A stretch of DNA of 64,000 nucleotides from Oerskovia douganii (GTDB lineage: Bacteria > Actinomycetota > Actinomycetes > Actinomycetales > Cellulomonadaceae): positions 155,727 to 219,726 of the forward strand of contig NZ_JACSPN010000003.1 of NCBI RefSeq assembly GCF_015142735.1. The letters are read 5' to 3'. Position numbers and translations under genes: made by a program. This document shows, piece by piece, positions 1 through 64,000 of the stretch. Numbering within the stretch: the stretch's first letter is position 1; each line of letters begins with the position of its first letter. The notes beneath the pieces were generated by a model, which saw only the letters and a list, made by a program, of their open reading frames with translations, was not told the DNA's origin and searched no databases.

Positions 1-23
1 GCATCCGACCCGAGGAGGGCGCC

Positions 24-1757
24 CTACTCCTGCTGCCAGGAGTGCCAGAGGCGCGCGTAGTCGCCGCCCGCCGCGACGAGCTCGTCGTGCGGCCCGATCT
101 CCGTGATCCGGCCGCCGTCGACGACCGCGACCCGGTCGGCGTCGTGCGCGGTGTGCAGACGGTGCGCGATCGCCACGACCGTCCGTCCCTCCAGCACCGC
201 GTTGAGCGAGCGCTCGAGGTGCCGGGCCGCGCGCGGGTCCAGCAGGGACGTCGCCTCGTCGAGGATCAGGGTGTGCGGGTCGAGCAGCACGAGCCGTGCG
301 AGCGCGACCTGCTGCGCCTGCGCGGGGGTGAGCACGTGCCCGCCCGAGCCGACCTCGGTCGCGAGCCCGTCGGGCAGGGCCTCGACCCAGTCCTGGGCGT
401 CGACCGCGGCGAGGGCCGCGCGCAGCGCGTCGTCGTCCGCGTGCTCGTCGGCCAGGCGCAGGTTGTCCGCGAGGGAACCCACGAACACGTGGTGCTCCTG
501 CGTGACGAGCGCGACGTGGCGGCGCAGGTCGTCGAGCGGGAGGTCGACCAGGTCGACGCCCCCCACGGTGACCGAGCCGCCCGTGGGCGGGTGGATGCCC
601 GCGAGCATGCGGCCGAGCGTCGACTTGCCCGCGCCGGACGGACCGACGACGGCGAGCCGCTCGCCGACCGCGAGGTCGAGGTCGATCCCGTGCAGCACGT
701 TGTGCCCCTCGCGGTACGCGTACTCGACGTCGCGCGCCACGACGTGCTCGTCCGCAGGAACCCGGTCCCCGGCCTCGCGGTCGCTGTCGACGAGCTTGAC
801 GCCCACGATGCGGGCGAGCGACGTCGCGGCGACCTGGATCTCGTCGAGCCAGAAGATCAGCTCCCAGACGGGGCCCGCGAGCTGGAACGCGTACATCGCG
901 ATGGTCGTCACCGCGCCGATCGTCGCGTGCCCGGTCGAGAGCATGTAGCCGCCCCACACGATGACCGCGACGGGCGCGAGGACGAACGTGAAGTCGACCG
1001 CGGGGAACAGGACCGTCCGCAGGTTCAGGGTGTACTTCTCCGCCGCGAAGGCCTCGCGCAGGTCGGCCTCGACGCGGGCCCGGCGGCGGGCGCCGAGCCG
1101 GAGCGCGTCGACCGTGCGGGCGCCCTCGACCGACTCGGTGATGGTGCCGTTGAGGGTCGCGTAGGCGGCCGACTCGCGCTGGTAGCCCGGCGTGGCGCGC
1201 CGCAGGTACCAGCGCGAGACGACGATCATGAGCGGGACGCCGACGAACAGGGACACCGCCACGAGCGGCGAGGTCAGCATGCTCGCGACGACCGTGAGCA
1301 GGATCGTGACGACCGCGACGATGAGCCGCGGGACGCCGAACCGCACGGCGTGCTGGATGCGGTTGACGTCGTTCGTGGTGCGCGCGACGAGGTCCCCCGT
1401 GCCGGCTCGCTCGACCGTCGAGAGGGGCAGGGTCGTGACCGTCTCGAGGAAGTCCTCGCGCAGCTCGGCGAAGACCGTCTCGCCGAAGATCATCGAGTAC
1501 TTCTGGGCGTACCGGATCAGGACGGCCTGGACGAGCACCGCGCCCACGCCGATCGCGATGACCTGGTTGACGTAGGCCGTCGTGGTGCCCTGGGCGACCG
1601 CGTCGACGATCCGGCCCAGGATCCACGGACCGGCGAGGCCCGCGACCGCCGCGACGGTGTGCAGGACCGCGAGCCCGATCAGCGGCCTGCGGTGCTCACG
1701 GACGAGGTGGGCGGTGTGCCGGCGGACCTGGGAGGCGTCCGCGATGGGGAGCTTCAT
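24..1757 (-). CDS. ABC exporter half-transporter, catalytic subunit
   Basis: Type I ABC exporter subunit of 577 aa: a transmembrane domain (residues about 25-310) followed by a nucleotide-binding domain. Walker [10 protein letters not shown] is at 372-380, Walker B ends LILDEA with the catalytic Glu, and the switch His is present (AIAHRL). The signature is atypical: LTPAQ replaces LSGGQ. The ATG overlaps the stop of the upstream ABC gene (ATGA), so the two are translationally coupled and probably form a heterodimer. This subunit supplies the intact Walker A/B and His, and the partner supplies the intact signature, so one composite site should hydrolyse ATP. The substrate is unknown; multidrug, lipid or peptide export are all possible. 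Confidence 0.9.
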
Positions 1758-3583
1758 GACACGCCCTTCGAGGCGTCGGCGAGCTCGTCGGAGCCCGGGG
1801 TCGGGTGGTCGTCCTCAGGGTCGGCTGCGGCGGGCGCCTCGTCCATCGAGCGCCCGACGGCGGCGCGGTAGCGCGCTGCCTCCTCGCCCTGGTGCGCGTC
1901 GAGCGGGCGGTGCAGGAGCTCGCGGTGCGTCCCGTGGGTCACGACGCGCCCGTCCTCGACGAACAGGACGTCGTCGACGTGGTCGAGCACGAGCGGGCTC
2001 GCGGTGACGACGAGCGTGGTGCGCCCCCGCCGGACCTCGGCCAGCCGCTCGGCGATCCGGGCCTCGGTGTGGGCGTCGACCGCGCTCGTGGGCTCGACGA
2101 GCACCAGGATCTCGGGGTCGGTGAGGATCGCGCGGGCCAGGGCCACGCGCTGGCGCTGCCCGCCGGACAGCGAGCGGCCCTTCTCGGGGAGGTCTCCCGC
2201 GAGGCCGTCGGGGACCGAGTCCAGGACGTCGTGCGCGTCCGCGACCATGATCGCCCGCAGGAGCTCGGCCTCGAGGTTGCCGCCGCGCACGTCGATCTCC
2301 TCGCCGAGCACGCCCGAGAACAGGTGGGGCGTGGCCTCGGCGACGACGATGCGCTCACGCACCGCGTCCTTGTCGAGGTCCGCGAGCCGGACACCGCCCA
2401 GGTGCACGGGCGTGCCCGCCTCCGCGACGTCGTCGAACCGGCCCATGCGGGTGGCGATGCGCGCCGACTCGTCGGGGTCCACGCTCACGAGCGCGACCAC
2501 GCGCCCGGGGTGGAGCTCGACGCCGCTCGCGTCGTCGACCAGGACCGACCCGGCGGGAGGCGCGGACGCCGTCCCGGGGGTCGCCCCCGTCGCGGGGACG
2601 ACCGAGAGGACCTTGACGAGCTTCTTGGCCGCCACGTGGGCGCGCGTCGTGATCTGGAGCGTCTGGGTCGCGATCTGCAGCGGCCACGACAGGAACGCCG
2701 CGTACCCGTAGAACGCGACGAGCTGGCCCGGGCTGATGTCGCCGGCCACGGCCGCGTGCGCGCCCAGGTAGAGCACCAGGGCGACGAACAGGCCCGGCAG
2801 CAGGACCTGGAGCCCGTCGAGGTAGGACTGCGTGGTGGCGACGCGCACGCCCGTCTCGCGGACGGTCTGCGACTGGGCGCGGTAGCGGTCCGTGAAGACC
2901 TTCTCGCCGCCGATGCCGCGCAGGATCCGCAGCCCCGACACGGTGTCCGCGCCGAGCGTCGTGAGCCGCCCCGACGCCTCGCGCTGCGCGGCCTGGCGCT
3001 GCTGGAGCGGCTTGACCAGGAACGCGAGGATGCCCGCGACGACGGGCAGCCCGAGGGCCACGACGAGCCCGAGCCGGAGCGAGGTGCTCAGCATGATCCC
3101 GGCGACGACCGCGTACGCCACGAGCGAGCCCGCGAACCGGGCAGCGATCGCGTAGACCTCACCCACGCGCAGGGCGTCCGAGGCGACCGCGGAGACGACC
3201 TCCCCCGTGGGGAGCTCCTCCGTGATGGTGTGCCCCGAGCGGGCCACGGTGTCGCCCACGAGCTGCGAGGTGGTGAAGGCCGAGCGCAGCCAGTTCTCGA
3301 TGTCGTAGCGGTGCCCGAGCGCGGCCGAGCCCACCTGGACCAGCCCGATGCCCAGCATGACCGCGGCCCAGCCCAGCAGGACGGGACCGAAGCCCGCGTC
3401 GAGCCCCTCGTCGAGCGCACGGCCGAGCACGTAGGGCATGACCGCCTGGCACAGGAAGCCGATCATGCCGAGGAGGACGGCGACCAGGAGGATGCCCCAC
3501 TGGCGGCGCGCGAGCCACCAGAGGAAGGCACCGGGGCCGGTGAGCGGAGGAGTGCCCGGGTCGGGGAGGGGGAGGGGACGCAC
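1754..3583 (-). CDS. ABC exporter half-transporter, degenerate ATPase subunit
   Basis: Partner of the following ABC gene (609 aa from the chosen start): an N-terminal membrane domain and a C-terminal nucleotide-binding domain. The Walker A position reads [10 protein letters not shown], without the GxxGxGK lysine. Walker B reads LVLVEPTSA, with Val for the Asp, and the switch His is replaced (TASPL). The signature [14 protein letters not shown] is perfect. This is the pattern of the non-catalytic half of a heterodimeric exporter, but loss of the Walker A lysine is more extreme than usual. A GTG at 3583 is chosen because a -10 (TAATGT) lies 8 nt upstream, giving a leaderless mRNA. The frame stays open to a GTG at 3622. 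Confidence 0.85.
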
Positions 3584-3589
3584 GGTCAC

Positions 3590-3597
3590 TAACATTA
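3590..3597. promoter_or_regulatory. Symmetric divergent -10 element
   Basis: The octamer TAACATTA reads TAACAT on the + strand (toward the DUF3817 gene) and TAATGT on the - strand (toward the ABC exporter). Both fit the actinobacterial -10 TANNNT, so one symmetric site could start both transcripts. Transcription starts are inferred, not measured. Confidence 0.45.
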
Positions 3598-3653
3598 GGT
3601 GTGGCCACCGACACCGAGCCACGGATTTTCGCTCAGCGTAAGGAACTCATCCC

Positions 3654-4091
3654 ATGACCACGCCCGACCCCGCAGGCCCGCAGACGACGTACGACGCCGT
3701 GGCGGGAACCCCCACGCAGGAGGTCGTCGACCGCGCCGTCCGCAAGGCCCGCGGCGCGCTCGCCCGCTACCGCGTGATGGCCCTCATCACCGGTGTGATG
3801 CTCCTGATCCTGTGCGTCGAGATGATCGTCAAGTACGGCGTCGGCAGGTTCGTCGACGTCGACGGCGTGATGCGCTTCGTCGGCTGGATCCCGTTCGCGC
3901 ACGGGTGGGTCTACGTCGTGTACCTCGTCACGGTCCTCGACCTGTGGTCCAAGATGCGCTGGAGCTGGGGCCGCCTGGCCACCATGGTCTTCGCGGGCGT
4001 CGTGCCCGTCATGTCGTTCATCCTGGAGAAGAAGGTCCACCGCGAGGCCGAGGCCAAGCTCGACGCCCTCGTGGAGCAGTACGCCCGATGA
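3654..4091 (+). CDS. DUF3817 family membrane protein
   Basis: Protein of 145 aa with three hydrophobic segments: about 40-62 (RVMALITGVMLLILCVEMIV), 80-105 around the family-typical W-x-PFAHGW-x-Y-x-VYLV motif, and about 118-135. The DUF3817 call rests on the PFAHGW motif, size and layout. It is an integral membrane protein of unknown function. AAGGAA lies about 10 nt before the ATG. Its stop overlaps the next ATG (ATGA), so it is co-transcribed and coupled with the ThiF-type gene downstream. Whether this means a functional link to thiamine synthesis is open. Confidence 0.75.
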   Translation: MTTPDPAGPQTTYDAVAGTPTQEVVDRAVRKARGALARYRVMALITGVMLLILCVEMIVKYGVGRFVDVDGVMRFVGWIPFAHGWVYVVYLVTVLDLWSKMRWSWGRLATMVFAGVVPVMSFILEKKVHREAEAKLDALVEQYAR

Positions 4092-5374
4092 CCTCGCTGC
4101 CGCCGCTGGTCGCCCCCTCTCCCGAGCCCCTGTCCCCGGAGGAGCTCGCCCGGTACTCGCGGCACCTGGCCCTGCCGGGCATCGGGGTCGAGGGCCAGCA
4201 GCGGTTGCGTGCCGCACGCGTGCTCGTGGTGGGCGCGGGCGGGCTGGGCAGCCCCGCGCTGCTCTACCTCGCGGCGGCCGGCGTCGGCACGATCGGGATC
4301 GTCGACGACGACCGGGTCGAGGTCTCCAACCTCCAGCGCCAGGTGATCCACGGCGGCTCGGACGTGGGGCGGCCCAAGGTCGCCTCGGCGCGCGACGCGA
4401 TCGCCGAGGTCAACCCGCACGTGGCCGTCCGCCTGCACGAGCAGCGCCTCGACGCCTCGAACGTGCTGGAGATCCTCGCTGGGTACGACGTCGTCCTCGA
4501 CGGGACCGACAACTTCGCGACCCGCTACCTCGTGGGCGACGCGGCCGAGATCGCGGGCATCCCCTGCGTGTGGGGCTCGATCTTCCGCTTCCAGGGCCAG
4601 GTCAGCGTCTTCTGGTCGTCGCCCCCCGTCGGGGAGGGCGTGGTCTACCGCGACGTGTTCCCCGAGCCACCGCCGCCCGGCACCGTGCCCGACTGCGCGA
4701 CGGGCGGAGTCCTCGGTGCCATGTGCGGGACGGTCGGGTCCGTCATGGCGACCGAGGCGATCAAGCTCGTGACGGGTGCGGGGCGCACGCTCCTGGGACG
4801 GCTCGCGGTCTACGACTCGCTCGAGCTCACGTGGCGCCACCTCACGATCCGCGCCGACCCCGAGCGCGTCCCCGTCACGAGGCTGCTCGCCGGTGACCAC
4901 GCCTACGAGGCGTTCTGCGGCGTGGCACCGGTGGGGGCGGCGGCCCCGGTCGCGGCGGGCACCTTCCCCGGCCCGACGGCGGAGGGTCGCCTCGCGGTCG
5001 ACCGCGCCCGGGTGGGGGGCTCGGCGGGGGCCGGTGCGACGGCGACGAGCCTCACGGCGCGCGAGCTCGCCGACCGCCTCGCCGACCCCGACGACGACCT
5101 GCTGCTGCTCGACGTGCGCGAGGACTGGGAGACGCAGGTCGTCGGGATCGACGGTGCGCGCGTGGTCCCCAGCGGGGTGTACGCCGGGCCGGACGCCGCG
5201 GCGGCGCTCGCTGACCTGCCGCGCGACCGGACCGTCGCGGTGCTGTGCAAGGTCGGGGGCCGGTCGGACCGGGTCGCGGCGCTGGCACGGGCCGCGGGCG
5301 TGGACGCGCGCAACGTCGAGGGCGGCATCCTGGCGTGGGTCCGGGACGTCGAGCCGGGACGCCCGACGTACTGA
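4088..5374 (+). CDS. thiF: ThiF/MoeB adenylyltransferase with C-terminal rhodanese domain
   Basis: E1-like enzyme of 428 aa that adenylates the C-terminal Gly-Gly of a ubiquitin-like sulfur carrier. The N-terminal half has the dinucleotide fold VVGAGGLGSPALLYLAAAG and the substrate loop DDDRVEVSNLQRQ, followed by DGTDNFATRYL. The C-terminal third (about 325-425) is a rhodanese domain with a Cys in its active-site loop (VLCKVGGRSD), suited to sulfur transfer. The ATG overlaps the stop of the DUF3817 gene. The convergent thiOSG operon encodes ThiS with a terminal GG, so ThiS is the likely partner. A second role on MoaD-type carriers cannot be excluded, since ThiF and MoeB are hard to separate by sequence. 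Confidence 0.88.
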   Translation: MTSLPPLVAPSPEPLSPEELARYSRHLALPGIGVEGQQRLRAARVLVVGAGGLGSPALLYLAAAGVGTIGIVDDDRVEVSNLQRQVIHGGSDVGRPKVASARDAIAEVNPHVAVRLHEQRLDASNVLEILAGYDVVLDGTDNFATRYLVGDAAEIAGIPCVWGSIFRFQGQVSVFWSSPPVGEGVVYRDVFPEPPPPGTVPDCATGGVLGAMCGTVGSVMATEAIKLVTGAGRTLLGRLAVYDSLELTWRHLTIRADPERVPVTRLLAGDHAYEAFCGVAPVGAAAPVAAGTFPGPTAEGRLAVDRARVGGSAGAGATATSLTARELADRLADPDDDLLLLDVREDWETQVVGIDGARVVPSGVYAGPDAAAALADLPRDRTVAVLCKVGGRSDRVAALARAAGVDARNVEGGILAWVRDVEPGRPTY

Positions 5375-5396
5375 TCCCGTCGGGACGGAGGCCAAG

Positions 5397-5426
5397 CGCC
5401 GAGGCGGCGGACCGGGCCCCTCGGCG
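5397..5426. terminator. Hairpin between convergent thiF and thiG
   Basis: Inverted repeat CGCCGAGG / CCTCGGCG (8 bp, 14-nt loop) in the 58-bp gap between two convergent genes. There is no U-tract, as is common in high-GC actinobacteria. A modest bidirectional terminator candidate. Confidence 0.4.
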
Positions 5427-5432
5427 GGCCGG

Positions 5433-6575
<1,143 letters not shown>

Positions 6576-6576
<1 letters not shown>

Positions 6577-7874
6577 CAGGGTCCTCCGGGACGGTTCGTG
6601 GGAACGGACGAGGGGGCGGGCGAGAAGCGCAGGGGGTCGATCGCGGCGACCGTGGGCGGCAGGGGTTCCCCGGCCAGGACCGCGTCGACCGCGGCCCCCG
6701 TGACCGGCGCGAGCAGCACCCCGTTGCGGTAGTGGCCCGTCGCGAGGACCAGGCCGGGCACGGTGGTGGGCCCCAGGAGAGGCAGGTTGTCCGGGGTCCC
6801 GGGGCGCACGCGCGGCGTGACCTCGACGAGGGCCGCCTCGTCGAGCCCGGGCAGCAGGGCGCGCGCGTCGCGCAGGAGGGCGAAGACGCCGCCCGCGGTC
6901 GCGCGCCGGTCGTCGGGGTGCTCCTCGCTCGTCGCACCGACGACGACCTCGCGGTGCCCGTCGGGTCCGGGCGTACGCGGTACGACGTACACCGGACGTC
7001 CCTGCACGATCCCCCGCACCACGTGGTCGAGCGTGAACCACGGCGGGGCGTCGAGCCGCAGCGTCTGCCCCTTCACCGGGCGGGTCGGGACGCACACCTC
7101 GGGGACGACCGTGAGCAGGGCGCCCGAGTCGGCCCCGGCCGCGAGGACCACGGTCCCCGCACGGTGCTCGTGGCCCGCGTCGTCGAGGGCACCGGTCACG
7201 GGAGCGCCGAGCCCGGGGGAGCGCAGCAGCCGGACGGCCCGCCGGTGCACGACGGCGGCACGCGGGTCCCGTCCCAGGGCCGCGGTCAGGGCCCGGTGCA
7301 CCGCGCGGGGATCGACCTGGTGGTCACCCGGGGCCCAGAACGCCCCGGCCACGCGCGGCCCGACCAGGGGCTCCAGGTCGCGTGCGGCCGCGACCGAGAT
7401 CTCGGTCGAGTCGAGGCCCCACGCCTCCTGCAGCGCGCGCACGCGGCGCCCGAGCGCGAGGTCGTCGCCGTCGTAGGCCAGCGTGAGGGTCCCGGTCGTC
7501 CGCAGACCCACGCTCAGCCCCGAGTCCGCCTCGAGCTCGGCCGCGAACACGGGCCAGCGCGCCGCGGAGTCGGAGCCCAGACGCAGCGCGGCCTCCTCGC
7601 CGAAGTCGGCCTCGGTCACGGGCGCCAGCATCCCGGCTGCGGCGTGCGTCGCGCCGTCTCCGGGGGAAGGGTCCAGGACGGTCACGCGCAGGCCCGCGCG
7701 CGAGGCCCGCCAGGCCGCGGTGAGCCCCACGATGCCGCCGCCCACGACGAGGACGTCCGCGGCGCCGTCGGGCAGGTGGTCGTGGGGCAGGCCCGACGGC
7801 GCCGCGCGCCCAAGGCCTCCGTCGCGCCCCGGTGGGCGCGCAGGCAGGGCAGGGTGTGGCAGGGCTGCGCTCAT
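6576..7874 (-). CDS. thiO: Glycine oxidase ThiO
   Basis: FAD-dependent amine oxidase of the DAO family, 432 aa, which makes the iminoglycine used by ThiG. The Rossmann motif [19 protein letters not shown] is near residues 40-60 and is followed by the conserved acidic residue of VTVLD. Family blocks [12 protein letters not shown] and the C-terminal [21 protein letters not shown] are clear; the latter binds FAD. First gene of the thiO-thiS-thiG operon, directly downstream of a TPP riboswitch. The presence of ThiO rather than ThiH means iminoglycine is made by aerobic glycine oxidation. Confidence 0.93.
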
Positions 7875-7879
7875 GCGCT

Positions 7880-7961
7880 CGCTCCCTTCGCTGGCATGAC
7901 CCAGATCAGGTTCGACGGTCGGCTCTCGCCCTCTCAGCCCCGTGCGGGGCTCCCGTGCTTC
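7880..7961 (-). promoter_or_regulatory. TPP riboswitch (THI element)
   Basis: Read on the minus strand, the leader of thiO contains the conserved THI-box blocks in order: ACGGGAGCCC, then GGGGCTGAGAGGGCG, then GAACCTGATCTGGGTCATGC, then CCAGCGAAGGGA. These form the pyrimidine-sensing CUGAGA and pyrophosphate-binding ACCUGAUCUGG helices of the TPP aptamer. It ends about 5 nt before the ATG, so thiamine pyrophosphate most likely blocks ribosome access. A -10 box (TAGGGT, 7968-7973) lies just upstream. Confidence 0.95.
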
Positions 7962-8045
7962 GCGGCCACCCTACAACGCGTCCCGTCCACCCTCCGGGCG
8001 TGCCCGCAGGCTGCGCAGCCCGGGCGACCCGGCCCCGGCCGTGCC

Positions 8046-8051
8046 TATCCT
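8046..8051 (+). promoter_or_regulatory. -10 box of leaderless thiE
   Basis: TATCCT ends 6 nt before the thiE GTG, so the predicted transcript begins at the start codon. No Shine-Dalgarno sequence is present. thiE therefore escapes the riboswitch that controls the divergent thiOSG operon. Confidence 0.5.
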
Positions 8052-8057
8052 GGCGCC

Positions 8058-8801
8058 GTGACCACCCTCCCGACCGGCGACCCCGGCCGCCGCCGACGCT
8101 CCGCACCCCGCCACCGCTCCGACGCGCCCGAGGGCCTCGACGCGAGGACCCTCGCAGCCCGCGAGGCCGCCGTCGAGCGCCTGGGCGCCGCCCGCCTGTA
8201 CCTGTGCACCGACGCGCGCGAGGAGCGCGGCGACCTCGAGGACTTCCTGCACGCGGCGCTCGCGGGCGGGGTCGACGTGGTCCAGCTCCGCGACAAGACG
8301 CTGGACGTCGCGCGCGAGCTCGAGCTCCAGGAGACGGTCGCGCGCGTCGCGACCCAGCACGGTGCGCTGTGGGCCGTCAACGACCGTGCCGACGTTGCGC
8401 TGCTCACCGGTGCGCCGGTCGTGCACACGGGCCAGGGCGACCTCCCGGTCCCCGCGGTCCGGTCGCTCCTGGGCGCGGGTCCGCTGCTGGGGCGATCGAC
8501 GCACTCGCTCACCCAGGCCGCGGCCGCCGAGGCCGACCCGTCGGTCGACTACTTCTGCGTCGGGCCGCTCTGGTCCACGCCGACCAAGCCGGGGCGCGAC
8601 GCCGTCGGGCTCGACCTCCTGCGACAGGTCGCGGCGACCCGGCCGACGACGCCGTGGTTCGCGATCGGGGGCATCGACGCCGCGCGTCTCGACGAGGTGC
8701 TCGACGCGGGCGCCGAGCGGATCGTCGTCGTCCGCGCCCTCACCGAGGCCGCCGACCCGGAGCAGGCCGCACGCGAGCTGCGCGAGCGGCTGCCCGCCTG
8801 A
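8058..8801 (+). CDS. thiE: Thiamine-phosphate synthase ThiE
   Basis: TIM-barrel enzyme of 247 aa that joins the HMP pyrimidine pyrophosphate and thiazole phosphate to give thiamine phosphate. Motifs: [17 protein letters not shown] (diphosphate-binding Arg/Lys), [22 protein letters not shown], a Thr/Ser-rich STHSLTQA loop, [11 protein letters not shown] and FAIGGIDA. The GTG at 8058 is chosen because the -10 box ends 6 nt upstream. It leaves an Arg/Pro-rich N-terminal extension of about 40 residues before the first barrel strand. It is divergent from thiO and shares its control region. thiC and thiD, which supply HMP, are not in this window. Confidence 0.92.
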
Positions 8802-8955
8802 CCGGGCCCCAGAGGGACAGGTCCCCGTCCCCCGGGCGGTCTCAGAGGACGGAAGGTCTTCCCGCCGCCGGGCCGCTGTGGGAGGGTCTGGGCTGCAGAG
8901 TGCTCGCCGCCGAGCGCAGGACGCTCCCGTCCTCGATCCTCAGACCCGGAGAACC

Positions 8956-9618
8956 ATGACCCGCACGCGTGGGCCCCTCGTGGCCGCCCTGTTCTCGCTC
9001 ACCCTGCTCGTGCTCGCGGGCTGCACCGGTGCTGGCGCCGGCGCCGAGCCGTCGCCGGGCGGTGGCACGGAGGGGACGACGGCCTCGTCCCCCGCGGCGG
9101 ACGGCGACCAGGAGCAGGCGGCCGGCGAAGCCTCGATCACGACGGCGTCGCTCGCCGAGCAGACGTTCGACGCGACCGCGGGGTCCGGAGAGGCCCCCGG
9201 CGGCACGATCACCATGACGCTGCGCTCGGTCGAGGTGACGGGCAGGACCATGACCGTGCGCTGGGCCCTTCGCTGGGACAACCCTGACAAGGGGGCCGGA
9301 GAGCGCGCGTCGTTCTCCGACCTCGGCGCACGACACGTGCCGACCGTGACGGACAGCACGAACCTCAAGATCTACAAGCCCTTCTGCACCAAGGGGGCCT
9401 GGAAGGGCGCCGCGCTCGACGTCCAGGCCTGCGAGCTCTCCGCGCTCGTCTCGCCGAGCGCGTCCAGCGGTGCAGGCCTGACCAACGGCTCGACGATCGA
9501 GGCCTGGGCGCTCCTGCCCTCGCCGCAGGGCGACCCCGGGCCGCTCGACATCCTCGTCTCCGACGGGTGGCCGGCGTTCAGCGGGATCACCCCCGTCGTC
9601 GTCGACGACGGGAAGTAG
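8956..9618 (+). CDS. Secreted lipoprotein, unknown function
   Basis: Protein of 220 aa with a lipoprotein signal peptide: basic start MTRTRG, hydrophobic core PLVAALFSLTLLVL and lipobox LAGC (Cys 22). A low-complexity linker rich in Gly/Thr/Pro/Ala follows (about 23-60). The rest (about 62-220) looks globular and beta-rich, with two Cys (FCTKGAW and VQACELSAL) that could form a disulfide. I recognise no family. It ends 4 nt before the OmpA-like gene, so the two are probably one operon and may act together at the cell envelope. Confidence 0.8.
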   Translation: MTRTRGPLVAALFSLTLLVLAGCTGAGAGAEPSPGGGTEGTTASSPAADGDQEQAAGEASITTASLAEQTFDATAGSGEAPGGTITMTLRSVEVTGRTMTVRWALRWDNPDKGAGERASFSDLGARHVPTVTDSTNLKIYKPFCTKGAWKGAALDVQACELSALVSPSASSGAGLTNGSTIEAWALLPSPQGDPGPLDILVSDGWPAFSGITPVVVDDGK

Positions 9619-9622
9619 GGCC

Positions 9623-10189
9623 GTGAGCACCCTGCGAGAGACCCTCCGCGGAACGGCCGTCGTCGGGGCCGTGACGGTCGGACTCCTCGGCACGACGTCG
9701 CCCAGCACGGCGGCGGTCTCGCCCGAGCCGGTCCCCGACCTCGTGGTGACGGAGCAGATGAGCGCCGACGCGACGTTCGACCTGCGGCCCGACGACGCGA
9801 CGACGGGCCTCGAGACCGTCCGCGAGGAGGAGGGCGAGACCGTGATGGTCCTCACGTCCGACCTGCTCTTCGCCTTCGCGTCCGCAGACCTGTCGCCCCA
9901 GGCCGCCGCAGCGGTCACGGACCTGGTCGCGACCATCCCTCAGGGAGCCGACGTGGCCGTCGACGGTCACACCGACTCCGTGGGGGACGACACCGTCAAC
10001 GACCCGTTGTCGCAGCAGCGCGCGGATGCGGTCGCCGCGCTCCTGCGCGCGGCGCGCCCGGACCTGGTGCTGACGGTCACCGGGTACGGCAGCAGGGAAC
10101 CCGTGGCGGACAACACGGTCGGCGGCCAGGACAGCCCGGGCGGGCGGGCGCTGAACCGGCGCGTCGAGATCACGTTCGCGTCCTCCTGA
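9623..10189 (+). CDS. Secreted OmpA-like domain protein
   Basis: Protein of 188 aa with a signal peptide (about 1-32, ending PSTAA) and a C-terminal OmpA/MotB domain (about 75-188). The domain shows the peptidoglycan-binding pattern: [10 protein letters not shown], then [11 protein letters not shown], then LSQQRADAV, and finally [13 protein letters not shown] with the conserved Arg. Such domains bind the diaminopimelate region of peptidoglycan. There is no outer membrane here, so an envelope anchor or wall sensor is more likely than a porin. It follows the lipoprotein gene by 4 nt. Confidence 0.85.
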
Positions 10190-10245
10190 GCGCAGGCCCC
10201 GCCCGCCCTGGGTGGACGGATGACGTGACGGGCCCGGGGGCCAAC

Positions 10246-10251
10246 TATCCT
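10246..10251 (+). promoter_or_regulatory. -10 box of leaderless guaA
   Basis: TATCCT ends 6 nt before the guaA GTG at 10258, predicting a transcript that starts at the codon itself. This decides the start over the in-frame GTG at 10225, which lies upstream of the -10. Confidence 0.5.
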
Positions 10252-10257
10252 GGGGTG

Positions 10258-11844
10258 GTGACACCCACCCCCTCAGCCCCCCGGCCCGTATTGGTCGTCG
10301 ACTTCGGCGCACAGTACGCCCAGCTGATCGCGCGTCGCGTGCGTGAGGCCAAGGTGTACTCGGAGATCGTCCCTCACACCTTCACCGTCGAGCAGATGCT
10401 CGCCAAGGACCCGGCAGCGATCATCCTGTCCGGCGGTCCGTCGTCCGTGTACGCCCAGGGCGCCCCGTTCGTGGACCCCGCGCTGTTCGAGGCCGGCGTG
10501 CCCGTCCTCGGCATCTGCTACGGCTTCCAGGCCATGGCCCAGGCGCTCGGCGGCAAGGTCGCGCAGACCGGCCTCAGCGAGTACGGCGGCACCGAGGTCG
10601 AGGTGTGCTCCGCGGGCGTCCTGCTCGCCGAGACCCCCGACCACCAGACCACGTGGATGAGCCACGGCGACTCCGTGCACGCGGCGCCCGAGGGCTTCGA
10701 GGTCCTCGCGACGTCGTCCGGCTCCCCGGTCGCGGCCTTCGAGGACACCAGCCGGCGCCTGTACGGCGTGCAGTGGCACCCCGAGGTCAAGCACTCCGCG
10801 CACGGCCAGGCCGTGCTCGAACGCTTCCTGTACGAGGGCGCGGGCCTCGCCCCCGACTGGACCCCCGGCAACGTCATCGCCGAGCAGGTCGCGCTCATCC
10901 GTGAGCAGGTCGGCGACGCGCGCGTCATCTGCGGCCTGTCCGGAGGCGTCGACTCGTCGGTGGCAGCAGCCCTCGTCCAGCAGGCCGTGGGCGACCAGCT
11001 CACGTGCGTGTTCGTCGACCACGGCCTGCTGCGCGCGGGCGAGGTCGAGCAGGTCGAGCGCGACTTCGTCGCGGCCACGGGCGTCAAGCTCGTCGTCATG
11101 GACGAGAAGCAGCGCTTCCTCGCGGCGCTCGCGGGCCACTCGGACCCGGAGACCAAGCGCAAGATCATCGGCCGCGAGTTCATCCGCGCGTTCGAGCAGG
11201 CTGCGCGTGACATCGTCGGGGAGAGCCGGGAGCACGACTCCGACGACACCGAGGTCAAGTTCCTCGTGCAGGGCACCCTGTACCCGGACGTCGTCGAGTC
11301 CGGCGGCGGCGAGGGCACCGCGAACATCAAGAGCCACCACAACGTGGGCGGCCTGCCCGACGACCTGCAGTTCTCGCTCGTCGAGCCGCTGCGGGCCCTG
11401 TTCAAGGACGAGGTCCGCGCCGTGGGCCGCGAGCTCGGCGTGCCCGAGGTCATCGTGGCCCGTCAGCCCTTCCCCGGTCCCGGGCTCGGTATCCGCATCG
11501 TCGGCGAGGTCACGGCCGAGCGCCTGGAGATCCTGCGCGCAGCGGACGCGATCGCGCGCGAGGAGCTCACCAAGGCGGGGCTGGACGACGAGATCTGGCA
11601 GTGCCCCGTGGTGCTCCTGGCCGACGTCCGCTCGGTCGGCGTCCAGGGCGACGGCCGCACCTACGGTCACCCGATCGTGCTGCGCCCCGTGTCCTCCGAG
11701 GACGCCATGACCGCGGACTGGACGCGCCTGCCGTACGACGTGCTCGCGACCATCTCGACGCGCATCACGAACGAGGTCAAGGACGTCAACCGCGTCGTGC
11801 TCGACGTGACGAGCAAGCCGCCGGGCACCATCGAGTGGGAGTGA
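10258..11844 (+). CDS. guaA: GMP synthase (glutamine-hydrolysing)
   Basis: Enzyme of 528 aa that aminates XMP to GMP with glutamine and ATP. The N-terminal class I glutaminase has the nucleophile in [16 protein letters not shown] and the His-Glu pair in QWHPEVKHS. The central PP-loop ATPase reads [14 protein letters not shown]. The C-terminal dimerisation domain holds [10 protein letters not shown] and ends with the family-typical KPPGTIEWE. The GTG start is chosen from the -10 spacing; length agrees with the family (about 520 aa). A strong hairpin follows the gene. Confidence 0.97.
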
Positions 11845-11859
11845 CCTCCCGCTGAGCCG

Positions 11860-11905
11860 CGAAGGGCCGGCCCCCGCAGAGCGATCTGCGGGGACCGGCC
11901 CTTCG
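11860..11905 (+). terminator. Terminator hairpin after guaA
   Basis: Long inverted repeat with a 4-nt loop (GCGA): left arm 11860-11880 (begins CGAAGGGCCGG), right arm 11885-11905, about 20 paired bases with one mismatch. No U-tract. It lies between convergent guaA and the glycosyltransferase gene and may act in both directions. Confidence 0.7.
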
Positions 11906-11996
11906 GCGTTCCTGGTCCCGTCCCCGGGCCCGTCCCCGGGCCGGGAACGCAGGCCGACGGGGGAGCGCCTGGGGACCGGTCCGGCGTACCGGCGGG

Positions 11997-13145
11997 TCAG
12001 CCGCGCCGCTCCTCGCGGTACGCGGCCGCCTTCTCGTACGCCTTCTCGACGTCCGCGAGCACGCTGGGCCACCCGCTCGACGGCCGCACCGCGCGGTTGT
12101 GGGCGACGATGCGGTCGAGCAGGCCGTCCTGCGTCACGAGCCGCACGATCTGCTCGGTCATCTCGGCGTCGTCGGCGGCGAGCAGCCCGTCGACCCCGTC
12201 CGTCAGGCGCTCGGCCACCCCGGACTCCGCGCGCGTCACGACCGCGAGCCCCGCGGCCTGCGCTTCGAGCGCCGCGATCCCGAAGGACTCCTGGACGGCC
12301 GGTGCCACGAACACGTCGGCGCGCGAGTAGAGACGCTTGAGCTCGTGCGCCCCGAGCCGTCCCGGGAGGCTGACCGTCGAGGACAGCCCGTGCTCCTTGA
12401 CGAAGCGCCGGGCCGCGTCGAGCTCGGGGCCCTCGCCCGCGATCGTCGCGAAGAGCGCGTCCTGGGGGAGCCGCTCGACGGCCTGCCGGACCGAATCGAG
12501 CAGGGGCAGCACGCGCTTGCGCGGTGCGAACCGGGTCGCGGCGACGACGTGGACGGCCTTGCCCTCGCCCCGCGCGTCGCGCTCGACGCGCGGCACGGCC
12601 CACTCGTCGAGGTCCAGCCCGTTGTGCAGGATCTCGACGGGCACGCCGCGTCCCGCGATGCGCCGCAGCGGCGCCGCGGTCAGCTCGCTCACGGCCGAGA
12701 GCAGGATCGGGAGGCGCGACCAGTGCGTGACGCGGTCGAGCGCGGCGAACCACCTCTCGGCCGACCCCCACACGCTGTGCACGGTCAGGACCGCGGGCAG
12801 GCCGAGGCGCGCGACGGGCTTCAGCGACGCCTGCACGGACGGCGTCAGGACGCCCATGTGCAGGTGCACGACGTCGGGCCGCGCGTCCCGCAGGATGCGC
12901 GTCACGTGGTGCGCGGCACGGGGGTGCACCGGGTAGCCACCGGGGATCCGGGCCGCGACGCGGTGGATCGTGACGCCGTCGTGCACCTCGCGGCTCACGC
13001 CGTGCTCACCCGGCGACGCGGGCGTCGTGGTGACCACCTCCACGTGGTGGCCCGCCGCGGCCTGCTGGGCCGCGAGCCGGCTCACCTGGGTCTCGATGCC
13101 GCCGAGCAGCGGCAGGTAGCAGTCCGTCACATGGGTGATCCTCAC
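11997..13145 (-). CDS. GT4 family glycosyltransferase
   Basis: Retaining GT-B glycosyltransferase of 382 aa. The N-terminal acceptor domain starts MRITHVTDCYLPLLGGIETQ, with the Gly-rich loop typical of GT4 enzymes. The C-terminal donor domain has the E-x7-E motif (ESFGIAALE), followed by TRAESGVAERLTDGVDGLL. Related enzymes use NDP-sugars to make mannosides, glycolipids or polysaccharides; the sugar and acceptor cannot be read from sequence. It begins with GTG. No sugar-nucleotide genes are adjacent, so it appears to be a single-gene unit. Confidence 0.85.
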   Translation of the reverse strand: MRITHVTDCYLPLLGGIETQVSRLAAQQAAAGHHVEVVTTTPASPGEHGVSREVHDGVTIHRVAARIPGGYPVHPRAAHHVTRILRDARPDVVHLHMGVLTPSVQASLKPVARLGLPAVLTVHSVWGSAERWFAALDRVTHWSRLPILLSAVSELTAAPLRRIAGRGVPVEILHNGLDLDEWAVPRVERDARGEGKAVHVVAATRFAPRKRVLPLLDSVRQAVERLPQDALFATIAGEGPELDAARRFVKEHGLSSTVSLPGRLGAHELKRLYSRADVFVAPAVQESFGIAALEAQAAGLAVVTRAESGVAERLTDGVDGLLAADDAEMTEQIVRLVTQDGLLDRIVAHNRAVRPSSGWPSVLADVEKAYEKAAAYREERRG

Positions 13146-13296
13146 CCCCGGATTCTCCCATCAGGACCGGGCGCCGCCGCGTGCGGTCCGGCCCGACGCC
13201 GTCCGTTGTGCGGGCGAACAGACCTTTCGTCCGGCGGAGACGGCCGAACGTCGCTACGTTGAGGACTAAGAAACCGGCTCGGGGAGGGATATCGCA

Positions 13297-14043
13297 ATGT
13301 CCAGCACTGTCACGGTTCGACCGGCGAAGGGCGTGGGGGTCATCGGGATCCTCAGCATCATCGCCGGAATCGTCATGATCATCGCCGGCGGTGTCACGTG
13401 GGGCGTCGTCTCGTCGCAGCTGTCCGCCGAGGAGATCACGGTGTCCGACGACGCGGACTTCCTCGCGGGGCGACACGTCAACGGCCCGTTCACGGCCTAC
13501 GCGCAGGCCGAGGTCATCAACAAGCACGCGCTCGAGATGAGCGACGGCCAGACCTACGCCGAGCTCCCGCAGGACGACGAGCGACGCGCCGTCGTCATGA
13601 ACGCCTCGTTCCTGCGCGCCTCGCTGTTCACGTCGGTCGTCGCGTTCGGCGTCGCAGCGCTCGTGATCGGGCTGGGCATCCTGTTCATCCTCATCGGCAT
13701 CGCGCTCAAGCGGATCTCGAGCGGCCCCGCCGTGGCGGTGGAGACGTCGGGCGGCTACTCGTCGGGCGGCAACCTCTCCTCCGCGCAGGCTCCCACGCAC
13801 ACCCCTGCGCACGCGGCGCCCACGGCACCCGCGCCCACGACGCCGGCGCCCACGACGCCTGCCACGCCGCCCACCCGGACCTCGACCCACGCTGCTCCGG
13901 TCGAGGAGCCCAAGAGCCCGGGCGTCCCGCCGGCCGGCACGCAGACGCCTCCCGTGGCGGAGCCCAAGAGCCCGGGCGTCCCGCCCACGGGCACCGAGAC
14001 CCCTCCGACCACACCCCCTGCGCAGGGCGAGCCCCCGCGCTGA
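13297..14043 (+). CDS. Two-helix membrane protein with Pro/Thr-rich tail
   Basis: Protein of 248 aa. Hydrophobic segments at about 11-37 (ILSIIAGIVMIIAGGVTWGVV) and 112-135 flank an extracellular-looking loop of about 75 residues. The C-terminal 100 residues are low complexity, rich in Pro, Thr, Ala and Gly, and contain a tandem repeat of EPKSPGVPPxGTxTPP. GGGGAGGG-like purine-rich sequence precedes the ATG. I recognise no family. The tail resembles a wall-spanning or disordered linker, but its side of the membrane is not certain. It converges with another low-complexity membrane protein gene. Confidence 0.7.
   Translation: MSSTVTVRPAKGVGVIGILSIIAGIVMIIAGGVTWGVVSSQLSAEEITVSDDADFLAGRHVNGPFTAYAQAEVINKHALEMSDGQTYAELPQDDERRAVVMNASFLRASLFTSVVAFGVAALVIGLGILFILIGIALKRISSGPAVAVETSGGYSSGGNLSSAQAPTHTPAHAAPTAPAPTTPAPTTPATPPTRTSTHAAPVEEPKSPGVPPAGTQTPPVAEPKSPGVPPTGTETPPTTPPAQGEPPR
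13906..14013 (+). repeat. Tandem 54-bp coding repeat
   Basis: Two copies of a 54-bp unit inside the preceding gene. Each starts GAGCCCAAGAGCCCGGGCGT (13906 and 13960) and encodes EPKSPGVPPxGTxTPP. The second half of the unit differs more between copies than the first. Confidence 0.7.
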
Positions 14044-14065
14044 GGTCCTCCACCAGCACGGCAGA

Positions 14066-14113
14066 GCACGACGGCGGCGCACCGGTCCACGGACCGGTGC
14101 GCCGCCGTCGTGC
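14066..14113. terminator. Bidirectional terminator hairpin
   Basis: Perfect 23-bp inverted repeat (14066-14088 with 14091-14113, starting GCACGACGGCGG) in the gap between two convergent genes. One of the strongest hairpins in the window. No U-tract. Confidence 0.75.
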
Positions 14114-14136
14114 ACGCCGCCCCTACGGCTGGGCGA

Positions 14137-14922
14137 TCATCTCCTGGCCCGCTCGCGGGCGCTGCGGCGGCTGCTCGACACGATCGAACCGACGACCAGC
14201 ACGAGGCCTGCGACGCTCAGCAGGGCGATGAGCGCGAGGTCCAGGTCGTACGTCGCACCGAGCGCGAGGGCGAGGATGCCCGCACCGACCGCGACGATCA
14301 CGAAGCCCCAGACGACGGTCCCCACCCGCAGCCCGCGGTTGCGGGGGTCCTCGAGCGTCGGGTCGGGGTGCTGCGCCCTCTGCTGCGCCGTGGCGTTCCA
14401 CTGCGCCGCCGGGTCGACGGCCGGGGAGGGCGCGGGCGACGGAGCCGACGGGGGAGTCGCGGGGCCTTCCACGACGTCCGGCTCGGGGTCGACCGGGGCG
14501 TCCTGCACGGGGTAGGCCTGGGTGTGCGTCGAGGCCTCCCAGACCGGCAGGGCGCCGGTCTGCGTCCCGGGGGCCGGCGGAGCGGCCGGCAGCGTGAGCG
14601 TCGGCTCGGAGACCGGCAGCGCCTGGGTCGGGGGAGCGACCGGCAGCGCCTGGGTCGGTTCGGCCCGGAACAGCTCGTCCGCGAGGTCGTCGGGCGCGCG
14701 GCCCGTCTCGATCACCTGGGTGGCGTCCGGGTCGTCCTGCCCGACGGGGAGCACCTGGGTGGCGTCCGCATCCGTCTCCGCGGCGGCGTGCTCGTCGGGC
14801 TCACCCTCGTGTTCCCCCGGCTCGCCCGGCGTGACGGGCAGCTCGACCGTGGGGTCGACGGGCGGGAGGGCCTGGGTCCGGTCCGCGTCGTCGGACTCGT
14901 GAGACTGCTTCTCGGTGGTCAT
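14137..14922 (-). CDS. Low-complexity membrane protein with TQxLPV repeats
   Basis: Protein of 261 aa. The first 180 residues are acidic and Pro/Thr-rich and repeat a short motif: TQALPPV, TQVLPV, TQVI, TQALPV (twice in a row) and TQAYPV. Two membrane helices follow (about 195-247: VVWGFVIVAVGAGILAL and LALIALLSVAGLVLVVGSIV), then a basic end (SSRRSARERARR). The ATG overlaps the stop of the PspC/LiaF-like gene by 4 nt (ATGA), so it belongs to that envelope-stress unit. Repeated Thr-Gln sites in a disordered cytoplasmic tail suggest phosphorylation or FHA-domain docking, which is inference only. No family recognised. Confidence 0.7.
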   Translation of the reverse strand: MTTEKQSHESDDADRTQALPPVDPTVELPVTPGEPGEHEGEPDEHAAAETDADATQVLPVGQDDPDATQVIETGRAPDDLADELFRAEPTQALPVAPPTQALPVSEPTLTLPAAPPAPGTQTGALPVWEASTHTQAYPVQDAPVDPEPDVVEGPATPPSAPSPAPSPAVDPAAQWNATAQQRAQHPDPTLEDPRNRGLRVGTVVWGFVIVAVGAGILALALGATYDLDLALIALLSVAGLVLVVGSIVSSSRRSARERARR

Positions 14923-16574
14923 GATTCCTCCCGGATGGTGACGTCCCCTGCCGCGACGTCGACCTCGAGCAGGAGCACGGGGTCGGCGCCGTCGGAGACG
15001 GTGTCGCTGGTGAAGGTGTGCGGGCGGGTGTTGACGCCGTTGATGTTGCGGCTCTCACCGTCGACCGTCCAGCTGGCGTTGCCCGCGAGGAGCTGGACCT
15101 CCGCCTCGACGGGTGTGCCGGCCGGGACGATCACGGTCAGGTTCCCCGCGCGCAGGCTCACGGGGACGACGACCTGGTCGCCGGCCGTCAGGTCGAGCTG
15201 GCTGAGATCCACGACGGGGTTGCCGAACGTGAAGGAGAAGCCGTTCTCCGCGTCCTGGACCGACGTCACGGTGTAGGTCGCGTCGGAGACGGGAGCCGTC
15301 AGGCCGATGTCGCTGCGCTCGACGCTGTTCCAGCCGACGATCGGCAGCGCGACGATCGTCGCGACGACCGCCAGGCCTCCGAGGGCCCCGCTCGTGCGGC
15401 CGCGCAGCCCGGAGACCACGATGCCGAGGCCGAGCAGGATGATCGTCGCGCCGATCCACGTGTAGAAGAAGGGCACGCCGATCACTTCGCGGCGCTCGAG
15501 GAGCAGGAGGATCGCGGCGCCGAGGAGGCTGAGGCCGAGCGTGATCCCCACGACGGCGGACCCGGGTCCGCGCGGACGGCGTGCCGCCCGGGCACGCTGC
15601 TCGTCGAGCCGGCGCAGGCGCTCGGTCTCGCGCTCGGCGCGTCGGCGGGCGTGGTCGTGGGCGCGGGCGGCCTGCTGCGCGGCCGCCTGCTGCTGGGCGG
15701 CGTAGGCCTGGGGAGGGGCGGGACGCTGGGGGTAGCCCGGGGGCGGCACGGGGGCCGACGCGTTGTACGCGGGGCCCGACGGCGCCGCGGGGGTCGCGGG
15801 GTACGTCGCCCCGGGCGCTGGGGGGCCCCCCGCGCCGGGAGCCCCGTGGGACGGGCGCTGCTGCCAGCCCTGGGGAGGCGGTCCCTGCTGCGCGGGCGCG
15901 CCGGGGAACGGCGCCGCGGGGTGCGGCTGCTGGGGCGGGGCGCCGGCCTGCTGACCGGACGGACCGCGGGACTGCTGCGCGCCGCCGGTGGCGTACCTGC
16001 GGTGCTCGCTGCGCCGGTTGACGACCAGGACGACCACGACGATCACGGCGGCGACCCACAGCGCCCCGTCGAGCCACTCGAGCCCCGCGAAGTGCCACCA
16101 GGAGAGCCAGCCGTTGTTCCAGCTCAGCCCCACGACGGTCGTCGCCGCCGCGCCCAGCATGGCCACGTCGAAGTCGCCGCGGATGGCCTGCTGGAGGTGG
16201 ATGCGGCCGTCCCGGGCCTCGGGGAGCAGCGCCCACCCGAGCCCGTACAGGACGAGGCCGGCGCCCCCGAGGAACACCGAGACGACGAGGATCCCGCGCA
16301 CGATGAGGGGGTCGATCCCGAACCGGTCGGCGATGCCGCCCGCGACCCCGCCGACCCAGCGCTCCTCGGACCGCGAGATGCCGATCCGGCGCACGGTGTC
16401 GAAGAACCTGTCCGTGCCGCTGGGCTGTCCACCGGGCTGGCCGGGGCCGCCGTCGGGCCCGGTGCCACCGGGGACCGGACCGCTCGTCGGATAGGGCGTC
16501 CCGGCGGGCTGCCGGGCCCCGGTCGGCGCGGGGCTCCCGGCCGGGGGTTCTGGGGAAATGTCCTCGGTGTTCAT
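14919..16574 (-). CDS. PspC-domain protein with LiaF-like C-terminus
   Basis: Protein of 551 aa. Layout: Pro/Gly-rich N-terminus (1-55); PspC domain (about 65-130: ERWVGGVAGGIADRFGIDPLIVRGI, then GLGWALLPE); two further helices; a Gln/Pro/Ala-rich and then charged stretch (about 200-340); a second membrane block (about 345-430); and a C-terminal LiaF-like beta domain (about 445-551: SLRAGNLTVIVPAGTPVEAEVQLLAGN). LiaF-type proteins hold a partner histidine kinase in check during envelope stress. The divergent neighbour is a histidine kinase that also carries a PspC domain, so the genes plausibly form one LiaFSR-like circuit. The ATG at 16574 is the natural start; the open frame upstream is a shadow of the kinase gene. 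Confidence 0.85.
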   Translation of the reverse strand: MNTEDISPEPPAGSPAPTGARQPAGTPYPTSGPVPGGTGPDGGPGQPGGQPSGTDRFFDTVRRIGISRSEERWVGGVAGGIADRFGIDPLIVRGILVVSVFLGGAGLVLYGLGWALLPEARDGRIHLQQAIRGDFDVAMLGAAATTVVGLSWNNGWLSWWHFAGLEWLDGALWVAAVIVVVVLVVNRRSEHRRYATGGAQQSRGPSGQQAGAPPQQPHPAAPFPGAPAQQGPPPQGWQQRPSHGAPGAGGPPAPGATYPATPAAPSGPAYNASAPVPPPGYPQRPAPPQAYAAQQQAAAQQAARAHDHARRRAERETERLRRLDEQRARAARRPRGPGSAVVGITLGLSLLGAAILLLLERREVIGVPFFYTWIGATIILLGLGIVVSGLRGRTSGALGGLAVVATIVALPIVGWNSVERSDIGLTAPVSDATYTVTSVQDAENGFSFTFGNPVVDLSQLDLTAGDQVVVPVSLRAGNLTVIVPAGTPVEAEVQLLAGNASWTVDGESRNINGVNTRPHTFTSDTVSDGADPVLLLEVDVAAGDVTIREES

Positions 16575-16730
16575 GGGTCCAGCCTGTCCCGGACGGCGCC
16601 CGGACGGTATCGGGTGTTCCCCTGATCCGACCCTGATCCTGCGATCGGGCGACCCTGAACTTTGGGCCCGGCACGCGACGAACCGGGCGTTCCGCCCACC
16701 GCGGCCCCGTCGGCATGTGACCATCAGAGA

Positions 16731-18242
16731 GTGACACCGACCGCGCAGCCCGCCAGGAGACTCCCCTTCCGGCGCCCCGAGCAGGGGCGCTGGGTCGGTG
16801 GGGTGTGCCGTGGGCTCTCCCTGCACCTCGACATGCCGGTGGGAGCGATCCGTCTCGTCATGGCGCTGATCGCGTTGACGGGCGGCGCCGGGATCGTCCT
16901 GTACGTCTTCCTCTGGGTCACGGTGCCCGCGGGCGACCCGGCGCAGGCCGCCGACGAGGAGCGTCCTGCGTCGTTGCGGCGCATCGCGCCACGGCTCCAG
17001 GGCAAGGTGCGCAAGCTGCCCGTGCGGGACGTCGCGATCGGTGTGGTCCTGCTGAGCGGGGCGGCCGTCCTCCTGGCCTCCCGGGCGGGGGTCGACATCG
17101 AGGTGTCCTGGGTCCTGCCGGTCCTCATCGCGCTCGCGGGCACGGCCCTGGCCTGGTCGCAGCTCGACGCCGCCCAGCGTGGCCGGTGGTTGTCGCGGGC
17201 AGGGGGTCGCACCCCTGCGGGCGTGCTGCGTCTCGCGGGCGGGCTGTTCCTGGTCCTCGTCGGGGTACTGCTCCTGGTCGGGCAGGACTCGACGGCCGCG
17301 GACATGGTCAGGGCCACGACCGCGTCGCTCGCGGTGCTCGCGGGCGCGGCGATCGTGCTGGCGCCCTGGTGGCTGCGCCTCGTGCGCGAGCTGGGCGACG
17401 AGCGGACCGCCCGCGCCCGCGAGGCGGAGCGGGCCGACATCGCGGCCCACCTGCACGACTCGGTGCTGCAGACGCTTGCCCTCGTCCGGGCCAGCGCGGC
17501 GGACGCCGACACCGTCGCGAGGCTGGCTCGCGCCCAGGAGCGCGAGCTCCGGGAGTGGTTGTACAACGACAGGCCTGCCCCTGGTACGTCGCTTGCGGCC
17601 GAGCTCAGGACCCTCGTGGGCGAGGTCGAGGACCGCCAGAGCTGGCGGCTCGCCGCCGGCGCGGCGAGCGCCTCCGGGGTGAGCGCCGCGGGAGCCGTGG
17701 GTGACGGCGGCCCGGCCGGGACCGCCGCGGTCGTGGTCGACGTGGTCGTCGTGGGGGACTGTGTCCCGACCGACGAGACCACCGCCCTGCTGCAGGCCAC
17801 CCGCGAGGCCCTCGTCAACGCCGTGGCCCACGGCCGCCCGCCGGTGTCGGTGTACCTCGAGGTGTCGGGCGACGCGGTCGAGGTGTTCGTCCGCGACCGC
17901 GGCGACGGGTTCGAGATGAAGGACATCGCGCACGACCGGTTCGGGGTGCGTGAGTCGATCATCGGTCGCGTCACGCGCAAGGGAGGACACGCCGAGGTCG
18001 TGTCGCGGCCGGGATGGGGCACCGAGGTCCGGCTCAAGGTGCAGCGCGCGGCCGAGAGCGACGACGGCCCGGACTCCCCGGCGACGCCCCCCGCGGTCGG
18101 GACGCAGCGCGGACCTAGGATGCCGGTGGAGCCCCCCGCGGTCGCCCCGTCCGGGGTGCACGGAGGACCGGCGACGCCGACCGTCCCGGACCCCGCGCAC
18201 ACTCTCGGACCGCCCGCCAGAACACCTCAGGAGCACACGTGA
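16731..18242 (+). CDS. PspC-fused sensor histidine kinase (HisKA_3 type)
   Basis: Sensor kinase of 503 aa. An N-terminal PspC domain (about 10-70: GRWVGGVCRGLSLHL, then LWVTVPAGD) is fused to about four more helices (100-215), a dimerisation/phosphoacceptor helix with His 242 (AAHLHDSVLQTLAL), and an HATPase domain (about 355-445: ATREALVNAVAHG, VRDRGDGFE, FGVRESIIGRV, GWGTEVRL). The last 60 residues are Pro-rich and disordered. GTG 16731 is chosen because the PspC domain follows directly. The stop overlaps the response-regulator GTG by 4 nt, giving a coupled two-component pair opposite the LiaF-like gene. Confidence 0.9.
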   Translation: MTPTAQPARRLPFRRPEQGRWVGGVCRGLSLHLDMPVGAIRLVMALIALTGGAGIVLYVFLWVTVPAGDPAQAADEERPASLRRIAPRLQGKVRKLPVRDVAIGVVLLSGAAVLLASRAGVDIEVSWVLPVLIALAGTALAWSQLDAAQRGRWLSRAGGRTPAGVLRLAGGLFLVLVGVLLLVGQDSTAADMVRATTASLAVLAGAAIVLAPWWLRLVRELGDERTARAREAERADIAAHLHDSVLQTLALVRASAADADTVARLARAQERELREWLYNDRPAPGTSLAAELRTLVGEVEDRQSWRLAAGAASASGVSAAGAVGDGGPAGTAAVVVDVVVVGDCVPTDETTALLQATREALVNAVAHGRPPVSVYLEVSGDAVEVFVRDRGDGFEMKDIAHDRFGVRESIIGRVTRKGGHAEVVSRPGWGTEVRLKVQRAAESDDGPDSPATPPAVGTQRGPRMPVEPPAVAPSGVHGGPATPTVPDPAHTLGPPARTPQEHT

Positions 18243-18931
18243 CGACCATCCCCCAGCCCGAGCCCAGCCCGCTGCCGGGGGCGCCGGTCCCCGTCGTCCT
18301 CGTGGACGACCACCACATGTTCCGGGCAGGGGTGCGCGCCAGCCTGGACGGACGGGTCGACGTCGTCGGCGAGGCCGATAGCGTCGACGGCGCGGTCGAG
18401 GCGATCCGGGCCCTGCGCCCCCCGGTCGTGCTGCTCGACGTCCACCTGCCGGGAGGCAACGGCGGGGGTGGGGCCGAGGTCATCACGCGGTGCTCGGACC
18501 TCCTGGGAGCGACACGGTTCCTCGCGCTGTCGGTGTCCGACGCGGCCGAGGACGTGGTGGCCGTCATCCGCGCGGGGGCCCGCGGCTACGTGACCAAGGC
18601 GATCTCCGGTCCTGACCTGTCGGGGGCCGTGGTCCAGGTCGCGAGCGGCGACGCGGTCTTCTCCCCGCGCCTCGCGGGCTTCGTCCTCGACGCGTTCGGC
18701 ACGGGTCAGGCGGACGTCGCCGTGGCCGACGACGAGCTGGACCGGCTCTCGGCCCGCGAGCAGGAGGTGATGCGGCTCATCGCCCGGGGCTACGCCTACC
18801 GCGAGGTCGCCGCGGAGCTCTTCATCTCCGTCAAGACGGTCGAGACCCACGTGTCCTCGGTGCTGCGCAAGCTCCAGCTCTCGTCGAGGCACGAGCTCAC
18901 GCGCTGGGCCGCCGCGCGGCGGCTCCTGTGA
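18239..18931 (+). CDS. LuxR/NarL-family response regulator
   Basis: Response regulator of 230 aa paired with the PspC kinase. The receiver domain has the acidic pair D23-D24 (VLVDDHHMFR), phosphoacceptor D67 (VVLLDVHLPGG) and K120 (GYVTKAI). The C-terminal LuxR helix-turn-helix (about 165-225) reads LSAREQEVMRLIARGYAYREVAAELFISVKTVETHVSSVL in register with NarL-type proteins. Translation is coupled to the kinase through a GTGA overlap. Likely targets are envelope-stress genes, perhaps including the divergent PspC/LiaF gene. Confidence 0.93.
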   Translation: MTTIPQPEPSPLPGAPVPVVLVDDHHMFRAGVRASLDGRVDVVGEADSVDGAVEAIRALRPPVVLLDVHLPGGNGGGGAEVITRCSDLLGATRFLALSVSDAAEDVVAVIRAGARGYVTKAISGPDLSGAVVQVASGDAVFSPRLAGFVLDAFGTGQADVAVADDELDRLSAREQEVMRLIARGYAYREVAAELFISVKTVETHVSSVLRKLQLSSRHELTRWAAARRLL

Positions 18932-18941
18932 CACGGCGCCA

Positions 18942-18969
18942 GGTCCGGTGCCGGGCTGCCCGCCGGACC
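18942..18969 (+). terminator. Hairpin after the response regulator
   Basis: GGTCCGG / CCGGACC, 7 bp with a 14-nt loop, 11 nt after the stop codon. Weak candidate terminator. The rest of the gap up to the fdxA promoter (TAGCCT at 19073-19078) shows nothing else. Confidence 0.35.
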
Positions 18970-19126
18970 CGCGGCACGGGGGCTGCCCGCACGGGCCACG
19001 GTGCCCGACGAACCGCGAGATCTTGCCGTATTAGCAGGTGAGAAGCGGGTCTCGGGTGCGGCGTCGGAGCGCTAGCCTGGACACAGCCGGGTGAAGCCCT
19101 CCGGCCCGATGAAAGGGACCTCCGAC

Positions 19127-19444
19127 GTGACGTACGTGATTGCTCAGCCTTGTGTGGACGTGAAGGACAAGGCGTGCATCGAGGAGTGTCCGGTGGACTG
19201 CATCTACGAGGGCAAGCGGTCGTTGTACATCCATCCTGACGAGTGCGTGGACTGTGGTGCGTGCGAGCCGGTGTGTCCGGTGGAGGCGATCTACTACGAG
19301 GACGACGTGCCGTCGGAGTGGAGCGACTACTACCGGGCGAACGTGGAGTTCTTCGATGACCTGGGGTCGCCGGGTGGTGCGGCGAAGATGGGCATGATCG
19401 ACAAGGACGACCCCATGATCGCGGCCCTGGCCCCGCAGGCCTGA
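19127..19444 (+). CDS. fdxA: Seven-iron ferredoxin
   Basis: Ferredoxin of 105 aa carrying one [3Fe-4S] and one [4Fe-4S] cluster. Ligand cysteines are at 9, 17, 21/25 and then 40, 43, 46 and 50 (CxxCxxCxxxCP), the standard FdxA spacing. It is an electron carrier for cytochromes P450, oxidoreductases or, possibly here, the siroheme sulfite reductase of the next operon. GTG 19127 is chosen over the in-frame ATG at 19091 because a GAAAGGGA ribosome site lies 9 nt upstream and because the family starts MTYVIAQPC. It has its own promoter (TAGCCT). Confidence 0.95.
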   Translation: MTYVIAQPCVDVKDKACIEECPVDCIYEGKRSLYIHPDECVDCGACEPVCPVEAIYYEDDVPSEWSDYYRANVEFFDDLGSPGGAAKMGMIDKDDPMIAALAPQA

Positions 19445-19465
19445 ACGCGCTGCGGGGGGAACGTG

Positions 19466-19503
19466 ACGGGGGGCCATCGTCCCAGCGGACGGCGGCCCCT
19501 CGT
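19466..19503. terminator. Bidirectional hairpin between fdxA and cysG
   Basis: ACGGGGGGCC / GGCCCCTCGT, 10 bp with one G-T pair and an 18-nt loop, in the gap between convergent genes. Confidence 0.5.
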
Positions 19504-19536
19504 CGTGCCCGGGCACGTGGCTCCGGAACGCCGCGC

Positions 19537-20841
19537 TCAGCCCCGCCCGGCGGCCCGCCAGGCGGGGCTAACGCGCACCACGTCACCGATCACGGTCACG
19601 GCCGGGGCCCGGACCCCGGCTGCGACGGCGACGTCGGCGATGGTCGCGAGCGTCCCGACGGTCGAGCGCTGGCGCGGGCCGTAGCCGTCCTCGACCACCG
19701 CGACGGGCGTCTCGGGCGAACGCCCCGAGGCCATCAGCGCAGCCGCCGAGTCACGCAGCCGCGAGACGCCCATGAGGAGGATCACGGTGTGGTCGGCCGC
19801 TGCGGGCACCTTGCCGATGTCCTCGTGCCCGGTCAGGACCGTGAAGCCGCGCGAGTGGCCGCGGTGCGTGACCGGGATGCCCACCGCGGCGGGCACCGAG
19901 ACGGCGCTCGTGACGCCGGGGACGACCTCGACGGGGATGCCGTGCTCCTCGCACGCGATGAGCTCCTCCCCTCCTCGGCCGAACACGTACGGATCGCCTC
20001 CCTTGAGTCGTACAACTCGTCGTCCGGCGAGCGCGTGCTCGACGAGGAGCGCGTTGATCTCCTCCTGCGGGACGGGGTGGAAGCCCGGGGTCTTGCCGAC
20101 GTCGATCACGACCACGTCGTCCGCGAGCTCGTCGAGCAGCGCGCGCGGTCCCAGGCGGTCGGTCACGACGACCTCGGCCTGGGCGAGCAGACGACGTCCC
20201 CGCGCCGTGACGAGCCCCGGGTCGCCCGGGCCTCCGCCCACCAGGGCGACGGAGCCGACGCCCCCGTCGGGGACGGGCCGGACGGGCCGCAGCGGCAGCT
20301 CCCCGGTCGAGAGCAGGGCGTCGATCGCGTCCCGGACGCGCTGTGCCCGCCGGGGGTCGCCACCCGCGTTCACGGCCACGACGACCTCGGTGGTGCCCGA
20401 CGCCTGCGCGCCACCCCCCGGACCGACAGCGACCCTGGCCACCGCGGGCACCCAGGCGGTCCCGGCCTCGGCGTCTCCCGCGGCGACGCAGAACACGCGC
20501 AGCGCCTCGGCCTCCGCGGCGATCCCGGCGTCGACCTCGGCCGACCCTGTCGCGGTGTGCACGAGCCACGCGCCCTCGAGGTCACCGGTCCGGAACGCGC
20601 GCGCCTCCCAGGTGACCGAGGACCCGGCCGCGCCGGAACCGTCGGGGCGAGCGACGCCGTCGGGCAGGGGAGGCGCGATCAGCGCGGCGAGGTCCTCGCA
20701 GACCTCCGGGGCCACGACGCGCACGCGCGCACCGGCAGCCACGAGCGAGCGTGCGCGGCGTGCGGCCACGGGGCCCCCGCCCACGACGACCACGAGGCGA
20801 CCCGCGATGCGCAGGCCGAGAGGGTAGAGCTCAGAGTTCAT
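19537..20841 (-). CDS. cysG: Siroheme synthase: dehydrogenase/chelatase-like domain fused to uroporphyrinogen-III methyltransferase
   Basis: Fusion of 434 aa. The N-terminal part (about 1-175) has the NAD site of precorrin-2 dehydrogenase (LVVVVGGGPVAARRARSL). The C-terminal part (about 190-434) is a SAM-dependent uroporphyrinogen-III methyltransferase: ALVGGGPGDPGLVTARG, DVGKTPGFHPVPQEEIN, VVRLKGGDPYVFGRGGEE, EVVPGVTSA, PVTHRG. Together they take uroporphyrinogen III toward siroheme, the cofactor of the sulfite reductase at the head of this operon. It starts 7 nt after the importer permease, so it is the last gene of the sulfur operon. Confidence 0.93.
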   Translation of the reverse strand: MNSELYPLGLRIAGRLVVVVGGGPVAARRARSLVAAGARVRVVAPEVCEDLAALIAPPLPDGVARPDGSGAAGSSVTWEARAFRTGDLEGAWLVHTATGSAEVDAGIAAEAEALRVFCVAAGDAEAGTAWVPAVARVAVGPGGGAQASGTTEVVVAVNAGGDPRRAQRVRDAIDALLSTGELPLRPVRPVPDGGVGSVALVGGGPGDPGLVTARGRRLLAQAEVVVTDRLGPRALLDELADDVVVIDVGKTPGFHPVPQEEINALLVEHALAGRRVVRLKGGDPYVFGRGGEELIACEEHGIPVEVVPGVTSAVSVPAAVGIPVTHRGHSRGFTVLTGHEDIGKVPAAADHTVILLMGVSRLRDSAAALMASGRSPETPVAVVEDGYGPRQRSTVGTLATIADVAVAAGVRAPAVTVIGDVVRVSPAWRAAGRG

Positions 20842-20848
20842 GCGCCCA

Positions 20849-21937
20849 TCATCGCCCGAAAGCGGCGGCAGCCAGCTCGCGCCGGCGCAGCAGCCACCCC
20901 GAGCCCTTGCCGGTCGACGCCGCCCCCGACGTCTCCGGAGCCAGGCCGCGGCGACGCAGCATGGTCTTCTCGACGGGTGCGAAGAAGAGCAGCTCGATGA
21001 CCATGCCGACCACGAGGATCAGCAGGATCGCGGTGAAGACCAGCGCCATGTCGGACAGCTCGCGCCCCTGCTGGAGGAACGCGCCCAGGCCGAACCCGAT
21101 CCCGCCGCCGACCGCGATGATCTCCGCGGCCATGAGCGAGCGCCACGAGAACGCCCAGCCCTGCTTGAGTCCCGCGAGGTAGCCGGGGAACGCCGCGGGC
21201 AGGATCACGTCCTTGATCATCTGGAACCGCCCCGCGCCCAGGACCTGACCCACGCGCCGGTACAGCGGCGGCACCTGGTCCACACCGGACACGATCCCGT
21301 TGATGATCGAGGGCACCGCACCCATGAGGATCACGAAGTACACCGTGGCGTCCGACAGCCCGAACCAGATGATGCCCGCGGGAACCCACGCGACGGACGG
21401 CAGCACCTGGAGGCCCGTGATGATGGGCCCGAACGACACGCGGACCCAGCGCACGCGCGCCACGACGACGCCCAGCGGGGTACCGATCGCGACGGCCGCG
21501 AGGAAGCCCAGGATGCCGCGCTCGAGGCTCGTGCCGAGGGCCTGCCACAGCGTGCCGGACTCGGCGGCGCGCGTGACGGCCGTCCAGACCTGCTCGGGTC
21601 CGGGCAGGTTGTAGATGGGCTGGACCTCGAGCCACACGAGGGTCTGCCAGACCGCGAGCAGGAGCGTGATCGCCAGGACGGGGGGATAGACGGCCCGCCA
21701 GGCCTTGGCCCACCGGCTCGTGGTGGGGGCGACGGTCGTCTGGAGGGCGTCGAGCCCCGCCTCGATGTCGCCGACGTCCTTGGCGTGCCCGACGGCGGCG
21801 CCCGCCTCGCGGGGCACGCTCGCGGAGGGACCGGGCGCACCCGTGCCGGGCGCAGCAGTGCCGGGCGCACCCGTCCGCGACGGGGCCTCGTCGCGCGGGG
21901 GCAGGGTCTCGGCGGTCTTCGACGTCTCAGACGGCAT
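20849..21937 (-). CDS. ABC importer permease (SsuC/TauC type)
   Basis: Membrane permease of 362 aa with about six helices. The BPD permease EAA loop is recognisable (IKDVILPAAFPGYLAGLKQGWAFSW, near residues 255-280). The first 80 residues are a low-complexity Ala/Pro/Gly cytoplasmic extension not usual for the family. The ATG lies 11 nt inside the end of the ATPase gene. The family imports sulfonates, taurine, nitrate or related oxyanions; its place in a cysteine operon favours a sulfur compound. A fusion-free SsuC-like core starts around residue 85. Confidence 0.87.
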   Translation of the reverse strand: MPSETSKTAETLPPRDEAPSRTGAPGTAAPGTGAPGPSASVPREAGAAVGHAKDVGDIEAGLDALQTTVAPTTSRWAKAWRAVYPPVLAITLLLAVWQTLVWLEVQPIYNLPGPEQVWTAVTRAAESGTLWQALGTSLERGILGFLAAVAIGTPLGVVVARVRWVRVSFGPIITGLQVLPSVAWVPAGIIWFGLSDATVYFVILMGAVPSIINGIVSGVDQVPPLYRRVGQVLGAGRFQMIKDVILPAAFPGYLAGLKQGWAFSWRSLMAAEIIAVGGGIGFGLGAFLQQGRELSDMALVFTAILLILVVGMVIELLFFAPVEKTMLRRRGLAPETSGAASTGKGSGWLLRRRELAAAAFGR

Positions 21938-22736
21938 GGCGGCGGATCTCCTCACGGAGGTCGTTGGTGATCTCGGTCGCGAGGCGCGACGCGGCGGCGG
22001 CCTCGATGCTGCGCTGCTCGTCCGCGCCGTACACGTCGACGTCCCACTCGCGCACGATGCGTCCGGGACGCGAGGACATGAGCAGCACGCGCTGCCCGAG
22101 CCGTACGGCCTCGCGGACGTTGTGCGTGATGAACACGATGGTGCGCCCGGTCTGCTCCCAGACGCGCTCGAGCTCGTCGTGCAGCAGGTCGCGCGTGATG
22201 GCGTCGAGCGCCGCGAAGGGCTCGTCCATGAGCAGGACGTCCCGCTCCTGGGCGAGCGAGCGCGCGAGTGCGACACGCTGGCGCATGCCGCCCGAGAGCT
22301 CGTGGACGCGCTTGTCGCCCGAGCCGTCGAGCCGCACGAGCGTGAGCAGCTCCGCGGCCCGCTCACGACGCTCCGCACGCGGGACGCCGCGGAACTTCAG
22401 GGCGAGCTCGATGTTGCGGCTCGCCGTGAGCCAGGGGAACAGCGCGGACTCCTGGAACATCAGGGCCGCGCCGCCCCCGGCGACCTCCACGTCCCCCGTG
22501 GTGGGGCGCTCCAGACCCGCGACGATGTTGAGCAGCGTCGACTTGCCGCAGCCGGAGGCTCCGAGCAGGCAGACGAACTCGCCCTGCGCGATGTCCAGGT
22601 CGATCCCCTCGAGCACCGGGGCGCCGTCGGGGGAGAACCGCTTGGACACGCCGCGCAGGCGGACACCGGTCGTCGGAACGGCGTCCTCTCCGAGGCCGGA
22701 CGGGGTGCCCGTGCGGGCGGGGGACGTGGTGGTCAT
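21927..22736 (-). CDS. ABC importer ATP-binding protein (SsuB/TauB type)
   Basis: ATPase of 269 aa with all motifs intact: Walker A LLGASGCGKSTLLNIV, Q-loop LMFQESALFPWLT, signature [16 protein letters not shown], Walker B VLLMDEPFAALD and switch His FITHNVREA. It powers the importer formed with the flanking permease and lipoprotein genes. It starts 4 nt after the binding-protein stop. The nitrate/sulfonate/taurine subfamily is indicated by FPWLT and by DEPFAALDAITR. Confidence 0.92.
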   Translation of the reverse strand: MTTTSPARTGTPSGLGEDAVPTTGVRLRGVSKRFSPDGAPVLEGIDLDIAQGEFVCLLGASGCGKSTLLNIVAGLERPTTGDVEVAGGGAALMFQESALFPWLTASRNIELALKFRGVPRAERRERAAELLTLVRLDGSGDKRVHELSGGMRQRVALARSLAQERDVLLMDEPFAALDAITRDLLHDELERVWEQTGRTIVFITHNVREAVRLGQRVLLMSSRPGRIVREWDVDVYGADEQRSIEAAAASRLATEITNDLREEIRRHAV

Positions 22737-22740
22737 GGTG

Positions 22741-23868
22741 CTACTCCTTGCCGAGACCTGCGGCGGAGACGGTCGGCTGACCGGCCTCCTTCAGCACCTT
22801 GTTGAGGAGGCTCAGGTCGTAGATGCCGTTCAGGTCCGCCTCGGTCGTGGTCCCGGCGGTCACGCCGTCCTCGAGCAGGGTGTTCAGCGTGCCCGCGAGC
22901 GGGTCGGTCGTGAACGTGATGTTGGTGAAGGCGCGGTCCAGGACCGCGTCGGACAGCGGCTTGCCGGCGATCTTCTCGATCTCGCCGTTGACGAGGGTCT
23001 TGGCGTCGTCCGGGTTGGCGCCGATCCAGTCGATCGCCGCGACCTCGCCGCGCAGGAGCGCCTCGACTGTCTCCGGGTGCTCCTCGAGGAAGTCGGTGCG
23101 GACGATCAGGTGCGTCGTGAGGAACTCACCGTCGTCCCACAGGTCCTTCTCGTCGACCAGGACGTGGGCGCCGGCGTCGAGCACGAGGCGCGAGGCCCAG
23201 GGCTCGGGCAGCCAGCCGCCGTCGAGCTCGCCGTTCTGGAACAGCGTGAGGGTCTGTGCGTTCTCGGTCGGGGTGACCGCGACGTCCCCTCCGCCCTGGA
23301 TGTCGTTCTCGAGGCCGTTCTCGGTGAGCCAGGCGCGCAGCGCGACGTCCTGGGTCCCTCCGAGCTGGGGTGAGGCGATCTTGGTGCCCTTGAGGTCGGC
23401 CGCGGTGTCGATGCCCTCGCGCACGACGAGCTGTGCGCCCCCCGACGTCGAGCCCGCGACGATGCGCACGGCCTCGCCGCCCGACTTCACGAAGTTGTTG
23501 ATCGCGGGGTTCGGGCCGATGAACGTGGCGTCGATCGCGCCCGCGTTGAGGGCCTCGATCGCGGCGGGGCCGGCGTTGAAGACCTGGGTCGAGAGCGTGG
23601 TGTCGCCCAGGGCCTCCTCGAACTGGCCGCCCGCGACCCCGACGAGCGCGGGGGCGTGGGTGACGTTCGCGAAGTAGCCGAGGCGCAGCTCCTCGGCCGG
23701 GCCCGACGACGCGGCCGGGCCGTCGGCGGCGTCGGACGTGCCCGTCGAGCAGGCGGCGAGCAGGAGCAGCGGCGCGACGGCGAGCGCGGCGACGGCGGAG
23801 CGCGCCCGCGTGGAGCGTCGGGACGTGCCGGCTCGGGTGGTGCGGGTCGGGCGGGACGAGGTGTTCAT
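22741..23868 (-). CDS. ABC importer substrate-binding lipoprotein (SsuA/NMT1 type)
   Basis: Lipoprotein of 375 aa: a long basic N-terminus, a hydrophobic core, and lipobox LLAAC near residue 43. The mature domain has the SsuA/NrtA/ThiY-like pattern: LRLGYFANVTHAPALVGV, AGAIDATFIGPNPAINNFV, LKGTKIASPQLGGTQDVALR, and NGELDGGWLPEPWASRL. GAAGGAAA precedes the ATG. Neighbours (cysN upstream, importer genes downstream) point to a sulfur-containing ligand such as sulfonate, sulfate or thiosulfate. The family also includes nitrate and pyrimidine binders, so the ligand is unproven. Confidence 0.87.
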   Translation of the reverse strand: MNTSSRPTRTTRAGTSRRSTRARSAVAALAVAPLLLLAACSTGTSDAADGPAASSGPAEELRLGYFANVTHAPALVGVAGGQFEEALGDTTLSTQVFNAGPAAIEALNAGAIDATFIGPNPAINNFVKSGGEAVRIVAGSTSGGAQLVVREGIDTAADLKGTKIASPQLGGTQDVALRAWLTENGLENDIQGGGDVAVTPTENAQTLTLFQNGELDGGWLPEPWASRLVLDAGAHVLVDEKDLWDDGEFLTTHLIVRTDFLEEHPETVEALLRGEVAAIDWIGANPDDAKTLVNGEIEKIAGKPLSDAVLDRAFTNITFTTDPLAGTLNTLLEDGVTAGTTTEADLNGIYDLSLLNKVLKEAGQPTVSAAGLGKE

Positions 23869-23996
23869 GGAGTTTCCTTCGGAAGGGTCGGTGGTTGCCT
23901 GGCGGTGGACGTGTCGTGTCCCGGCAGCGCCGATCCGTGCGGTGCGCGATCCGAGGGCCCGGTGTCCGGGCCCCGCCTGCGGTGGTCGGGTGGACC

Positions 23997-25397
23997 TCAG
24001 ATCGCGTACTGCACGGGACGCTGCGAAGGACATCGCACGGCCGCCAGGGCGTCTCCGACCATTCCTGCTGCGAGGGTGCCGCCGTCCTGACCGTCGATCA
24101 GGAGGAAGGCACCGGTGCGGCGCGAGGTGACGTACTCCTCGGCCGCGACGGGGGAGGCGAGGCGCAGCGTGACGCGCCCGATGTCGTTGAGGTCGAGCGT
24201 CTCCGCGGGCTCGAGCTCGGCGGTGTCCAGGTCGAGGCGCCCGACGACGTCGCGCACCACGGCCTGCACGGTCCGGGTCGTGTGCTTGAGCAGCACGCGC
24301 GTGCCGGGACGCAGGGTCTTGTCGCTGAGCCACGCGACGGTGCCCTCGATGTCCTGCGTGACCTGCGGGGCGTCGGCTGCGGCCGCGAGGAGGTCGCCGC
24401 GGGCGATGTCGATCTCGTCCGCGAGGCGGATCGTCACGGACTGGGGGGCGAACGCCTCGGCGAGGGTGCCGTCGGCCGTGTCGATGCCCTCGACCGTGGT
24501 CCTCTTCCCGCTGGGCAGGACCACGACTTCGTCGCCCACGCGGACCACGCCCGAGGCGATCTGCCCGGCGTACCCGCGGTAGTCGCGGAAGCGCTCCTCG
24601 AGCGCCGCGCCCTGGGGACGCAGGACCACCTGGACGGGGAAGCGGAACGCCTCGGTGTCCGGGGTCTGCGCCGCAGGGAGCTCCTCGAGCAGGTCGAGCA
24701 GGCTCGGCCCGCCGTACCAGGGGGTCTTGCCGTCCGGTCCGCCCGAGCGGTCGACGACGTTGACGCCCTCGAGCGCCGAGACGGGCAGCGTGAGGACGTG
24801 CGCGACGCCGAGCGAGGCCGCGGCCTCGCGGATCTGGTCGGCGAGCTCCTCGTAGCGCTCCTGGCTGTAGTCGACGAGGTCGATCTTGTTGACGGCCACG
24901 ATCACGTGCGGCACGCGCAGGAGGCTCGCGACCGCGAGGTGGCGGCGCGTCTGCTCCAGGAGCCCCTTGCGGGCGTCGATGAGGAGCACGACGACGTCGG
25001 CCGTCGACGCGCCGGTCACGGTGTTGCGCGTGTACTGCACGTGCCCGGGGCAGTCGGCCAGGATGAACGAGCGCCTGGCGGTCGCGAAGTAGCGGTAGGC
25101 GACGTCGATCGTGATGCCCTGCTCGCGCTCGGCGCGCAGGCCGTCGGTCAGCAGGGCGAGGTCGGCCGTCGCGAGGCCGCGGTCGCGCGAGACGCGCTCG
25201 ACCGCGTCGAGCTGGTCGGCGAGCACGGACTTGGAGTCGTAGAGGAGCCGGCCGACGAGCGTCGACTTGCCGTCGTCGACCGAGCCGGCGGTCGCGAGGC
25301 GCAGCAGGGTGCTCGTGGGGAGGACCTGGGGCTCGCCGGCGGTCCCGGTGGGCAGGGTGGTCTCGTCGGGCAGCGGGTGCGTGGTGGCGGCGCTCAC
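23997..25397 (-). CDS. cysN: Sulfate adenylyltransferase subunit 1 (GTPase)
   Basis: GTPase subunit of 466 aa that drives APS formation with CysD. G1 GSVDDGKSTLVGRLL, the switch region DGLRAEREQGITIDVAYR, G3 DCPGHVQYTRN and G4 NKIDLVD are all present, followed by EF-Tu-like beta domains. It has no C-terminal APS kinase domain, unlike the CysNC fusion of mycobacteria. This fits the APS-type reductase in the operon, which needs no PAPS. The GTG start shares one base with the cysD stop (TAGTG). A 128-bp gap separates it from the importer genes. Confidence 0.96.
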   Translation of the reverse strand: MSAATTHPLPDETTLPTGTAGEPQVLPTSTLLRLATAGSVDDGKSTLVGRLLYDSKSVLADQLDAVERVSRDRGLATADLALLTDGLRAEREQGITIDVAYRYFATARRSFILADCPGHVQYTRNTVTGASTADVVVLLIDARKGLLEQTRRHLAVASLLRVPHVIVAVNKIDLVDYSQERYEELADQIREAAASLGVAHVLTLPVSALEGVNVVDRSGGPDGKTPWYGGPSLLDLLEELPAAQTPDTEAFRFPVQVVLRPQGAALEERFRDYRGYAGQIASGVVRVGDEVVVLPSGKRTTVEGIDTADGTLAEAFAPQSVTIRLADEIDIARGDLLAAAADAPQVTQDIEGTVAWLSDKTLRPGTRVLLKHTTRTVQAVVRDVVGRLDLDTAELEPAETLDLNDIGRVTLRLASPVAAEEYVTSRRTGAFLLIDGQDGGTLAAGMVGDALAAVRCPSQRPVQYAI

Positions 25398-26422
25398 TAG
25401 AAGTACCCCTCCTTCTTGCGGTCTTCCATGGCGGCTTCGGAGATCCGGTCGTCGGCGCGCGTGGCGCCGCGCTCGGTGATGCGGGTCGCTGCGACCTCGG
25501 TGATGACGTCGTCGACCGTGTAGGCCGTGCTCTCGACGGCGCCCGTGCACGACATGTCGCCCACGGTCCGGTAGCGGACGGTCTCGGTGCGCACGTCCGC
25601 GGCCTCGGCGTCGTTGCGCGGCCGGGAGTACGGCCCGACGGCGAGGAGCATGCCGTCGCGCTCGAAGACCTCGCGCTCGTGCGCGTAGTACAGGCTGGGC
25701 AGGTCGATCTTCTCGGCCGCGATGTAGCGCCAGATGTCGAGCTCGGTCCAGTTGCTGAGCGGAAAGGCGCGGACGTGCTCGCCCGGGCGGTGGCGACCGT
25801 TGTACAGGTTCCACAGCTCGGGGCGCTGGTTGCGCGGGTCCCACTGGCCGAACTCGTCGCGGAGCGAGATGACGCGCTCCTTGGCGCGGGCCTTCTCCTC
25901 GTCGCGGCGGCCGCCGCCGAACACGGCGTCGAACTTGTGCCCCGTGATGGCGTCGAGCAGGGGCTGGGTCTGGAGGGGGTTGCGCGTGCCGTCGGCGCGC
26001 TCGAGCAGGCGCCCGTCGTCGAGGTAGTCCTGGACGCTCGCGACCTCGAGGCGGGCGCCGAGGCGCTCGACCGTGGCGTCGCGGTACTCCAGGACCTCGG
26101 GGAAGTTGTGACCCGTGTCGACGTGCAGCAGCGCGAACGGCACGGGGGCGGGCCAGAACGCCTTGGTCGCCAGGTGCAGCATGACCACGGAGTCCTTGCC
26201 GCCGCTGAACAGCAGCACGGGGCGCTCGAACTCCGCGACGACCTCGCGGATGATGTGGATGGCCTCGGACTCGAGGGACTCGAGCTGGGTCAGGCGGTAG
26301 GTGGGGGAGGCAGGTGGGGCGAGGGGGGCGGTCAAGGCGTCGCTCTTCTCGTCGGGGTGCGTGGGGTGGTCGTCCGGCACGTCGGTGTGCACCGTCCGGT
26401 GGTGCGTGGTCGCGGCGCTCAT
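25397..26422 (-). CDS. cysD: Sulfate adenylyltransferase subunit 2
   Basis: PP-loop ATP pyrophosphatase of 341 aa that converts sulfate and ATP to APS with CysN. Motifs: LLFSGGKDSVVMLHLA, HVDTGHNFPEVLEYRD, VFGGGRRDEEKARAKERV, FPLSNWTELDIWRYI, and the conserved end MEDRKKEGYF. An N-terminal extension of about 40 residues rich in His, Asp and Pro precedes the usual start (YRLTQLESLESEAI). The ATG overlaps the cysH stop by 4 nt, so the genes are coupled. Confidence 0.97.
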   Translation of the reverse strand: MSAATTHHRTVHTDVPDDHPTHPDEKSDALTAPLAPPASPTYRLTQLESLESEAIHIIREVVAEFERPVLLFSGGKDSVVMLHLATKAFWPAPVPFALLHVDTGHNFPEVLEYRDATVERLGARLEVASVQDYLDDGRLLERADGTRNPLQTQPLLDAITGHKFDAVFGGGRRDEEKARAKERVISLRDEFGQWDPRNQRPELWNLYNGRHRPGEHVRAFPLSNWTELDIWRYIAAEKIDLPSLYYAHEREVFERDGMLLAVGPYSRPRNDAEAADVRTETVRYRTVGDMSCTGAVESTAYTVDDVITEVAATRITERGATRADDRISEAAMEDRKKEGYF

Positions 26423-27324
26423 GCGTGGAGCCCGCACTCTGTCTTGTCGAGCCCGGCCCAGCGGCCTGCGCGCGGGTCCTCGCCGGGGGCGACGCGGCGC
26501 GTGCAGGGCGCGCAGCCGATCGACGGGTACCCGTCGTTGAGCAGCGGGTTGAGGATCACCTGGTGGTCGGCGGCGTAGCCGAGCAGGTCGTCGAAGGACC
26601 AGGCGGCGAGCGGGTTGATCTTGACCAGCCCGTTCTTCTCGTCCCAGGTCACGAGCGGGGTGCTCGTGCGGGTCGGGGCCTCGTCGCGGCGCACGCCCGT
26701 GACCCAGACCTCGTACCCGCCGAGCGTGCGGGTCAGGGGTTCGACCTTGCGCATCGCGCAGCACGCGGCGGGGTCCCGTGACCAGAGGTCCTTGCCGTGC
26801 GCCTCGTCCTGCTGGGCGACGGTGAGCCGGGGCAGGACGTCGACGATCGTGACCTCCATCTGCTGCTCGACGGCGTCGCGTGTGCCCGAGGTCTCGGGGA
26901 AGTGGTAGCCGGTCTCGAGGAACAGGACGTCGACCCAGGGCGCCTGCTGCGCGACGACGTGCGGCAGGACCGCGTCGGCCATGGAGCACGCGACCGCGAT
27001 CGAGTCGCCGAACTCGCGCACGGCCCACGCGACGACCTGCTCGGCCGTCGCCTCGTCGGTGGCGCCCAGACCGGAGCCGTGCAGCTCGGCCTGCCCGCGC
27101 TCGACGATCGCGCGCAGCTCGTCGGCCGACCGCTTGGGCCGGGTGCTCGCGGCCCGCCGGGCGGCGTGGGCGGCCTGGGACGCGGCGCGGGCCTCGGTAC
27201 GGGCCTTGGCGGCGGCGCGCAGCGCGGCGAGCGGGTCGTTGCCCGGCGTGGTGACCGGTGTGCCCGACGACGCAGCGCCCGTCGGGTGCGTGCGGTCGCC
27301 CGGGGGCGTGGTCGTGGCGCTCAT
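26419..27324 (-). CDS. cysH: Adenylylsulfate (APS) reductase, [4Fe-4S] type
   Basis: Reductase of 301 aa that makes sulfite from APS and thioredoxin. Iron-sulfur ligands are visible as the pair in DPAACCAMRKVEP and the CxxC in SIGCAPCTRR; this CC...CxxC set marks APS rather than PAPS reductases. The catalytic Cys is in the conserved C-terminal KTECGLH. PP-loop-like elements include FLETGYHFPET and VTGVRRDEAPTR. An Ala-rich N-terminal extension of about 65 residues is unusual. No cysC (APS kinase) lies nearby, which agrees with direct APS reduction. Coupled by 4-nt overlaps to sir and cysD. Confidence 0.95.
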   Translation of the reverse strand: MSATTTPPGDRTHPTGAASSGTPVTTPGNDPLAALRAAAKARTEARAASQAAHAARRAASTRPKRSADELRAIVERGQAELHGSGLGATDEATAEQVVAWAVREFGDSIAVACSMADAVLPHVVAQQAPWVDVLFLETGYHFPETSGTRDAVEQQMEVTIVDVLPRLTVAQQDEAHGKDLWSRDPAACCAMRKVEPLTRTLGGYEVWVTGVRRDEAPTRTSTPLVTWDEKNGLVKINPLAAWSFDDLLGYAADHQVILNPLLNDGYPSIGCAPCTRRVAPGEDPRAGRWAGLDKTECGLHA

Positions 27325-29117
27325 CGCAGCGACTCCTCGTCCGCGCGGTGCGCCCACTGGGCGAAGCTCTCCGTGCCGTCCTTCTCCTTCTCGAACTGGC
27401 GCACGACGCGCTCGACGTACTCGGGGAGGTCGTCGTTGGTGACCTTGAGGCCGCGCACGGTCCGGCCGAGGCCTGCCTCGGCACGGTCGTCGGAGGTCAG
27501 GCCGCCGCCCAGGTGGACCTGGAACCCGGGGACCTGGTTCCCGTCGTCGTCCATCACGAGCTGCCCCTTGAGCCCGATGTCGGCGGTCTGGATGCGGGCG
27601 CACGAGTTGGGGCAGCCGTTGATGTGCAGCGAGAGCGGCTTCATCGCGGAGAGGTCGCCGAGGCGCTTCTCGAGGTCGTCGATCGCGCGGGTCGCGGCGC
27701 CCTTGGTCTCGACGATCGCGAGCTTGCAGTACTCGATGCCCGTGCACGCGATCGTGCTGCGGCGGAACGGGCTGGGGTTCGCGTCGAGACCCTGCTCCTT
27801 GAGCCCGGACACGACGCGCTCGAGGTGCTCGTCCGGGACGTCGAGCACGAGCAGCTTCTGGTGCGGGGTGAACCGCACCCGACGCGACCCTGCCGACTCG
27901 GCGAGGTCCGCGACGGCCGCGAGGATGCTGCCGGAGACGCGACCCACGTAGGGGGCCGCGCCGACGTAGTTGAGGCCGTCCTTCTGCTTGTGCACGCCGA
28001 CGTGGTCCCCCGGCTGGGAGGGCTGCGGGGCGGGCGGGCCGTCAGGCAGCGCGTAGCCGAGGTACTCGGTCTCGAGGACCTCGCGGAACTTCGCGGGCCC
28101 CCAGTCGGCGAGCAGGAACTTCAGGCGGGCCTTGTTCCGCAGGCGACGGTAGCCGTAGTCGCGGAAGATCTGGACGACCCCGTGCCACACGTCGGCGACC
28201 TGCTCCTCGGTCACGAACGCACCGAGGCGCTCGCCGAGGCGCGGGTTCGCGGACAGACCGCCGCCGACCCACACGTCGAACCCGACGCCGAGCTCGGGGT
28301 GCTCGAGCGCGACGAAGCCCACGTCGTTGATCTCGTGGACGACGTCCTGGGACGGGTGGCCCGTGACGGCGGTCTTGAACTTGCGGGGAAGGTTCGCGAG
28401 CTCGGGGACGCCGATGTACTTGTCGGTGATCTCCTTGATGACCCGGGCGGGGTCGATCAGCTCGTCGGCCGCGATCCCGGCCACGGGGCTGCCCAGGACG
28501 ACGCGCGGCACGTCGCCGCACGCCTCGGTCGTCTGCAGGCCCACGGACTCGAGCCGGCGCCAGATCTCGGGGACGTCCTCGACCTCGACCCAGTGGAGCT
28601 GGATGTTCTGGCGGTCCGTGATGTCGGCGCTGTCGCGGCCGAAGTCGCGCGAGATGTCGGCGATGACGCGCAGCTGCTCGGTCGTGACCGCGCCGCCGTC
28701 GATGCGGACGCGGAGCATGAAGTACTTGTCCTCGAGCTCGTGCGGCTCGAGCTGTGCGGTACGCCCGCCGTCGATCCCGGGCTTGCGCTGCGTGTACAGG
28801 CCCCACCAGCGGAAGCGTCCGTGCAGGTCGTCGCCCGTGATGGAGTCGAACCCCTCGCGCGAGTAGACGTCCTCGATGCGCTGGCGCACCGAGAGGCCGC
28901 CGTCCTCCTGCTTCCACTTCTCGTTGCCGTTGAGCGGTTCCTTGCCGTCGACGGCCCACTGGCCGTTGGGCCGGGCCGCGCGTGCGGGGCGGGCCGGACG
29001 CGCGGGGGGCGCGGCGGCGTCGGGCGCCTGCGGTGAGGGCTCGCCGGCGGGTGTGCTGCTGCCGGCCTGCTGACCGGCGACCGGGGTCGCGTCAGTGGCG
29101 GTGTTCGGCGGCGTCAT
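27321..29117 (-). CDS. sir: Ferredoxin-dependent sulfite reductase
   Basis: Siroheme/[4Fe-4S] reductase of 598 aa that takes sulfite to sulfide. Two half-domains of the nitrite/sulfite reductase repeat are present. Cluster and siroheme ligands are in TIACTGIEYCKLAIVETKG and LHINGCPNSCARIQTADIG. The first 60 residues are a Pro/Ala/Arg-rich extension before NGQWAVDGKEPLN. It is the first full-length gene of the sulfur operon. AGGAG lies 8 nt before the ATG, and a 143-nt leader separates it from the polycysteine leader peptide. The nearby fdxA could supply electrons (inference). Confidence 0.95.
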   Translation of the reverse strand: MTPPNTATDATPVAGQQAGSSTPAGEPSPQAPDAAAPPARPARPARAARPNGQWAVDGKEPLNGNEKWKQEDGGLSVRQRIEDVYSREGFDSITGDDLHGRFRWWGLYTQRKPGIDGGRTAQLEPHELEDKYFMLRVRIDGGAVTTEQLRVIADISRDFGRDSADITDRQNIQLHWVEVEDVPEIWRRLESVGLQTTEACGDVPRVVLGSPVAGIAADELIDPARVIKEITDKYIGVPELANLPRKFKTAVTGHPSQDVVHEINDVGFVALEHPELGVGFDVWVGGGLSANPRLGERLGAFVTEEQVADVWHGVVQIFRDYGYRRLRNKARLKFLLADWGPAKFREVLETEYLGYALPDGPPAPQPSQPGDHVGVHKQKDGLNYVGAAPYVGRVSGSILAAVADLAESAGSRRVRFTPHQKLLVLDVPDEHLERVVSGLKEQGLDANPSPFRRSTIACTGIEYCKLAIVETKGAATRAIDDLEKRLGDLSAMKPLSLHINGCPNSCARIQTADIGLKGQLVMDDDGNQVPGFQVHLGGGLTSDDRAEAGLGRTVRGLKVTNDDLPEYVERVVRQFEKEKDGTESFAQWAHRADEESLR

Positions 29118-29259
29118 CGTGCTCCTCGTGGGGGGACGTGGGCACGCGGGCCGAAGGGCTCAGCAGGAACGAGGGGGCTGAGGGCCGACCACGCGCGCCC
29201 TTGGCTCAGGAAGGTGGCGAGCGGTCGGCGAGGACGGCTCGGGCTGAGTCAGGCGCGGG
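29118..29259 (-). promoter_or_regulatory. Putative cysteine attenuator leader of sir
   Basis: Leader RNA between the leader-peptide stop and sir. On the minus strand four short segments alternate: CTCAG (29244-29248), CTGAG (29205-29209), CTCAGC (29177-29182) and GCTGAG (29159-29164). Segments 1:2, 2:3 and 3:4 can each pair, the layout of a classical attenuator. The 2:3 pairing extends with GGGC/GCCC. The pairings are only 5-8 bp, so the fold is suggestive, not proven. Confidence 0.5.
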
Positions 29260-29346
29260 TCAACAACAACAGCAGGAGCTGTTGCGGGCGCAGGCCGTCG
29301 ACCCGTGACGTGCCGTCACGAGGAGGAGGTGCGCTGCCGTGGTCAT
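29260..29346 (-). CDS. Polycysteine leader peptide (28 aa)
   Basis: Short frame of 28 codons starting MTTAAHLLLVTARHG and ending ARNSSCCCC before TGA. The last four sense codons are TGC-TGT-TGT-TGT, and a fifth Cys lies nine codons from the end. A -10 box TAGCGT ends 7 nt before the ATG, so the message is probably leaderless. It sits upstream of sir-cysH-cysD-cysN. Leaderless polycysteine small ORFs that act as cysteine attenuators are known in mycobacteria. By analogy the ribosome would stall here when Cys-tRNA is scarce and open the operon. The peptide itself probably has no other function. Confidence 0.8.
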   Translation of the reverse strand: MTTAAHLLLVTARHGSTACARNSSCCCC

Positions 29347-29353
29347 GGCGGGA

Positions 29354-29359
29354 ACGCTA
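29354..29359 (-). promoter_or_regulatory. -10 box of the sulfur operon
   Basis: On the minus strand TAGCGT ends 7 nt before the ATG of the leader peptide, placing the transcription start at that ATG. A TGTTCA sequence 17 bp upstream (29377-29382) is a possible weak -35. Confidence 0.5.
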
Positions 29360-29478
29360 CAGAGGCAGCGGGTGAATGAACACCCCCTGTCCGCATGGTG
29401 GATGGGTGTCTCAGGTTCTGGCTGCGAACCGCCGGGCGGGCAACACGCGGAGCTTTTCCGACAGTCGCGTCAGCAAAC

Positions 29479-29484
29479 TAGGAT
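29479..29484 (+). promoter_or_regulatory. -10 box of leaderless membrane-protein gene
   Basis: TAGGAT ends 6 nt before the ATG at 29491, with no Shine-Dalgarno sequence, predicting a leaderless transcript divergent from the sulfur operon. Confidence 0.5.
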
Positions 29485-29490
29485 GGTGCC

Positions 29491-29841
29491 ATGGAAATCG
29501 TCTACAACGTGTTCGCGGTCCTGCACTTCGTCGGCTGGGCCATCGTCCTCGGCGGCTACTTCGTGTCGCTCAAGACCGCCGCGCTCAACAAGGGCGTCTT
29601 CCACGGTGCCGCGACGGCTGCCGTCGCGGGCATCCTCATGGTGGGCGTGGCCGAGATGAGCGGCATGTGGGACGACGGGGGTCCCAGCATGATGAAGATC
29701 GGCATCAAGCTGGTCATCGCCGTGATCATCGCGGTCCTCGCGTTCATCGGCGTGCGCCAGGGAGACAAGATCTCGCCCGCGCTCAAGCACTCGATCGGTG
29801 GCCTCACGCTGGTCAACATCATCGTGGCGGTCTTCGTCTGA
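29491..29841 (+). CDS. Small four-helix membrane protein
   Basis: Protein of 116 aa that is almost wholly membrane-embedded: helices at about 5-25, 35-55, 68-90 and 98-116, with a short polar loop (EMSGMWDDGGPSMMK) between the second and third. It starts MEIVYNVFAVLHFVGWAIVLGGYF. The His and Trp in the first helix and Met-rich loop recall small heme or copper membrane proteins, but I recognise no named family. Single gene with a leaderless promoter, followed by a strong hairpin. It is divergent from the sulfur operon, with no evident functional link. Confidence 0.8.
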   Translation: MEIVYNVFAVLHFVGWAIVLGGYFVSLKTAALNKGVFHGAATAAVAGILMVGVAEMSGMWDDGGPSMMKIGIKLVIAVIIAVLAFIGVRQGDKISPALKHSIGGLTLVNIIVAVFV

Positions 29842-29918
29842 CCCAGCCCTGACGACGCCCGGCACCGGCCTGCCTGCCGGTGCGGGCATCGATCCGCCCT
29901 CGGTCCGTGCAGATCGAC

Positions 29919-29952
29919 GAGCTCCCCGCGCCCGCCAGGACGCGGGGAGCTC
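29919..29952 (+). terminator. Terminator hairpin
   Basis: GAGCTCCCCGCG / CGCGGGGAGCTC, a perfect 12-bp stem with a 10-nt loop, 77 nt after the membrane-protein gene. The 212-bp gap holds nothing else apart from the start region of the DUF456 gene. Confidence 0.7.
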
Positions 29953-30053
29953 TGTCGTCACCAGGGGACGTCGCGCACCCGGGACCGCTCGCGCCCCCGA
30001 GGGCGGGGCCGGCGCGTCGTCCCTGACCTGCCCGACGTGCGAAGGTGTCTCCC

Positions 30054-30536
30054 GTGAGCATCGCGGGAGAGATCGTCGTCGGACTGGTGATCCTGGTGGG
30101 CCTGGCCGGGATCGTCGTGCAGGTGCTTCCGGGCAATACCCTCGTCGGAGGGGCGATCCTGGTGTGGGCGATCCTGACGGGCGGCACGGCGGCATGGGTC
30201 GTGCTCGCCGTGGCCCTCACGTTCGTCGTCGCTGCCGAGGGGGCTCAGCTCCTGCTCGCCGGCCGGCACATGCGCCGGGCCGACGTCCCGTGGTCGACGC
30301 TCGCCTGGGGTGGCCTCGCGGGCGTGGTCGGGTTCTTCGTCATCCCCGTGGTCGGGCTGTTCGTCGGGTTCGTCGCGGCGGTCTTCGTGGCTGAGCTGCT
30401 GCGCCGTCGCGACCGCCGCGGAGCGTGGCGCGCGACCGTCGCGGCGCTCCAGGCGACCGGCATCACGATCGTGGTCCAGCTCCTCGGCGGGCTGCTCGCG
30501 ACGGCGACGTGGGGCGTGGGTCTCGCGCTGACATGA
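30054..30536 (+). CDS. DUF456 family membrane protein
   Basis: Protein of 160 aa with four to five helices. It has the DUF456 pattern IVVQVLPGNTLVGGAILVWAIL near the N-terminus and GVVGFFVIPVVGLFVGFVAAVFVAELLRR in the middle. Function of the family is unknown. GTG 30054 is preferred over GTG 30045 because GAAGG then lies 8 nt upstream. It converges with an acetyltransferase gene. Confidence 0.8.
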   Translation: MSIAGEIVVGLVILVGLAGIVVQVLPGNTLVGGAILVWAILTGGTAAWVVLAVALTFVVAAEGAQLLLAGRHMRRADVPWSTLAWGGLAGVVGFFVIPVVGLFVGFVAAVFVAELLRRRDRRGAWRATVAALQATGITIVVQLLGGLLATATWGVGLALT

Positions 30537-30554
30537 TCCGCGGGGGCCTCGCGG

Positions 30555-30615
30555 TGCCGAGAACGAGGTCGTGGGCGCGCTGAGCGGCAGGACGACCGCA
30601 ACCCCGTTCTCGGCA
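30555..30615. terminator. Hairpin between convergent genes
   Basis: Inverted repeat TGCCGAGAACG / CGTTCTCGGCA (11 bp), extendable to about 19 pairs with wobbles, in the gap between the DUF456 gene and the acetyltransferase. It resembles in design, but not sequence, the hairpin repeats at 51-61 kb. Confidence 0.55.
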
Positions 30616-30660
30616 GCTCCTCAGCAGCTCCTCGGCAGGCTCGCGTCAGCCCCCAGAGGC

Positions 30661-31263
30661 TCAGGGCTCGAGCCGCGCCCGCAGCCGGTACTCCAGGCCC
30701 ACGCGCACGGTCGGCCACTCGGCCGCCGTGACCGAGTAGACGACCGTGTCGCGCAGCGTGCCGTCGTACCCGATCTGGTGGCTGCGCAGGACCCCGTCGA
30801 GCTTGGCGCCCAGGCGCTCGATCGCTGAGCGTGACTCGCGGTTGTGGAAGTGCGTGCGGAACTCGACCGCGATCGCGTCGAGGTCGTCGAACGCGTGCGC
30901 GAGCAGCAGGAGCTTCGCGGCGGGGTTGGCCCCCGTGCCCTGCGCACCGGCCCGCTGCCACGTCGCGCCGATCTCGACCCGCCGGTTGAGCGGGTCGATC
31001 CCGAGGTAGGTCGTGACGCCCAGCACCTGGTCGTCGGCGTTGCGGACCACGACCCAGGGGTTGGCGGCACCGGCCGCGCGCGCGGCGATCTTGTCCTGGA
31101 TGTACACCGCCATCTCCTCGGGGGTCGGGACCGAGGTGTACCAGCGGTTCCACAGCTCGCCGTCCCGCACGGCCTCGACCAGCGCGTCGTGGTGGTCCGG
31201 TCGGAGCGGGACGAGGCGGACGAGGGGACCGGTCAGGGTCACGGGGTCGGCGAAGGCGTTCAC
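30661..31263 (-). CDS. GNAT family acetyltransferase (RimJ/RimL-like)
   Basis: Protein of 200 aa. The N-terminus TLTGPLVRLVPLRPDHHDALVEAV matches RimJ/RimL-type GNAT proteins. The acetyl-CoA region includes RRVEIGATWQRAGAQGTGANPAAKLLLLAHAFDDLDAIAVEF, in which the pyrophosphate loop is a degenerate Q/R-x-x-G-x-G. The conserved FHNRESRSAIERLGAKLDGVLR follows. It likely acetylates a protein N-terminus or small amine; the substrate is unknown. It starts with GTG and stands alone. Confidence 0.87.
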   Translation of the reverse strand: MNAFADPVTLTGPLVRLVPLRPDHHDALVEAVRDGELWNRWYTSVPTPEEMAVYIQDKIAARAAGAANPWVVVRNADDQVLGVTTYLGIDPLNRRVEIGATWQRAGAQGTGANPAAKLLLLAHAFDDLDAIAVEFRTHFHNRESRSAIERLGAKLDGVLRSHQIGYDGTLRDTVVYSVTAAEWPTVRVGLEYRLRARLEP

Positions 31264-31401
31264 GCTCCGACACTATCCGGCGCAGGGCTGCCCCGTCCGG
31301 AGGTCCTGATGGTGGTCTGCCGGTGGCCGGGGACTGGTCGGCTGCTGAGGGCGGCGGAGGGCGGCTGGGGGCGGCCCGGCCGCGGTTCCCCGGCGGACGG
31401 C

Positions 31402-31785
31402 TCAGCCCTCCGAGATCTCCGTCACGTACAGCACGTTCCCGTCCAGGTCGCGCATCGAGAACATGGGTGGGACGCCGTCCCACCGCAGGAGCTCCTCGAC
31501 GCGCACGCCCCGGGCGCCGAGGGTCGCGTGGTCGCCCGCGGCGTCCGACGTCGCGAGCCGGATGCCCGTGTCGATCCCGGCGTCCTGACCCTGCCCCTCC
31601 TGCACGAGGGCGACCGAGACCGTGGCCCCGGGCGGGGCGACCTCGATCCAGCGGAAGCCCTCCTGGAGGTCGCCGTCCATGCGGACCTCGAACCCGAGCG
31701 TGTCGCGGTAGAACGCCAGTGCGGCGTCCTGGTCGCGCACCGGTACCGCGACGGTGTGCAGTCCTGTGAAGTGCGTCGTGGTCAT
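31402..31785 (-). CDS. VOC (glyoxalase-fold) protein
   Basis: Protein of 127 aa with two beta-alpha-beta-beta-beta modules: LHTVAVPVRDQDAALAFYRDTLGFEVR, and a C-terminal module ending FSMRDLDGNVLYVTE. His 9 (LHTV) and a C-terminal acidic residue (E in VTEI) could be metal ligands. Members are dioxygenases, glyoxalases or antibiotic-binding proteins; nothing here picks one. The ATG at 31785 is chosen over an upstream in-frame ATG because AAGGAG lies 7 nt before it. Confidence 0.85.
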   Translation of the reverse strand: MTTTHFTGLHTVAVPVRDQDAALAFYRDTLGFEVRMDGDLQEGFRWIEVAPPGATVSVALVQEGQGQDAGIDTGIRLATSDAAGDHATLGARGVRVEELLRWDGVPPMFSMRDLDGNVLYVTEISEG

Positions 31786-31924
31786 GACTTCTCCTTCTCG
31801 CGGGGGGACGCCCGGCAGGGGGCTCGTCACTGTGACCGTGGCCGAGGGGAGAAGTGATCGGTGCGCCGCCGGCCCCGGGACCTCGCGGACGCGTGCCGAT
31901 GCGGGGAGTGTGGGTGCGCACGCC

Positions 31925-31930
31925 TAGGCT
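31925..31930 (+). promoter_or_regulatory. -10 box of pcrA
   Basis: TAGGCT ends 9 nt before the pcrA ATG at 31940. The predicted 5' UTR is 2-3 nt, so translation is leaderless or nearly so. Confidence 0.45.
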
Positions 31931-31939
31931 GGTGGGGCT

Positions 31940-34591
31940 ATGACATCGCTCTTCGAGAACCTGCCGCTGCCCGGATTCGACCTCGCGTCCCTCGGGGACT
32001 CGTCGCGCCTGCCGACCACCGCACCGCGGTGGGACGAGGCGCCCGACGGCGGCACGTCCGGCCGCGCGAAGGCCCGCACCGGGCGCGGCTCGTCCGAGCC
32101 GGCGGGTGGCGACGGGAACGGTCGCCGCGACGGGCGGGACGAGGCGGGGCAGCACCCGGGCGGGTTCTCGCACATCGACCCGGACTCGCTGCTCGACGGC
32201 ATGAACCCGCAGCAGCGCGAGGCCGTCGTGCACGCCGGCAGCCCGCTGCTGATCGTCGCGGGCGCGGGCTCGGGCAAGACGCGTGTCCTGACGCACCGCA
32301 TCGCCTACCTCCTCGCGACGGGCAGGGCACGGCCGGGCGAGATCCTCGCGATCACCTTCACCAACAAGGCGGCGGCGGAGATGCGTGAGCGCGTCGAGGC
32401 GCTCATCGGTCCCGCGGCCCGGTACATGTGGGTCTCGACGTTCCACTCGGCGTGCGTGCGGATCCTGCGCAAGGAGGCCGCGGCGCTCGGGCTCAAGTCG
32501 AGCTTCTCGATCTACGACGCCGCGGACTCCCAGCGGCTCATCACGCTGGTGAGCCGCGAGCTCAACCTCGACGTGAAGAAGTACCCCGCGCGGACGCTGT
32601 CCAACAAGATCTCGGACCTCAAGAACGAGCTGATCGACCCGGAGCGCTACGCGCGGGAGAGCGGCGCGTCGGCCGCCGACGGCTCGGCCAACGCGTTCGA
32701 CCAGGTCCTCTCGGACGTCTACACGCGCTACCAGGCCCGCCTCGCGCAGGCCCACGCGCTCGACTTCGACGACATCATCATGACCACGGTCAACCTCCTC
32801 CAGGCGTTCCCGGCCGTCGCGGAGCACTACCGCCGCCGGTTCCGGCACGTGCTGGTCGACGAGTACCAGGACACCAACCACGCGCAGTACGTCCTGGTCC
32901 GCGAGCTCGCGGGAGCGGGCGCCCCGGAGAGCGAGGACGGAACGTGGGCGCCCGGCACCGTCCCGCCCGGCGAGCTCACGGTCGTCGGTGACGCCGACCA
33001 GTCGATCTACGCCTTCCGCGGCGCGACCATCCGCAACATCCTCGAGTTCGAGGCCGACTACCCGAACGCCCGGACCATCCTGCTCGAGCAGAACTACCGC
33101 TCGACGCAGAACATCCTCTCGGCCGCGAACGCCGTGATCTCGCGCAACATCGACCGCAAGCCCAAGCGCCTGTGGACGGACGCGGGTGCGGGCGTCAAGA
33201 TCATCGGCTACGTCGCGGACAACGAGCACGAGGAGGCGCGCTTCATCGCCGAGGAGATCGACCGCCTCGGGGACTCGGACGGCGTGCGCCCGGGCGACGT
33301 CGCGATCTTCTACCGGACCAACGCCCAGTCCCGCGCGCTCGAGGAGGTGCTGATCCGCGTCGGCCTGCCGTACAAGGTCGTCGGTGGCACGCGCTTCTAC
33401 GAGCGGCGTGAGATCAAGGACGCGATCGCGTACCTGCGCGCCATCGCGAACCCCGACGACGACGTGAACCTGCGGCGCATCCTCAACGTGCCCAAGCGCG
33501 GTCTCGGCGACCGGGCCGAGGCGCTCGTCGCGGCGTTCGCCGAGCGCGAGCGCATCTCGTTCGCCGCGTCGCTCGACCGCGCCGAGGAGATCCCGGGCAT
33601 GACGACCCGGACCCTCAACCCGCTGCGCACCTTCCGCGAGCTGTTCCACGGGCTGCTGGACCTGTACGCCACGGGCGCGACGCCCGCCGAGATCCTGGGC
33701 GCGGTCCTCGACCGCTCGGGCTACCTCGCCGAGCTGCGGGCCAGCGACGACCCGCAGGACGGCTCGCGCGTCGAGAACCTCGCCGAGCTGCACGCGGTCG
33801 CGAGCGAGTTCACCGAGCTCGAGCCCGAGGGCACGCTCACGGACTTCCTGGAGCGGGTCTCGCTCGTCGCGGACTCGGACCAGATCCCGTCGAGCGACGA
33901 CGAGGGGCACGAGGGCAAGCCCGTCGTCGACCCGGGCGTCGTGACGCTGATGACGCTGCACACGGCCAAGGGGCTCGAGTTCCCCGTGGTGTTCCTCAGC
34001 GGCATGGAGGACGGCACGTTCCCGCACATGCGCTCGCTGCACGACGAGAGCGAGCTCGCCGAGGAGCGACGCCTCGCGTACGTCGGCATCACGCGCGCCC
34101 GGGAGCGGCTGTACATCTCGCGCTCCGCGGTGCGCTCGGCGTGGGGCATGGCCAACGAGTTCCCGCCCAGCCGGTTCCTCGACGAGATCCCCGAGGACCT
34201 GTGGGACTGGCGCCGCAAGGAGTCGTCCATGGCGACCCTGCGCGGGCCGGGCGGCTACACGGGCGGGTGGGGCTCGTCGGCGGGCGGCTCGCGCGGCGGG
34301 TCGGGCTCGTCGTCGGGCGGGTACGGGTCGGCTGGCTCGCGCAACGGGCAGGTGCGCACGCGCTCGGTCACACCCAACCCGGACGGCCCCAAGTTCGGCT
34401 CGGCGACGCCGCGCAAGGAGGGGGACATCCCCTCGCTCGCGATCGGCGACAAGGTCACGCACGACGCCTACGGGCTGGGCACGGTCGTCGCGGTCGAGGG
34501 CGCGGGCGCCAACGCGGTCGCCAAGATCGACTTCGGGGCCGACGGCACCAAGCGGCTCCTGCTGCGGTTCTCGCCCGTCACGAAACTATGA
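31940..34591 (+). CDS. pcrA: UvrD/PcrA-type DNA helicase
   Basis: Superfamily 1A helicase of 883 aa for repair and for clearing replication conflicts. After a disordered N-terminus of about 75 residues come the Q-motif region LLDGMNPQQREAV, Walker A AGAGSGKTRVLTHRIAYLL, VDEYQDTNHAQYVL, GDADQSIYAFRGA, QNYRSTQNIL, and TLHTAKGLEFPVVF. A Gly/Ser linker (about 765-800) leads to a Tudor-like end ([20 protein letters not shown] to FSPVTKL) that binds RNA polymerase in related helicases. The last 166 bp before the final codons recur at 36254-36419. The last five codons here (GTC ACG AAA CTA TGA) differ synonymously from the duplicate (GTG ACC AAG CTG TAG), so this end was supplied by the inserted segment. 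Confidence 0.95.
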   Translation: MTSLFENLPLPGFDLASLGDSSRLPTTAPRWDEAPDGGTSGRAKARTGRGSSEPAGGDGNGRRDGRDEAGQHPGGFSHIDPDSLLDGMNPQQREAVVHAGSPLLIVAGAGSGKTRVLTHRIAYLLATGRARPGEILAITFTNKAAAEMRERVEALIGPAARYMWVSTFHSACVRILRKEAAALGLKSSFSIYDAADSQRLITLVSRELNLDVKKYPARTLSNKISDLKNELIDPERYARESGASAADGSANAFDQVLSDVYTRYQARLAQAHALDFDDIIMTTVNLLQAFPAVAEHYRRRFRHVLVDEYQDTNHAQYVLVRELAGAGAPESEDGTWAPGTVPPGELTVVGDADQSIYAFRGATIRNILEFEADYPNARTILLEQNYRSTQNILSAANAVISRNIDRKPKRLWTDAGAGVKIIGYVADNEHEEARFIAEEIDRLGDSDGVRPGDVAIFYRTNAQSRALEEVLIRVGLPYKVVGGTRFYERREIKDAIAYLRAIANPDDDVNLRRILNVPKRGLGDRAEALVAAFAERERISFAASLDRAEEIPGMTTRTLNPLRTFRELFHGLLDLYATGATPAEILGAVLDRSGYLAELRASDDPQDGSRVENLAELHAVASEFTELEPEGTLTDFLERVSLVADSDQIPSSDDEGHEGKPVVDPGVVTLMTLHTAKGLEFPVVFLSGMEDGTFPHMRSLHDESELAEERRLAYVGITRARERLYISRSAVRSAWGMANEFPPSRFLDEIPEDLWDWRRKESSMATLRGPGGYTGGWGSSAGGSRGGSGSSSGGYGSAGSRNGQVRTRSVTPNPDGPKFGSATPRKEGDIPSLAIGDKVTHDAYGLGTVVAVEGAGANAVAKIDFGADGTKRLLLRFSPVTKL
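34413..34578 (+). repeat. Direct repeat, pcrA 3' end, left copy
   Basis: 166 bp matching 36254-36419 with three substitutions and no gaps. It encodes the Tudor-like C-terminus of PcrA. It bounds the foreign segment on the left. Confidence 0.95.
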
Positions 34592-34670
34592 CAATCGAGA
34601 CAACTGGTTTGCGCAATACCGACGGCGACTGGAAAGAGCGTCAACACCGTTCGACGGATGCCCTAGGGGC

Positions 34671-34676
34671 TAGGAT
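34671..34676 (+). promoter_or_regulatory. -10 box of the cargo ATPase gene
   Basis: TAGGAT ends 6 nt before the ATG at 34683. The inserted gene therefore carries its own leaderless promoter of the type common in the host and need not rely on pcrA read-through. Confidence 0.5.
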
Positions 34677-34682
34677 GCCAGG

Positions 34683-36131
34683 ATGGCACAGAAGCCCCCG
34701 CCCTTGAAGACGCTTGACTTCGGTCACCTCGATGCGGCGAGTGAAGCGATCGAAGAACCTCGACTCCTGATCGAGGGATTCTATGACTATAAAGGTGCTG
34801 CGTCCGGGATTGCTACCGGGCAAAATTGGCTGCTGCTCGGACCGAAAGGGTCTGGGAAATCAGCAGCCCTGGAACATCTTCGTCTGCTTTGGAAATCGTA
34901 TCCCGATTCCTTCTTTGACTATTGGGACTTAAGAAGCTTCCCCGTCAATGACGTCACATCAATCCAAATGGGTCAATCGGCTGGGGCGTCGCGCGCGCAG
35001 TCGGCGTGGGAATTTCTCCTGCTTCTCCGGATCATCCGATCCATAGATCTTGACAACGGGAAGAGTGCGCCGCGTTCATTCTCGGAACTCTTTACCGAGC
35101 TTTCGCGTGCCGGCTTGCTCCAGAGTGACTGGCGTGCGAATGTAGCGAAATGGTCAAAGAGTGCCTTCAAGGTCGACCTGAAAGTGGTGGGGGTTGAGTC
35201 CGAGCGGGTGGTTCGAGAGTACAGTCCTCTAGAGTTGGTTGCCGCAATGAAGGCGATCGTCGCTGGCGTTTCTACCGAAAGTCGGCACGTCGTTGCACTC
35301 GATGGTCTCGATTCTTTCTTTTTCGAAACTGAGGATGAGTGGAGCTCGCTGAGTGGGCTAATGTATGCAATCTCCTCGATAAACCAGTTCATGAGAACGC
35401 ACGAGTTGCGCATCTCGGTCGTCGCGGCTGTGCGGTCGGACATTTACGATGTTCTGCCTGGCGGCGATCTTAACAAGTTGAAACCATACTCGGCGACTCT
35501 GGACTGGAGTGCACAGGGGATCGGTTCAGCGAACCATCTTTGGACGCTTCTTAACTCAAAGGTTGCGGTTAGGCATCCCGAGGTTCGAGATGTTGTGAAG
35601 ACCTACCTTGCTGCGCCTGTGGCCATCTGGCCTCACCGGGAGCTTACAGAGTACTTGTTGGACTATACGCGGTTGCTTCCGCGCGACCTCATTGCATTAA
35701 TGGGGTATGTGCAAAGAGCCTACGGCGGCACGTCCCTGGTTCCTGAATCATCGGCAAAGGAGGCGGTGCGGCGTTATTCGGAGGAGTACTTCGTCGGGGA
35801 AGTGCTGGATAATTTGGCAGGTGTGCTAGGGGCTGACAGGGCACGTGAGTTGGCTTCTTTTCGCGATGTGATGCGTACGCTGCCTACCAGGACGTTCAAG
35901 TTTGACGATGTTGTTTCTGAACTCGAAGGCGAATTGGATCGTCGGGAGGTCAAGCTCCTCCTGAAACAAATGTTCGACACCGGGGCTATTGGGATCAGGA
36001 ATAGTTCGGGTAAGCATAAGGATTATTTTGATTTTGTGTTCCGAAAGGTGTCTGGTGCTGGATTTACGATTCGACACACCTTCCTGCTTCACAATGCGCT
36101 CGCGCTTGCTTGGAATCGACCGCGGGCATGA
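34683..36131 (+). CDS. P-loop ATPase of an accessory insertion (Sll1717-like), possible defence gene
   Basis: Protein of 482 aa with a single NTPase domain: Walker A LLGPKGSGKSAALEHL (GPKGSGKS at 53-60), Walker B HVVALDGLDSFFFETEDEW (Asp 207), and a downstream Arg motif VVAAVRSDIYDVL (about 247-258), like the sensor region of Orc/STAND/KAP-type ATPases. A helical region (310-400: TRLLPRDLIALMGYVQRAYGG) precedes a C-terminal winged-helix-like part (405-455: FKFDDVVSELEGELDRREVKLL). It resembles proteins named P-loop ATPase, Sll1717 family, by motif layout; I could not search. Codon use is foreign, rich in T/A-ending codons. The horizontally acquired, solitary setting fits a phage-defence or stress ATPase, but function is unknown. 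Confidence 0.7.
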   Translation: MAQKPPPLKTLDFGHLDAASEAIEEPRLLIEGFYDYKGAASGIATGQNWLLLGPKGSGKSAALEHLRLLWKSYPDSFFDYWDLRSFPVNDVTSIQMGQSAGASRAQSAWEFLLLLRIIRSIDLDNGKSAPRSFSELFTELSRAGLLQSDWRANVAKWSKSAFKVDLKVVGVESERVVREYSPLELVAAMKAIVAGVSTESRHVVALDGLDSFFFETEDEWSSLSGLMYAISSINQFMRTHELRISVVAAVRSDIYDVLPGGDLNKLKPYSATLDWSAQGIGSANHLWTLLNSKVAVRHPEVRDVVKTYLAAPVAIWPHRELTEYLLDYTRLLPRDLIALMGYVQRAYGGTSLVPESSAKEAVRRYSEEYFVGEVLDNLAGVLGADRARELASFRDVMRTLPTRTFKFDDVVSELEGELDRREVKLLLKQMFDTGAIGIRNSSGKHKDYFDFVFRKVSGAGFTIRHTFLLHNALALAWNRPRA

Positions 36132-36253
36132 GGCAAATGGTCGCCCCTGGATTTGTGGGAGTCGCGCGGTTCTCATGATCAGAGGCGATGGTTGATTTCA
36201 CGCTTAGTTGGGGGCTCGGCAATTAGGGGCTGGTTGTGGACCTCTGCGACGCT

Positions 36254-36432
36254 GCAAGGAGGGGGACATCCCCTCGCTCGCGATCGGCGACAAGGTCACG
36301 CACGACGCCTACGGGCTCGGCACGGTCGTCGCGGTCGAGGGCGCGGGCACCAACGCGGTCGCCAAGATCGACTTCGGGGCCGACGGCACCAAGCGGCTCC
36401 TGCTCCGGTTCTCGCCCGTGACCAAGCTGTAG
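36254..36432 (+). pseudogene. Displaced original 3' end of pcrA
   Basis: 58 codons in the same frame as the PcrA tail, from [12 protein letters not shown] to FSPVTKL and TAG, with one Ala-to-Thr change. The helicase body is absent. The high-GC sequence downstream leads straight to the sucC promoter, so this is most likely the ancestral pcrA end left behind when the segment inserted. An upstream GTG would give a 74-aa frame with an unrelated start; no ribosome site is evident. Confidence 0.85.
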
Positions 36433-36611
36433 GGCCCGACGCCGGCCCGCGCGTCGGAGCCTCGGCCCGCCCGGGCGGGGGACCGGGAGGGGCACGGCCG
36501 CGCCGCGACCACCCCCGGGCAGCGCGCCCGGACCCTCGGGATGTGGCCAACGAGACAGCGCCGCGCGGGGCGCAGGGGTGCCGCCGGGTAGGTCCCGGCC
36601 AGCCACCGGGC

Positions 36612-36617
36612 TACCCT
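36612..36617 (+). promoter_or_regulatory. -10 box of sucCD
   Basis: TACCCT, with the palindromic operator starting 8 bp downstream, at the predicted transcription start. The rest of the stretch from 36433 shows no gene. Confidence 0.4.
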
Positions 36618-36624
36618 GTGACGG

Positions 36625-36646
36625 GATGTCTCGATGTCGAGACATC
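36625..36646 (+). promoter_or_regulatory. Palindromic operator upstream of sucCD
   Basis: A perfect 10-bp inverted repeat GATGTCTCGA / TCGAGACATC with a 2-bp centre (TG). Its core TCTCGATGTCGAGA (36629-36642) recurs with one change upstream of icd. Position just after the -10 suggests a repressor site. The regulator is not in the window or not recognised. Confidence 0.65.
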
Positions 36647-36686
36647 GGTAAGCCGGTCAGGCAGTCAGATGGAAGGACGACACAGG

Positions 36687-37859
36687 GTGGACCTGTTCGA
36701 ATACCAGGCGCGCGACATCTTCGAGAAGCACGGGGTTCCCGTGCTGGGCGGCGTGGTCGCCACGACCCCCGAAGAGGCTCGCGAGGGCGCTGAGAAGCTC
36801 GGTGGCGGGACCGTGGTCGTCAAGGCCCAGGTCAAGGTCGGAGGGCGAGGCAAGGCAGGCGGCGTCAAGCTCGCCCACTCGCCCGAGGAGGCCGCCGAGA
36901 AGGCGTCCGAGATCCTCGGCATGGACATCAAGGGCCACACGGTCCACCGCGTCATGATCGCGGAGGGCGCGAAGATCGCCGAGGAGTTCTACTTCTCGGT
37001 GCTCCTCGACCGCTCCAACCGCACCTACCTCGCCATGGCGAGCGTCGAGGGCGGCATGGAGATCGAGGTCCTCGCGGTCGAGCGCCCCGAGGCGCTCGCC
37101 AAGGTCCCCGTGGACCCGACCGTCGGCATCGACCAGGCGAAGGCCGACGAGATCGTCGCCGCCGCCGGGTTCGCCGACGACATCAAGGCGCAGGTCGCCG
37201 ACGTCATCCAGAAGCTGTGGACCGTCTACAAGGAGGAGGACGCGACCCTGGTCGAGGTCAACCCCCTGGTCCGCACCGAGGACGGCTCGATCGTCGCGCT
37301 CGACGGCAAGGTGACCATCGACGAGAACGCCGGGTTCCGCCACGCGGACCACGCCGAGCTCGAGGACAAGGACGCGGCCGACCCTCTCGAGGCCAAGGCC
37401 AAGGAGAACGACCTCAACTACGTCAAGCTCGACGGCCAGGTCGGCATCATCGGCAACGGCGCGGGCCTCGTCATGAGCACGCTCGACGTCGTCGCGTACG
37501 CCGGTGAGCAGCACGGCGGCGTCAAGCCCGCCAACTTCCTCGACATCGGCGGCGGCGCCTCGGCGGCCGTCATGGCCGCGGGCCTGGACGTCATCCTCAA
37601 CGACGAGCAGGTCAAGAGCGTGTTCGTCAACGTCTTCGGCGGCATCACGGCGTGCGACGAGGTCGCCAACGGCATCGTCCAGGCGCTCGCGATCCTCGGC
37701 GACGAGGCGAACAAGCCGCTCGTCGTCCGTCTCGACGGCAACAACGTCGAAGAGGGCCGCGCGATCCTCGCCCAGGCGAACCACCCGCTCGTCACCCTGG
37801 CCGAGACGATGGACGGCGGCGCCAGCAAGGCTGCCGAGCTGGCCAACGCCGCTTCCTGA
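36687..37859 (+). CDS. sucC: Succinyl-CoA synthetase beta subunit
   Basis: ATP-grasp subunit of 390 aa of the TCA-cycle succinyl-CoA synthetase. It starts [22 protein letters not shown] as in the family. Visible are the nucleotide region [20 protein letters not shown], the metal-site block [37 protein letters not shown], and [13 protein letters not shown], then [16 protein letters not shown]. The GTG at 36687 is chosen from the family start and a GGAAGGA 9 nt upstream. sucD follows after 30 bp. Confidence 0.97.
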
Positions 37860-37889
37860 CCCGAGACCCGAGAGAGAAAACAGACAGAC

Positions 37890-38777
37890 ATGGCAATCTT
37901 CATCAACGAGGACTCCAAGGTCATCGTCCAGGGCATGACGGGTTCGGAGGGCCAGAAGCACACGACGCGCATGCTGGCCTCCGGCACCAACATCGTGGGC
38001 GGCGTGAACCCGCGCAAGGCCGGCACCTCGGTCTCCTTCCCGAAGGGGGAGGGCACGGTCGACGTCCCCGTCTTCGGGTCCGTCGCCGAGGCCATCGCTG
38101 CCACGGGCGCCGACGTCTCCGTGATCTTCGTGCCCCCGGCGTTCACGAAGTCCGCGGTCGTCGAGTCCATCGAGGCCGGCATGCCGCTGACCGTCATCAT
38201 CACCGAGGGCGTCCCGGTCGCGGACTCCGCGGAGTTCTTCACCCTGGCCGAGGCCAAGGGCGTCCGCCTCATCGGCCCCAACTGCCCGGGCATCATCAGC
38301 CCCGGGAAGTCGAACGTCGGGATCATCCCGGCCGACATCACGGGCCCCGGCAAGATCGGGCTCGTCTCGAAGTCCGGCACGCTGACCTACCAGATGATGT
38401 ACGAGCTGCGTGACTTCGGCTTCTCGACCGCGATCGGCATCGGCGGCGACCCGATCATCGGCACCACGCACATCGACGCCCTCGCGGCGTTCGAGGCGGA
38501 CCCCGACACCGAGGCGATCGTCATGATCGGCGAGATCGGTGGCGACGCCGAGGAGCGTGCCGCGGCGTACATCCAGGCGCACGTGACCAAGCCGGTCGTC
38601 GGCTACGTCGCGGGCTTCACGGCTCCCGAGGGCAAGACCATGGGCCACGCCGGCGCCATCGTCTCCGGCTCGTCGGGCACCGCGCAGGCCAAGAAGGAGG
38701 CCCTCGAGGCCGCGGGCGTCAAGGTCGGCAAGACGCCGTCCGAGACCGCCGCTCTCATGCGCGAGATCCTGTCCTGA
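37890..38777 (+). CDS. sucD: Succinyl-CoA synthetase alpha subunit
   Basis: CoA-binding subunit of 295 aa. CoA-site block [31 protein letters not shown] begins near residue 12. Later motifs are [54 protein letters not shown], and the active-site His in [17 protein letters not shown]. Forms the heterodimer with SucC and shares its promoter. A hairpin terminator follows. Confidence 0.97.
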
Positions 38778-38809
38778 TCACGCCCCGCTGAGCACCCGCT
38801 CAGCCGGCT

Positions 38810-38844
38810 CGACGGCGCCCGGTCCCTGCGGCCGGGCGCCGTCG
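38810..38844 (+). terminator. Terminator hairpin after sucD
   Basis: CGACGGCGCCCGG / CCGGGCGCCGTCG, a perfect 13-bp stem with a 9-nt loop, 33 nt after the sucD stop. Confidence 0.7.
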
Positions 38845-38940
38845 GCGTACCCTGTCCTTCCCGGTGCGAGCCTGTCGCCGGGGTGCCGATCGCGGGCGCG
38901 CCGCCCGGCCTGCGGCACGAGGGCCGACCGATCGACGACG

Positions 38941-40236
38941 ATGGAGACCATGACCACGCCCACGCAGTCCGCCGCCGGGCGACGGGCCCCCCGCACGGTC
39001 GAGGAGCCCACCCCGCGGCCCCGACGTTCCCTCGAAGCACCGCGCCGCTGGGTCTCGGGACTCGTCGCCGCGCTCCAGGCGCTCGCGCTCTCGCTGGCCG
39101 TGGTGATCCTGCCGGCGGTCACGGCGTTCCTCGCGTCCTCGACGGGGGCGGGGGAGGGGGACACCGGCGGCTGGGGGCAGTCCGTGTCGGTCGCCGCCGG
39201 GTTCTGGCTCCTGGCCCACGGTGTCCCGCTGGCCGCGGCCGGGACGTCGATCACCCTCGTGCCCCTCGGCCTCACGGCCCTGGTCGTCTTCACGTGCTTC
39301 GCGTCGGCGCGGCGCTCTGCGCACACCGCGACGTCGTCGTGGGTGGTCGGCGTCGCGGTGTACGCGCTCGCGACGCTGGTGATCGCGCTGCTCGCAGGGT
39401 CGGCGCCGGGGTGGGACGTCCTGTTCGCCCCCCTGGGCGGCGCGGTCGTGGCGGGAGTCGGCCTGGGGGCAGGGATCCTCGCACGCCCCGACGCCCCGCG
39501 CGTCGGTGAGGTGACGGCCCTGCTCGACCCCTGGGTCCCGCCCGTCGTCCGCCTCGGGGCCCGTGCCGGGCTGCTGGGGGTGGCGCTCCTGGTCGGGCTG
39601 TCGAGCGTGGTGGCCGGTGTCTGGGTCGTCGCGGGCCGCGCGACGTCGGGGGACATCATCGTCGGCCTCGCGCCGGGCGCGGTCGGCGGCCTCATCCTGG
39701 CGGTCTCCCAGCTCGCGGTCGTGCCGAACCTCGTGCTCTGGGTGAGCTCGTGGATCGCGGGACCGGGCTTCGTGGTGGGTGAGGGCAGCAGCTTCACGGC
39801 GAGCGCGTCCCTGCCCGGCGCGCTGCCCGCGATCCCTCTCCTGGGTGCGATGCCCGGCCCCGAGTGGACGACCGTCCTGGCATCGTTCGCGCCCGTGCTC
39901 GTCGTGGTCCTGGGTGTCGTCGCCGGGGCGTTCGTCTGGCGTCGTTGCGGCGGGCACGGCGCCCGGTGGGCCGACCTGGGGCTCGCGGTGCTGGGTGTCG
40001 CCCTGGCGGCCGGCCTGCTCGTGGTGCTGCTGCAGACCGTGGCGGGCGGCGCCGTCGGGCCGGGGCGCATGGCCCAGGTCGGGGCACCGCCCCTGTTCGC
40101 CGGGGGCATCGTCGCCGCGGAGGTCGCGGGCGGTGCGGCGCTCGCCCTCGTGTGGGGCAAGGCGGCCGTCACCGAGCGCGTACGGCACCGCCACGACGAG
40201 ACCGCGCACGACGGCGGCACGGACCCCGTCGGCTGA
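38941..40236 (+). CDS. DUF6350 family polytopic membrane protein
   Basis: Protein of 431 aa with about ten hydrophobic helices, a basic N-terminus of about 35 residues and a His/Asp-rich hydrophilic end. Many actinobacteria carry such a protein (DUF6350) next to purN, as here. Function is unknown; the layout suggests a transporter or channel. ATG 38941 and ATG 38950 are both possible. A GGAG lies too close to the second to decide. Confidence 0.75.
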   Translation: METMTTPTQSAAGRRAPRTVEEPTPRPRRSLEAPRRWVSGLVAALQALALSLAVVILPAVTAFLASSTGAGEGDTGGWGQSVSVAAGFWLLAHGVPLAAAGTSITLVPLGLTALVVFTCFASARRSAHTATSSWVVGVAVYALATLVIALLAGSAPGWDVLFAPLGGAVVAGVGLGAGILARPDAPRVGEVTALLDPWVPPVVRLGARAGLLGVALLVGLSSVVAGVWVVAGRATSGDIIVGLAPGAVGGLILAVSQLAVVPNLVLWVSSWIAGPGFVVGEGSSFTASASLPGALPAIPLLGAMPGPEWTTVLASFAPVLVVVLGVVAGAFVWRRCGGHGARWADLGLAVLGVALAAGLLVVLLQTVAGGAVGPGRMAQVGAPPLFAGGIVAAEVAGGAALALVWGKAAVTERVRHRHDETAHDGGTDPVG

Positions 40237-40281
40237 CCTCGCCCCGGGCGACGGGCCAGGGGACAGGGGCGGGCGCCGGGC

Positions 40282-40848
40282 CTACCGGCGCAGGCGGTCC
40301 TGGGTCCACTGCTCGCGCGCCTGCTCGTACTGCACCGCGCACTCCTGCTGGGCCGCGACCGTGATCGCGCCGTCGAGGCACTGCTGGTTGTCGAGCTCGA
40401 CGTCCCACATCGCGAGGCTGCCGAGCATCGACAGCGACATGGTCGCGGTCAGGCCCAGTCCCACCGCGACGACCGGCAGCAGCGCACCGCCGAGGCGGGC
40501 ACGCCACACCGCGCGCATCGCGCGGACCCCGAACACGATGGTCACGACCGCGAAGAAGAGGCTCGCGACCCGCCACGGGAAGGCCAGCGAGCTCGTGACG
40601 ATCGTGACGAGCATGAGCAGCCCGAAGTGCAGGACCTGACGCGTGGTCGCCCGCAGCGTGTCGGGGTCGACCGGGGTCGGCGGCTCGCCGGGGGCCGGGG
40701 CGCCGGGACCGGAGGGCCGGTGGTCGTCCCTGCCGTCCGCGGGCCGGGGTGCCGGGCGAGGGCCCTGGGCCGGGGGAGGGGTGGGCTTCCGCGCCTCGTC
40801 GGTCGGCTTCTCGGTGCCGGGACGTGGGGGCGCGTACGGGTTGCCCAT
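40282..40848 (-). CDS. Three-helix membrane protein, unknown
   Basis: Protein of 188 aa. The first 75 residues are Pro-rich and disordered (MGNPYAPPRPG start). Helices lie at about 75-97 (HFGLLMLVTIVTSSLAFPW), 100-118 and 128-150, followed by an extracellular-looking tail with two Cys (QQCLDGAITVAAQQECA) that could pair. No family recognised. It lies between convergent DUF6350 and divergent purN genes. Confidence 0.75.
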   Translation of the reverse strand: MGNPYAPPRPGTEKPTDEARKPTPPPAQGPRPAPRPADGRDDHRPSGPGAPAPGEPPTPVDPDTLRATTRQVLHFGLLMLVTIVTSSLAFPWRVASLFFAVVTIVFGVRAMRAVWRARLGGALLPVVAVGLGLTATMSLSMLGSLAMWDVELDNQQCLDGAITVAAQQECAVQYEQAREQWTQDRLRR

Positions 40849-40948
40849 GGGCAGCTCCTCGGTGGTTCGCGGGCGGCGACGCGGCGGGCCGGTGCGCTTC
40901 CTCCGTCCGGGGGCGGAAGGGGCTGACCGGTACCCGCCCGGCGCGGAC

Positions 40949-40954
40949 TAGGGT
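40949..40954 (+). promoter_or_regulatory. -10 box of purN
   Basis: TAGGGT, 57 nt before the purN GTG. A GAGGAG ribosome site precedes the start codon, so this gene has a normal leader. Confidence 0.35.
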
Positions 40955-41011
40955 GGTGCCTGGCTCTTCTGCCCTCATTCTCCCCCACTGCCGACGCCTC
41001 CGAGGAGCACC

Positions 41012-41653
41012 GTGCGCACACCTTCCGGTCAGCCCATCGACACGACGAGCGCGGCGCGGGTCGTCGTCCTCGTCTCGGGCGCGGGCAGCAACCTCGCGGC
41101 GCTGCTCGCGGCGCACGAGGACCACGCGTACGGGGCGCGGGTCGTGGGCGTCGTCACGGACAGGCCGGGCGCCGGGGCGCTCGACCTGGCCCGGGAGGCC
41201 GGGGTCGCGTCGGTGGTCGTCGCGCCGGGCGACTTCGCGGACCGCGACGCGTGGAACGACGGCGTCGCGCAGGCCGTGGCGGTCTTCTCGCCGGACCTGG
41301 TGGTCCTCGCGGGGTTCATGCGCATCCTGAGCCCGGCGTTCGTGGACCGCTTCGCGGGCCGGACGATCAACACCCACCCGGCGCTCCTGCCGTCGTTCCC
41401 GGGGGCGCACGGGGTCCGCGACGCGCTCGCGTACGGCGTCAAGGTCACGGGCTGCACGGTCCACGTGGTCGACACCGGGGTGGACACGGGGCCGATCGTC
41501 GCGCAGGCGGCCGTGACCGTGGAGGACTCCGACGACGAGTCGACGCTGCACGAGCGCATCAAGGTCGTCGAGCGGGCGCTGCTGGTCGAGACGGTGGGGC
41601 GTGCGGCCCGCGAGGGGCTGCGGGTCGAGGGGCGCCGGGCGCTGCTGGGCTGA
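41012..41653 (+). CDS. purN: Phosphoribosylglycinamide formyltransferase
   Basis: Enzyme of 213 aa that adds a formyl group from 10-formyl-THF to GAR in purine synthesis. Motifs: VVVLVSGAGSNLAALLAA, LVVLAGFMRILSPAFVDRF, the catalytic NTHPALLPSFPGAHGVRDAL (Asn-His), and GCTVHVVDTGVDTGPIVAQ with the catalytic Asp. The GTG is preceded by GAGGAG. purH follows after a 194-bp gap that contains a ZTP riboswitch, so the two purine genes are separately controlled. Confidence 0.96.
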   Translation: MRTPSGQPIDTTSAARVVVLVSGAGSNLAALLAAHEDHAYGARVVGVVTDRPGAGALDLAREAGVASVVVAPGDFADRDAWNDGVAQAVAVFSPDLVVLAGFMRILSPAFVDRFAGRTINTHPALLPSFPGAHGVRDALAYGVKVTGCTVHVVDTGVDTGPIVAQAAVTVEDSDDESTLHERIKVVERALLVETVGRAAREGLRVEGRRALLG

Positions 41654-41707
41654 GGATCTCGCGCCGGAGCACCCGTCCGGCGCCCCGGCGCCGCGCGCGG
41701 GGAGCGG

Positions 41708-41713
41708 TAGGAT
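41708..41713 (+). promoter_or_regulatory. -10 box before the ZTP riboswitch
   Basis: TAGGAT, placing the start of transcription close to 41720, directly at the riboswitch 5' end. Confidence 0.5.
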
Positions 41714-41719
41714 CGGAGG

Positions 41720-41805
41720 CGGCCGCGACTGGCGAGGGTGGGAACGACCACCGGGGAGCGTCCGAGAGACCTGTTGGTGCGTCGTCCGCCTGGGCGCCTG
41801 GGTGA
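41720..41805 (+). promoter_or_regulatory. ZTP riboswitch (pfl motif)
   Basis: The conserved blocks of the ZMP/ZTP aptamer occur in order: GCGACTGGCGAGGGTGGGAA, then CCACCGGGGAGCG, then a variable linker, then CCGCCTGGGC, the pseudoknot strand. The site lies 43-128 nt before purH, whose enzyme consumes ZMP (AICAR). High ZTP signals low folate and should raise purH expression. No clear terminator separates it from the ATG, so control at translation is as likely as at transcription. Confidence 0.9.
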
Positions 41806-41847
41806 CCGGTATTCCCGCGACCCGCTGACGACCCACAGGAGCACCCG

Positions 41848-43518
41848 ATGTCCGTACGTCCCCACGCCACCCCCGCCCCCGGCACGTTCCAGATCGCCGA
41901 CGACGCCCAGCGTCCCGTGCGCCGTGCCCTGCTGAGCGTCTACGACAAGACCGGCCTGGTCGAGCTCGCCACGGCACTGCACGCCGCAGGCGTCGAGCTC
42001 GTCTCGACCGGCTCGACCGCGTCCACGGTCGCGGCGGCCGGCATCCCCGTGACCAAGGTCGAGGAGCTCACGGGCTTCCCCGAGTGCCTCGAGGGACGCG
42101 TCAAGACGCTGCACCCGCGCGTGCACGCAGGGATCCTTGCCGACACCCGCAAGCAGGACCACCTCGAGCAGCTCGCGCAGCTCGAGATCGCACCGTTCGA
42201 GCTCGTGGTCGTCAACCTGTACCCGTTCGCGGACACGGTCGCGTCGGGCGCCGGCCCGGACGCCGTGATCGAGCAGATCGACATCGGCGGGCCCTCGATG
42301 GTCCGCGCCGCGGCGAAGAACCACCCGAGCGTGGCCGTCGTCGTCGACCCGGCCGCGTACGGCGACGTGATCGCCGCGGTCCGGGCGGGCGGCTTCACGT
42401 ACGCGCAGCGCAAGGCTCTCGCGGCGCAGGCGTTCGTGCACACCGCGACCTACGACGTCGCGGTGGCGTCGTGGATGAGCAGCGTCGTCGCGCCCACGGA
42501 CGCCGCTGAGATCGACGGCGAGACGGTGAGCACCGGCTTCCCGGCCTGGGTCGGCGCCACCTGGGACCGCTCCGACGTGCTGCGCTACGGCGAGAACCCG
42601 CACCAGCGCGCGGCGCTCTACACCAACGGCCACGGCTCGACGGGCCTCGCGCAGGCGACCCAGCTCCACGGCAAGGCCATGAGCTACAACAACTACGTCG
42701 ACGCCGACGCCGCGTGGCGCGCCGCGCACGACCACGGCGACGTCCCGACGGTCGCGATCATCAAGCACGCCAACCCGTGCGGCGTCGCGGTCGGCACCGA
42801 CGTGGCGGACGCCCACGCCAAGGCCCACGCGACCGACCCGGTCTCGGCGTACGGCGGGGTCATCGCGACCAACGCCGTGGTGAGCGCGGCTGCGGCGGAG
42901 CAGATCGCGGGCGTCTTCACCGAGGTCGTCGTGGCCCCGGGCTACGAGCCCGAGGCGCTCGAGATCCTCTCGCGCAAGAAGAACGTCCGTCTGCTCCAGG
43001 TCGACGGCGCCCCGAGCGCGGGCGTCGAGATCCGTCCCGTCTCGGGTGGTCTGCTCATGCAGCAGGTCGACCGCATCGACGCCGCGACGGAGAACGGTGG
43101 CGACAGCCCCGAGTCGTGGACCCTCGCGACGGGCGAGGCTGCGGACGCCGAGACGCTCGCGGACCTCGAGTTCGCGTGGCGTGCCGTGCGTGCCGCGAAG
43201 TCGAACGCGATCCTGCTCGCCAAGGGCGGGGCAGCGGTCGGCATCGGCATGGGCCAGGTCAACCGCGTCGACTCGTGCCGCCTGTCGGTCGAGCGTGCCA
43301 ACACCCTGGGTGCCGAGGGCGAGGAGCGTGCGCGCGGCTCGGTGGCCGCGTCCGACGCGTTCTTCCCGTTCGCGGACGGCCTGCAGGTCCTGCTCGACGC
43401 GGGCGTCAAGGCCGTGGTCCAGCCCGGTGGCTCGGTCCGTGACGACGAGGTCGTCGCCGCCGCGCAGGCTGCCGGCGTCACGCTCTACCTGACGGGCACG
43501 CGCCACTTCGCGCACTGA
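41848..43518 (+). CDS. purH: Bifunctional AICAR formyltransferase / IMP cyclohydrolase
   Basis: Enzyme of 556 aa for the last two steps of IMP synthesis. The N-terminal cyclohydrolase (MGS fold, about 25-225) has [28 protein letters not shown] and [27 protein letters not shown]. The C-terminal transformylase has [29 protein letters not shown], the catalytic Lys-His of [11 protein letters not shown], and [10 protein letters not shown]-type end motifs. It is governed by the ZTP riboswitch upstream. A 14-bp hairpin follows the gene. Confidence 0.97.
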
Positions 43519-43534
43519 CCTGGTTCGTCCCGGC

Positions 43535-43579
43535 GCACGCGGTCGTCGTACCCTGCCTCAGGGCGCGACGACCGCGTGC
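43535..43579 (+). terminator. Terminator hairpin after purH
   Basis: GCACGCGGTCGTCG / CGACGACCGCGTGC, a perfect 14-bp stem. A second small hairpin (CCCTGCCTCAGGG) occupies the loop. Confidence 0.7.
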
Positions 43580-43650
43580 CCGTCCAGCACCGTAGAACGT
43601 TCGACTCCCGGAAGGGCCAGCTCGATCGCCCCCGCCTCCAGGAGTCCGTC

Positions 43651-45117
43651 ATGAGTGCCCCGATCACCGTCCTCGCCGCCCTGCGCTCGCCCCGGCTCCT
43701 GCGCACCGAGGTCCTGGGCGGACTCGTCGTCGCCCTGGCCCTGATCCCCGAGGCGATCTCGTTCTCGATCATCGCGGGCGTGGACCCGCGGGTGGGGCTC
43801 TTCGCGTCGTTCACCATGGCGGTGTCCATCGCGTTCCTGGGCGGACGTCCGGCCATGATCTCCGCGGCGACAGGGGCCGTAGCGCTCGTCATCGCGCCCG
43901 TGATGCGCGAGCACGGGTTCGACCACCTGGTCGCGACGGTCCTGCTCGCGGGGGTGATCCAGATCGTGCTGGCCCTGCTGGGCGTCGTGCGGCTGCTGCG
44001 CTTCATCCCGCGCTCCGTCATGGTCGGGTTCGTCAACGCGCTCGCGATCCTCGTGGCACTGGCCCAGCTCCCGCAGCTGATCGACGTCCCGTGGCTCGTG
44101 TATCCGCTGGTCGCGGTGGGGATCGCGATCATCGTGGGTCTGCCGCGATGGACGTCCGTGGTTCCCGCCCCGCTCGTCGCGATCGTCGCCCTGACGGCCG
44201 CGGTGGTCCTGTCCGGGGCCCACGTCCCGACGGTGGGGGACCAGGGGGCGCTGCCCGACTCGCTGCCCGGGTTCTTCTGGCCCGACGTCCCCTGGACCCT
44301 CGAGACCCTGCGGATCATCACACCGTACGCGCTGGGCATGGCGCTGGTCGGGCTGCTCGAGTCGCTCATGACGGCGAAGCTCGTCGACGAGGTCACCGAC
44401 ACGGGGTCGAGCAAGACGCGCGAGTCGTGGGGGCAGGGCGGTGCCAACATCATCACGGGGCTGTTCGGCGGCATGGGAGGGTGCGCGATGATCGGCCAGA
44501 CCATGATCAACGTGAAGGTCTCGGGTGCGCGTACCCGGCTCTCGACGTTCCTGGCCGGGGTCTTCCTCCTGGTGCTCGTGGTCGTCCTGGGGGACGTGGT
44601 CGCCGTGATCCCCATGGCCGCCCTGGTCGCGGTCATGCTCATGGTGTGCGTCGCGACGTTCGACTGGCACTCGGTGCGCCCCAGCACGCTGCGGCGCATG
44701 CCGTGGAGCGAGACCGTCGTCATGGTCGTCACGGTCGTCGTGACCGTGACCACGCACAACCTGGCGTTCGGTGTCGTGGGCGGGGTCCTGGTCGCGATGG
44801 TCGCGTTCGCGCGCCGGGTCGCGCACCTGACGCAGGTCACGAGCGAGGACGGGCCCGGCGGCGTGCGTACCTACCGCGTCACGGGCGCCCTGTTCTTCGC
44901 CTCGTCGAACGACCTGGTGCACCAGTTCGCGTACGCGACCGATCCTGACGAGGTCACGGTCGACCTGAGCGGTGCGCACGTGTGGGACGCGTCGAGCGTC
45001 GCGACGCTCGACGCGATCACCGCGAAGTACGGGTCGCTCGGCAAGCGGGTGACCCTCGTGGGGCTCAACGAGGACAGCGGTCGTCGGATCGCGCTGCTCG
45101 CGGGGCGCCTCGGCTGA
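43651..45117 (+). CDS. SulP family anion transporter with STAS domain
   Basis: Transporter of 488 aa. The membrane domain starts at about residue 18, with the SulP signature region around [28 protein letters not shown] and a second inverted repeat ([41 protein letters not shown]). The cytoplasmic STAS domain (about 405-488) reads [21 protein letters not shown]. Family members carry sulfate, bicarbonate or other anions; a link to the sulfur operon 15 kb away is possible but unsupported. CAGGAG precedes the ATG. Confidence 0.92.
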
Positions 45118-45143
45118 TCGCGGCACGAGCCGCCGGGGTTGCG

Positions 45144-46553
45144 TCAGACCACGGCGTCGCGCAGCCTGCGCGACGGGTCGGTCGCTGCCTCGACGTCGAC
45201 GTGCAGCGCCACGTCGCGGTTCATGAGCTTGCGCACCGGACCCACCTCGCGCGGGGCGTCGACCACGAGGATCGCGCGGACGGTCGCGAGGCGGTGCCCC
45301 TCGGCGTTGGTGCGGTGCGCACCTGCGACGGTCTCGAGGTACAGCGCGACCCAGCCCTCGTGGCCCGACGCCCCGCCGCTCGGGTCCCCGCGGTAGACCA
45401 CCTCGTGGAACGGCGAGGGCGTGCCGAACAGCGCGATGTCGTGCCCGAGCTGCTGGGAGAAGACGTACGGGGCGTGCTGGGGGACGGGCGCGAGCCCGAG
45501 CAGCTCGCGCACGTGCTGCGGCTCGGCGGGCATCTCGTCGATACCCAGGAGGGCCCGCACGGTCGGCTCGGGGTCGTGCAGCGCGGCGGACCAGTGCCCG
45601 CCGGGCACGGGGCCGAACACCGCGCTGTCGCGCGTCGCGCAGTCGCCCACGGCGTAGAGGCGGCGCAGCGACTTGAGGGGCAGGTGCCCCGAGGTGCCCG
45701 ACGGCGCCGCGACCGTCGGGGGCGCCACCCGCCCCGCGCTGTTCACGCGGATCGAGCCGCGCGGGTCGAGGGGGAGCGTGCCCTTGAGCCACGCGGTCGC
45801 GGGTCGAGCACCGACCGCGGCCAGGACCAGGTCCCCCTCGACCGAGCGGCCGTCCGCGAGCCGCACGCTCGTGGGACCCACCTCGGTGACCTGCGTGCCC
45901 GTGAGGAGCCGTGCCCCGGCCTCGGCGTACCAGCGCACCAGGTGACCCCCGACCTCCGCGCCGAGCTGCCGCTCGAGCGGGGTCTGCGCGGCCTCGAGCA
46001 CGGTGACCTCGCACCCGGCCTTCGACGCCACGCCCGCGAGCTCGGCGCCGATCCAGCCCGCTCCGATCGAGACCAGTCGCGTGCCGGGGACGAGTCGTTC
46101 ACGCAGGCGGGCGGCGTCGTCGGCGGTGTGCAGGGTGAGCGCGGCCTCCCACCCGGCGGGACGGACCGGTTCCGCGCCGAGCGCGAGCACCGCGACGTCC
46201 GCGGTGACGCGTCGACCCGAGCGGGTCGTGATCGTGACGGCGTCCGTGCCGGGGTCGAGGTCCACCGCCGGGTCGTCGAGCCGCGCCTCGTCCGCGAGGG
46301 CGACGACGTCGACCCCCATCTCCTCGACCAGCCAGGCGGGTCTCTGCCGCGTGAAGAGCTCCTTGGACAGCGCAGGGCGGTCGTAGGGCCCGACGCCCTC
46401 GGCGCCGAGGATCGTCACCCGGCCCGAGAACCCGTGGGAGCGCAGCGCGGCGACGGTCTGGGCGCCGGCGAGGCCCGCGCCCACGACGACGACCGACCCG
46501 GTCGCGGGGCGCCGGGAGTGCGGCAGGACGGCGGGGGTGGCTGATGAGGGCAC
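45144..46553 (-). CDS. FAD-dependent ferredoxin reductase-like oxidoreductase
   Basis: Flavoprotein of 469 aa of the ferredoxin/rubredoxin reductase type. FAD motif VVVVGAGLAGAQTVAALRSHGFSG, then LSKELFTRQ, NAD(P) motif LVSIGAGWIGAELAGVASKAGCEVTVLE, and the second FAD block LYAVGDC. The C-terminal domain contains the reductase pattern PYVFSQQLGHDIALFG. It probably passes electrons from NAD(P)H to a ferredoxin or rubredoxin. GTG 46553 is chosen because TACCGT ends 7 nt upstream. The promoter region is shared with the divergent DUF3017 gene. Confidence 0.9.
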   Translation of the reverse strand: MPSSATPAVLPHSRRPATGSVVVVGAGLAGAQTVAALRSHGFSGRVTILGAEGVGPYDRPALSKELFTRQRPAWLVEEMGVDVVALADEARLDDPAVDLDPGTDAVTITTRSGRRVTADVAVLALGAEPVRPAGWEAALTLHTADDAARLRERLVPGTRLVSIGAGWIGAELAGVASKAGCEVTVLEAAQTPLERQLGAEVGGHLVRWYAEAGARLLTGTQVTEVGPTSVRLADGRSVEGDLVLAAVGARPATAWLKGTLPLDPRGSIRVNSAGRVAPPTVAAPSGTSGHLPLKSLRRLYAVGDCATRDSAVFGPVPGGHWSAALHDPEPTVRALLGIDEMPAEPQHVRELLGLAPVPQHAPYVFSQQLGHDIALFGTPSPFHEVVYRGDPSGGASGHEGWVALYLETVAGAHRTNAEGHRLATVRAILVVDAPREVGPVRKLMNRDVALHVDVEAATDPSRRLRDAVV

Positions 46554-46560
46554 GTTCCCT

Positions 46561-46566
46561 ACGGTA
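46561..46566 (-). promoter_or_regulatory. -10 box of leaderless flavoprotein gene
   Basis: On the minus strand TACCGT ends 7 nt before the GTG at 46553. A + strand -10 (TAGGCT, 46575-46580) for the divergent gene lies only 8 bp away, so the two promoters face away from each other across a very short gap. Confidence 0.5.
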
Positions 46567-46604
46567 GTCGGCGGTAGGCTCGGACCTGTGAACTGGTGGG
46601 AAGC

Positions 46605-47096
46605 GTGAGCGACGTCACCGCGCCCGGGCGCGGTCCGCACAACGGCACCCCGACGCAGCATCGACCGGCCGCCGCGCCTGCGTGGCACCGTCTGGACGGC
46701 ACGTCGGGGACGATCGACCCTGCCTCGGCCCCGGTCGAGCCCGTGGCGACGGTCGCCCCGCCGGCGGGGGTCCCGCAGGTCGCGGGGGGTGACGGCGGTC
46801 GGGAGGCTCTCGACCAGCCGACCACGGTCGTCCTGCCCGCTCCGCAGAGCAACCTGGCCATGTGGCTCGTGTTCGCCGGGGTGCTGCTCGCCGTGGCGGT
46901 GACCCTGCTCGTCAGCGCGCGGGTCGGTGTGCTGGTGCTCGTCGGGATCCTGGTCGTCGGGGCGGGGGTCCGTGCGCTGCTGCCGGGGCCCGGACCCGTG
47001 GGGCTCACGATCCGCACCCGGTGGACCGACGTGATCATGTACCTCGCGCTCGCGGGTGCCATGGGCACCCTCGCGATCATCGCGCCCAACATCTGA
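46605..47096 (+). CDS. DUF3017 family membrane protein
   Basis: Protein of 163 aa: a Pro/Ala-rich N-terminus of about 80 residues, then two helices (MWLVFAGVLLAVAVTLLVSA and VGVLVLVGILVVGAGVRALL) and a third near the end (VIMYLALAGAMGTLAIIAP). The DUF3017 core RALLPGPGPVGLTIRTRWTDV is clear. Function unknown; the gene often sits near mdh, purH or folD in actinobacteria, as here. GTG 46605 or GTG 46596 could be the start. The former overlaps the stop of a possible 6-codon leaderless upstream frame. Confidence 0.75.
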   Translation: MSDVTAPGRGPHNGTPTQHRPAAAPAWHRLDGTSGTIDPASAPVEPVATVAPPAGVPQVAGGDGGREALDQPTTVVLPAPQSNLAMWLVFAGVLLAVAVTLLVSARVGVLVLVGILVVGAGVRALLPGPGPVGLTIRTRWTDVIMYLALAGAMGTLAIIAPNI

Positions 47097-47151
47097 CGGC
47101 TCGCCCCCGGCGAGCGGCGCCCCCCGAGACACGGGGTGTCCCGAGACGCAC

Positions 47152-47185
47152 CGAGGCCCGGCCCGCAGGAGCGGACCGGGCCTCG
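47152..47185. terminator. Bidirectional terminator hairpin
   Basis: CGAGGCCCGG / CCGGGCCTCG stem with extra outer pairing (ACGCAC / GTGCGT), between the convergent DUF3017 and aquaporin genes. Confidence 0.65.
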
Positions 47186-47204
47186 TCGTGCGTGTGCCGA
47201 CCTG

Positions 47205-48299
47205 TCAGGCCTTGGGAGCAGGCCCGTCCGGGGTCGTTCCGTCGGTGGTCGTGCTCTCGCGGGTGTCGGCCTCGGGCTCCTCGACCTCGGACACCTCGGT
47301 GACCTCGACGGTCTCCGTCTCCTCGACGGTCGAGCCGCCGGGGACGTTCGTCGCGGGCGACGTGGCCTGCTCGGCCACGCTCGCGGCGGTCGCGGAGCCC
47401 GCAGGTGCCTCGGTGGCGGAACCGGCGACGACGGCCGTCTCGTCGATCACGAAGACCTCGTCCTCGGCCAGGAGGTCGTCCTGGACGGGCGCGAATGCGA
47501 ACGCGCGGTAGAAGAGACCCGCGATCGCCGCACCGGCGAGGGGAGCGACGACGAACAGCCAGAGCTGGCCCCAGGTCCAGCCGCCCGCGAAGACGGCCGC
47601 GGCGAACGAGCGCGCCGGGTTGAGGCCGGCGTTGGTGAAGGGCGTGACGACCAGGATGAGCACGGCGTAGGTCAGGCCGATCGCGACCGGCGCGACCCGC
47701 GAGCTCGTGCGCTTGTCGGTGACGCCGAGGACCACGCCGACCAGGATGGCCGCTGCGACGATCTCGATGATGAGCGCGGACCACAGGCTGAACGCGAAGG
47801 CGCCGTTCGTGGCGACCGCGAGGGGCGAGTGCGTGTCGAAGCCGTTGGCCGTCGAGGACAGGAAGGCCTGCTGCGTCGCGTCCGCGATCAGGCCGCTCTG
47901 CTGGAGCACCGCCAGCGCGGAGGACGGGATCGTCGCGAAGAGCACGGCCGAGGCGACGACGCCGCCGACGAGCTGCGCCAGCCAGTAGGGCAGCACGTCG
48001 CCCCACGCGGTCCGACCGCCGATGGCCGCGCCGAGCGTCACGGCCGGGTTGAAGTGGCCCCCGGAGACGTGGCCGACGGCCGCGATGCCGCCGAGCAGGG
48101 CGATGCCCCCGGCGAGCGCCACGCCGAGCGTGCCGGCGCCGAGGCCGCCGACGCTGTAGAGCGTGACGCCGAGGATGGCGAGCACGAGGAAGAACGAGCC
48201 GAAGGCTTCGGCGCCGAGCCGGGCGAGCAGGCTGGGCCCGACGACGACGGTCGTCTCCTCGTCGACGACTACGTCTGGTGCTGAAGTGTCCTGGGACAT
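47205..48299 (-). CDS. Aquaporin (MIP family) with acidic C-terminal tail
   Basis: Channel of 364 aa with six helices and both NPA boxes: GGHFNPAVTLG and NAGLNPARSFA. The residue after the second NPA-R is Ser, as in water channels, not the Asp of glycerol facilitators. The final 95 residues form an acidic, Thr/Val/Glu-rich extension (repeats such as VEETETVEVTEVSEVEEPE) well beyond the usual 230-260 aa. A palindrome GTTCG-GTA-CGAAC (48341-48353) lies upstream. Water flux is the likely role; the tail's role is unknown. Confidence 0.9.
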   Translation of the reverse strand: MSQDTSAPDVVVDEETTVVVGPSLLARLGAEAFGSFFLVLAILGVTLYSVGGLGAGTLGVALAGGIALLGGIAAVGHVSGGHFNPAVTLGAAIGGRTAWGDVLPYWLAQLVGGVVASAVLFATIPSSALAVLQQSGLIADATQQAFLSSTANGFDTHSPLAVATNGAFAFSLWSALIIEIVAAAILVGVVLGVTDKRTSSRVAPVAIGLTYAVLILVVTPFTNAGLNPARSFAAAVFAGGWTWGQLWLFVVAPLAGAAIAGLFYRAFAFAPVQDDLLAEDEVFVIDETAVVAGSATEAPAGSATAASVAEQATSPATNVPGGSTVEETETVEVTEVSEVEEPEADTRESTTTDGTTPDGPAPKA

Positions 48300-48340
48300 G
48301 ATGTTCCTGTCTCGTGTCTGGTGGGGTCCGGGAACCGGAC

Positions 48341-48353
48341 GTTCGGTACGAAC
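48341..48353 (-). promoter_or_regulatory. Palindrome upstream of the aquaporin gene
   Basis: GTTCG-GTA-CGAAC, a perfect 5-bp inverted repeat 42 bp before the aquaporin ATG. A possible operator, but short enough to be chance. The stretch from 48354 to the icd operator shows no gene. Confidence 0.3.
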
Positions 48354-48537
48354 ATGCGAGCTCGGTGCAGAACCGGCATCTCGGTGGCATCCTGCCACCG
48401 ATGTCTGGGAGTTCGCTGATCGGTTCGCCACCAGTCTTGCGCTCCTGGATGGACCGCGCCAGAGGGCGCGCGTCCGTGCTCGGGGCGAGCGGCGCCGTCG
48501 GGCCTGCGGTGTGCGCGGTGCGACCGGACGGAAAGTA

Positions 48538-48551
48538 TCTTGATGTCGAGA
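48538..48551 (+). promoter_or_regulatory. icd operator, same motif as sucCD
   Basis: TCTTGATGTCGAGA, one base different from the sucCD core TCTCGATGTCGAGA. It overlaps the expected -35 of the promoter whose -10 is TACCCT (48559-48564). Finding the motif before two TCA-cycle genes supports a common regulator. Confidence 0.65.
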
Positions 48552-48558
48552 AGTCGAG

Positions 48559-48564
48559 TACCCT
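48559..48564 (+). promoter_or_regulatory. -10 box of icd
   Basis: TACCCT, the same hexamer as at sucCD, about 100 nt before the icd ATG. Confidence 0.4.
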
Positions 48565-48666
48565 GGGCGGCGGTCAGCATCATCGGTTCGCGCGCGCAGC
48601 CCCGGCACCCGCCGGCAGCCGGCGGGCGGCCGCAGATTCCCCTCGCAGAGTTGGAGTTACCCCCGC

Positions 48667-49887
48667 ATGGGCAAGATCAAGGTCGTCAACCCGGTCGTCG
48701 AGCTCGACGGTGACGAGATGACGCGCATCATCTGGCAGTTCATCAAGGACCGCCTCATCCACCCCTACCTCGACATCGACCTCAAGTACTACGACCTGTC
48801 GATCGAGAACCGCGACGCCACCGACGACCAGGTGACGATCGACGCCGCGAACGCGATCAAGCAGTACAACGTGGGCGTCAAGTGCGCGACCATCACCCCC
48901 GACGAGGCACGCGTCGAGGAGTTCGGCCTGAAGAAGATGTGGGTCTCCCCGAACGGGACCATCCGCAACATCCTCGGTGGCGTCGTCTTCCGCGAGCCCA
49001 TCATCATCTCGAACATCCCGCGCCTGGTCCCGGGCTGGAACAAGCCGATCATCATCGGCCGTCACGCGCACGGCGACCAGTACAAGGCGACCAACTTCAA
49101 GGTCCCCGGCGCCGGCACCCTGACGCTCACCTACACGCCTGCCGACGGCTCCGAGGAGATCAAGCAGACCGTCGTCACCTACGGCGACGACGGTGGCGTG
49201 GCCATGGGCATGTACAACTTCAACGAGTCCATCAAGGACTTCGCGCGCGCCTCGTTCGCGTACGGCCTGCAGCGGAACTACCCGGTGTACCTGTCGACCA
49301 AGAACACGATCCTCAAGGCCTACGACGGCCAGTTCAAGGACCTGTTCCAGGAGGTCTTCGACGCCGAGTTCGCCGCGGAGTTCGCCGCGAAGGGCCTCAC
49401 CTACGAGCACCGCCTCATCGACGACATGGTCGCCTCGGCCATGAAGTGGGAGGGCGGCTACGTCTGGGCCTGCAAGAACTACGACGGCGACGTCCAGTCC
49501 GACACCGTCGCGCAGGGCTTCGGCTCGCTCGGCCTCATGACGTCGGTCCTCATGACCCCGGACGGCAAGACCGTCGAGGCCGAGGCCGCGCACGGCACCG
49601 TGACGCGTCACTACCGTCAGCACCAGCAGGGCAAGCCGACGTCGACCAACCCGATCGCGTCGATCTTCGCCTGGACCCGTGGCCTCATGCACCGCGGCAA
49701 GATCGACGGCACCCCCGAGGTCACGGCGTTCGCCGAGACGCTCGAGGACGTCGTCATCAAGACGGTCGAGTCCGGCAAGATGACCAAGGACCTCGCGCTC
49801 CTGGTCGGCCCGGACCAGGAGTGGCTCACGACCGAGGACTTCCTCGCGGCCCTCGACGAGAACCTGGCCGCCCGCCTGGCCGCCTGA
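48667..49887 (+). CDS. icd: NADP-dependent isocitrate dehydrogenase
   Basis: Homodimeric isocitrate dehydrogenase of 406 aa, similar in length and motifs to the eukaryotic-type enzyme. Start [21 protein letters not shown], then [33 protein letters not shown], the catalytic Tyr/Lys region [50 protein letters not shown], and [17 protein letters not shown]. It makes 2-oxoglutarate, CO2 and NADPH. A palindromic site shared with sucCD lies at its promoter. Confidence 0.97.
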
Positions 49888-49905
49888 CCCTCGTCCCCGC
49901 ACGCC

Positions 49906-49946
49906 CGACGGCGCCGCTCACCTCCTGGAGGTGGGCGGCGCCGTCG
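49906..49946 (+). terminator. Terminator hairpin after icd
   Basis: CGACGGCGCCGC / GCGGCGCCGTCG outer stem (12 bp) with inner pairs ACCTCC/GGAGGT, 19 nt after the stop. Confidence 0.75.
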
Positions 49947-50073
49947 GCGTCGGTGGGCCTGCCGACGGCACGGGGACCGGCGTCGGAACACCCTGCGAAC
50001 GGCCTGCTCAGGTGTGACGGACGCCGCGGGAACGGGCACGCCGCCACACCTTCGGAGTGTGACGCCGTTGTGA

Positions 50074-51072
<999 letters not shown>

Positions 51073-51085
51073 CCCGCTCCCAGGT

Positions 51086-51145
51086 GCCGAACCCGAGGTC
51101 GGTCGGGCAGCCCGTCGTGGTTGCCTGACCAACCTCGGGTTCGGC
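51086..51145. repeat. Hairpin repeat, copy 1
   Basis: Inverted repeat of about 24 bp. Left arm begins GCCGAACCCGAGG (51086), right arm ends CCTCGGGTTCGGC (51145). Two imperfect pairs. Lies 14 nt after the mdh stop. The same core recurs at 54917 and 61321. Confidence 0.85.
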
Positions 51146-51221
51146 GCCGGGCTCGGGTGCTCGGGGTGCTCGGGGTGCTCGGGCGGCGGAAAATACCTGC
51201 GTGCGCGTCGGACCCTCGCCG

Positions 51222-51227
51222 TACGAT
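51222..51227 (+). promoter_or_regulatory. -10 box of the fused ABC exporter gene
   Basis: TACGAT ends 9 nt before the ATG at 51237, so the leader is at most a few nucleotides. This supports the ATG over the in-frame GTG at 51201. Confidence 0.45.
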
Positions 51228-51236
51228 CGGCGGGCC

Positions 51237-54200
51237 ATGAGCGACGCACCCACCGGCACCCCGACCGGCCCAGACCCTGCCCCCGCCTCCCCGCCCGCGA
51301 CCCCCTCGGACCCGTCCCGCCGCCTGGACTGGCGACGGCTGCGCGGTCCGCAGGCGGTCATCGCCCTGCTCGCGCTCAGCGTGGGAGCGGTCGGTGCCGC
51401 GTTCGGCACCGTCGTCGCGGGGTGGCTCGCGCAGGACCCGACGACCGCGACGCTCCAGCTCCTCGCCGCGTGCGTGGTGGGCGCGGCGCTGCTCGACACG
51501 GTCGGGCAGGTGATCTGGGCGGGCGTCGTCGACCGTGCGGAGGGCCGCCTGCGCGGCGACCTGCTCTCCGCGGCCCTGCACCAGCCGCTCGCCACGCTCA
51601 CCGAGCAGGCCGTGGGAGAGGTCCTGGACCGGGTCGACGACGACACCCACGCGGTCGGCACGCTCGTGCGGCGCCAGGCCTGGGGCGCAGGTCGCACGCT
51701 CGTCGGCGTGGTCCCCATGTGGGTCGTGGCCGGGCTCACGTGGTGGCCCGCGTGGATCCTCTTCCCCGTGCTCGGTGCGGTCGCCGCCGTGATCGTGCGC
51801 CCCATGCTCGGGGAGATCGCGCGCCGCAAGGTCGTCGAGGAAGCGGCCTGGACGGACCACGCGGCCTCGTTCGAGGAGGCCGTGGCCGCACGCGACGACC
51901 TGCGCACGAGCCTGGGCCAGTCGTTCGCGGTGCGGCGCCTCGCCGAGAGGTCGGCGCAGGTCCACCGGCGCTTCGAGGCCGTGCTGTCGGTCGAGTCGCG
52001 CATGCTCCGGCGGGCCGGGCTCGTGCTCGCGTCGCTGCTCGCGGGCGTCGCCGTCGCAGGAGCCGCCCTCGCGGCCGACGGCCAGCTGGGCATCGACCGC
52101 CTGGTCACCCTCTTCCTGGTCACGTCGATGTTCGTCGGACAGACGGACAACCTGGTCCACCACCTCCCGGACATCCAGGAGGGCATCGGGGCGCTCACGC
52201 GCATCCGGCAGATGCTCTCGGTCGCCCCCGAGCCCGTGGGCGGGCGGGAGGTTCCCGCCGGGCCGGTCGGCATCGAGCTCCGGGACGTCCACTTCGCCTA
52301 CGCCGAGGGCACGTTCGCCCTGGACGGCGTGAGCCTCCACGTGCCCGCGGGGGCGACCGTCGCGCTCGTCGGGCGCACGGGCTCGGGCAAGTCGACCCTC
52401 GCGTCGCTGTTGTCACGGGCGGTCGAGCCGCCGCGCGGCACGGTGCTCGTCGGCGGGGTGGACGTCCGTGACCTCGACCTGCAGGCGCTGCGTGCTGCCG
52501 TCGGGGTCGTGACCCAGCGGACCGAGATCCTCGCGGGCACGCTCGCGGAGAACGTCGCGCTCTTCGCCGACGTGCCCCGGGCCGCGATCGAGGACGCGGT
52601 GCGCGAGCTGCGTCTCGACGAGTGGGTGGCCGCTCTGCCGGACGGGCTCGACACGGTGCTCGGCCCCGGCGGGACGTCGCTCTCCGCGGGGGAGGAGCAG
52701 CTCGTCGCGTTCGCGCGCCTGCTGGTGCGCGACGTGCAGGTCGTCGTCCTCGACGAGGCCACGGCACGTATGGACCCGCTGACCGAGGCCCGGGTCGTGG
52801 CGGCCTCCGACCGGCTGCTCGCGGGGCGCACGGGAGTGCTCGTCGCGCACCGGCTCACGACGATCGAACGGGCCGGTCTGCTCGCGGTGCTCGACCGGGG
52901 GCGCGTCGTCCAGCAGGGAGACCGGGCTGCGCTCGCCCGCGTCGCCGGGCCCTACCGCGACCTGCTCGAGGCGAGCGTCGCGCAGGGAGGCCGCGCACCC
53001 TCCGCACCGGTGGACCGCGCCGCCGCAGTGGCACGTATCGACGCGGGTGGCTCCGTCGCCGAGGCCGGCGCGGTGAGCGACGGGACCGCCTCGGTCCTCG
53101 TGACGGCGGTCGCGGCCGACGGGACGCGCCCTGCGGTGGCCCCGGACCCCGCGGACGAGGCCGTCGGCGGGCGCCGGCGGCTCGGCGCCCCGCCCGCCCT
53201 CGCCGACCCCGGGGACGGACCGAGCCTCGCGCGCGGCGTCCTGCACGCGCTGTTCGTGCGTCCGGCGTGGGGCGTCGCGGGGGCCGTGCTGTTCCTCGTG
53301 ACGAGCCTGGTCTCGGCCCAGGGCGCGGTCACCGGCTTCCTCTGGGGGCACGCCGTCCAGGGGCTCGACGAGGGCTTCCCCGCGGGGCTGCTCGTGCCCT
53401 TCGCGGTGCTCCTCGTGGTCGCGCCGCTGTGCCTCGCGCGCGCCCTGTACGTCTACCCGCGCTGGTGGGTCGAGGTCCTGCTGCGCGTGCGCATGGCGGT
53501 CATGGCGGGCCAGACGCGCCAGCACCGGCTCACGTCCACGCCGCCGGGCGAGGTCGTGGCACGCGCCATGGACGCCGACCGCTTCGTGCGGTACGCCGAC
53601 CGCTGGGTGGACCTGGTCAACGGGCTCGCCATCGCAGGTGTCACGGCCCTGCTCAGCAGGTCGTGGCTGGCCGGGGCCGTGCTCCTCGCGGTCATGGTCG
53701 TGTCGGCCGCCGCGTCGGCGCTCGGCCGACCCATCGCCGGCCGGTCGGCGACGAGGTCGTCGGCGGCCCGGGCCCGGTTCGGGCGCGCGCTCGTCTCGGC
53801 CCTCGACTCGGCGCGCTCGGTCAAGCTCGCTGCCCGGACGCCGCAGGTGCACGCGCACCTGCACACGGTCGACGCGGGCCGCGTCCGCGCGGCGATCTTC
53901 GAGCACCGCGTGCAGGCCGCGCTCGACGGCGTGCCGCTCGTCATGATCCAGCTCGGCGTCGTCGCGGCCTGGGCAGGTCTGCTGACGGGCACGTGGGACC
54001 TCGCGACCGCGCTCCTGGTCGCGAACGCCGTGAACGGGTTCGGCTGGTTCGGCGTGGTCGCCGGGGCCGTCGTGACCGAGGCGCCGGGGACCCGCTCGTG
54101 GCAGCGGGCGACGAGCCGGCTCGCGGCCGGGACCGACCTCATGGACCTTCCTCCGGGCGTCGACCTGCTCACGGGCGAGGCGCCCACGCCTGCCCCGGGG

Positions 54201-54893
54201 CAGCGCCAGGAGCTCGAGCTCCTGGAGCTCGCGGGCGTGAGCGCGTTGCACGACGACGGCACGATCGGTGTCCAGGGGGTCGACCTGACGGTCGAGCGCG
54301 GCGAGCTCGTGCTGCTCCTCGGGCAGGTGGGGGCGGGCAAGTCGAGCCTGCTCGCGGCGCTCGCGGGGCTGATGGAGCACACGGGTCACATCCGGTGGAA
54401 CGGGACGGACGTCGAGGACGCCCAGACCTTCCTGCGTCCGGGCCAGGTCGCGCACGTCGCACAGGTCCCGCGGGTGCTCTCGGGGACCTTCGCCGACAAC
54501 GTGCGGCTGGGGCACGAGCGCGAGGTCCGGGGGCCGGTCGCGGCTGCGCGCATGGAACGCGACGTGGTCGAGGCCGGGGGCCACGAGGCGCTCGTGGGCC
54601 ACCGTGGTGTCCGGCTCTCGGGCGGCCAGGTGCAGCGGCTCGCGCTCGCTCGGGCGCTCGCGACCGACGCCGAGCTGCTCCTGGCGGACGACGTGTCGAG
54701 CGCTCTCGACGCCGCGACGGAGATCGAGCTGTGGTCGTCGTTGCGCGAGCGGGGGACCACGGTGATCGGCTCGACCTCGAAGCGTGCGGCGCTCGCCCGG
54801 GCGGACAGGGTCGTGGTGCTGCACGAGGGGGCGATCGCCGAGGTCGGCCCGTGGGTCGACCTGGCTCAGCGCTGGGGGCACCTCGCGGGCTGA
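51237..54893 (+). CDS. Fused heterodimeric-type ABC exporter (two complete halves)
   Basis: Single chain of 1218 aa: membrane domain 1 (about 35-320), NBD1 (340-580), linker, membrane domain 2 (675-960), NBD2 (990-1215). NBD1 has Walker A LVGRTGSGKSTL, Walker B VVVLDEATA and switch His VAHRLT, but signature LSAGEEQ. NBD2 has LLGQVGAGKSSL and a perfect LSGGQVQRLALARAL, but Walker B LLLADDVSSA (Asp for Glu) and no switch His (STSKR). One intact and one degenerate ATP site therefore result, as in heterodimeric exporters, here fused. No ABC gene precedes or follows. Substrate unknown. Hairpin repeats lie on both sides. Confidence 0.9.
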   Translation: MSDAPTGTPTGPDPAPASPPATPSDPSRRLDWRRLRGPQAVIALLALSVGAVGAAFGTVVAGWLAQDPTTATLQLLAACVVGAALLDTVGQVIWAGVVDRAEGRLRGDLLSAALHQPLATLTEQAVGEVLDRVDDDTHAVGTLVRRQAWGAGRTLVGVVPMWVVAGLTWWPAWILFPVLGAVAAVIVRPMLGEIARRKVVEEAAWTDHAASFEEAVAARDDLRTSLGQSFAVRRLAERSAQVHRRFEAVLSVESRMLRRAGLVLASLLAGVAVAGAALAADGQLGIDRLVTLFLVTSMFVGQTDNLVHHLPDIQEGIGALTRIRQMLSVAPEPVGGREVPAGPVGIELRDVHFAYAEGTFALDGVSLHVPAGATVALVGRTGSGKSTLASLLSRAVEPPRGTVLVGGVDVRDLDLQALRAAVGVVTQRTEILAGTLAENVALFADVPRAAIEDAVRELRLDEWVAALPDGLDTVLGPGGTSLSAGEEQLVAFARLLVRDVQVVVLDEATARMDPLTEARVVAASDRLLAGRTGVLVAHRLTTIERAGLLAVLDRGRVVQQGDRAALARVAGPYRDLLEASVAQGGRAPSAPVDRAAAVARIDAGGSVAEAGAVSDGTASVLVTAVAADGTRPAVAPDPADEAVGGRRRLGAPPALADPGDGPSLARGVLHALFVRPAWGVAGAVLFLVTSLVSAQGAVTGFLWGHAVQGLDEGFPAGLLVPFAVLLVVAPLCLARALYVYPRWWVEVLLRVRMAVMAGQTRQHRLTSTPPGEVVARAMDADRFVRYADRWVDLVNGLAIAGVTALLSRSWLAGAVLLAVMVVSAAASALGRPIAGRSATRSSAARARFGRALVSALDSARSVKLAARTPQVHAHLHTVDAGRVRAAIFEHRVQAALDGVPLVMIQLGVVAAWAGLLTGTWDLATALLVANAVNGFGWFGVVAGAVVTEAPGTRSWQRATSRLAAGTDLMDLPPGVDLLTGEAPTPAPGQRQELELLELAGVSALHDDGTIGVQGVDLTVERGELVLLLGQVGAGKSSLLAALAGLMEHTGHIRWNGTDVEDAQTFLRPGQVAHVAQVPRVLSGTFADNVRLGHEREVRGPVAAARMERDVVEAGGHEALVGHRGVRLSGGQVQRLALARALATDAELLLADDVSSALDAATEIELWSSLRERGTTVIGSTSKRAALARADRVVVLHEGAIAEVGPWVDLAQRWGHLAG

Positions 54894-54916
54894 GCGGCCG
54901 CGCCGCTGCGCTGTGT

Positions 54917-54972
54917 CGAACCCGAGGTTGGTCAGGCAACTCACGAGTGTTGCCTGACCAACCTCGGGTTCG
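54917..54972. repeat. Hairpin repeat, copy 2
   Basis: Perfect 24-bp inverted repeat with an 8-nt loop. Left arm begins CGAACCCGAGGTTGGTCAGG (54917), right arm ends at 54972. Lies 23 nt after the fused ABC exporter stop and before the amylopullulanase promoter. Confidence 0.9.
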
Positions 54973-54993
54973 GCGTCTCCGGGGGCCAAAACT

Positions 54994-55014
54994 CTTGCTG
55001 CAACTTTCAGCAAG
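54994..55014 (+). promoter_or_regulatory. LacI-type operator of the amylopullulanase gene
   Basis: Inverted repeat CTTGCTG-N7-CAGCAAG, with spacer CAACTTT. It covers the -35 and most of the spacer of the predicted promoter. Its form recalls sites of LacI-family maltose/starch regulators in actinobacteria, so starch or maltodextrin control is likely (inference). Confidence 0.6.
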
Positions 55015-55023
55015 CGCTACAGT
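54995..55023 (+). promoter_or_regulatory. Promoter of the amylopullulanase gene
   Basis: -35 TTGCTG (54995-55000) and -10 TACAGT (55018-55023) with a 17-bp spacer. One of few promoters in the window with a good -35. It gives a leader of about 108 nt. Confidence 0.55.
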
Positions 55024-55137
55024 CTGGGTCAGCCGGCGGCGGGGAGCGCCCGGCTCGGGAGACCACGTGGAGCGCGGAGGCTCGGTCACCCGGCGGTGCG
55101 TTCGCACGTCCGACTCCCCGGTGACAAGGGAGTCCTC

Positions 55138-58100
55138 ATGCCATCACCTGCCCCGCGGCGGTCGTCCAGACCGCGTCGCACCACAGCCTCCCTGGCAGCG
55201 ATATCGGTCGCGCTGACCGGGCTGACCGGATTCACGGCCGTCGCGAACGCGGCGCCCGGCCCCGCGACCGTCCGGGCCGCGGACGACGCACGGACGTTCG
55301 CGCTCGTCGGCAGCCTGCAGGACGAGGCTGGTTGCGCGGCGGACTGGGACCCTGCCTGCGCCGCGACCGAGCTCGCGCCGACCGGCACGGACGGCCTCTA
55401 CGCGGCCGACCTCACGGTGCCCGCCGGCACCTACGAGTACAAGGTCGCCGTGAACGACTCGTGGGACGAGGCCTACGGTCTGAACGGCGGCGCGGACAAC
55501 ATCCCGCTCGTCGTCGCAGGTCCCACGACCCTGCGCTTCACGTTCGACGACGTCGCCAAGCGCGTCTCGCTCGCGCCCGTCGAGCTCGGGGGAGCCTACG
55601 ACGAAGCGACCGACGCGGGGATCGTGACCGCTCCCGTGCGCCAGCCGGGCTCGGACGAGCAGTTCTACTTCGTCATGACCGACCGCTTCGCGGACGGCGA
55701 CCCGACCAACAACGAGGCAGGCATCGCGGGCGGCGCGCTGCACTCGGGGTACGACCCCACGAACAAGGGCTTCTACCAGGGTGGTGACATCCAGGGCCTG
55801 CGCGACCAGCTCGACTACATCGACGGGCTCGGGACCACCGCGATCTGGCTGACGCCGTCGTTCAAGAACAACCCCGTGCAGGGCGAGGGCGAGAACGCCT
55901 CGGCGGGCTACCACGGCTACTGGGTCACGGACTTCACGCAGATCGACCCGCACCTGGGGACGAACGCCGAGCTCGAGGCCCTGATCGACGAGGCGCACGC
56001 CAAGGGCATCAAGGTCTACTTCGACATCATCACCAACCACACTGCCGACCTGATCGACAACGAGCAGAAGCAGTACTCGTACGTCGACCAGGCGACCGCG
56101 CCGTACAAGGACGCCGACGGCAACGTGTTCGACCCGGCCGACCACGCGGGCAAGGACACGTTCCCCGCGACGGACGCCGCGACGTCGTTCCCCTACACGC
56201 CCGTGGTGGCCGACGACGCGAAGGACGCCAAGGTCCCCGCGTGGCTCAACGACACGACGCTCTACCACAACCGTGGCAACTCGACGTGGTCCGGTGAGTC
56301 CGTGACCTACGGCGACTTCGACGGCCTGGACGACCTCATGACCGAGAACCCGCGTGTCGTCGACGGGTTCGTCGACGTCTACCAGGGCTGGGTCGACCTC
56401 GGCATCGACGGCTTCCGCATCGACACGGTCAAGCACGTCAACTTCGAGTTCTGGGAGACCTGGACCACCGAGGTCCTCGACTACGCCCACTCGAAGGGCA
56501 AGGACGACTTCTTCATGTTCGGCGAGATCTACGACGCCGACGCCGCCAAGCTCTCGCCCTACGTGCGCAGGACGGACATGAACTCCGTTCTCGACTTCGC
56601 GTTCCAGTCCTCGGCCGCGAGCTTCGCGAGCGGCAACAGCGCCAAGGGCCTGTCCCAGCTCTTCGCGAGCGACGACATGTACACCACGCCCGACTCGTCG
56701 GCGTCGGCGCTGCCCACGTTCCTCGGCAACCACGACATGGGCCGCATCGGGTACCTGCTGCAGACCACGGGCGACGCGCAGCGTCGTGACGAGCTCGCGC
56801 ACGACCTCATGTACCTCACGCGCGGCCAGCCGGTCGTCTACTACGGCGACGAGCAGGGCTTCGCGGGTGCGGGCGACGGCAAGGACAAGAACGCGCGGCA
56901 GTCGCTGTTCGCGACCCAGGTCGCCGAGTACGCGGACCAGAAGCTGATCACGGGCGAGACCGCCGGCAGCCAGGACCGCTACGACACCACGTCGCCGCTC
57001 TACACCCACATCGCCGAGCTCTCCGCGCTGCGCTCCGAGAACCCGGCCCTCGCGACGGGCGCCCAGATCGAGCGCTACACCGACTCGGGGGCGGGCGTCT
57101 ACGCGTTCTCGCGCGTGGACCGCACCGAGAAGGTCGAGCACCTCGTGGGGCTCAACAACTCGACCGCGGCCAAGACGGTCGGTTTCACCACGCTCACGCC
57201 CGGCGCGACGTACACGCCGCTCCACGGTGGCGCAGACGCGGTCACGGCCGGTGCCGACGGCACGGTCTCGCTCACGGTCCCGGCCCTGGGCTCGGTCGTC
57301 CTGAAGGCCGACCGCACCGTGGGCGTCGAGTCCACGGGGGACGTCTCGGTGGCCGTACCGGCCGCGGGGGCGGGCCTCACCGGGGTCGCCCCGGTCGCCG
57401 CGGACGTCGACGACGCCGCGTGGTCCGAGACCAGCTTCGCGTGGCGCGTCGTCGGGTCGGACGAGTGGCAGGGGCTCGGCACGGCCGAGGACACCTCGCC
57501 GCGCGTCTTCCACGACGTGAGCGGTCTGGCCAAGGGCACGCTCGTCGAGTACCGCGCCGTGACGGTCGACGCCGACGGCGACCGCGCCGCGGCCTCGACG
57601 TTCGCCAGCGTGGGGAACTCGGTCAGCGGCGACGAGGAGGTCGAGCCCCCGACGGACATCGACCTCGTGACCGTCCCCGGCAGCCACAACTCCGAGATGG
57701 GGTGCGCGGGCGACTGGGCCCCCGGCTGCGAGGCCGCGAAGCTCACCAAGCGTGCCGACGGCGTCTACGCCGGCACGTTCGACATCGCGGCAGGGACCTA
57801 CGAGTACAAGGTCGCGATCAACGGCTCGTGGGACCTCAACTACGGTGTGGGCGGCGCGAAGGACGGCTCCAACGCGACGTACACGACCGCGGGCGGTCCG
57901 GTGACGTTCTACTGGGACCCGGTCTCGCACGACTTCTCGAGCACGGCGCAGGGCCCGATCGTCACGGTCGCGGGCTCGTTCCAGGACCAGCTCGGCTGCG
58001 CGGCCGCGTGGTCCCCGGACTGCCTGGGTTCGTGGTTGCGCGACCCGGACGGTGACGGCGTCTACACGTTCACGACGTCGGCGCTCGCCACGGGCGCGTA

Positions 58101-61100
58101 CGAGGGCAAGGTCACGCACGGCATGAGCTGGGCCGAGAACTACGGGGTCGGCGGCGTCAAGGACGGGCAGAACTACTCGTTCAGCGCGTCCGACGGCAAG
58201 TCGGTCACGTTCTCCTACGTCCTGGCGACGCACGTCCTCACGATCGAGGTCGCGGACCCGCCGCTGCCCGGGACCGGTCAGCAGGCCGCGCACTGGGTCA
58301 CGAAGGACCTGGTCGCCTGGCCGCGCGAGCTGCTCGCGGGCGCCGACCCGGCGACGCAGGGCTGGACGCTGCACACCGCGCCGACGGGCGGCCTGAGCGT
58401 CGCCGACGGTGCGGTGGTCACCCCGGAGGGGGCGTCGACCCTGGGGCTGACCTACGACCCGGCCGGCCTGCCCGACGACGTCACGTCCGCCTTCCCGGCC
58501 CTCGCCGACGCGGTGGCTCTGCGGGTCACCGGCGCCGATGGCAAGCCGGTCTCGGTGGACGCGGCGACCGCCGCGCTCACGGGCCAGCTCCTCGTCGTCC
58601 AGCGCGGCGGCCCCGAGGCCGACGCGCCGCTCACCGCGGCCACCGGTGTCCAGGTCCCCGGCGTCCTGGACGACCTGTTCGCGGAGGGCGCGGCGGACCG
58701 CACGCTCGGGACGAGCATCCACAAGAACGGCAAGTGGGCCTCGTTCGCGCTGTGGGCTCCCACGGCCAAGAAGGTCACGCTCCTCGCGTGGCCCGCGAAG
58801 GGCGACGCTGCCGGCCTGAAGACCGAGGACGCACGCCGGTACCCTGCCGAGCGTCAGTCCGACGGTACGTGGACGGTCGACGGCAAGGAGGCCGACAAGA
58901 AGTTCGGCTGGGTCGGGGCCAGGTACCTCTACGAGGTCGAGGTCTTCGTGCCGTCCACGGGCAAGGTCGAGACGAACGTCGTGACCGACCCGTACTCGCT
59001 CGGCCTCACGCTCAACTCGACGCACTCGGTCGTCGTCGACCTCGACGCGAAGGGCACGCAGCCCAAGGTGTGGAAGGAGACCGAGGCCCCCGTCGTCGAG
59101 CGGGCCGTCGACCAGACGATCTACGAGCTGCACGTGCGGGACTTCTCGATCGCGGACACCACGGTGCCGGCCGCCAAGCGCGGCACGTACCTCGCGTTCG
59201 GGGAGAAGAAGTCGGCCGGCATGAAGCACCTCGCGGAGCTCGCCGACGCGGGCCTGACGACGGTGCACCTGCTGCCGACGTTCGACATCGCGACGATCGA
59301 AGAGGACCGGGCAGAGCAGTCGGTCACCCCCGACCTGAGCGGCTTCGCGCCCGACGGTACCGAGCAGCAGGCGGCCGTGTCCGCGATCCAGGGCACGGAC
59401 GGCTTCAACTGGGGCTACGACCCGCTGCACTTCTCGACGCCCGAGGGGTCGTACGCCGTCGACGCCGAGGGGTCCGCGCGCGTCGCGGAGTTCCGCACCA
59501 TGGTCGGGTCGCTGCACCAGACCGGTCTGCAGGTCGTGCTCGACCAGGTGTTCAACCACACCGCGGCCAGCGGCCAGGACCCCAAGAGCGTCCTGGACAA
59601 GGTCGTGCCCGGTTACTACCACCGTCAGAACACGACGACCGGTGCGGTCGAGACCAGCACCTGCTGCCAGAACCTCGCGACCGAGCACGCCATGACCGGC
59701 AAGCTCATGGTCGACTCGGTCGTCACGTGGGCCCGCGACTACAAGGTCGACGGCTTCCGCTTCGACCTCATGGGGCACCACACGAAGCAGAACATGCTCG
59801 ACGTCCGTGCGGCGCTCGACGAGCTCACGCTGAAGAAGGACGGTGTGGACGGCAAGGCCGTCTACCTGTACGGCGAGGGGTGGAACTTCGGGGAGGTCGC
59901 CGACAACGCGCTGTTCGAGCAGGCCACGCAGGGCCAGCTCGGCGGCACGGGCATCGGCACGTTCTCCGACCGCCTGCGCGACGCGGTCCACGGCGGGTCT
60001 CCCGTCGACGGGGCCTCGACGTTCACGCAGGGCTTCGGCACGGGGCTCGCGACCGACCCGAACGGGCAGCCCGCCCGGGCGGGGGAGCCGGGGACCGTGA
60101 ACGACGGGTCGGCCGACGAGGTCGCGGCGCTGGGCCACGAGACGGACCTGGTCCGTCTGGGGCTCGCGGGCAACCTGCGCAGCTTCACGTTCACGACGTC
60201 GACGGGCGAGGCCAAGCGGGGCGACGAGATCGACTACCGGGGTGCACCCGCGGGGTACGCGGACTCTCCCGAGGAGATCATCAGCTACGTCGACGCGCAC
60301 GACAACGAGACGCTGTTCGACCTGCTGACCCTCAAGCTGCCGGCGGACACGTCGATGGCCGACCGGGTGCGCATGAACAACGTCTCGCTCGCCACGACGG
60401 CCCTGTCCCAGACGCCGTCGCTGTGGCACGCGGGCACCGACCTGCTGCGCTCCAAGTCGCTCGACCGGAACAGCTACGACTCGGGTGACTGGTTCAACGC
60501 GATCGACTGGACCGGCACGGACAACGGGTTCGGCAAGGGGCTGCCGCTTGCCGCGGACAACGAGGACAAGTGGCCTCTCATGGCGCCGCTCCTCGCGAAC
60601 CCGGCGCTCAAGCCGACCGCCCAGGACATCGCGGCGGCCTCGGACAACGCGACGGACCTGCTGAGGCTGCGCTCCTCGACGGACCTGTTCCGCCTGGGCA
60701 GCGCGGACCTGATCAACCAGAAGGTCACGTTCCCCGACGCGGGGACCGGTCAGACGCCGGGCGTGATCGTCATGAGCATCGACGACACGATCGGCAAGGA
60801 CGTGGACAAGAAGCTCGACGGCGCGCTCGTCGTCTTCAACGCCTCGCCCGAGCCGGTCACGCAGACGGTCGCGGGGCTGGCGGGCCGCCAGTACGCGCTC
60901 TCGCCCGTCCAGGCCGACGGTCACGACGACGTGGTCAGGGCGACCACGTGGGATGCCGCGACCGGCACGGTGACGGTCCCGGCGCGGTCGGTCGCGGTGC
61001 TCGTCGAGCCCAAGGCCTCGAAGGTCGAGCTCACGGCCACGGCGCGCACCCAGTGCCTCGCGGGCCGGGTCTCGGTCACGGTCAGCGCCGTCAACGCCGG

Positions 61101-61311
61101 GAAGGTGCCCGCGACCGTGACGGTCGAGTCGCCGTTCGGCACCAAGACCTTCACGGGCGTCTTGCCGGGCAAGTCCGCCCAGCAGACGTTCGCGACGCGC
61201 CAGGTCGCGGTCCCCGCCGCGACGGCCGGGGTCACGGGCACGGCGACGATCGACGGCAAGGAGGCTCGCACGGTCTACGACGTGTCGTACGACGCGCGCG
61301 ACTGCTCATGA
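55138..61311 (+). CDS. Secreted amylopullulanase (alpha-amylase/pullulanase fusion)
   Basis: Secreted enzyme of 2057 aa with two GH13 catalytic modules. Signal peptide 1-38 (ends VANA). A pullulanase X25-type module (about 54-150) is followed by the alpha-amylase module with Asp 429 (GFRIDTVKHV), Glu 463 (FGEIYDA) and Asp 533 (GNHDMG). A fibronectin-like region and two more X25-type modules (about 843-1040: GCAGDWAPGC, GCAAAWSPDC) lead to an E-set region and a pullulanase module with Asp 1543 (GFRFDLMGHH), Glu 1580 (YGEGWNFG) and Asp 1722 (VDAHDNE), then C-terminal beta domains. It should cut alpha-1,4 and alpha-1,6 bonds of starch or pullulan. No LPXTG anchor seen. The ATG follows AAGGGAG. 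Confidence 0.93.
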   Translation: MPSPAPRRSSRPRRTTASLAAISVALTGLTGFTAVANAAPGPATVRAADDARTFALVGSLQDEAGCAADWDPACAATELAPTGTDGLYAADLTVPAGTYEYKVAVNDSWDEAYGLNGGADNIPLVVAGPTTLRFTFDDVAKRVSLAPVELGGAYDEATDAGIVTAPVRQPGSDEQFYFVMTDRFADGDPTNNEAGIAGGALHSGYDPTNKGFYQGGDIQGLRDQLDYIDGLGTTAIWLTPSFKNNPVQGEGENASAGYHGYWVTDFTQIDPHLGTNAELEALIDEAHAKGIKVYFDIITNHTADLIDNEQKQYSYVDQATAPYKDADGNVFDPADHAGKDTFPATDAATSFPYTPVVADDAKDAKVPAWLNDTTLYHNRGNSTWSGESVTYGDFDGLDDLMTENPRVVDGFVDVYQGWVDLGIDGFRIDTVKHVNFEFWETWTTEVLDYAHSKGKDDFFMFGEIYDADAAKLSPYVRRTDMNSVLDFAFQSSAASFASGNSAKGLSQLFASDDMYTTPDSSASALPTFLGNHDMGRIGYLLQTTGDAQRRDELAHDLMYLTRGQPVVYYGDEQGFAGAGDGKDKNARQSLFATQVAEYADQKLITGETAGSQDRYDTTSPLYTHIAELSALRSENPALATGAQIERYTDSGAGVYAFSRVDRTEKVEHLVGLNNSTAAKTVGFTTLTPGATYTPLHGGADAVTAGADGTVSLTVPALGSVVLKADRTVGVESTGDVSVAVPAAGAGLTGVAPVAADVDDAAWSETSFAWRVVGSDEWQGLGTAEDTSPRVFHDVSGLAKGTLVEYRAVTVDADGDRAAASTFASVGNSVSGDEEVEPPTDIDLVTVPGSHNSEMGCAGDWAPGCEAAKLTKRADGVYAGTFDIAAGTYEYKVAINGSWDLNYGVGGAKDGSNATYTTAGGPVTFYWDPVSHDFSSTAQGPIVTVAGSFQDQLGCAAAWSPDCLGSWLRDPDGDGVYTFTTSALATGAYEGKVTHGMSWAENYGVGGVKDGQNYSFSASDGKSVTFSYVLATHVLTIEVADPPLPGTGQQAAHWVTKDLVAWPRELLAGADPATQGWTLHTAPTGGLSVADGAVVTPEGASTLGLTYDPAGLPDDVTSAFPALADAVALRVTGADGKPVSVDAATAALTGQLLVVQRGGPEADAPLTAATGVQVPGVLDDLFAEGAADRTLGTSIHKNGKWASFALWAPTAKKVTLLAWPAKGDAAGLKTEDARRYPAERQSDGTWTVDGKEADKKFGWVGARYLYEVEVFVPSTGKVETNVVTDPYSLGLTLNSTHSVVVDLDAKGTQPKVWKETEAPVVERAVDQTIYELHVRDFSIADTTVPAAKRGTYLAFGEKKSAGMKHLAELADAGLTTVHLLPTFDIATIEEDRAEQSVTPDLSGFAPDGTEQQAAVSAIQGTDGFNWGYDPLHFSTPEGSYAVDAEGSARVAEFRTMVGSLHQTGLQVVLDQVFNHTAASGQDPKSVLDKVVPGYYHRQNTTTGAVETSTCCQNLATEHAMTGKLMVDSVVTWARDYKVDGFRFDLMGHHTKQNMLDVRAALDELTLKKDGVDGKAVYLYGEGWNFGEVADNALFEQATQGQLGGTGIGTFSDRLRDAVHGGSPVDGASTFTQGFGTGLATDPNGQPARAGEPGTVNDGSADEVAALGHETDLVRLGLAGNLRSFTFTTSTGEAKRGDEIDYRGAPAGYADSPEEIISYVDAHDNETLFDLLTLKLPADTSMADRVRMNNVSLATTALSQTPSLWHAGTDLLRSKSLDRNSYDSGDWFNAIDWTGTDNGFGKGLPLAADNEDKWPLMAPLLANPALKPTAQDIAAASDNATDLLRLRSSTDLFRLGSADLINQKVTFPDAGTGQTPGVIVMSIDDTIGKDVDKKLDGALVVFNASPEPVTQTVAGLAGRQYALSPVQADGHDDVVRATTWDAATGTVTVPARSVAVLVEPKASKVELTATARTQCLAGRVSVTVSAVNAGKVPATVTVESPFGTKTFTGVLPGKSAQQTFATRQVAVPAATAGVTGTATIDGKEARTVYDVSYDARDCS

Positions 61312-61320
61312 TGTGACCCG

Positions 61321-61390
61321 AGGGTGCCGAACCCGAGGTTGGTCAGGCTGCTGGCTCCAGCAGCCTGACCGACCTCGGGTTCGGCACCCT
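61321..61390. repeat. Hairpin repeat, copy 3
   Basis: Inverted repeat of 32 bp with one G-T pair and a 6-nt loop. Left arm 61321-61352 contains CCGAACCCGAGGTTGGTCAG, right arm 61359-61390. It lies between convergent genes, 9 nt after the amylopullulanase stop, and could terminate both. Confidence 0.9.
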
Positions 61391-61392
61391 CG

Positions 61393-62376
61393 TCAGACCG
61401 CGTCGAGCCGCGCCCGCACCTCCGCGTCGAGGTCGAGGTCCGCGGCGCCGAGCAGCTCGTCGAGCTGTGCGACCGTGCTGGGCCCGATCACGGGGATCAC
61501 CGGCACCGGACCGCCGAGCAGCCACGCGAGCGCGACCTGGTTCGGCGTCGCGCCGACCTGCCGCGCGACGTCGTGCAGCACACGCCGACGCTCGAGCGAC
61601 GTCGGGTGCCCGTAGCCCTCCCACAGCTCCTTGTCGTCGCGCACCATGGCCCCCTGCAGGAGCGGTGAGTAGGCCGTGACCGCGAGCGGCGGGCGCTCGT
61701 CGCTCCCCGTCGAGCGTGCGTAGTCGAGCAGCTCGGGCGAGGCCCAGTTGTGCCGGTCGGGGTCGGGGGTCGGGTAGAGGTAGCTGAGCTGCTCCTGGAC
61801 CAGTCCGTAGGGTGCGACACCCTGGCGCAAGGCCTCCTCGCGGGCCTCGACCACGCGCCACAGCGCGACGTTCGAGATCCCCGAGATGCCGACGACGCCC
61901 TCTGCCTGGAGCTTGCCGAACGCGCCGACGGTCTCCGCGAGCGGGGTGTCCAGGTCGTCGACGTGCCCGTAGAGGACGTCGAGCCGGTCGACGCCCAGGT
62001 GGCGCAGGCTCTCGTACGCCTCCCGCGCGACGGTCTCGGCCGCCAGGCCCTGGAAGTTGGTCGGGGGAGTGTTGGACAGCGGCAGCGCGGGATCCTTCTT
62101 GGCCGCGCCGAGCTTGGTCGCGATGCGGACCTGGCCCCGCGCCCCGCGGCTCGTGAGCCAGCGGCTGATCAGGTCCTCGCTGTCGCGCCCCTGCCCGCCT
62201 GCCCAGTAGCTGTAGTTGTTGGCCGTGTCGAGGAACGTCCCTCCGGCCTCGACGTAGCGGTCGAGGATCGCGAACGAGGTCTCCTCGTCCGTCAGGGTGC
62301 CCATGTTCATGGTGCCGAGGCACAGCGTGCTGACGTCGAACGACGTCCGGCCGTCGCCGAGGGTGCGGTAGCGCAT
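61393..62376 (-). CDS. Aldo/keto reductase
   Basis: NADPH-dependent reductase of 327 aa with a TIM barrel. The catalytic tetrad is visible: Asp/Tyr in FLDTANNYSYW, Lys in RIATKLGAA and His in VLYGHVDD. The C-terminal NADP site includes VIPVIGPSTVAQLDELL. The ATG is preceded by CAGGAG, and TAGCGT (62417-62422, minus strand) is a likely -10. It is divergent from a MocR-type PLP-binding regulator, which suggests control by that regulator and perhaps a vitamin B6-related aldehyde substrate (inference). Confidence 0.92.
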   Translation of the reverse strand: MRYRTLGDGRTSFDVSTLCLGTMNMGTLTDEETSFAILDRYVEAGGTFLDTANNYSYWAGGQGRDSEDLISRWLTSRGARGQVRIATKLGAAKKDPALPLSNTPPTNFQGLAAETVAREAYESLRHLGVDRLDVLYGHVDDLDTPLAETVGAFGKLQAEGVVGISGISNVALWRVVEAREEALRQGVAPYGLVQEQLSYLYPTPDPDRHNWASPELLDYARSTGSDERPPLAVTAYSPLLQGAMVRDDKELWEGYGHPTSLERRRVLHDVARQVGATPNQVALAWLLGGPVPVIPVIGPSTVAQLDELLGAADLDLDAEVRARLDAV

Positions 62377-62442
62377 GGTGGTCTCCTGCGAAGAGTGCGA
62401 CTGGTTGACGTCCTCCACGCTAGAAGGCGAGCGGCCTGGGTG

Positions 62443-62448
62443 TACGGT
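62443..62448 (+). promoter_or_regulatory. -10 box of the MocR-type regulator gene
   Basis: TACGGT ends 8 nt before the ATG at 62457, predicting a leaderless message. The 80-bp gap to the divergent reductase gene must contain both promoters and any operator. Confidence 0.4.
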
Positions 62449-62456
62449 CCATTGAC

Positions 62457-64000
62457 ATGGTAGTCGACCAGACCAATTCGCCCCGCCGCGGGACGAGCGC
62501 GCCCCGTCCGCCTCGTTCGTCCGGCCCGGACCGCCCCGGCCCGACGACGGCGCTCGCCTGGGAGACGATCCTCGACCTGGGCGAGGGGCCCGGGCCGCTC
62601 CATGCCCGGCTCGGGGACGCGGTGCGGGCAGCCGTCCACGCGGGAAGAGTCCCGCCCGGCGCCGCCCTGCCGCCGAGCCGCGTGCTCGCCGAGACCCTGG
62701 GGACCTCGCGCTGGGTCGTGACCGAGGCCTACGGCCAGCTCGTCGCCGAGGGGTTCCTCGAGTCACGGACGGGGTCCGGGACCCGGGTGGCGCCCACGGC
62801 CCGGGTCGACGTGCGGACCGATCACACCCCGCGGCAGGGTGACGGACCGCGTCCCCTCGCCGGTGCCACCGTCGGCCCGGGCGAGCGGACCGAAGCCCCG
62901 GTGACGGGTGCGGGGACCCGCGCGACGCCGTCGGGCCGGGGGAGCGGTGCCCGGGCGCCGTACGACCTGGGGCCCGGCGTGCCCGACCTGCGGCACGTGC
63001 CGCGCACCGCCTGGGTCCGTGCGCTGCGCGAGGCCCTCGCCGAGGCTCCCGATGCCGACCTCGCCGCCCCCGACCGAGCCGGCCATCCCGCGACGCGGGT
63101 GGCGCTCGCGGCCTACCTCGCCCGGGCCCGGCACGTGCGTGCGGGCGCGGGCGACGTCGTCGTGACCCACGGCGCCGACGACGCGATGCGGCGGATCGCC
63201 GGCGCGCTGCACCGGGCCGGGCACCGGGCGCTCCTCGTCGAGGACCCGAGCTGGTCGCGCCTGCGCGAGACGTCCGCGGCCGCCGGGCTCACGCCCGTGC
63301 CCGTGCCGGTCGACGAGGACGGGATCGACCTCGACGCGCTCCTCGCGGCGTCGCGCCGAACGGGGGCGCGCGCCGTGCTCGTGACGCCCGCCCACCAGTT
63401 CCCCACAGGTGCCGCCCTGTCGCCGGGGCGCCGGGAGGCCCTCGTGCGCTGGGCGCGTGACGTCGACGGCGTGGTCGTCGAGGACGACTACGACGCCGAG
63501 TTCCGTTACGACCGCCGCCCCGTGGCCGCGATGCAGGGGCTCGCGCCCGACCGCGTCATGCTCCTGGGGTCGCTCAGCAAGACGATGTCCCCCGCGTTCG
63601 GGCTCGGGTGGGCGGTGCTGCCGCCGGGGTGGCGGGACCAGGTCGTCGACCGGGGCGGCGCCGGGCCGTCGACGATCGACCAGCTCGCGCTCACCCGGTT
63701 CCTGGTCTCGGGCGCGTACGAGCGGCACCTGCGCGCTGCGCGCGGGCGGTTCCGCCACCGCCGCGAGGCGCTCGTGGCCGCGCTCGGGTCCGCGCTGCCG
63801 GGGGCGGGCGTCACGGGGATCGCCGCGGGCATGCACGCCGTGGTCACGCTGCCGCCCGGCGTCGTCGCCGCGGACGTGGTGCGGGAGGCGGCGCTGCGCG
63901 AGGTGAACGTCGCGGCGATCGAGCGGTACCGGGCGACGGCCGCGCCGACGTGGGAGGACGGGCACGACCGGCTCGTCGTCGGGTACGGCAACCTCGCGGA
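62457..64000 (+). CDS. MocR/PdxR-type transcriptional regulator, cut by the window edge
   Basis: Frame open from ATG 62457 to the last base (514 codons, no stop). A disordered start (1-40) is followed by a GntR winged helix (about 48-112: AAVHAGRVPPGAALPPSRVLAETLGTSRWVV, then GQLVAEGFLESRTGSGT), a Gly/Arg-rich linker, and a fold type I aminotransferase-like domain. That domain has VVEDDYDAEFRYD and the PLP-binding Lys in LGSLSKTMSPAFGLGW, so it should bind PLP. PdxR members regulate vitamin B6 genes; others control GABA or taurine use. The divergent aldo/keto reductase is a probable target. Confidence 0.92.
   Translation, partial: MVVDQTNSPRRGTSAPRPPRSSGPDRPGPTTALAWETILDLGEGPGPLHARLGDAVRAAVHAGRVPPGAALPPSRVLAETLGTSRWVVTEAYGQLVAEGFLESRTGSGTRVAPTARVDVRTDHTPRQGDGPRPLAGATVGPGERTEAPVTGAGTRATPSGRGSGARAPYDLGPGVPDLRHVPRTAWVRALREALAEAPDADLAAPDRAGHPATRVALAAYLARARHVRAGAGDVVVTHGADDAMRRIAGALHRAGHRALLVEDPSWSRLRETSAAAGLTPVPVPVDEDGIDLDALLAASRRTGARAVLVTPAHQFPTGAALSPGRREALVRWARDVDGVVVEDDYDAEFRYDRRPVAAMQGLAPDRVMLLGSLSKTMSPAFGLGWAVLPPGWRDQVVDRGGAGPSTIDQLALTRFLVSGAYERHLRAARGRFRHRREALVAALGSALPGAGVTGIAAGMHAVVTLPPGVVAADVVREAALREVNVAAIERYRATAAPTWEDGHDRLVVGYGNLA

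Follow-up and report, generated by a model that had tools for sequence, protein, structure and literature searches.

In a classical trp-type attenuator, the leader carries codons for the product of the pathway, and the position of the ribosome chooses between mutually exclusive RNA pairings. Actinobacterial examples of this attenuator have been described, and cys leader peptides were predicted in 2005 in Mycobacterium, Propionibacterium acnes and Bifidobacterium longum (cbs) (Seliverstov et al. 2005, PMC1262725). No conserved hairpins were reported for the cys leaders in that study, and the attenuator elements were called missing (PMC1262725). In mycobacteria, conserved leaderless small ORFs with clustered Cys codons were first noted by ribosome profiling (PMC4633059). 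Leaderless ORFs of this group that carry adjacent Cys codons regulate the downstream genes through a ribosome speed that depends on Cys (PMC9031893, PMC13236596, PMC4633059), and Cys-dependent attenuation has been demonstrated in M. smegmatis (Canestrari et al. 2020, as cited in PMC9031893, PMC13236596 and PMC13091356). The initial annotation of the locus described here took leaderless polycysteine ORFs to be cysteine-responsive attenuators in mycobacteria, and the literature agrees with it (PMC9031893, PMC13236596, PMC4633059).

The window, the 64,000-nucleotide stretch of Oerskovia douganii DNA that was analyzed, contains a comparable ORF of 28 codons (MTTAAHLLLVTARHGSTACARNSSCCCC and a stop codon, 29346..29260 (-)), identified by its sequence and its conservation in relatives. 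It lies between a divergent membrane-protein gene (29491, plus strand) and sir (29117, minus strand), with a gap of 142 nt to sir. The end of the peptide, S-S-C-C-C-C-stop, had been recognized in the initial annotation and is read directly in the frame. The four Cys codons are TGC TGT TGT TGT (29263..29274 (-)), a Cys-rich end that is kept in relatives, and an extra Cys codon, Cys19, is found at 29292..29290 (-). As was also first noted, the ATG stands just after a -10 element, TAGCGT (29359..29354 (-)), which is 7 nt ahead of it. This spacing is kept in relatives, whose leaders have TAnnnT and ATG separated by 6–8 nt, mostly 7. Judged from the promoter spacing, transcription would start at the A of the ATG.

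The small ORF is the first ORF of a sulfur operon that comprises sir, cysH, cysD, cysN and, probably, SsuA-type ABC genes and cysG; the four genes sir-cysH-cysD-cysN that the initial annotation had placed downstream were all found on the same strand. The sir gene (27321..29117 (-)) encodes a protein of the ferredoxin-type nitrite/sulfite reductase family (NIR_SIR) and is preceded by the ribosome-binding site region CACGAGGAG (29122..29130 (-)). It is followed by cysH for (P)APS reductase (26419..27342 (-)), cysD for the small subunit of sulfate adenylyltransferase (25397..26440 (-)) and cysN for the large subunit (23997..25400 (-), start approximate). The genes for an SsuA-family substrate-binding protein, an ABC ATPase and a permease (20849..23871 (-), starts approximate) are probably part of the operon, as is probably also a gene for a siroheme synthase of the CysG/CobA type, which supplies Sir with its cofactor (19537..20841 (-)). 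With this gene content, the cassette spans sulfate activation, reduction, the sulfite reductase cofactor and, probably, sulfonate uptake. Elsewhere in the window, the terminal 175 bp of a UvrD/PcrA helicase gene are present twice, at 97% identity (34413..34587 and 36254..36428 (+)), and the two copies flank a 482-aa ORF (34683..36131) that has no Pfam or PADLOC match. The arrangement suggests that an insertion entered pcrA at its 3' end and restored the end of the gene.

The pattern TGYx4-TGA occurs once in the whole 4.25-Mb genome, and the reversed-pattern control does not occur. The pattern TGYTGY(TGY or CGN)TGA has 21 sites genome-wide; a leaderless start is present only at the site of the small ORF, and no second polyCys leader was found among these candidate sites. 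A strict filter was defined by TAnnnT, a spacing of 6–8 nt, ATG or GTG, a length of 8–60 codons and a Cys-rich end. Applied to both strands of the whole window, it returned the small ORF as the sole match; 392,720 nt of control strand gave a single match. Chance alone does not account for the small ORF and its Cys run. The 28-aa peptide matched no family among the NCBIfam models at E up to 1.

Of 48 species in the same GTDB family, 29 have a leaderless Cys-ended small ORF upstream of sir by the strict filter, with 2–5 Cys within the last six residues; with a looser -10 the leader was found in 34 of the 48. About one-third of the family species with sir have no recognizable Cys leader. Leader-bearing genera include Oerskovia, Cellulosimicrobium, Sanguibacter, Luteimicrobium, Sediminihabitans, Paraoerskovia and Promicromonospora. 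The strict filter had no match upstream of sir in 18 species of other families, and Arthrobacter and the Microbacteriaceae lack the leader, the sir leaders of Arthrobacter, Microbacterium and Cryobacterium showing no conserved Cys ORF. A covariance model that spans the last five codons of the small ORF through the sir start matched 52 of 150 family genomes, with one match per genome among the matches listed, and 10 of 297 genomes across the order. All 32 held-out loci from this model that were inspected have a leaderless Cys-ended ORF with sir downstream; because the Cys codons were part of the model, what this result adds independently is the start codon, the -10 and the gene behind. One leader copy is present per genome, and it is at sir in every locus checked. 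The ORF ends differ yet stay Cys-rich (CCCC, CCR, CRCC, CCC, CCCCC, CCRSCQL), and the N-terminal residues vary between relatives. A variable N terminus together with Cys codons at the end of the ORF fits selection on the codons, not on the whole protein. Conservation of the Cys run in relatives was the point on which the initial annotation had staked its proposal, and the run proved to be conserved (29/48 strict, 32/32 held-out).

Other small ORFs are also found before sir. Loci L138, L139, L140, L142, L143 and L147 have Cys-rich small ORFs with a looser (C/T)AnnnT -10 and mostly GTG starts, in which several residues follow the Cys run (CCCPRSN, CCCPRIA); these are likely a second version of the same cysteine sensor. 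In other families of the order, loci L132, L135 and L118 have a different class of leader peptide upstream of sir, with the pattern (R)RHVDLxRTRSxIC or RRYVDLMRVQSAYCC.

Hairpin P0, CUCGUGACG-GCA-CGUCACGGG, identified by covariation, lies inside the ORF at nt 25–45 (29302..29322 (-)), and a hairpin at this location is formed in many leaders. Its stem shows compensating variants (CTCGTGAC/GTCACGAG, CTCACGAC/GTCGTGAG, GCACGACG/CGTCGTGC and CCCACGGCC/GGCCGTGGG). Among 30 distinct sequences, there were 27 double-changed cells as compared with 8.3 ± 2.0 in shuffles, and the covariation score was 0.332 versus 0.157, a value that none of the 500 shuffles and none of the slid versions reached. Such scores are inflated by related sequences, and the slid controls preserve the relatedness. 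Selection at P0 is on base pairing.

Three conserved elements follow the stop codon. Element A, CGCGCC (29252..29257 (-)), begins 3 nt past the stop codon; element B, GGGCGCGCG (29192..29200 (-)), is complementary to both A and C; and element C, CGCGUGCCC (29140..29148 (-)), ends 22 nt before the sir ATG. In relatives, element B is GGGCGCGCG or similar and element C is CGCGYGYCC or similar. In 24 of 24 leaders, A lies a few nt past the stop codon, B is at +24 to +69 and C ends 19–30 nt before the sir ATG, and in most of these leaders A finds its best partner in B or in the arm immediately preceding it. The A:B and B:C pairings are mutually exclusive and conserved. Neither B:C nor the hairpin within it covaried more than shuffles; the pairs are nearly invariant, so they gain no extra support from covariation, and in one species both sides are changed, with A-U in place of G-C. 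With B:C covariation no higher than in shuffles, it is conservation and geometry that make an A/B/C RNA switch a likely companion of the leader. The leader in the window is much more structured than its shuffles (z of -5.1), and the mean z over 24 leaders is -2.2. When 31 spacers were aligned with MAFFT and the raw alignment was given to RNAalifold, almost no structure emerged, owing to differences in spacer length. The leader matched no Rfam family at the gathering threshold. The only Rfam match in the window, a ZMP/ZTP riboswitch aptamer (RF01750, 49 bits), is located away from the leader at 41715..41802 (+).

Judged from its sequence features, the leader very probably attenuates the sir-cysHDN(-ssu-cysG) operon by a ribosome-mediated response to cysteine. 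The scheme that follows is inferred as regards translation, stalling, switch direction and output. Transcription from the AUG would put a ribosome on the small ORF of each transcript. When Cys-tRNA is ample, this ribosome would reach the stop codon with its footprint over element A; with A covered, B would pair with C just ahead of the sir ribosome-binding site, and expression would be low. When Cys-tRNA is scarce, the ribosome would stall at the Cys codons, and A would be free to capture B; with B taken by A, C would be released and expression of the sir operon would be high. One guess is that P0 makes RNA polymerase pause, giving the first ribosome time to keep pace. A ribosome at the stop codon would have A within its footprint, and one stalled at the Cys run would leave A uncovered. 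When a stalled, queued ribosome is modeled, A:B forms with a mean probability of 0.70 and B:C with 0.18; a ribosome placed at the stop masks A, which sets P(A:B) to 0 by construction, and gives a mean P(B:C) of 0.36. The fuller reading, in which the family has its own cysteine attenuator with a real, conserved three-way RNA switch formed by P0 and the ribosome-read A/B/C, acting on the sulfate-to-sulfide operon without a terminator or simple SD masking, is held tentatively, at a little under an even chance.

By analogy with mycobacteria, the most likely output would be the initiation of sir translation, which we judge to be about evenly balanced between true and false; Rho-type premature termination comes second to it, as a plausible but distinctly less probable output. 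No intrinsic terminator (hairpin plus T run) was found between the leader and sir. In the window, opening the sir ribosome-binding site costs 17.6 kcal/mol without a ribosome, 13.4 with a ribosome at the stop and 9.1 with a stalled ribosome, and in the minimum-energy fold the SD is paired with the Leu-Leu-Val codons of the small ORF (CUCCUCGUG, 29317..29325 (-)), which are complementary to the sir ribosome-binding site. This opening pattern was not seen in close congeners. When opening costs were obtained by partition-function calculation for 38 leaders with shuffled-spacer controls, the mean stop-minus-stalled difference was -0.3 kcal/mol versus +0.3 for the shuffled spacers, which is not the predicted direction. 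As the costs showed no shift from those of shuffled spacers in the predicted direction, general unmasking of the SD on stalling was rejected and is not claimed as the mechanism. As a candidate anti-SD, the Leu-Leu-Val codons have a z of about -2 to -3 in Cellulosimicrobium; they were rejected as a family mechanism, the pairing being good in Oerskovia and Cellulosimicrobium only and absent elsewhere. The initial annotation had proposed that the mycobacterial device operates here in a different actinobacterial family. For the sensor this proposal stands (29/48, 32/32); for the output it is tentative. SD sequestering is suggested by the window's own fold but is inconsistent across relatives.

The Rho-type output can be set out as a separate reading that keeps the same sensor: the C-rich stretch past the stop would load Rho, or RNA polymerase would abort, once the ribosome leaves, and a stalled ribosome together with A:B would prevent this. 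The composition of the spacer (47% C, 28% G; C/G at least 1.37 in 38 of 38 distinct leaders) is in its favor, as are the lack of an intrinsic terminator between the leader and sir, the lack of general support across leaders for unmasking of the ribosome-binding site and the fact that Rho was proposed earlier for mycobacterial cys leaders (PMC1262725). However, the sir coding start is almost as C-rich as the spacer (46% C, 31% G), so that composition is weak evidence for Rho, and the tested mycobacterial case is described as translational (PMC13236596). On balance, this reading seems rather unlikely. Covariation in P0 and the strong conservation of A, B and C as RNA could also be accounted for by a structured RNA that binds a metabolite or a protein, with the small ORF and its Cys run as mere passengers. 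We regard this as very unlikely, because the nucleotides at the ORF end differ and yet the frame, the spacing of the start and the Cys codons at the end persist, and the leader lacks an Rfam match at the gathering threshold. An action of the peptide in trans, e.g. as a Cys-rich metal- or redox-binding microprotein, would be in keeping with a conserved ORF that has up to five consecutive Cys at its C terminus, but has very little probability: apart from its Cys run, the peptide shows little conservation from one genus to the next, and it lacks an NCBIfam match, selection at P0 is on pairing, and the ORF is in cis before sir in all loci checked.

Control could instead be exerted at the promoter. 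A palindrome of the form CC-N7-GG (TCCACCATGCGGAC, 29389..29402 (-)) has its center ~50 bp upstream of the putative start site and adjoins a poor -35. CC-N7-GG is present in 39 of 39 distinct leaders listed, at a near-fixed distance from the -10 (29 leaders at one offset, 6 at the next and the remainder within one base or so), and it has 28 matches genome-wide versus 14 for the reversed pattern. The palindrome is a probable operator, and its location ~50 bp upstream beside a poor -35 suggests a site for an additional transcription factor in an activator-like position. If a factor that binds the palindrome were responsible for all of the control and the contribution of the ORF were small, the conservation of the ORF, Cys run, P0 and A/B/C would be left unexplained; we find such promoter-only control highly improbable, and the two layers can coexist.

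As a ribosome-mediated cysteine attenuator, the preferred reading, the leader resembles the trp-type attenuator in its pathway-product codons and would do so in its predicted exclusive A:B and B:C pairings but differs in having no intrinsic terminator or U-tract and an apparently leaderless start. With the mycobacterial polycysteine ORFs, it shares contiguous Cys codons near the stop and a position as the first ORF before sulfur/cysteine genes, and probably also a leaderless start, to judge from the promoter spacing. It is unlike them in its host, the Cellulomonadaceae (in the GTDB sense), in its target sir-cysHDN, in the covarying hairpin within the ORF and in the conserved A/B/C; furthermore, only one such ORF of this form was found in this genome, and sequestration of the ribosome-binding site is not conserved. 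The actinobacterial cys leaders predicted in 2005 likewise have Cys runs near the stop, sulfur genes and no terminator, but no conserved hairpins were found for them (PMC1262725), in contrast to the conserved competing elements and covarying hairpin found here. The uORFC-8-2 motif before cysS in Rhodobacterales also combines a small ORF, tandem Cys codons and RNA structure, but it differs in its intrinsic terminator with a U run, its tRNA-synthetase target, its alphaproteobacterial hosts and its two mid-peptide Cys codons (PMC8632094). The kind of sensor is already known; the host family, the target operon and the RNA architecture are new. No description of the leader in Oerskovia or its relatives was found in the open-licence literature searched, and as the search was limited to open-licence papers this missing description is weak evidence.

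Before, the other parts of the attenuator had not been found (PMC1262725), and the tested cases were mycobacterial only; here, the sensor is in another family. An RNA model now offers a way to find this 28-codon leader, which the searched protein-family models do not cover. The family has the sensor ahead of the whole sulfate-assimilation pathway, and its conserved RNA parts and the dozens of naturally occurring variants make the mechanism directly testable by mutation.
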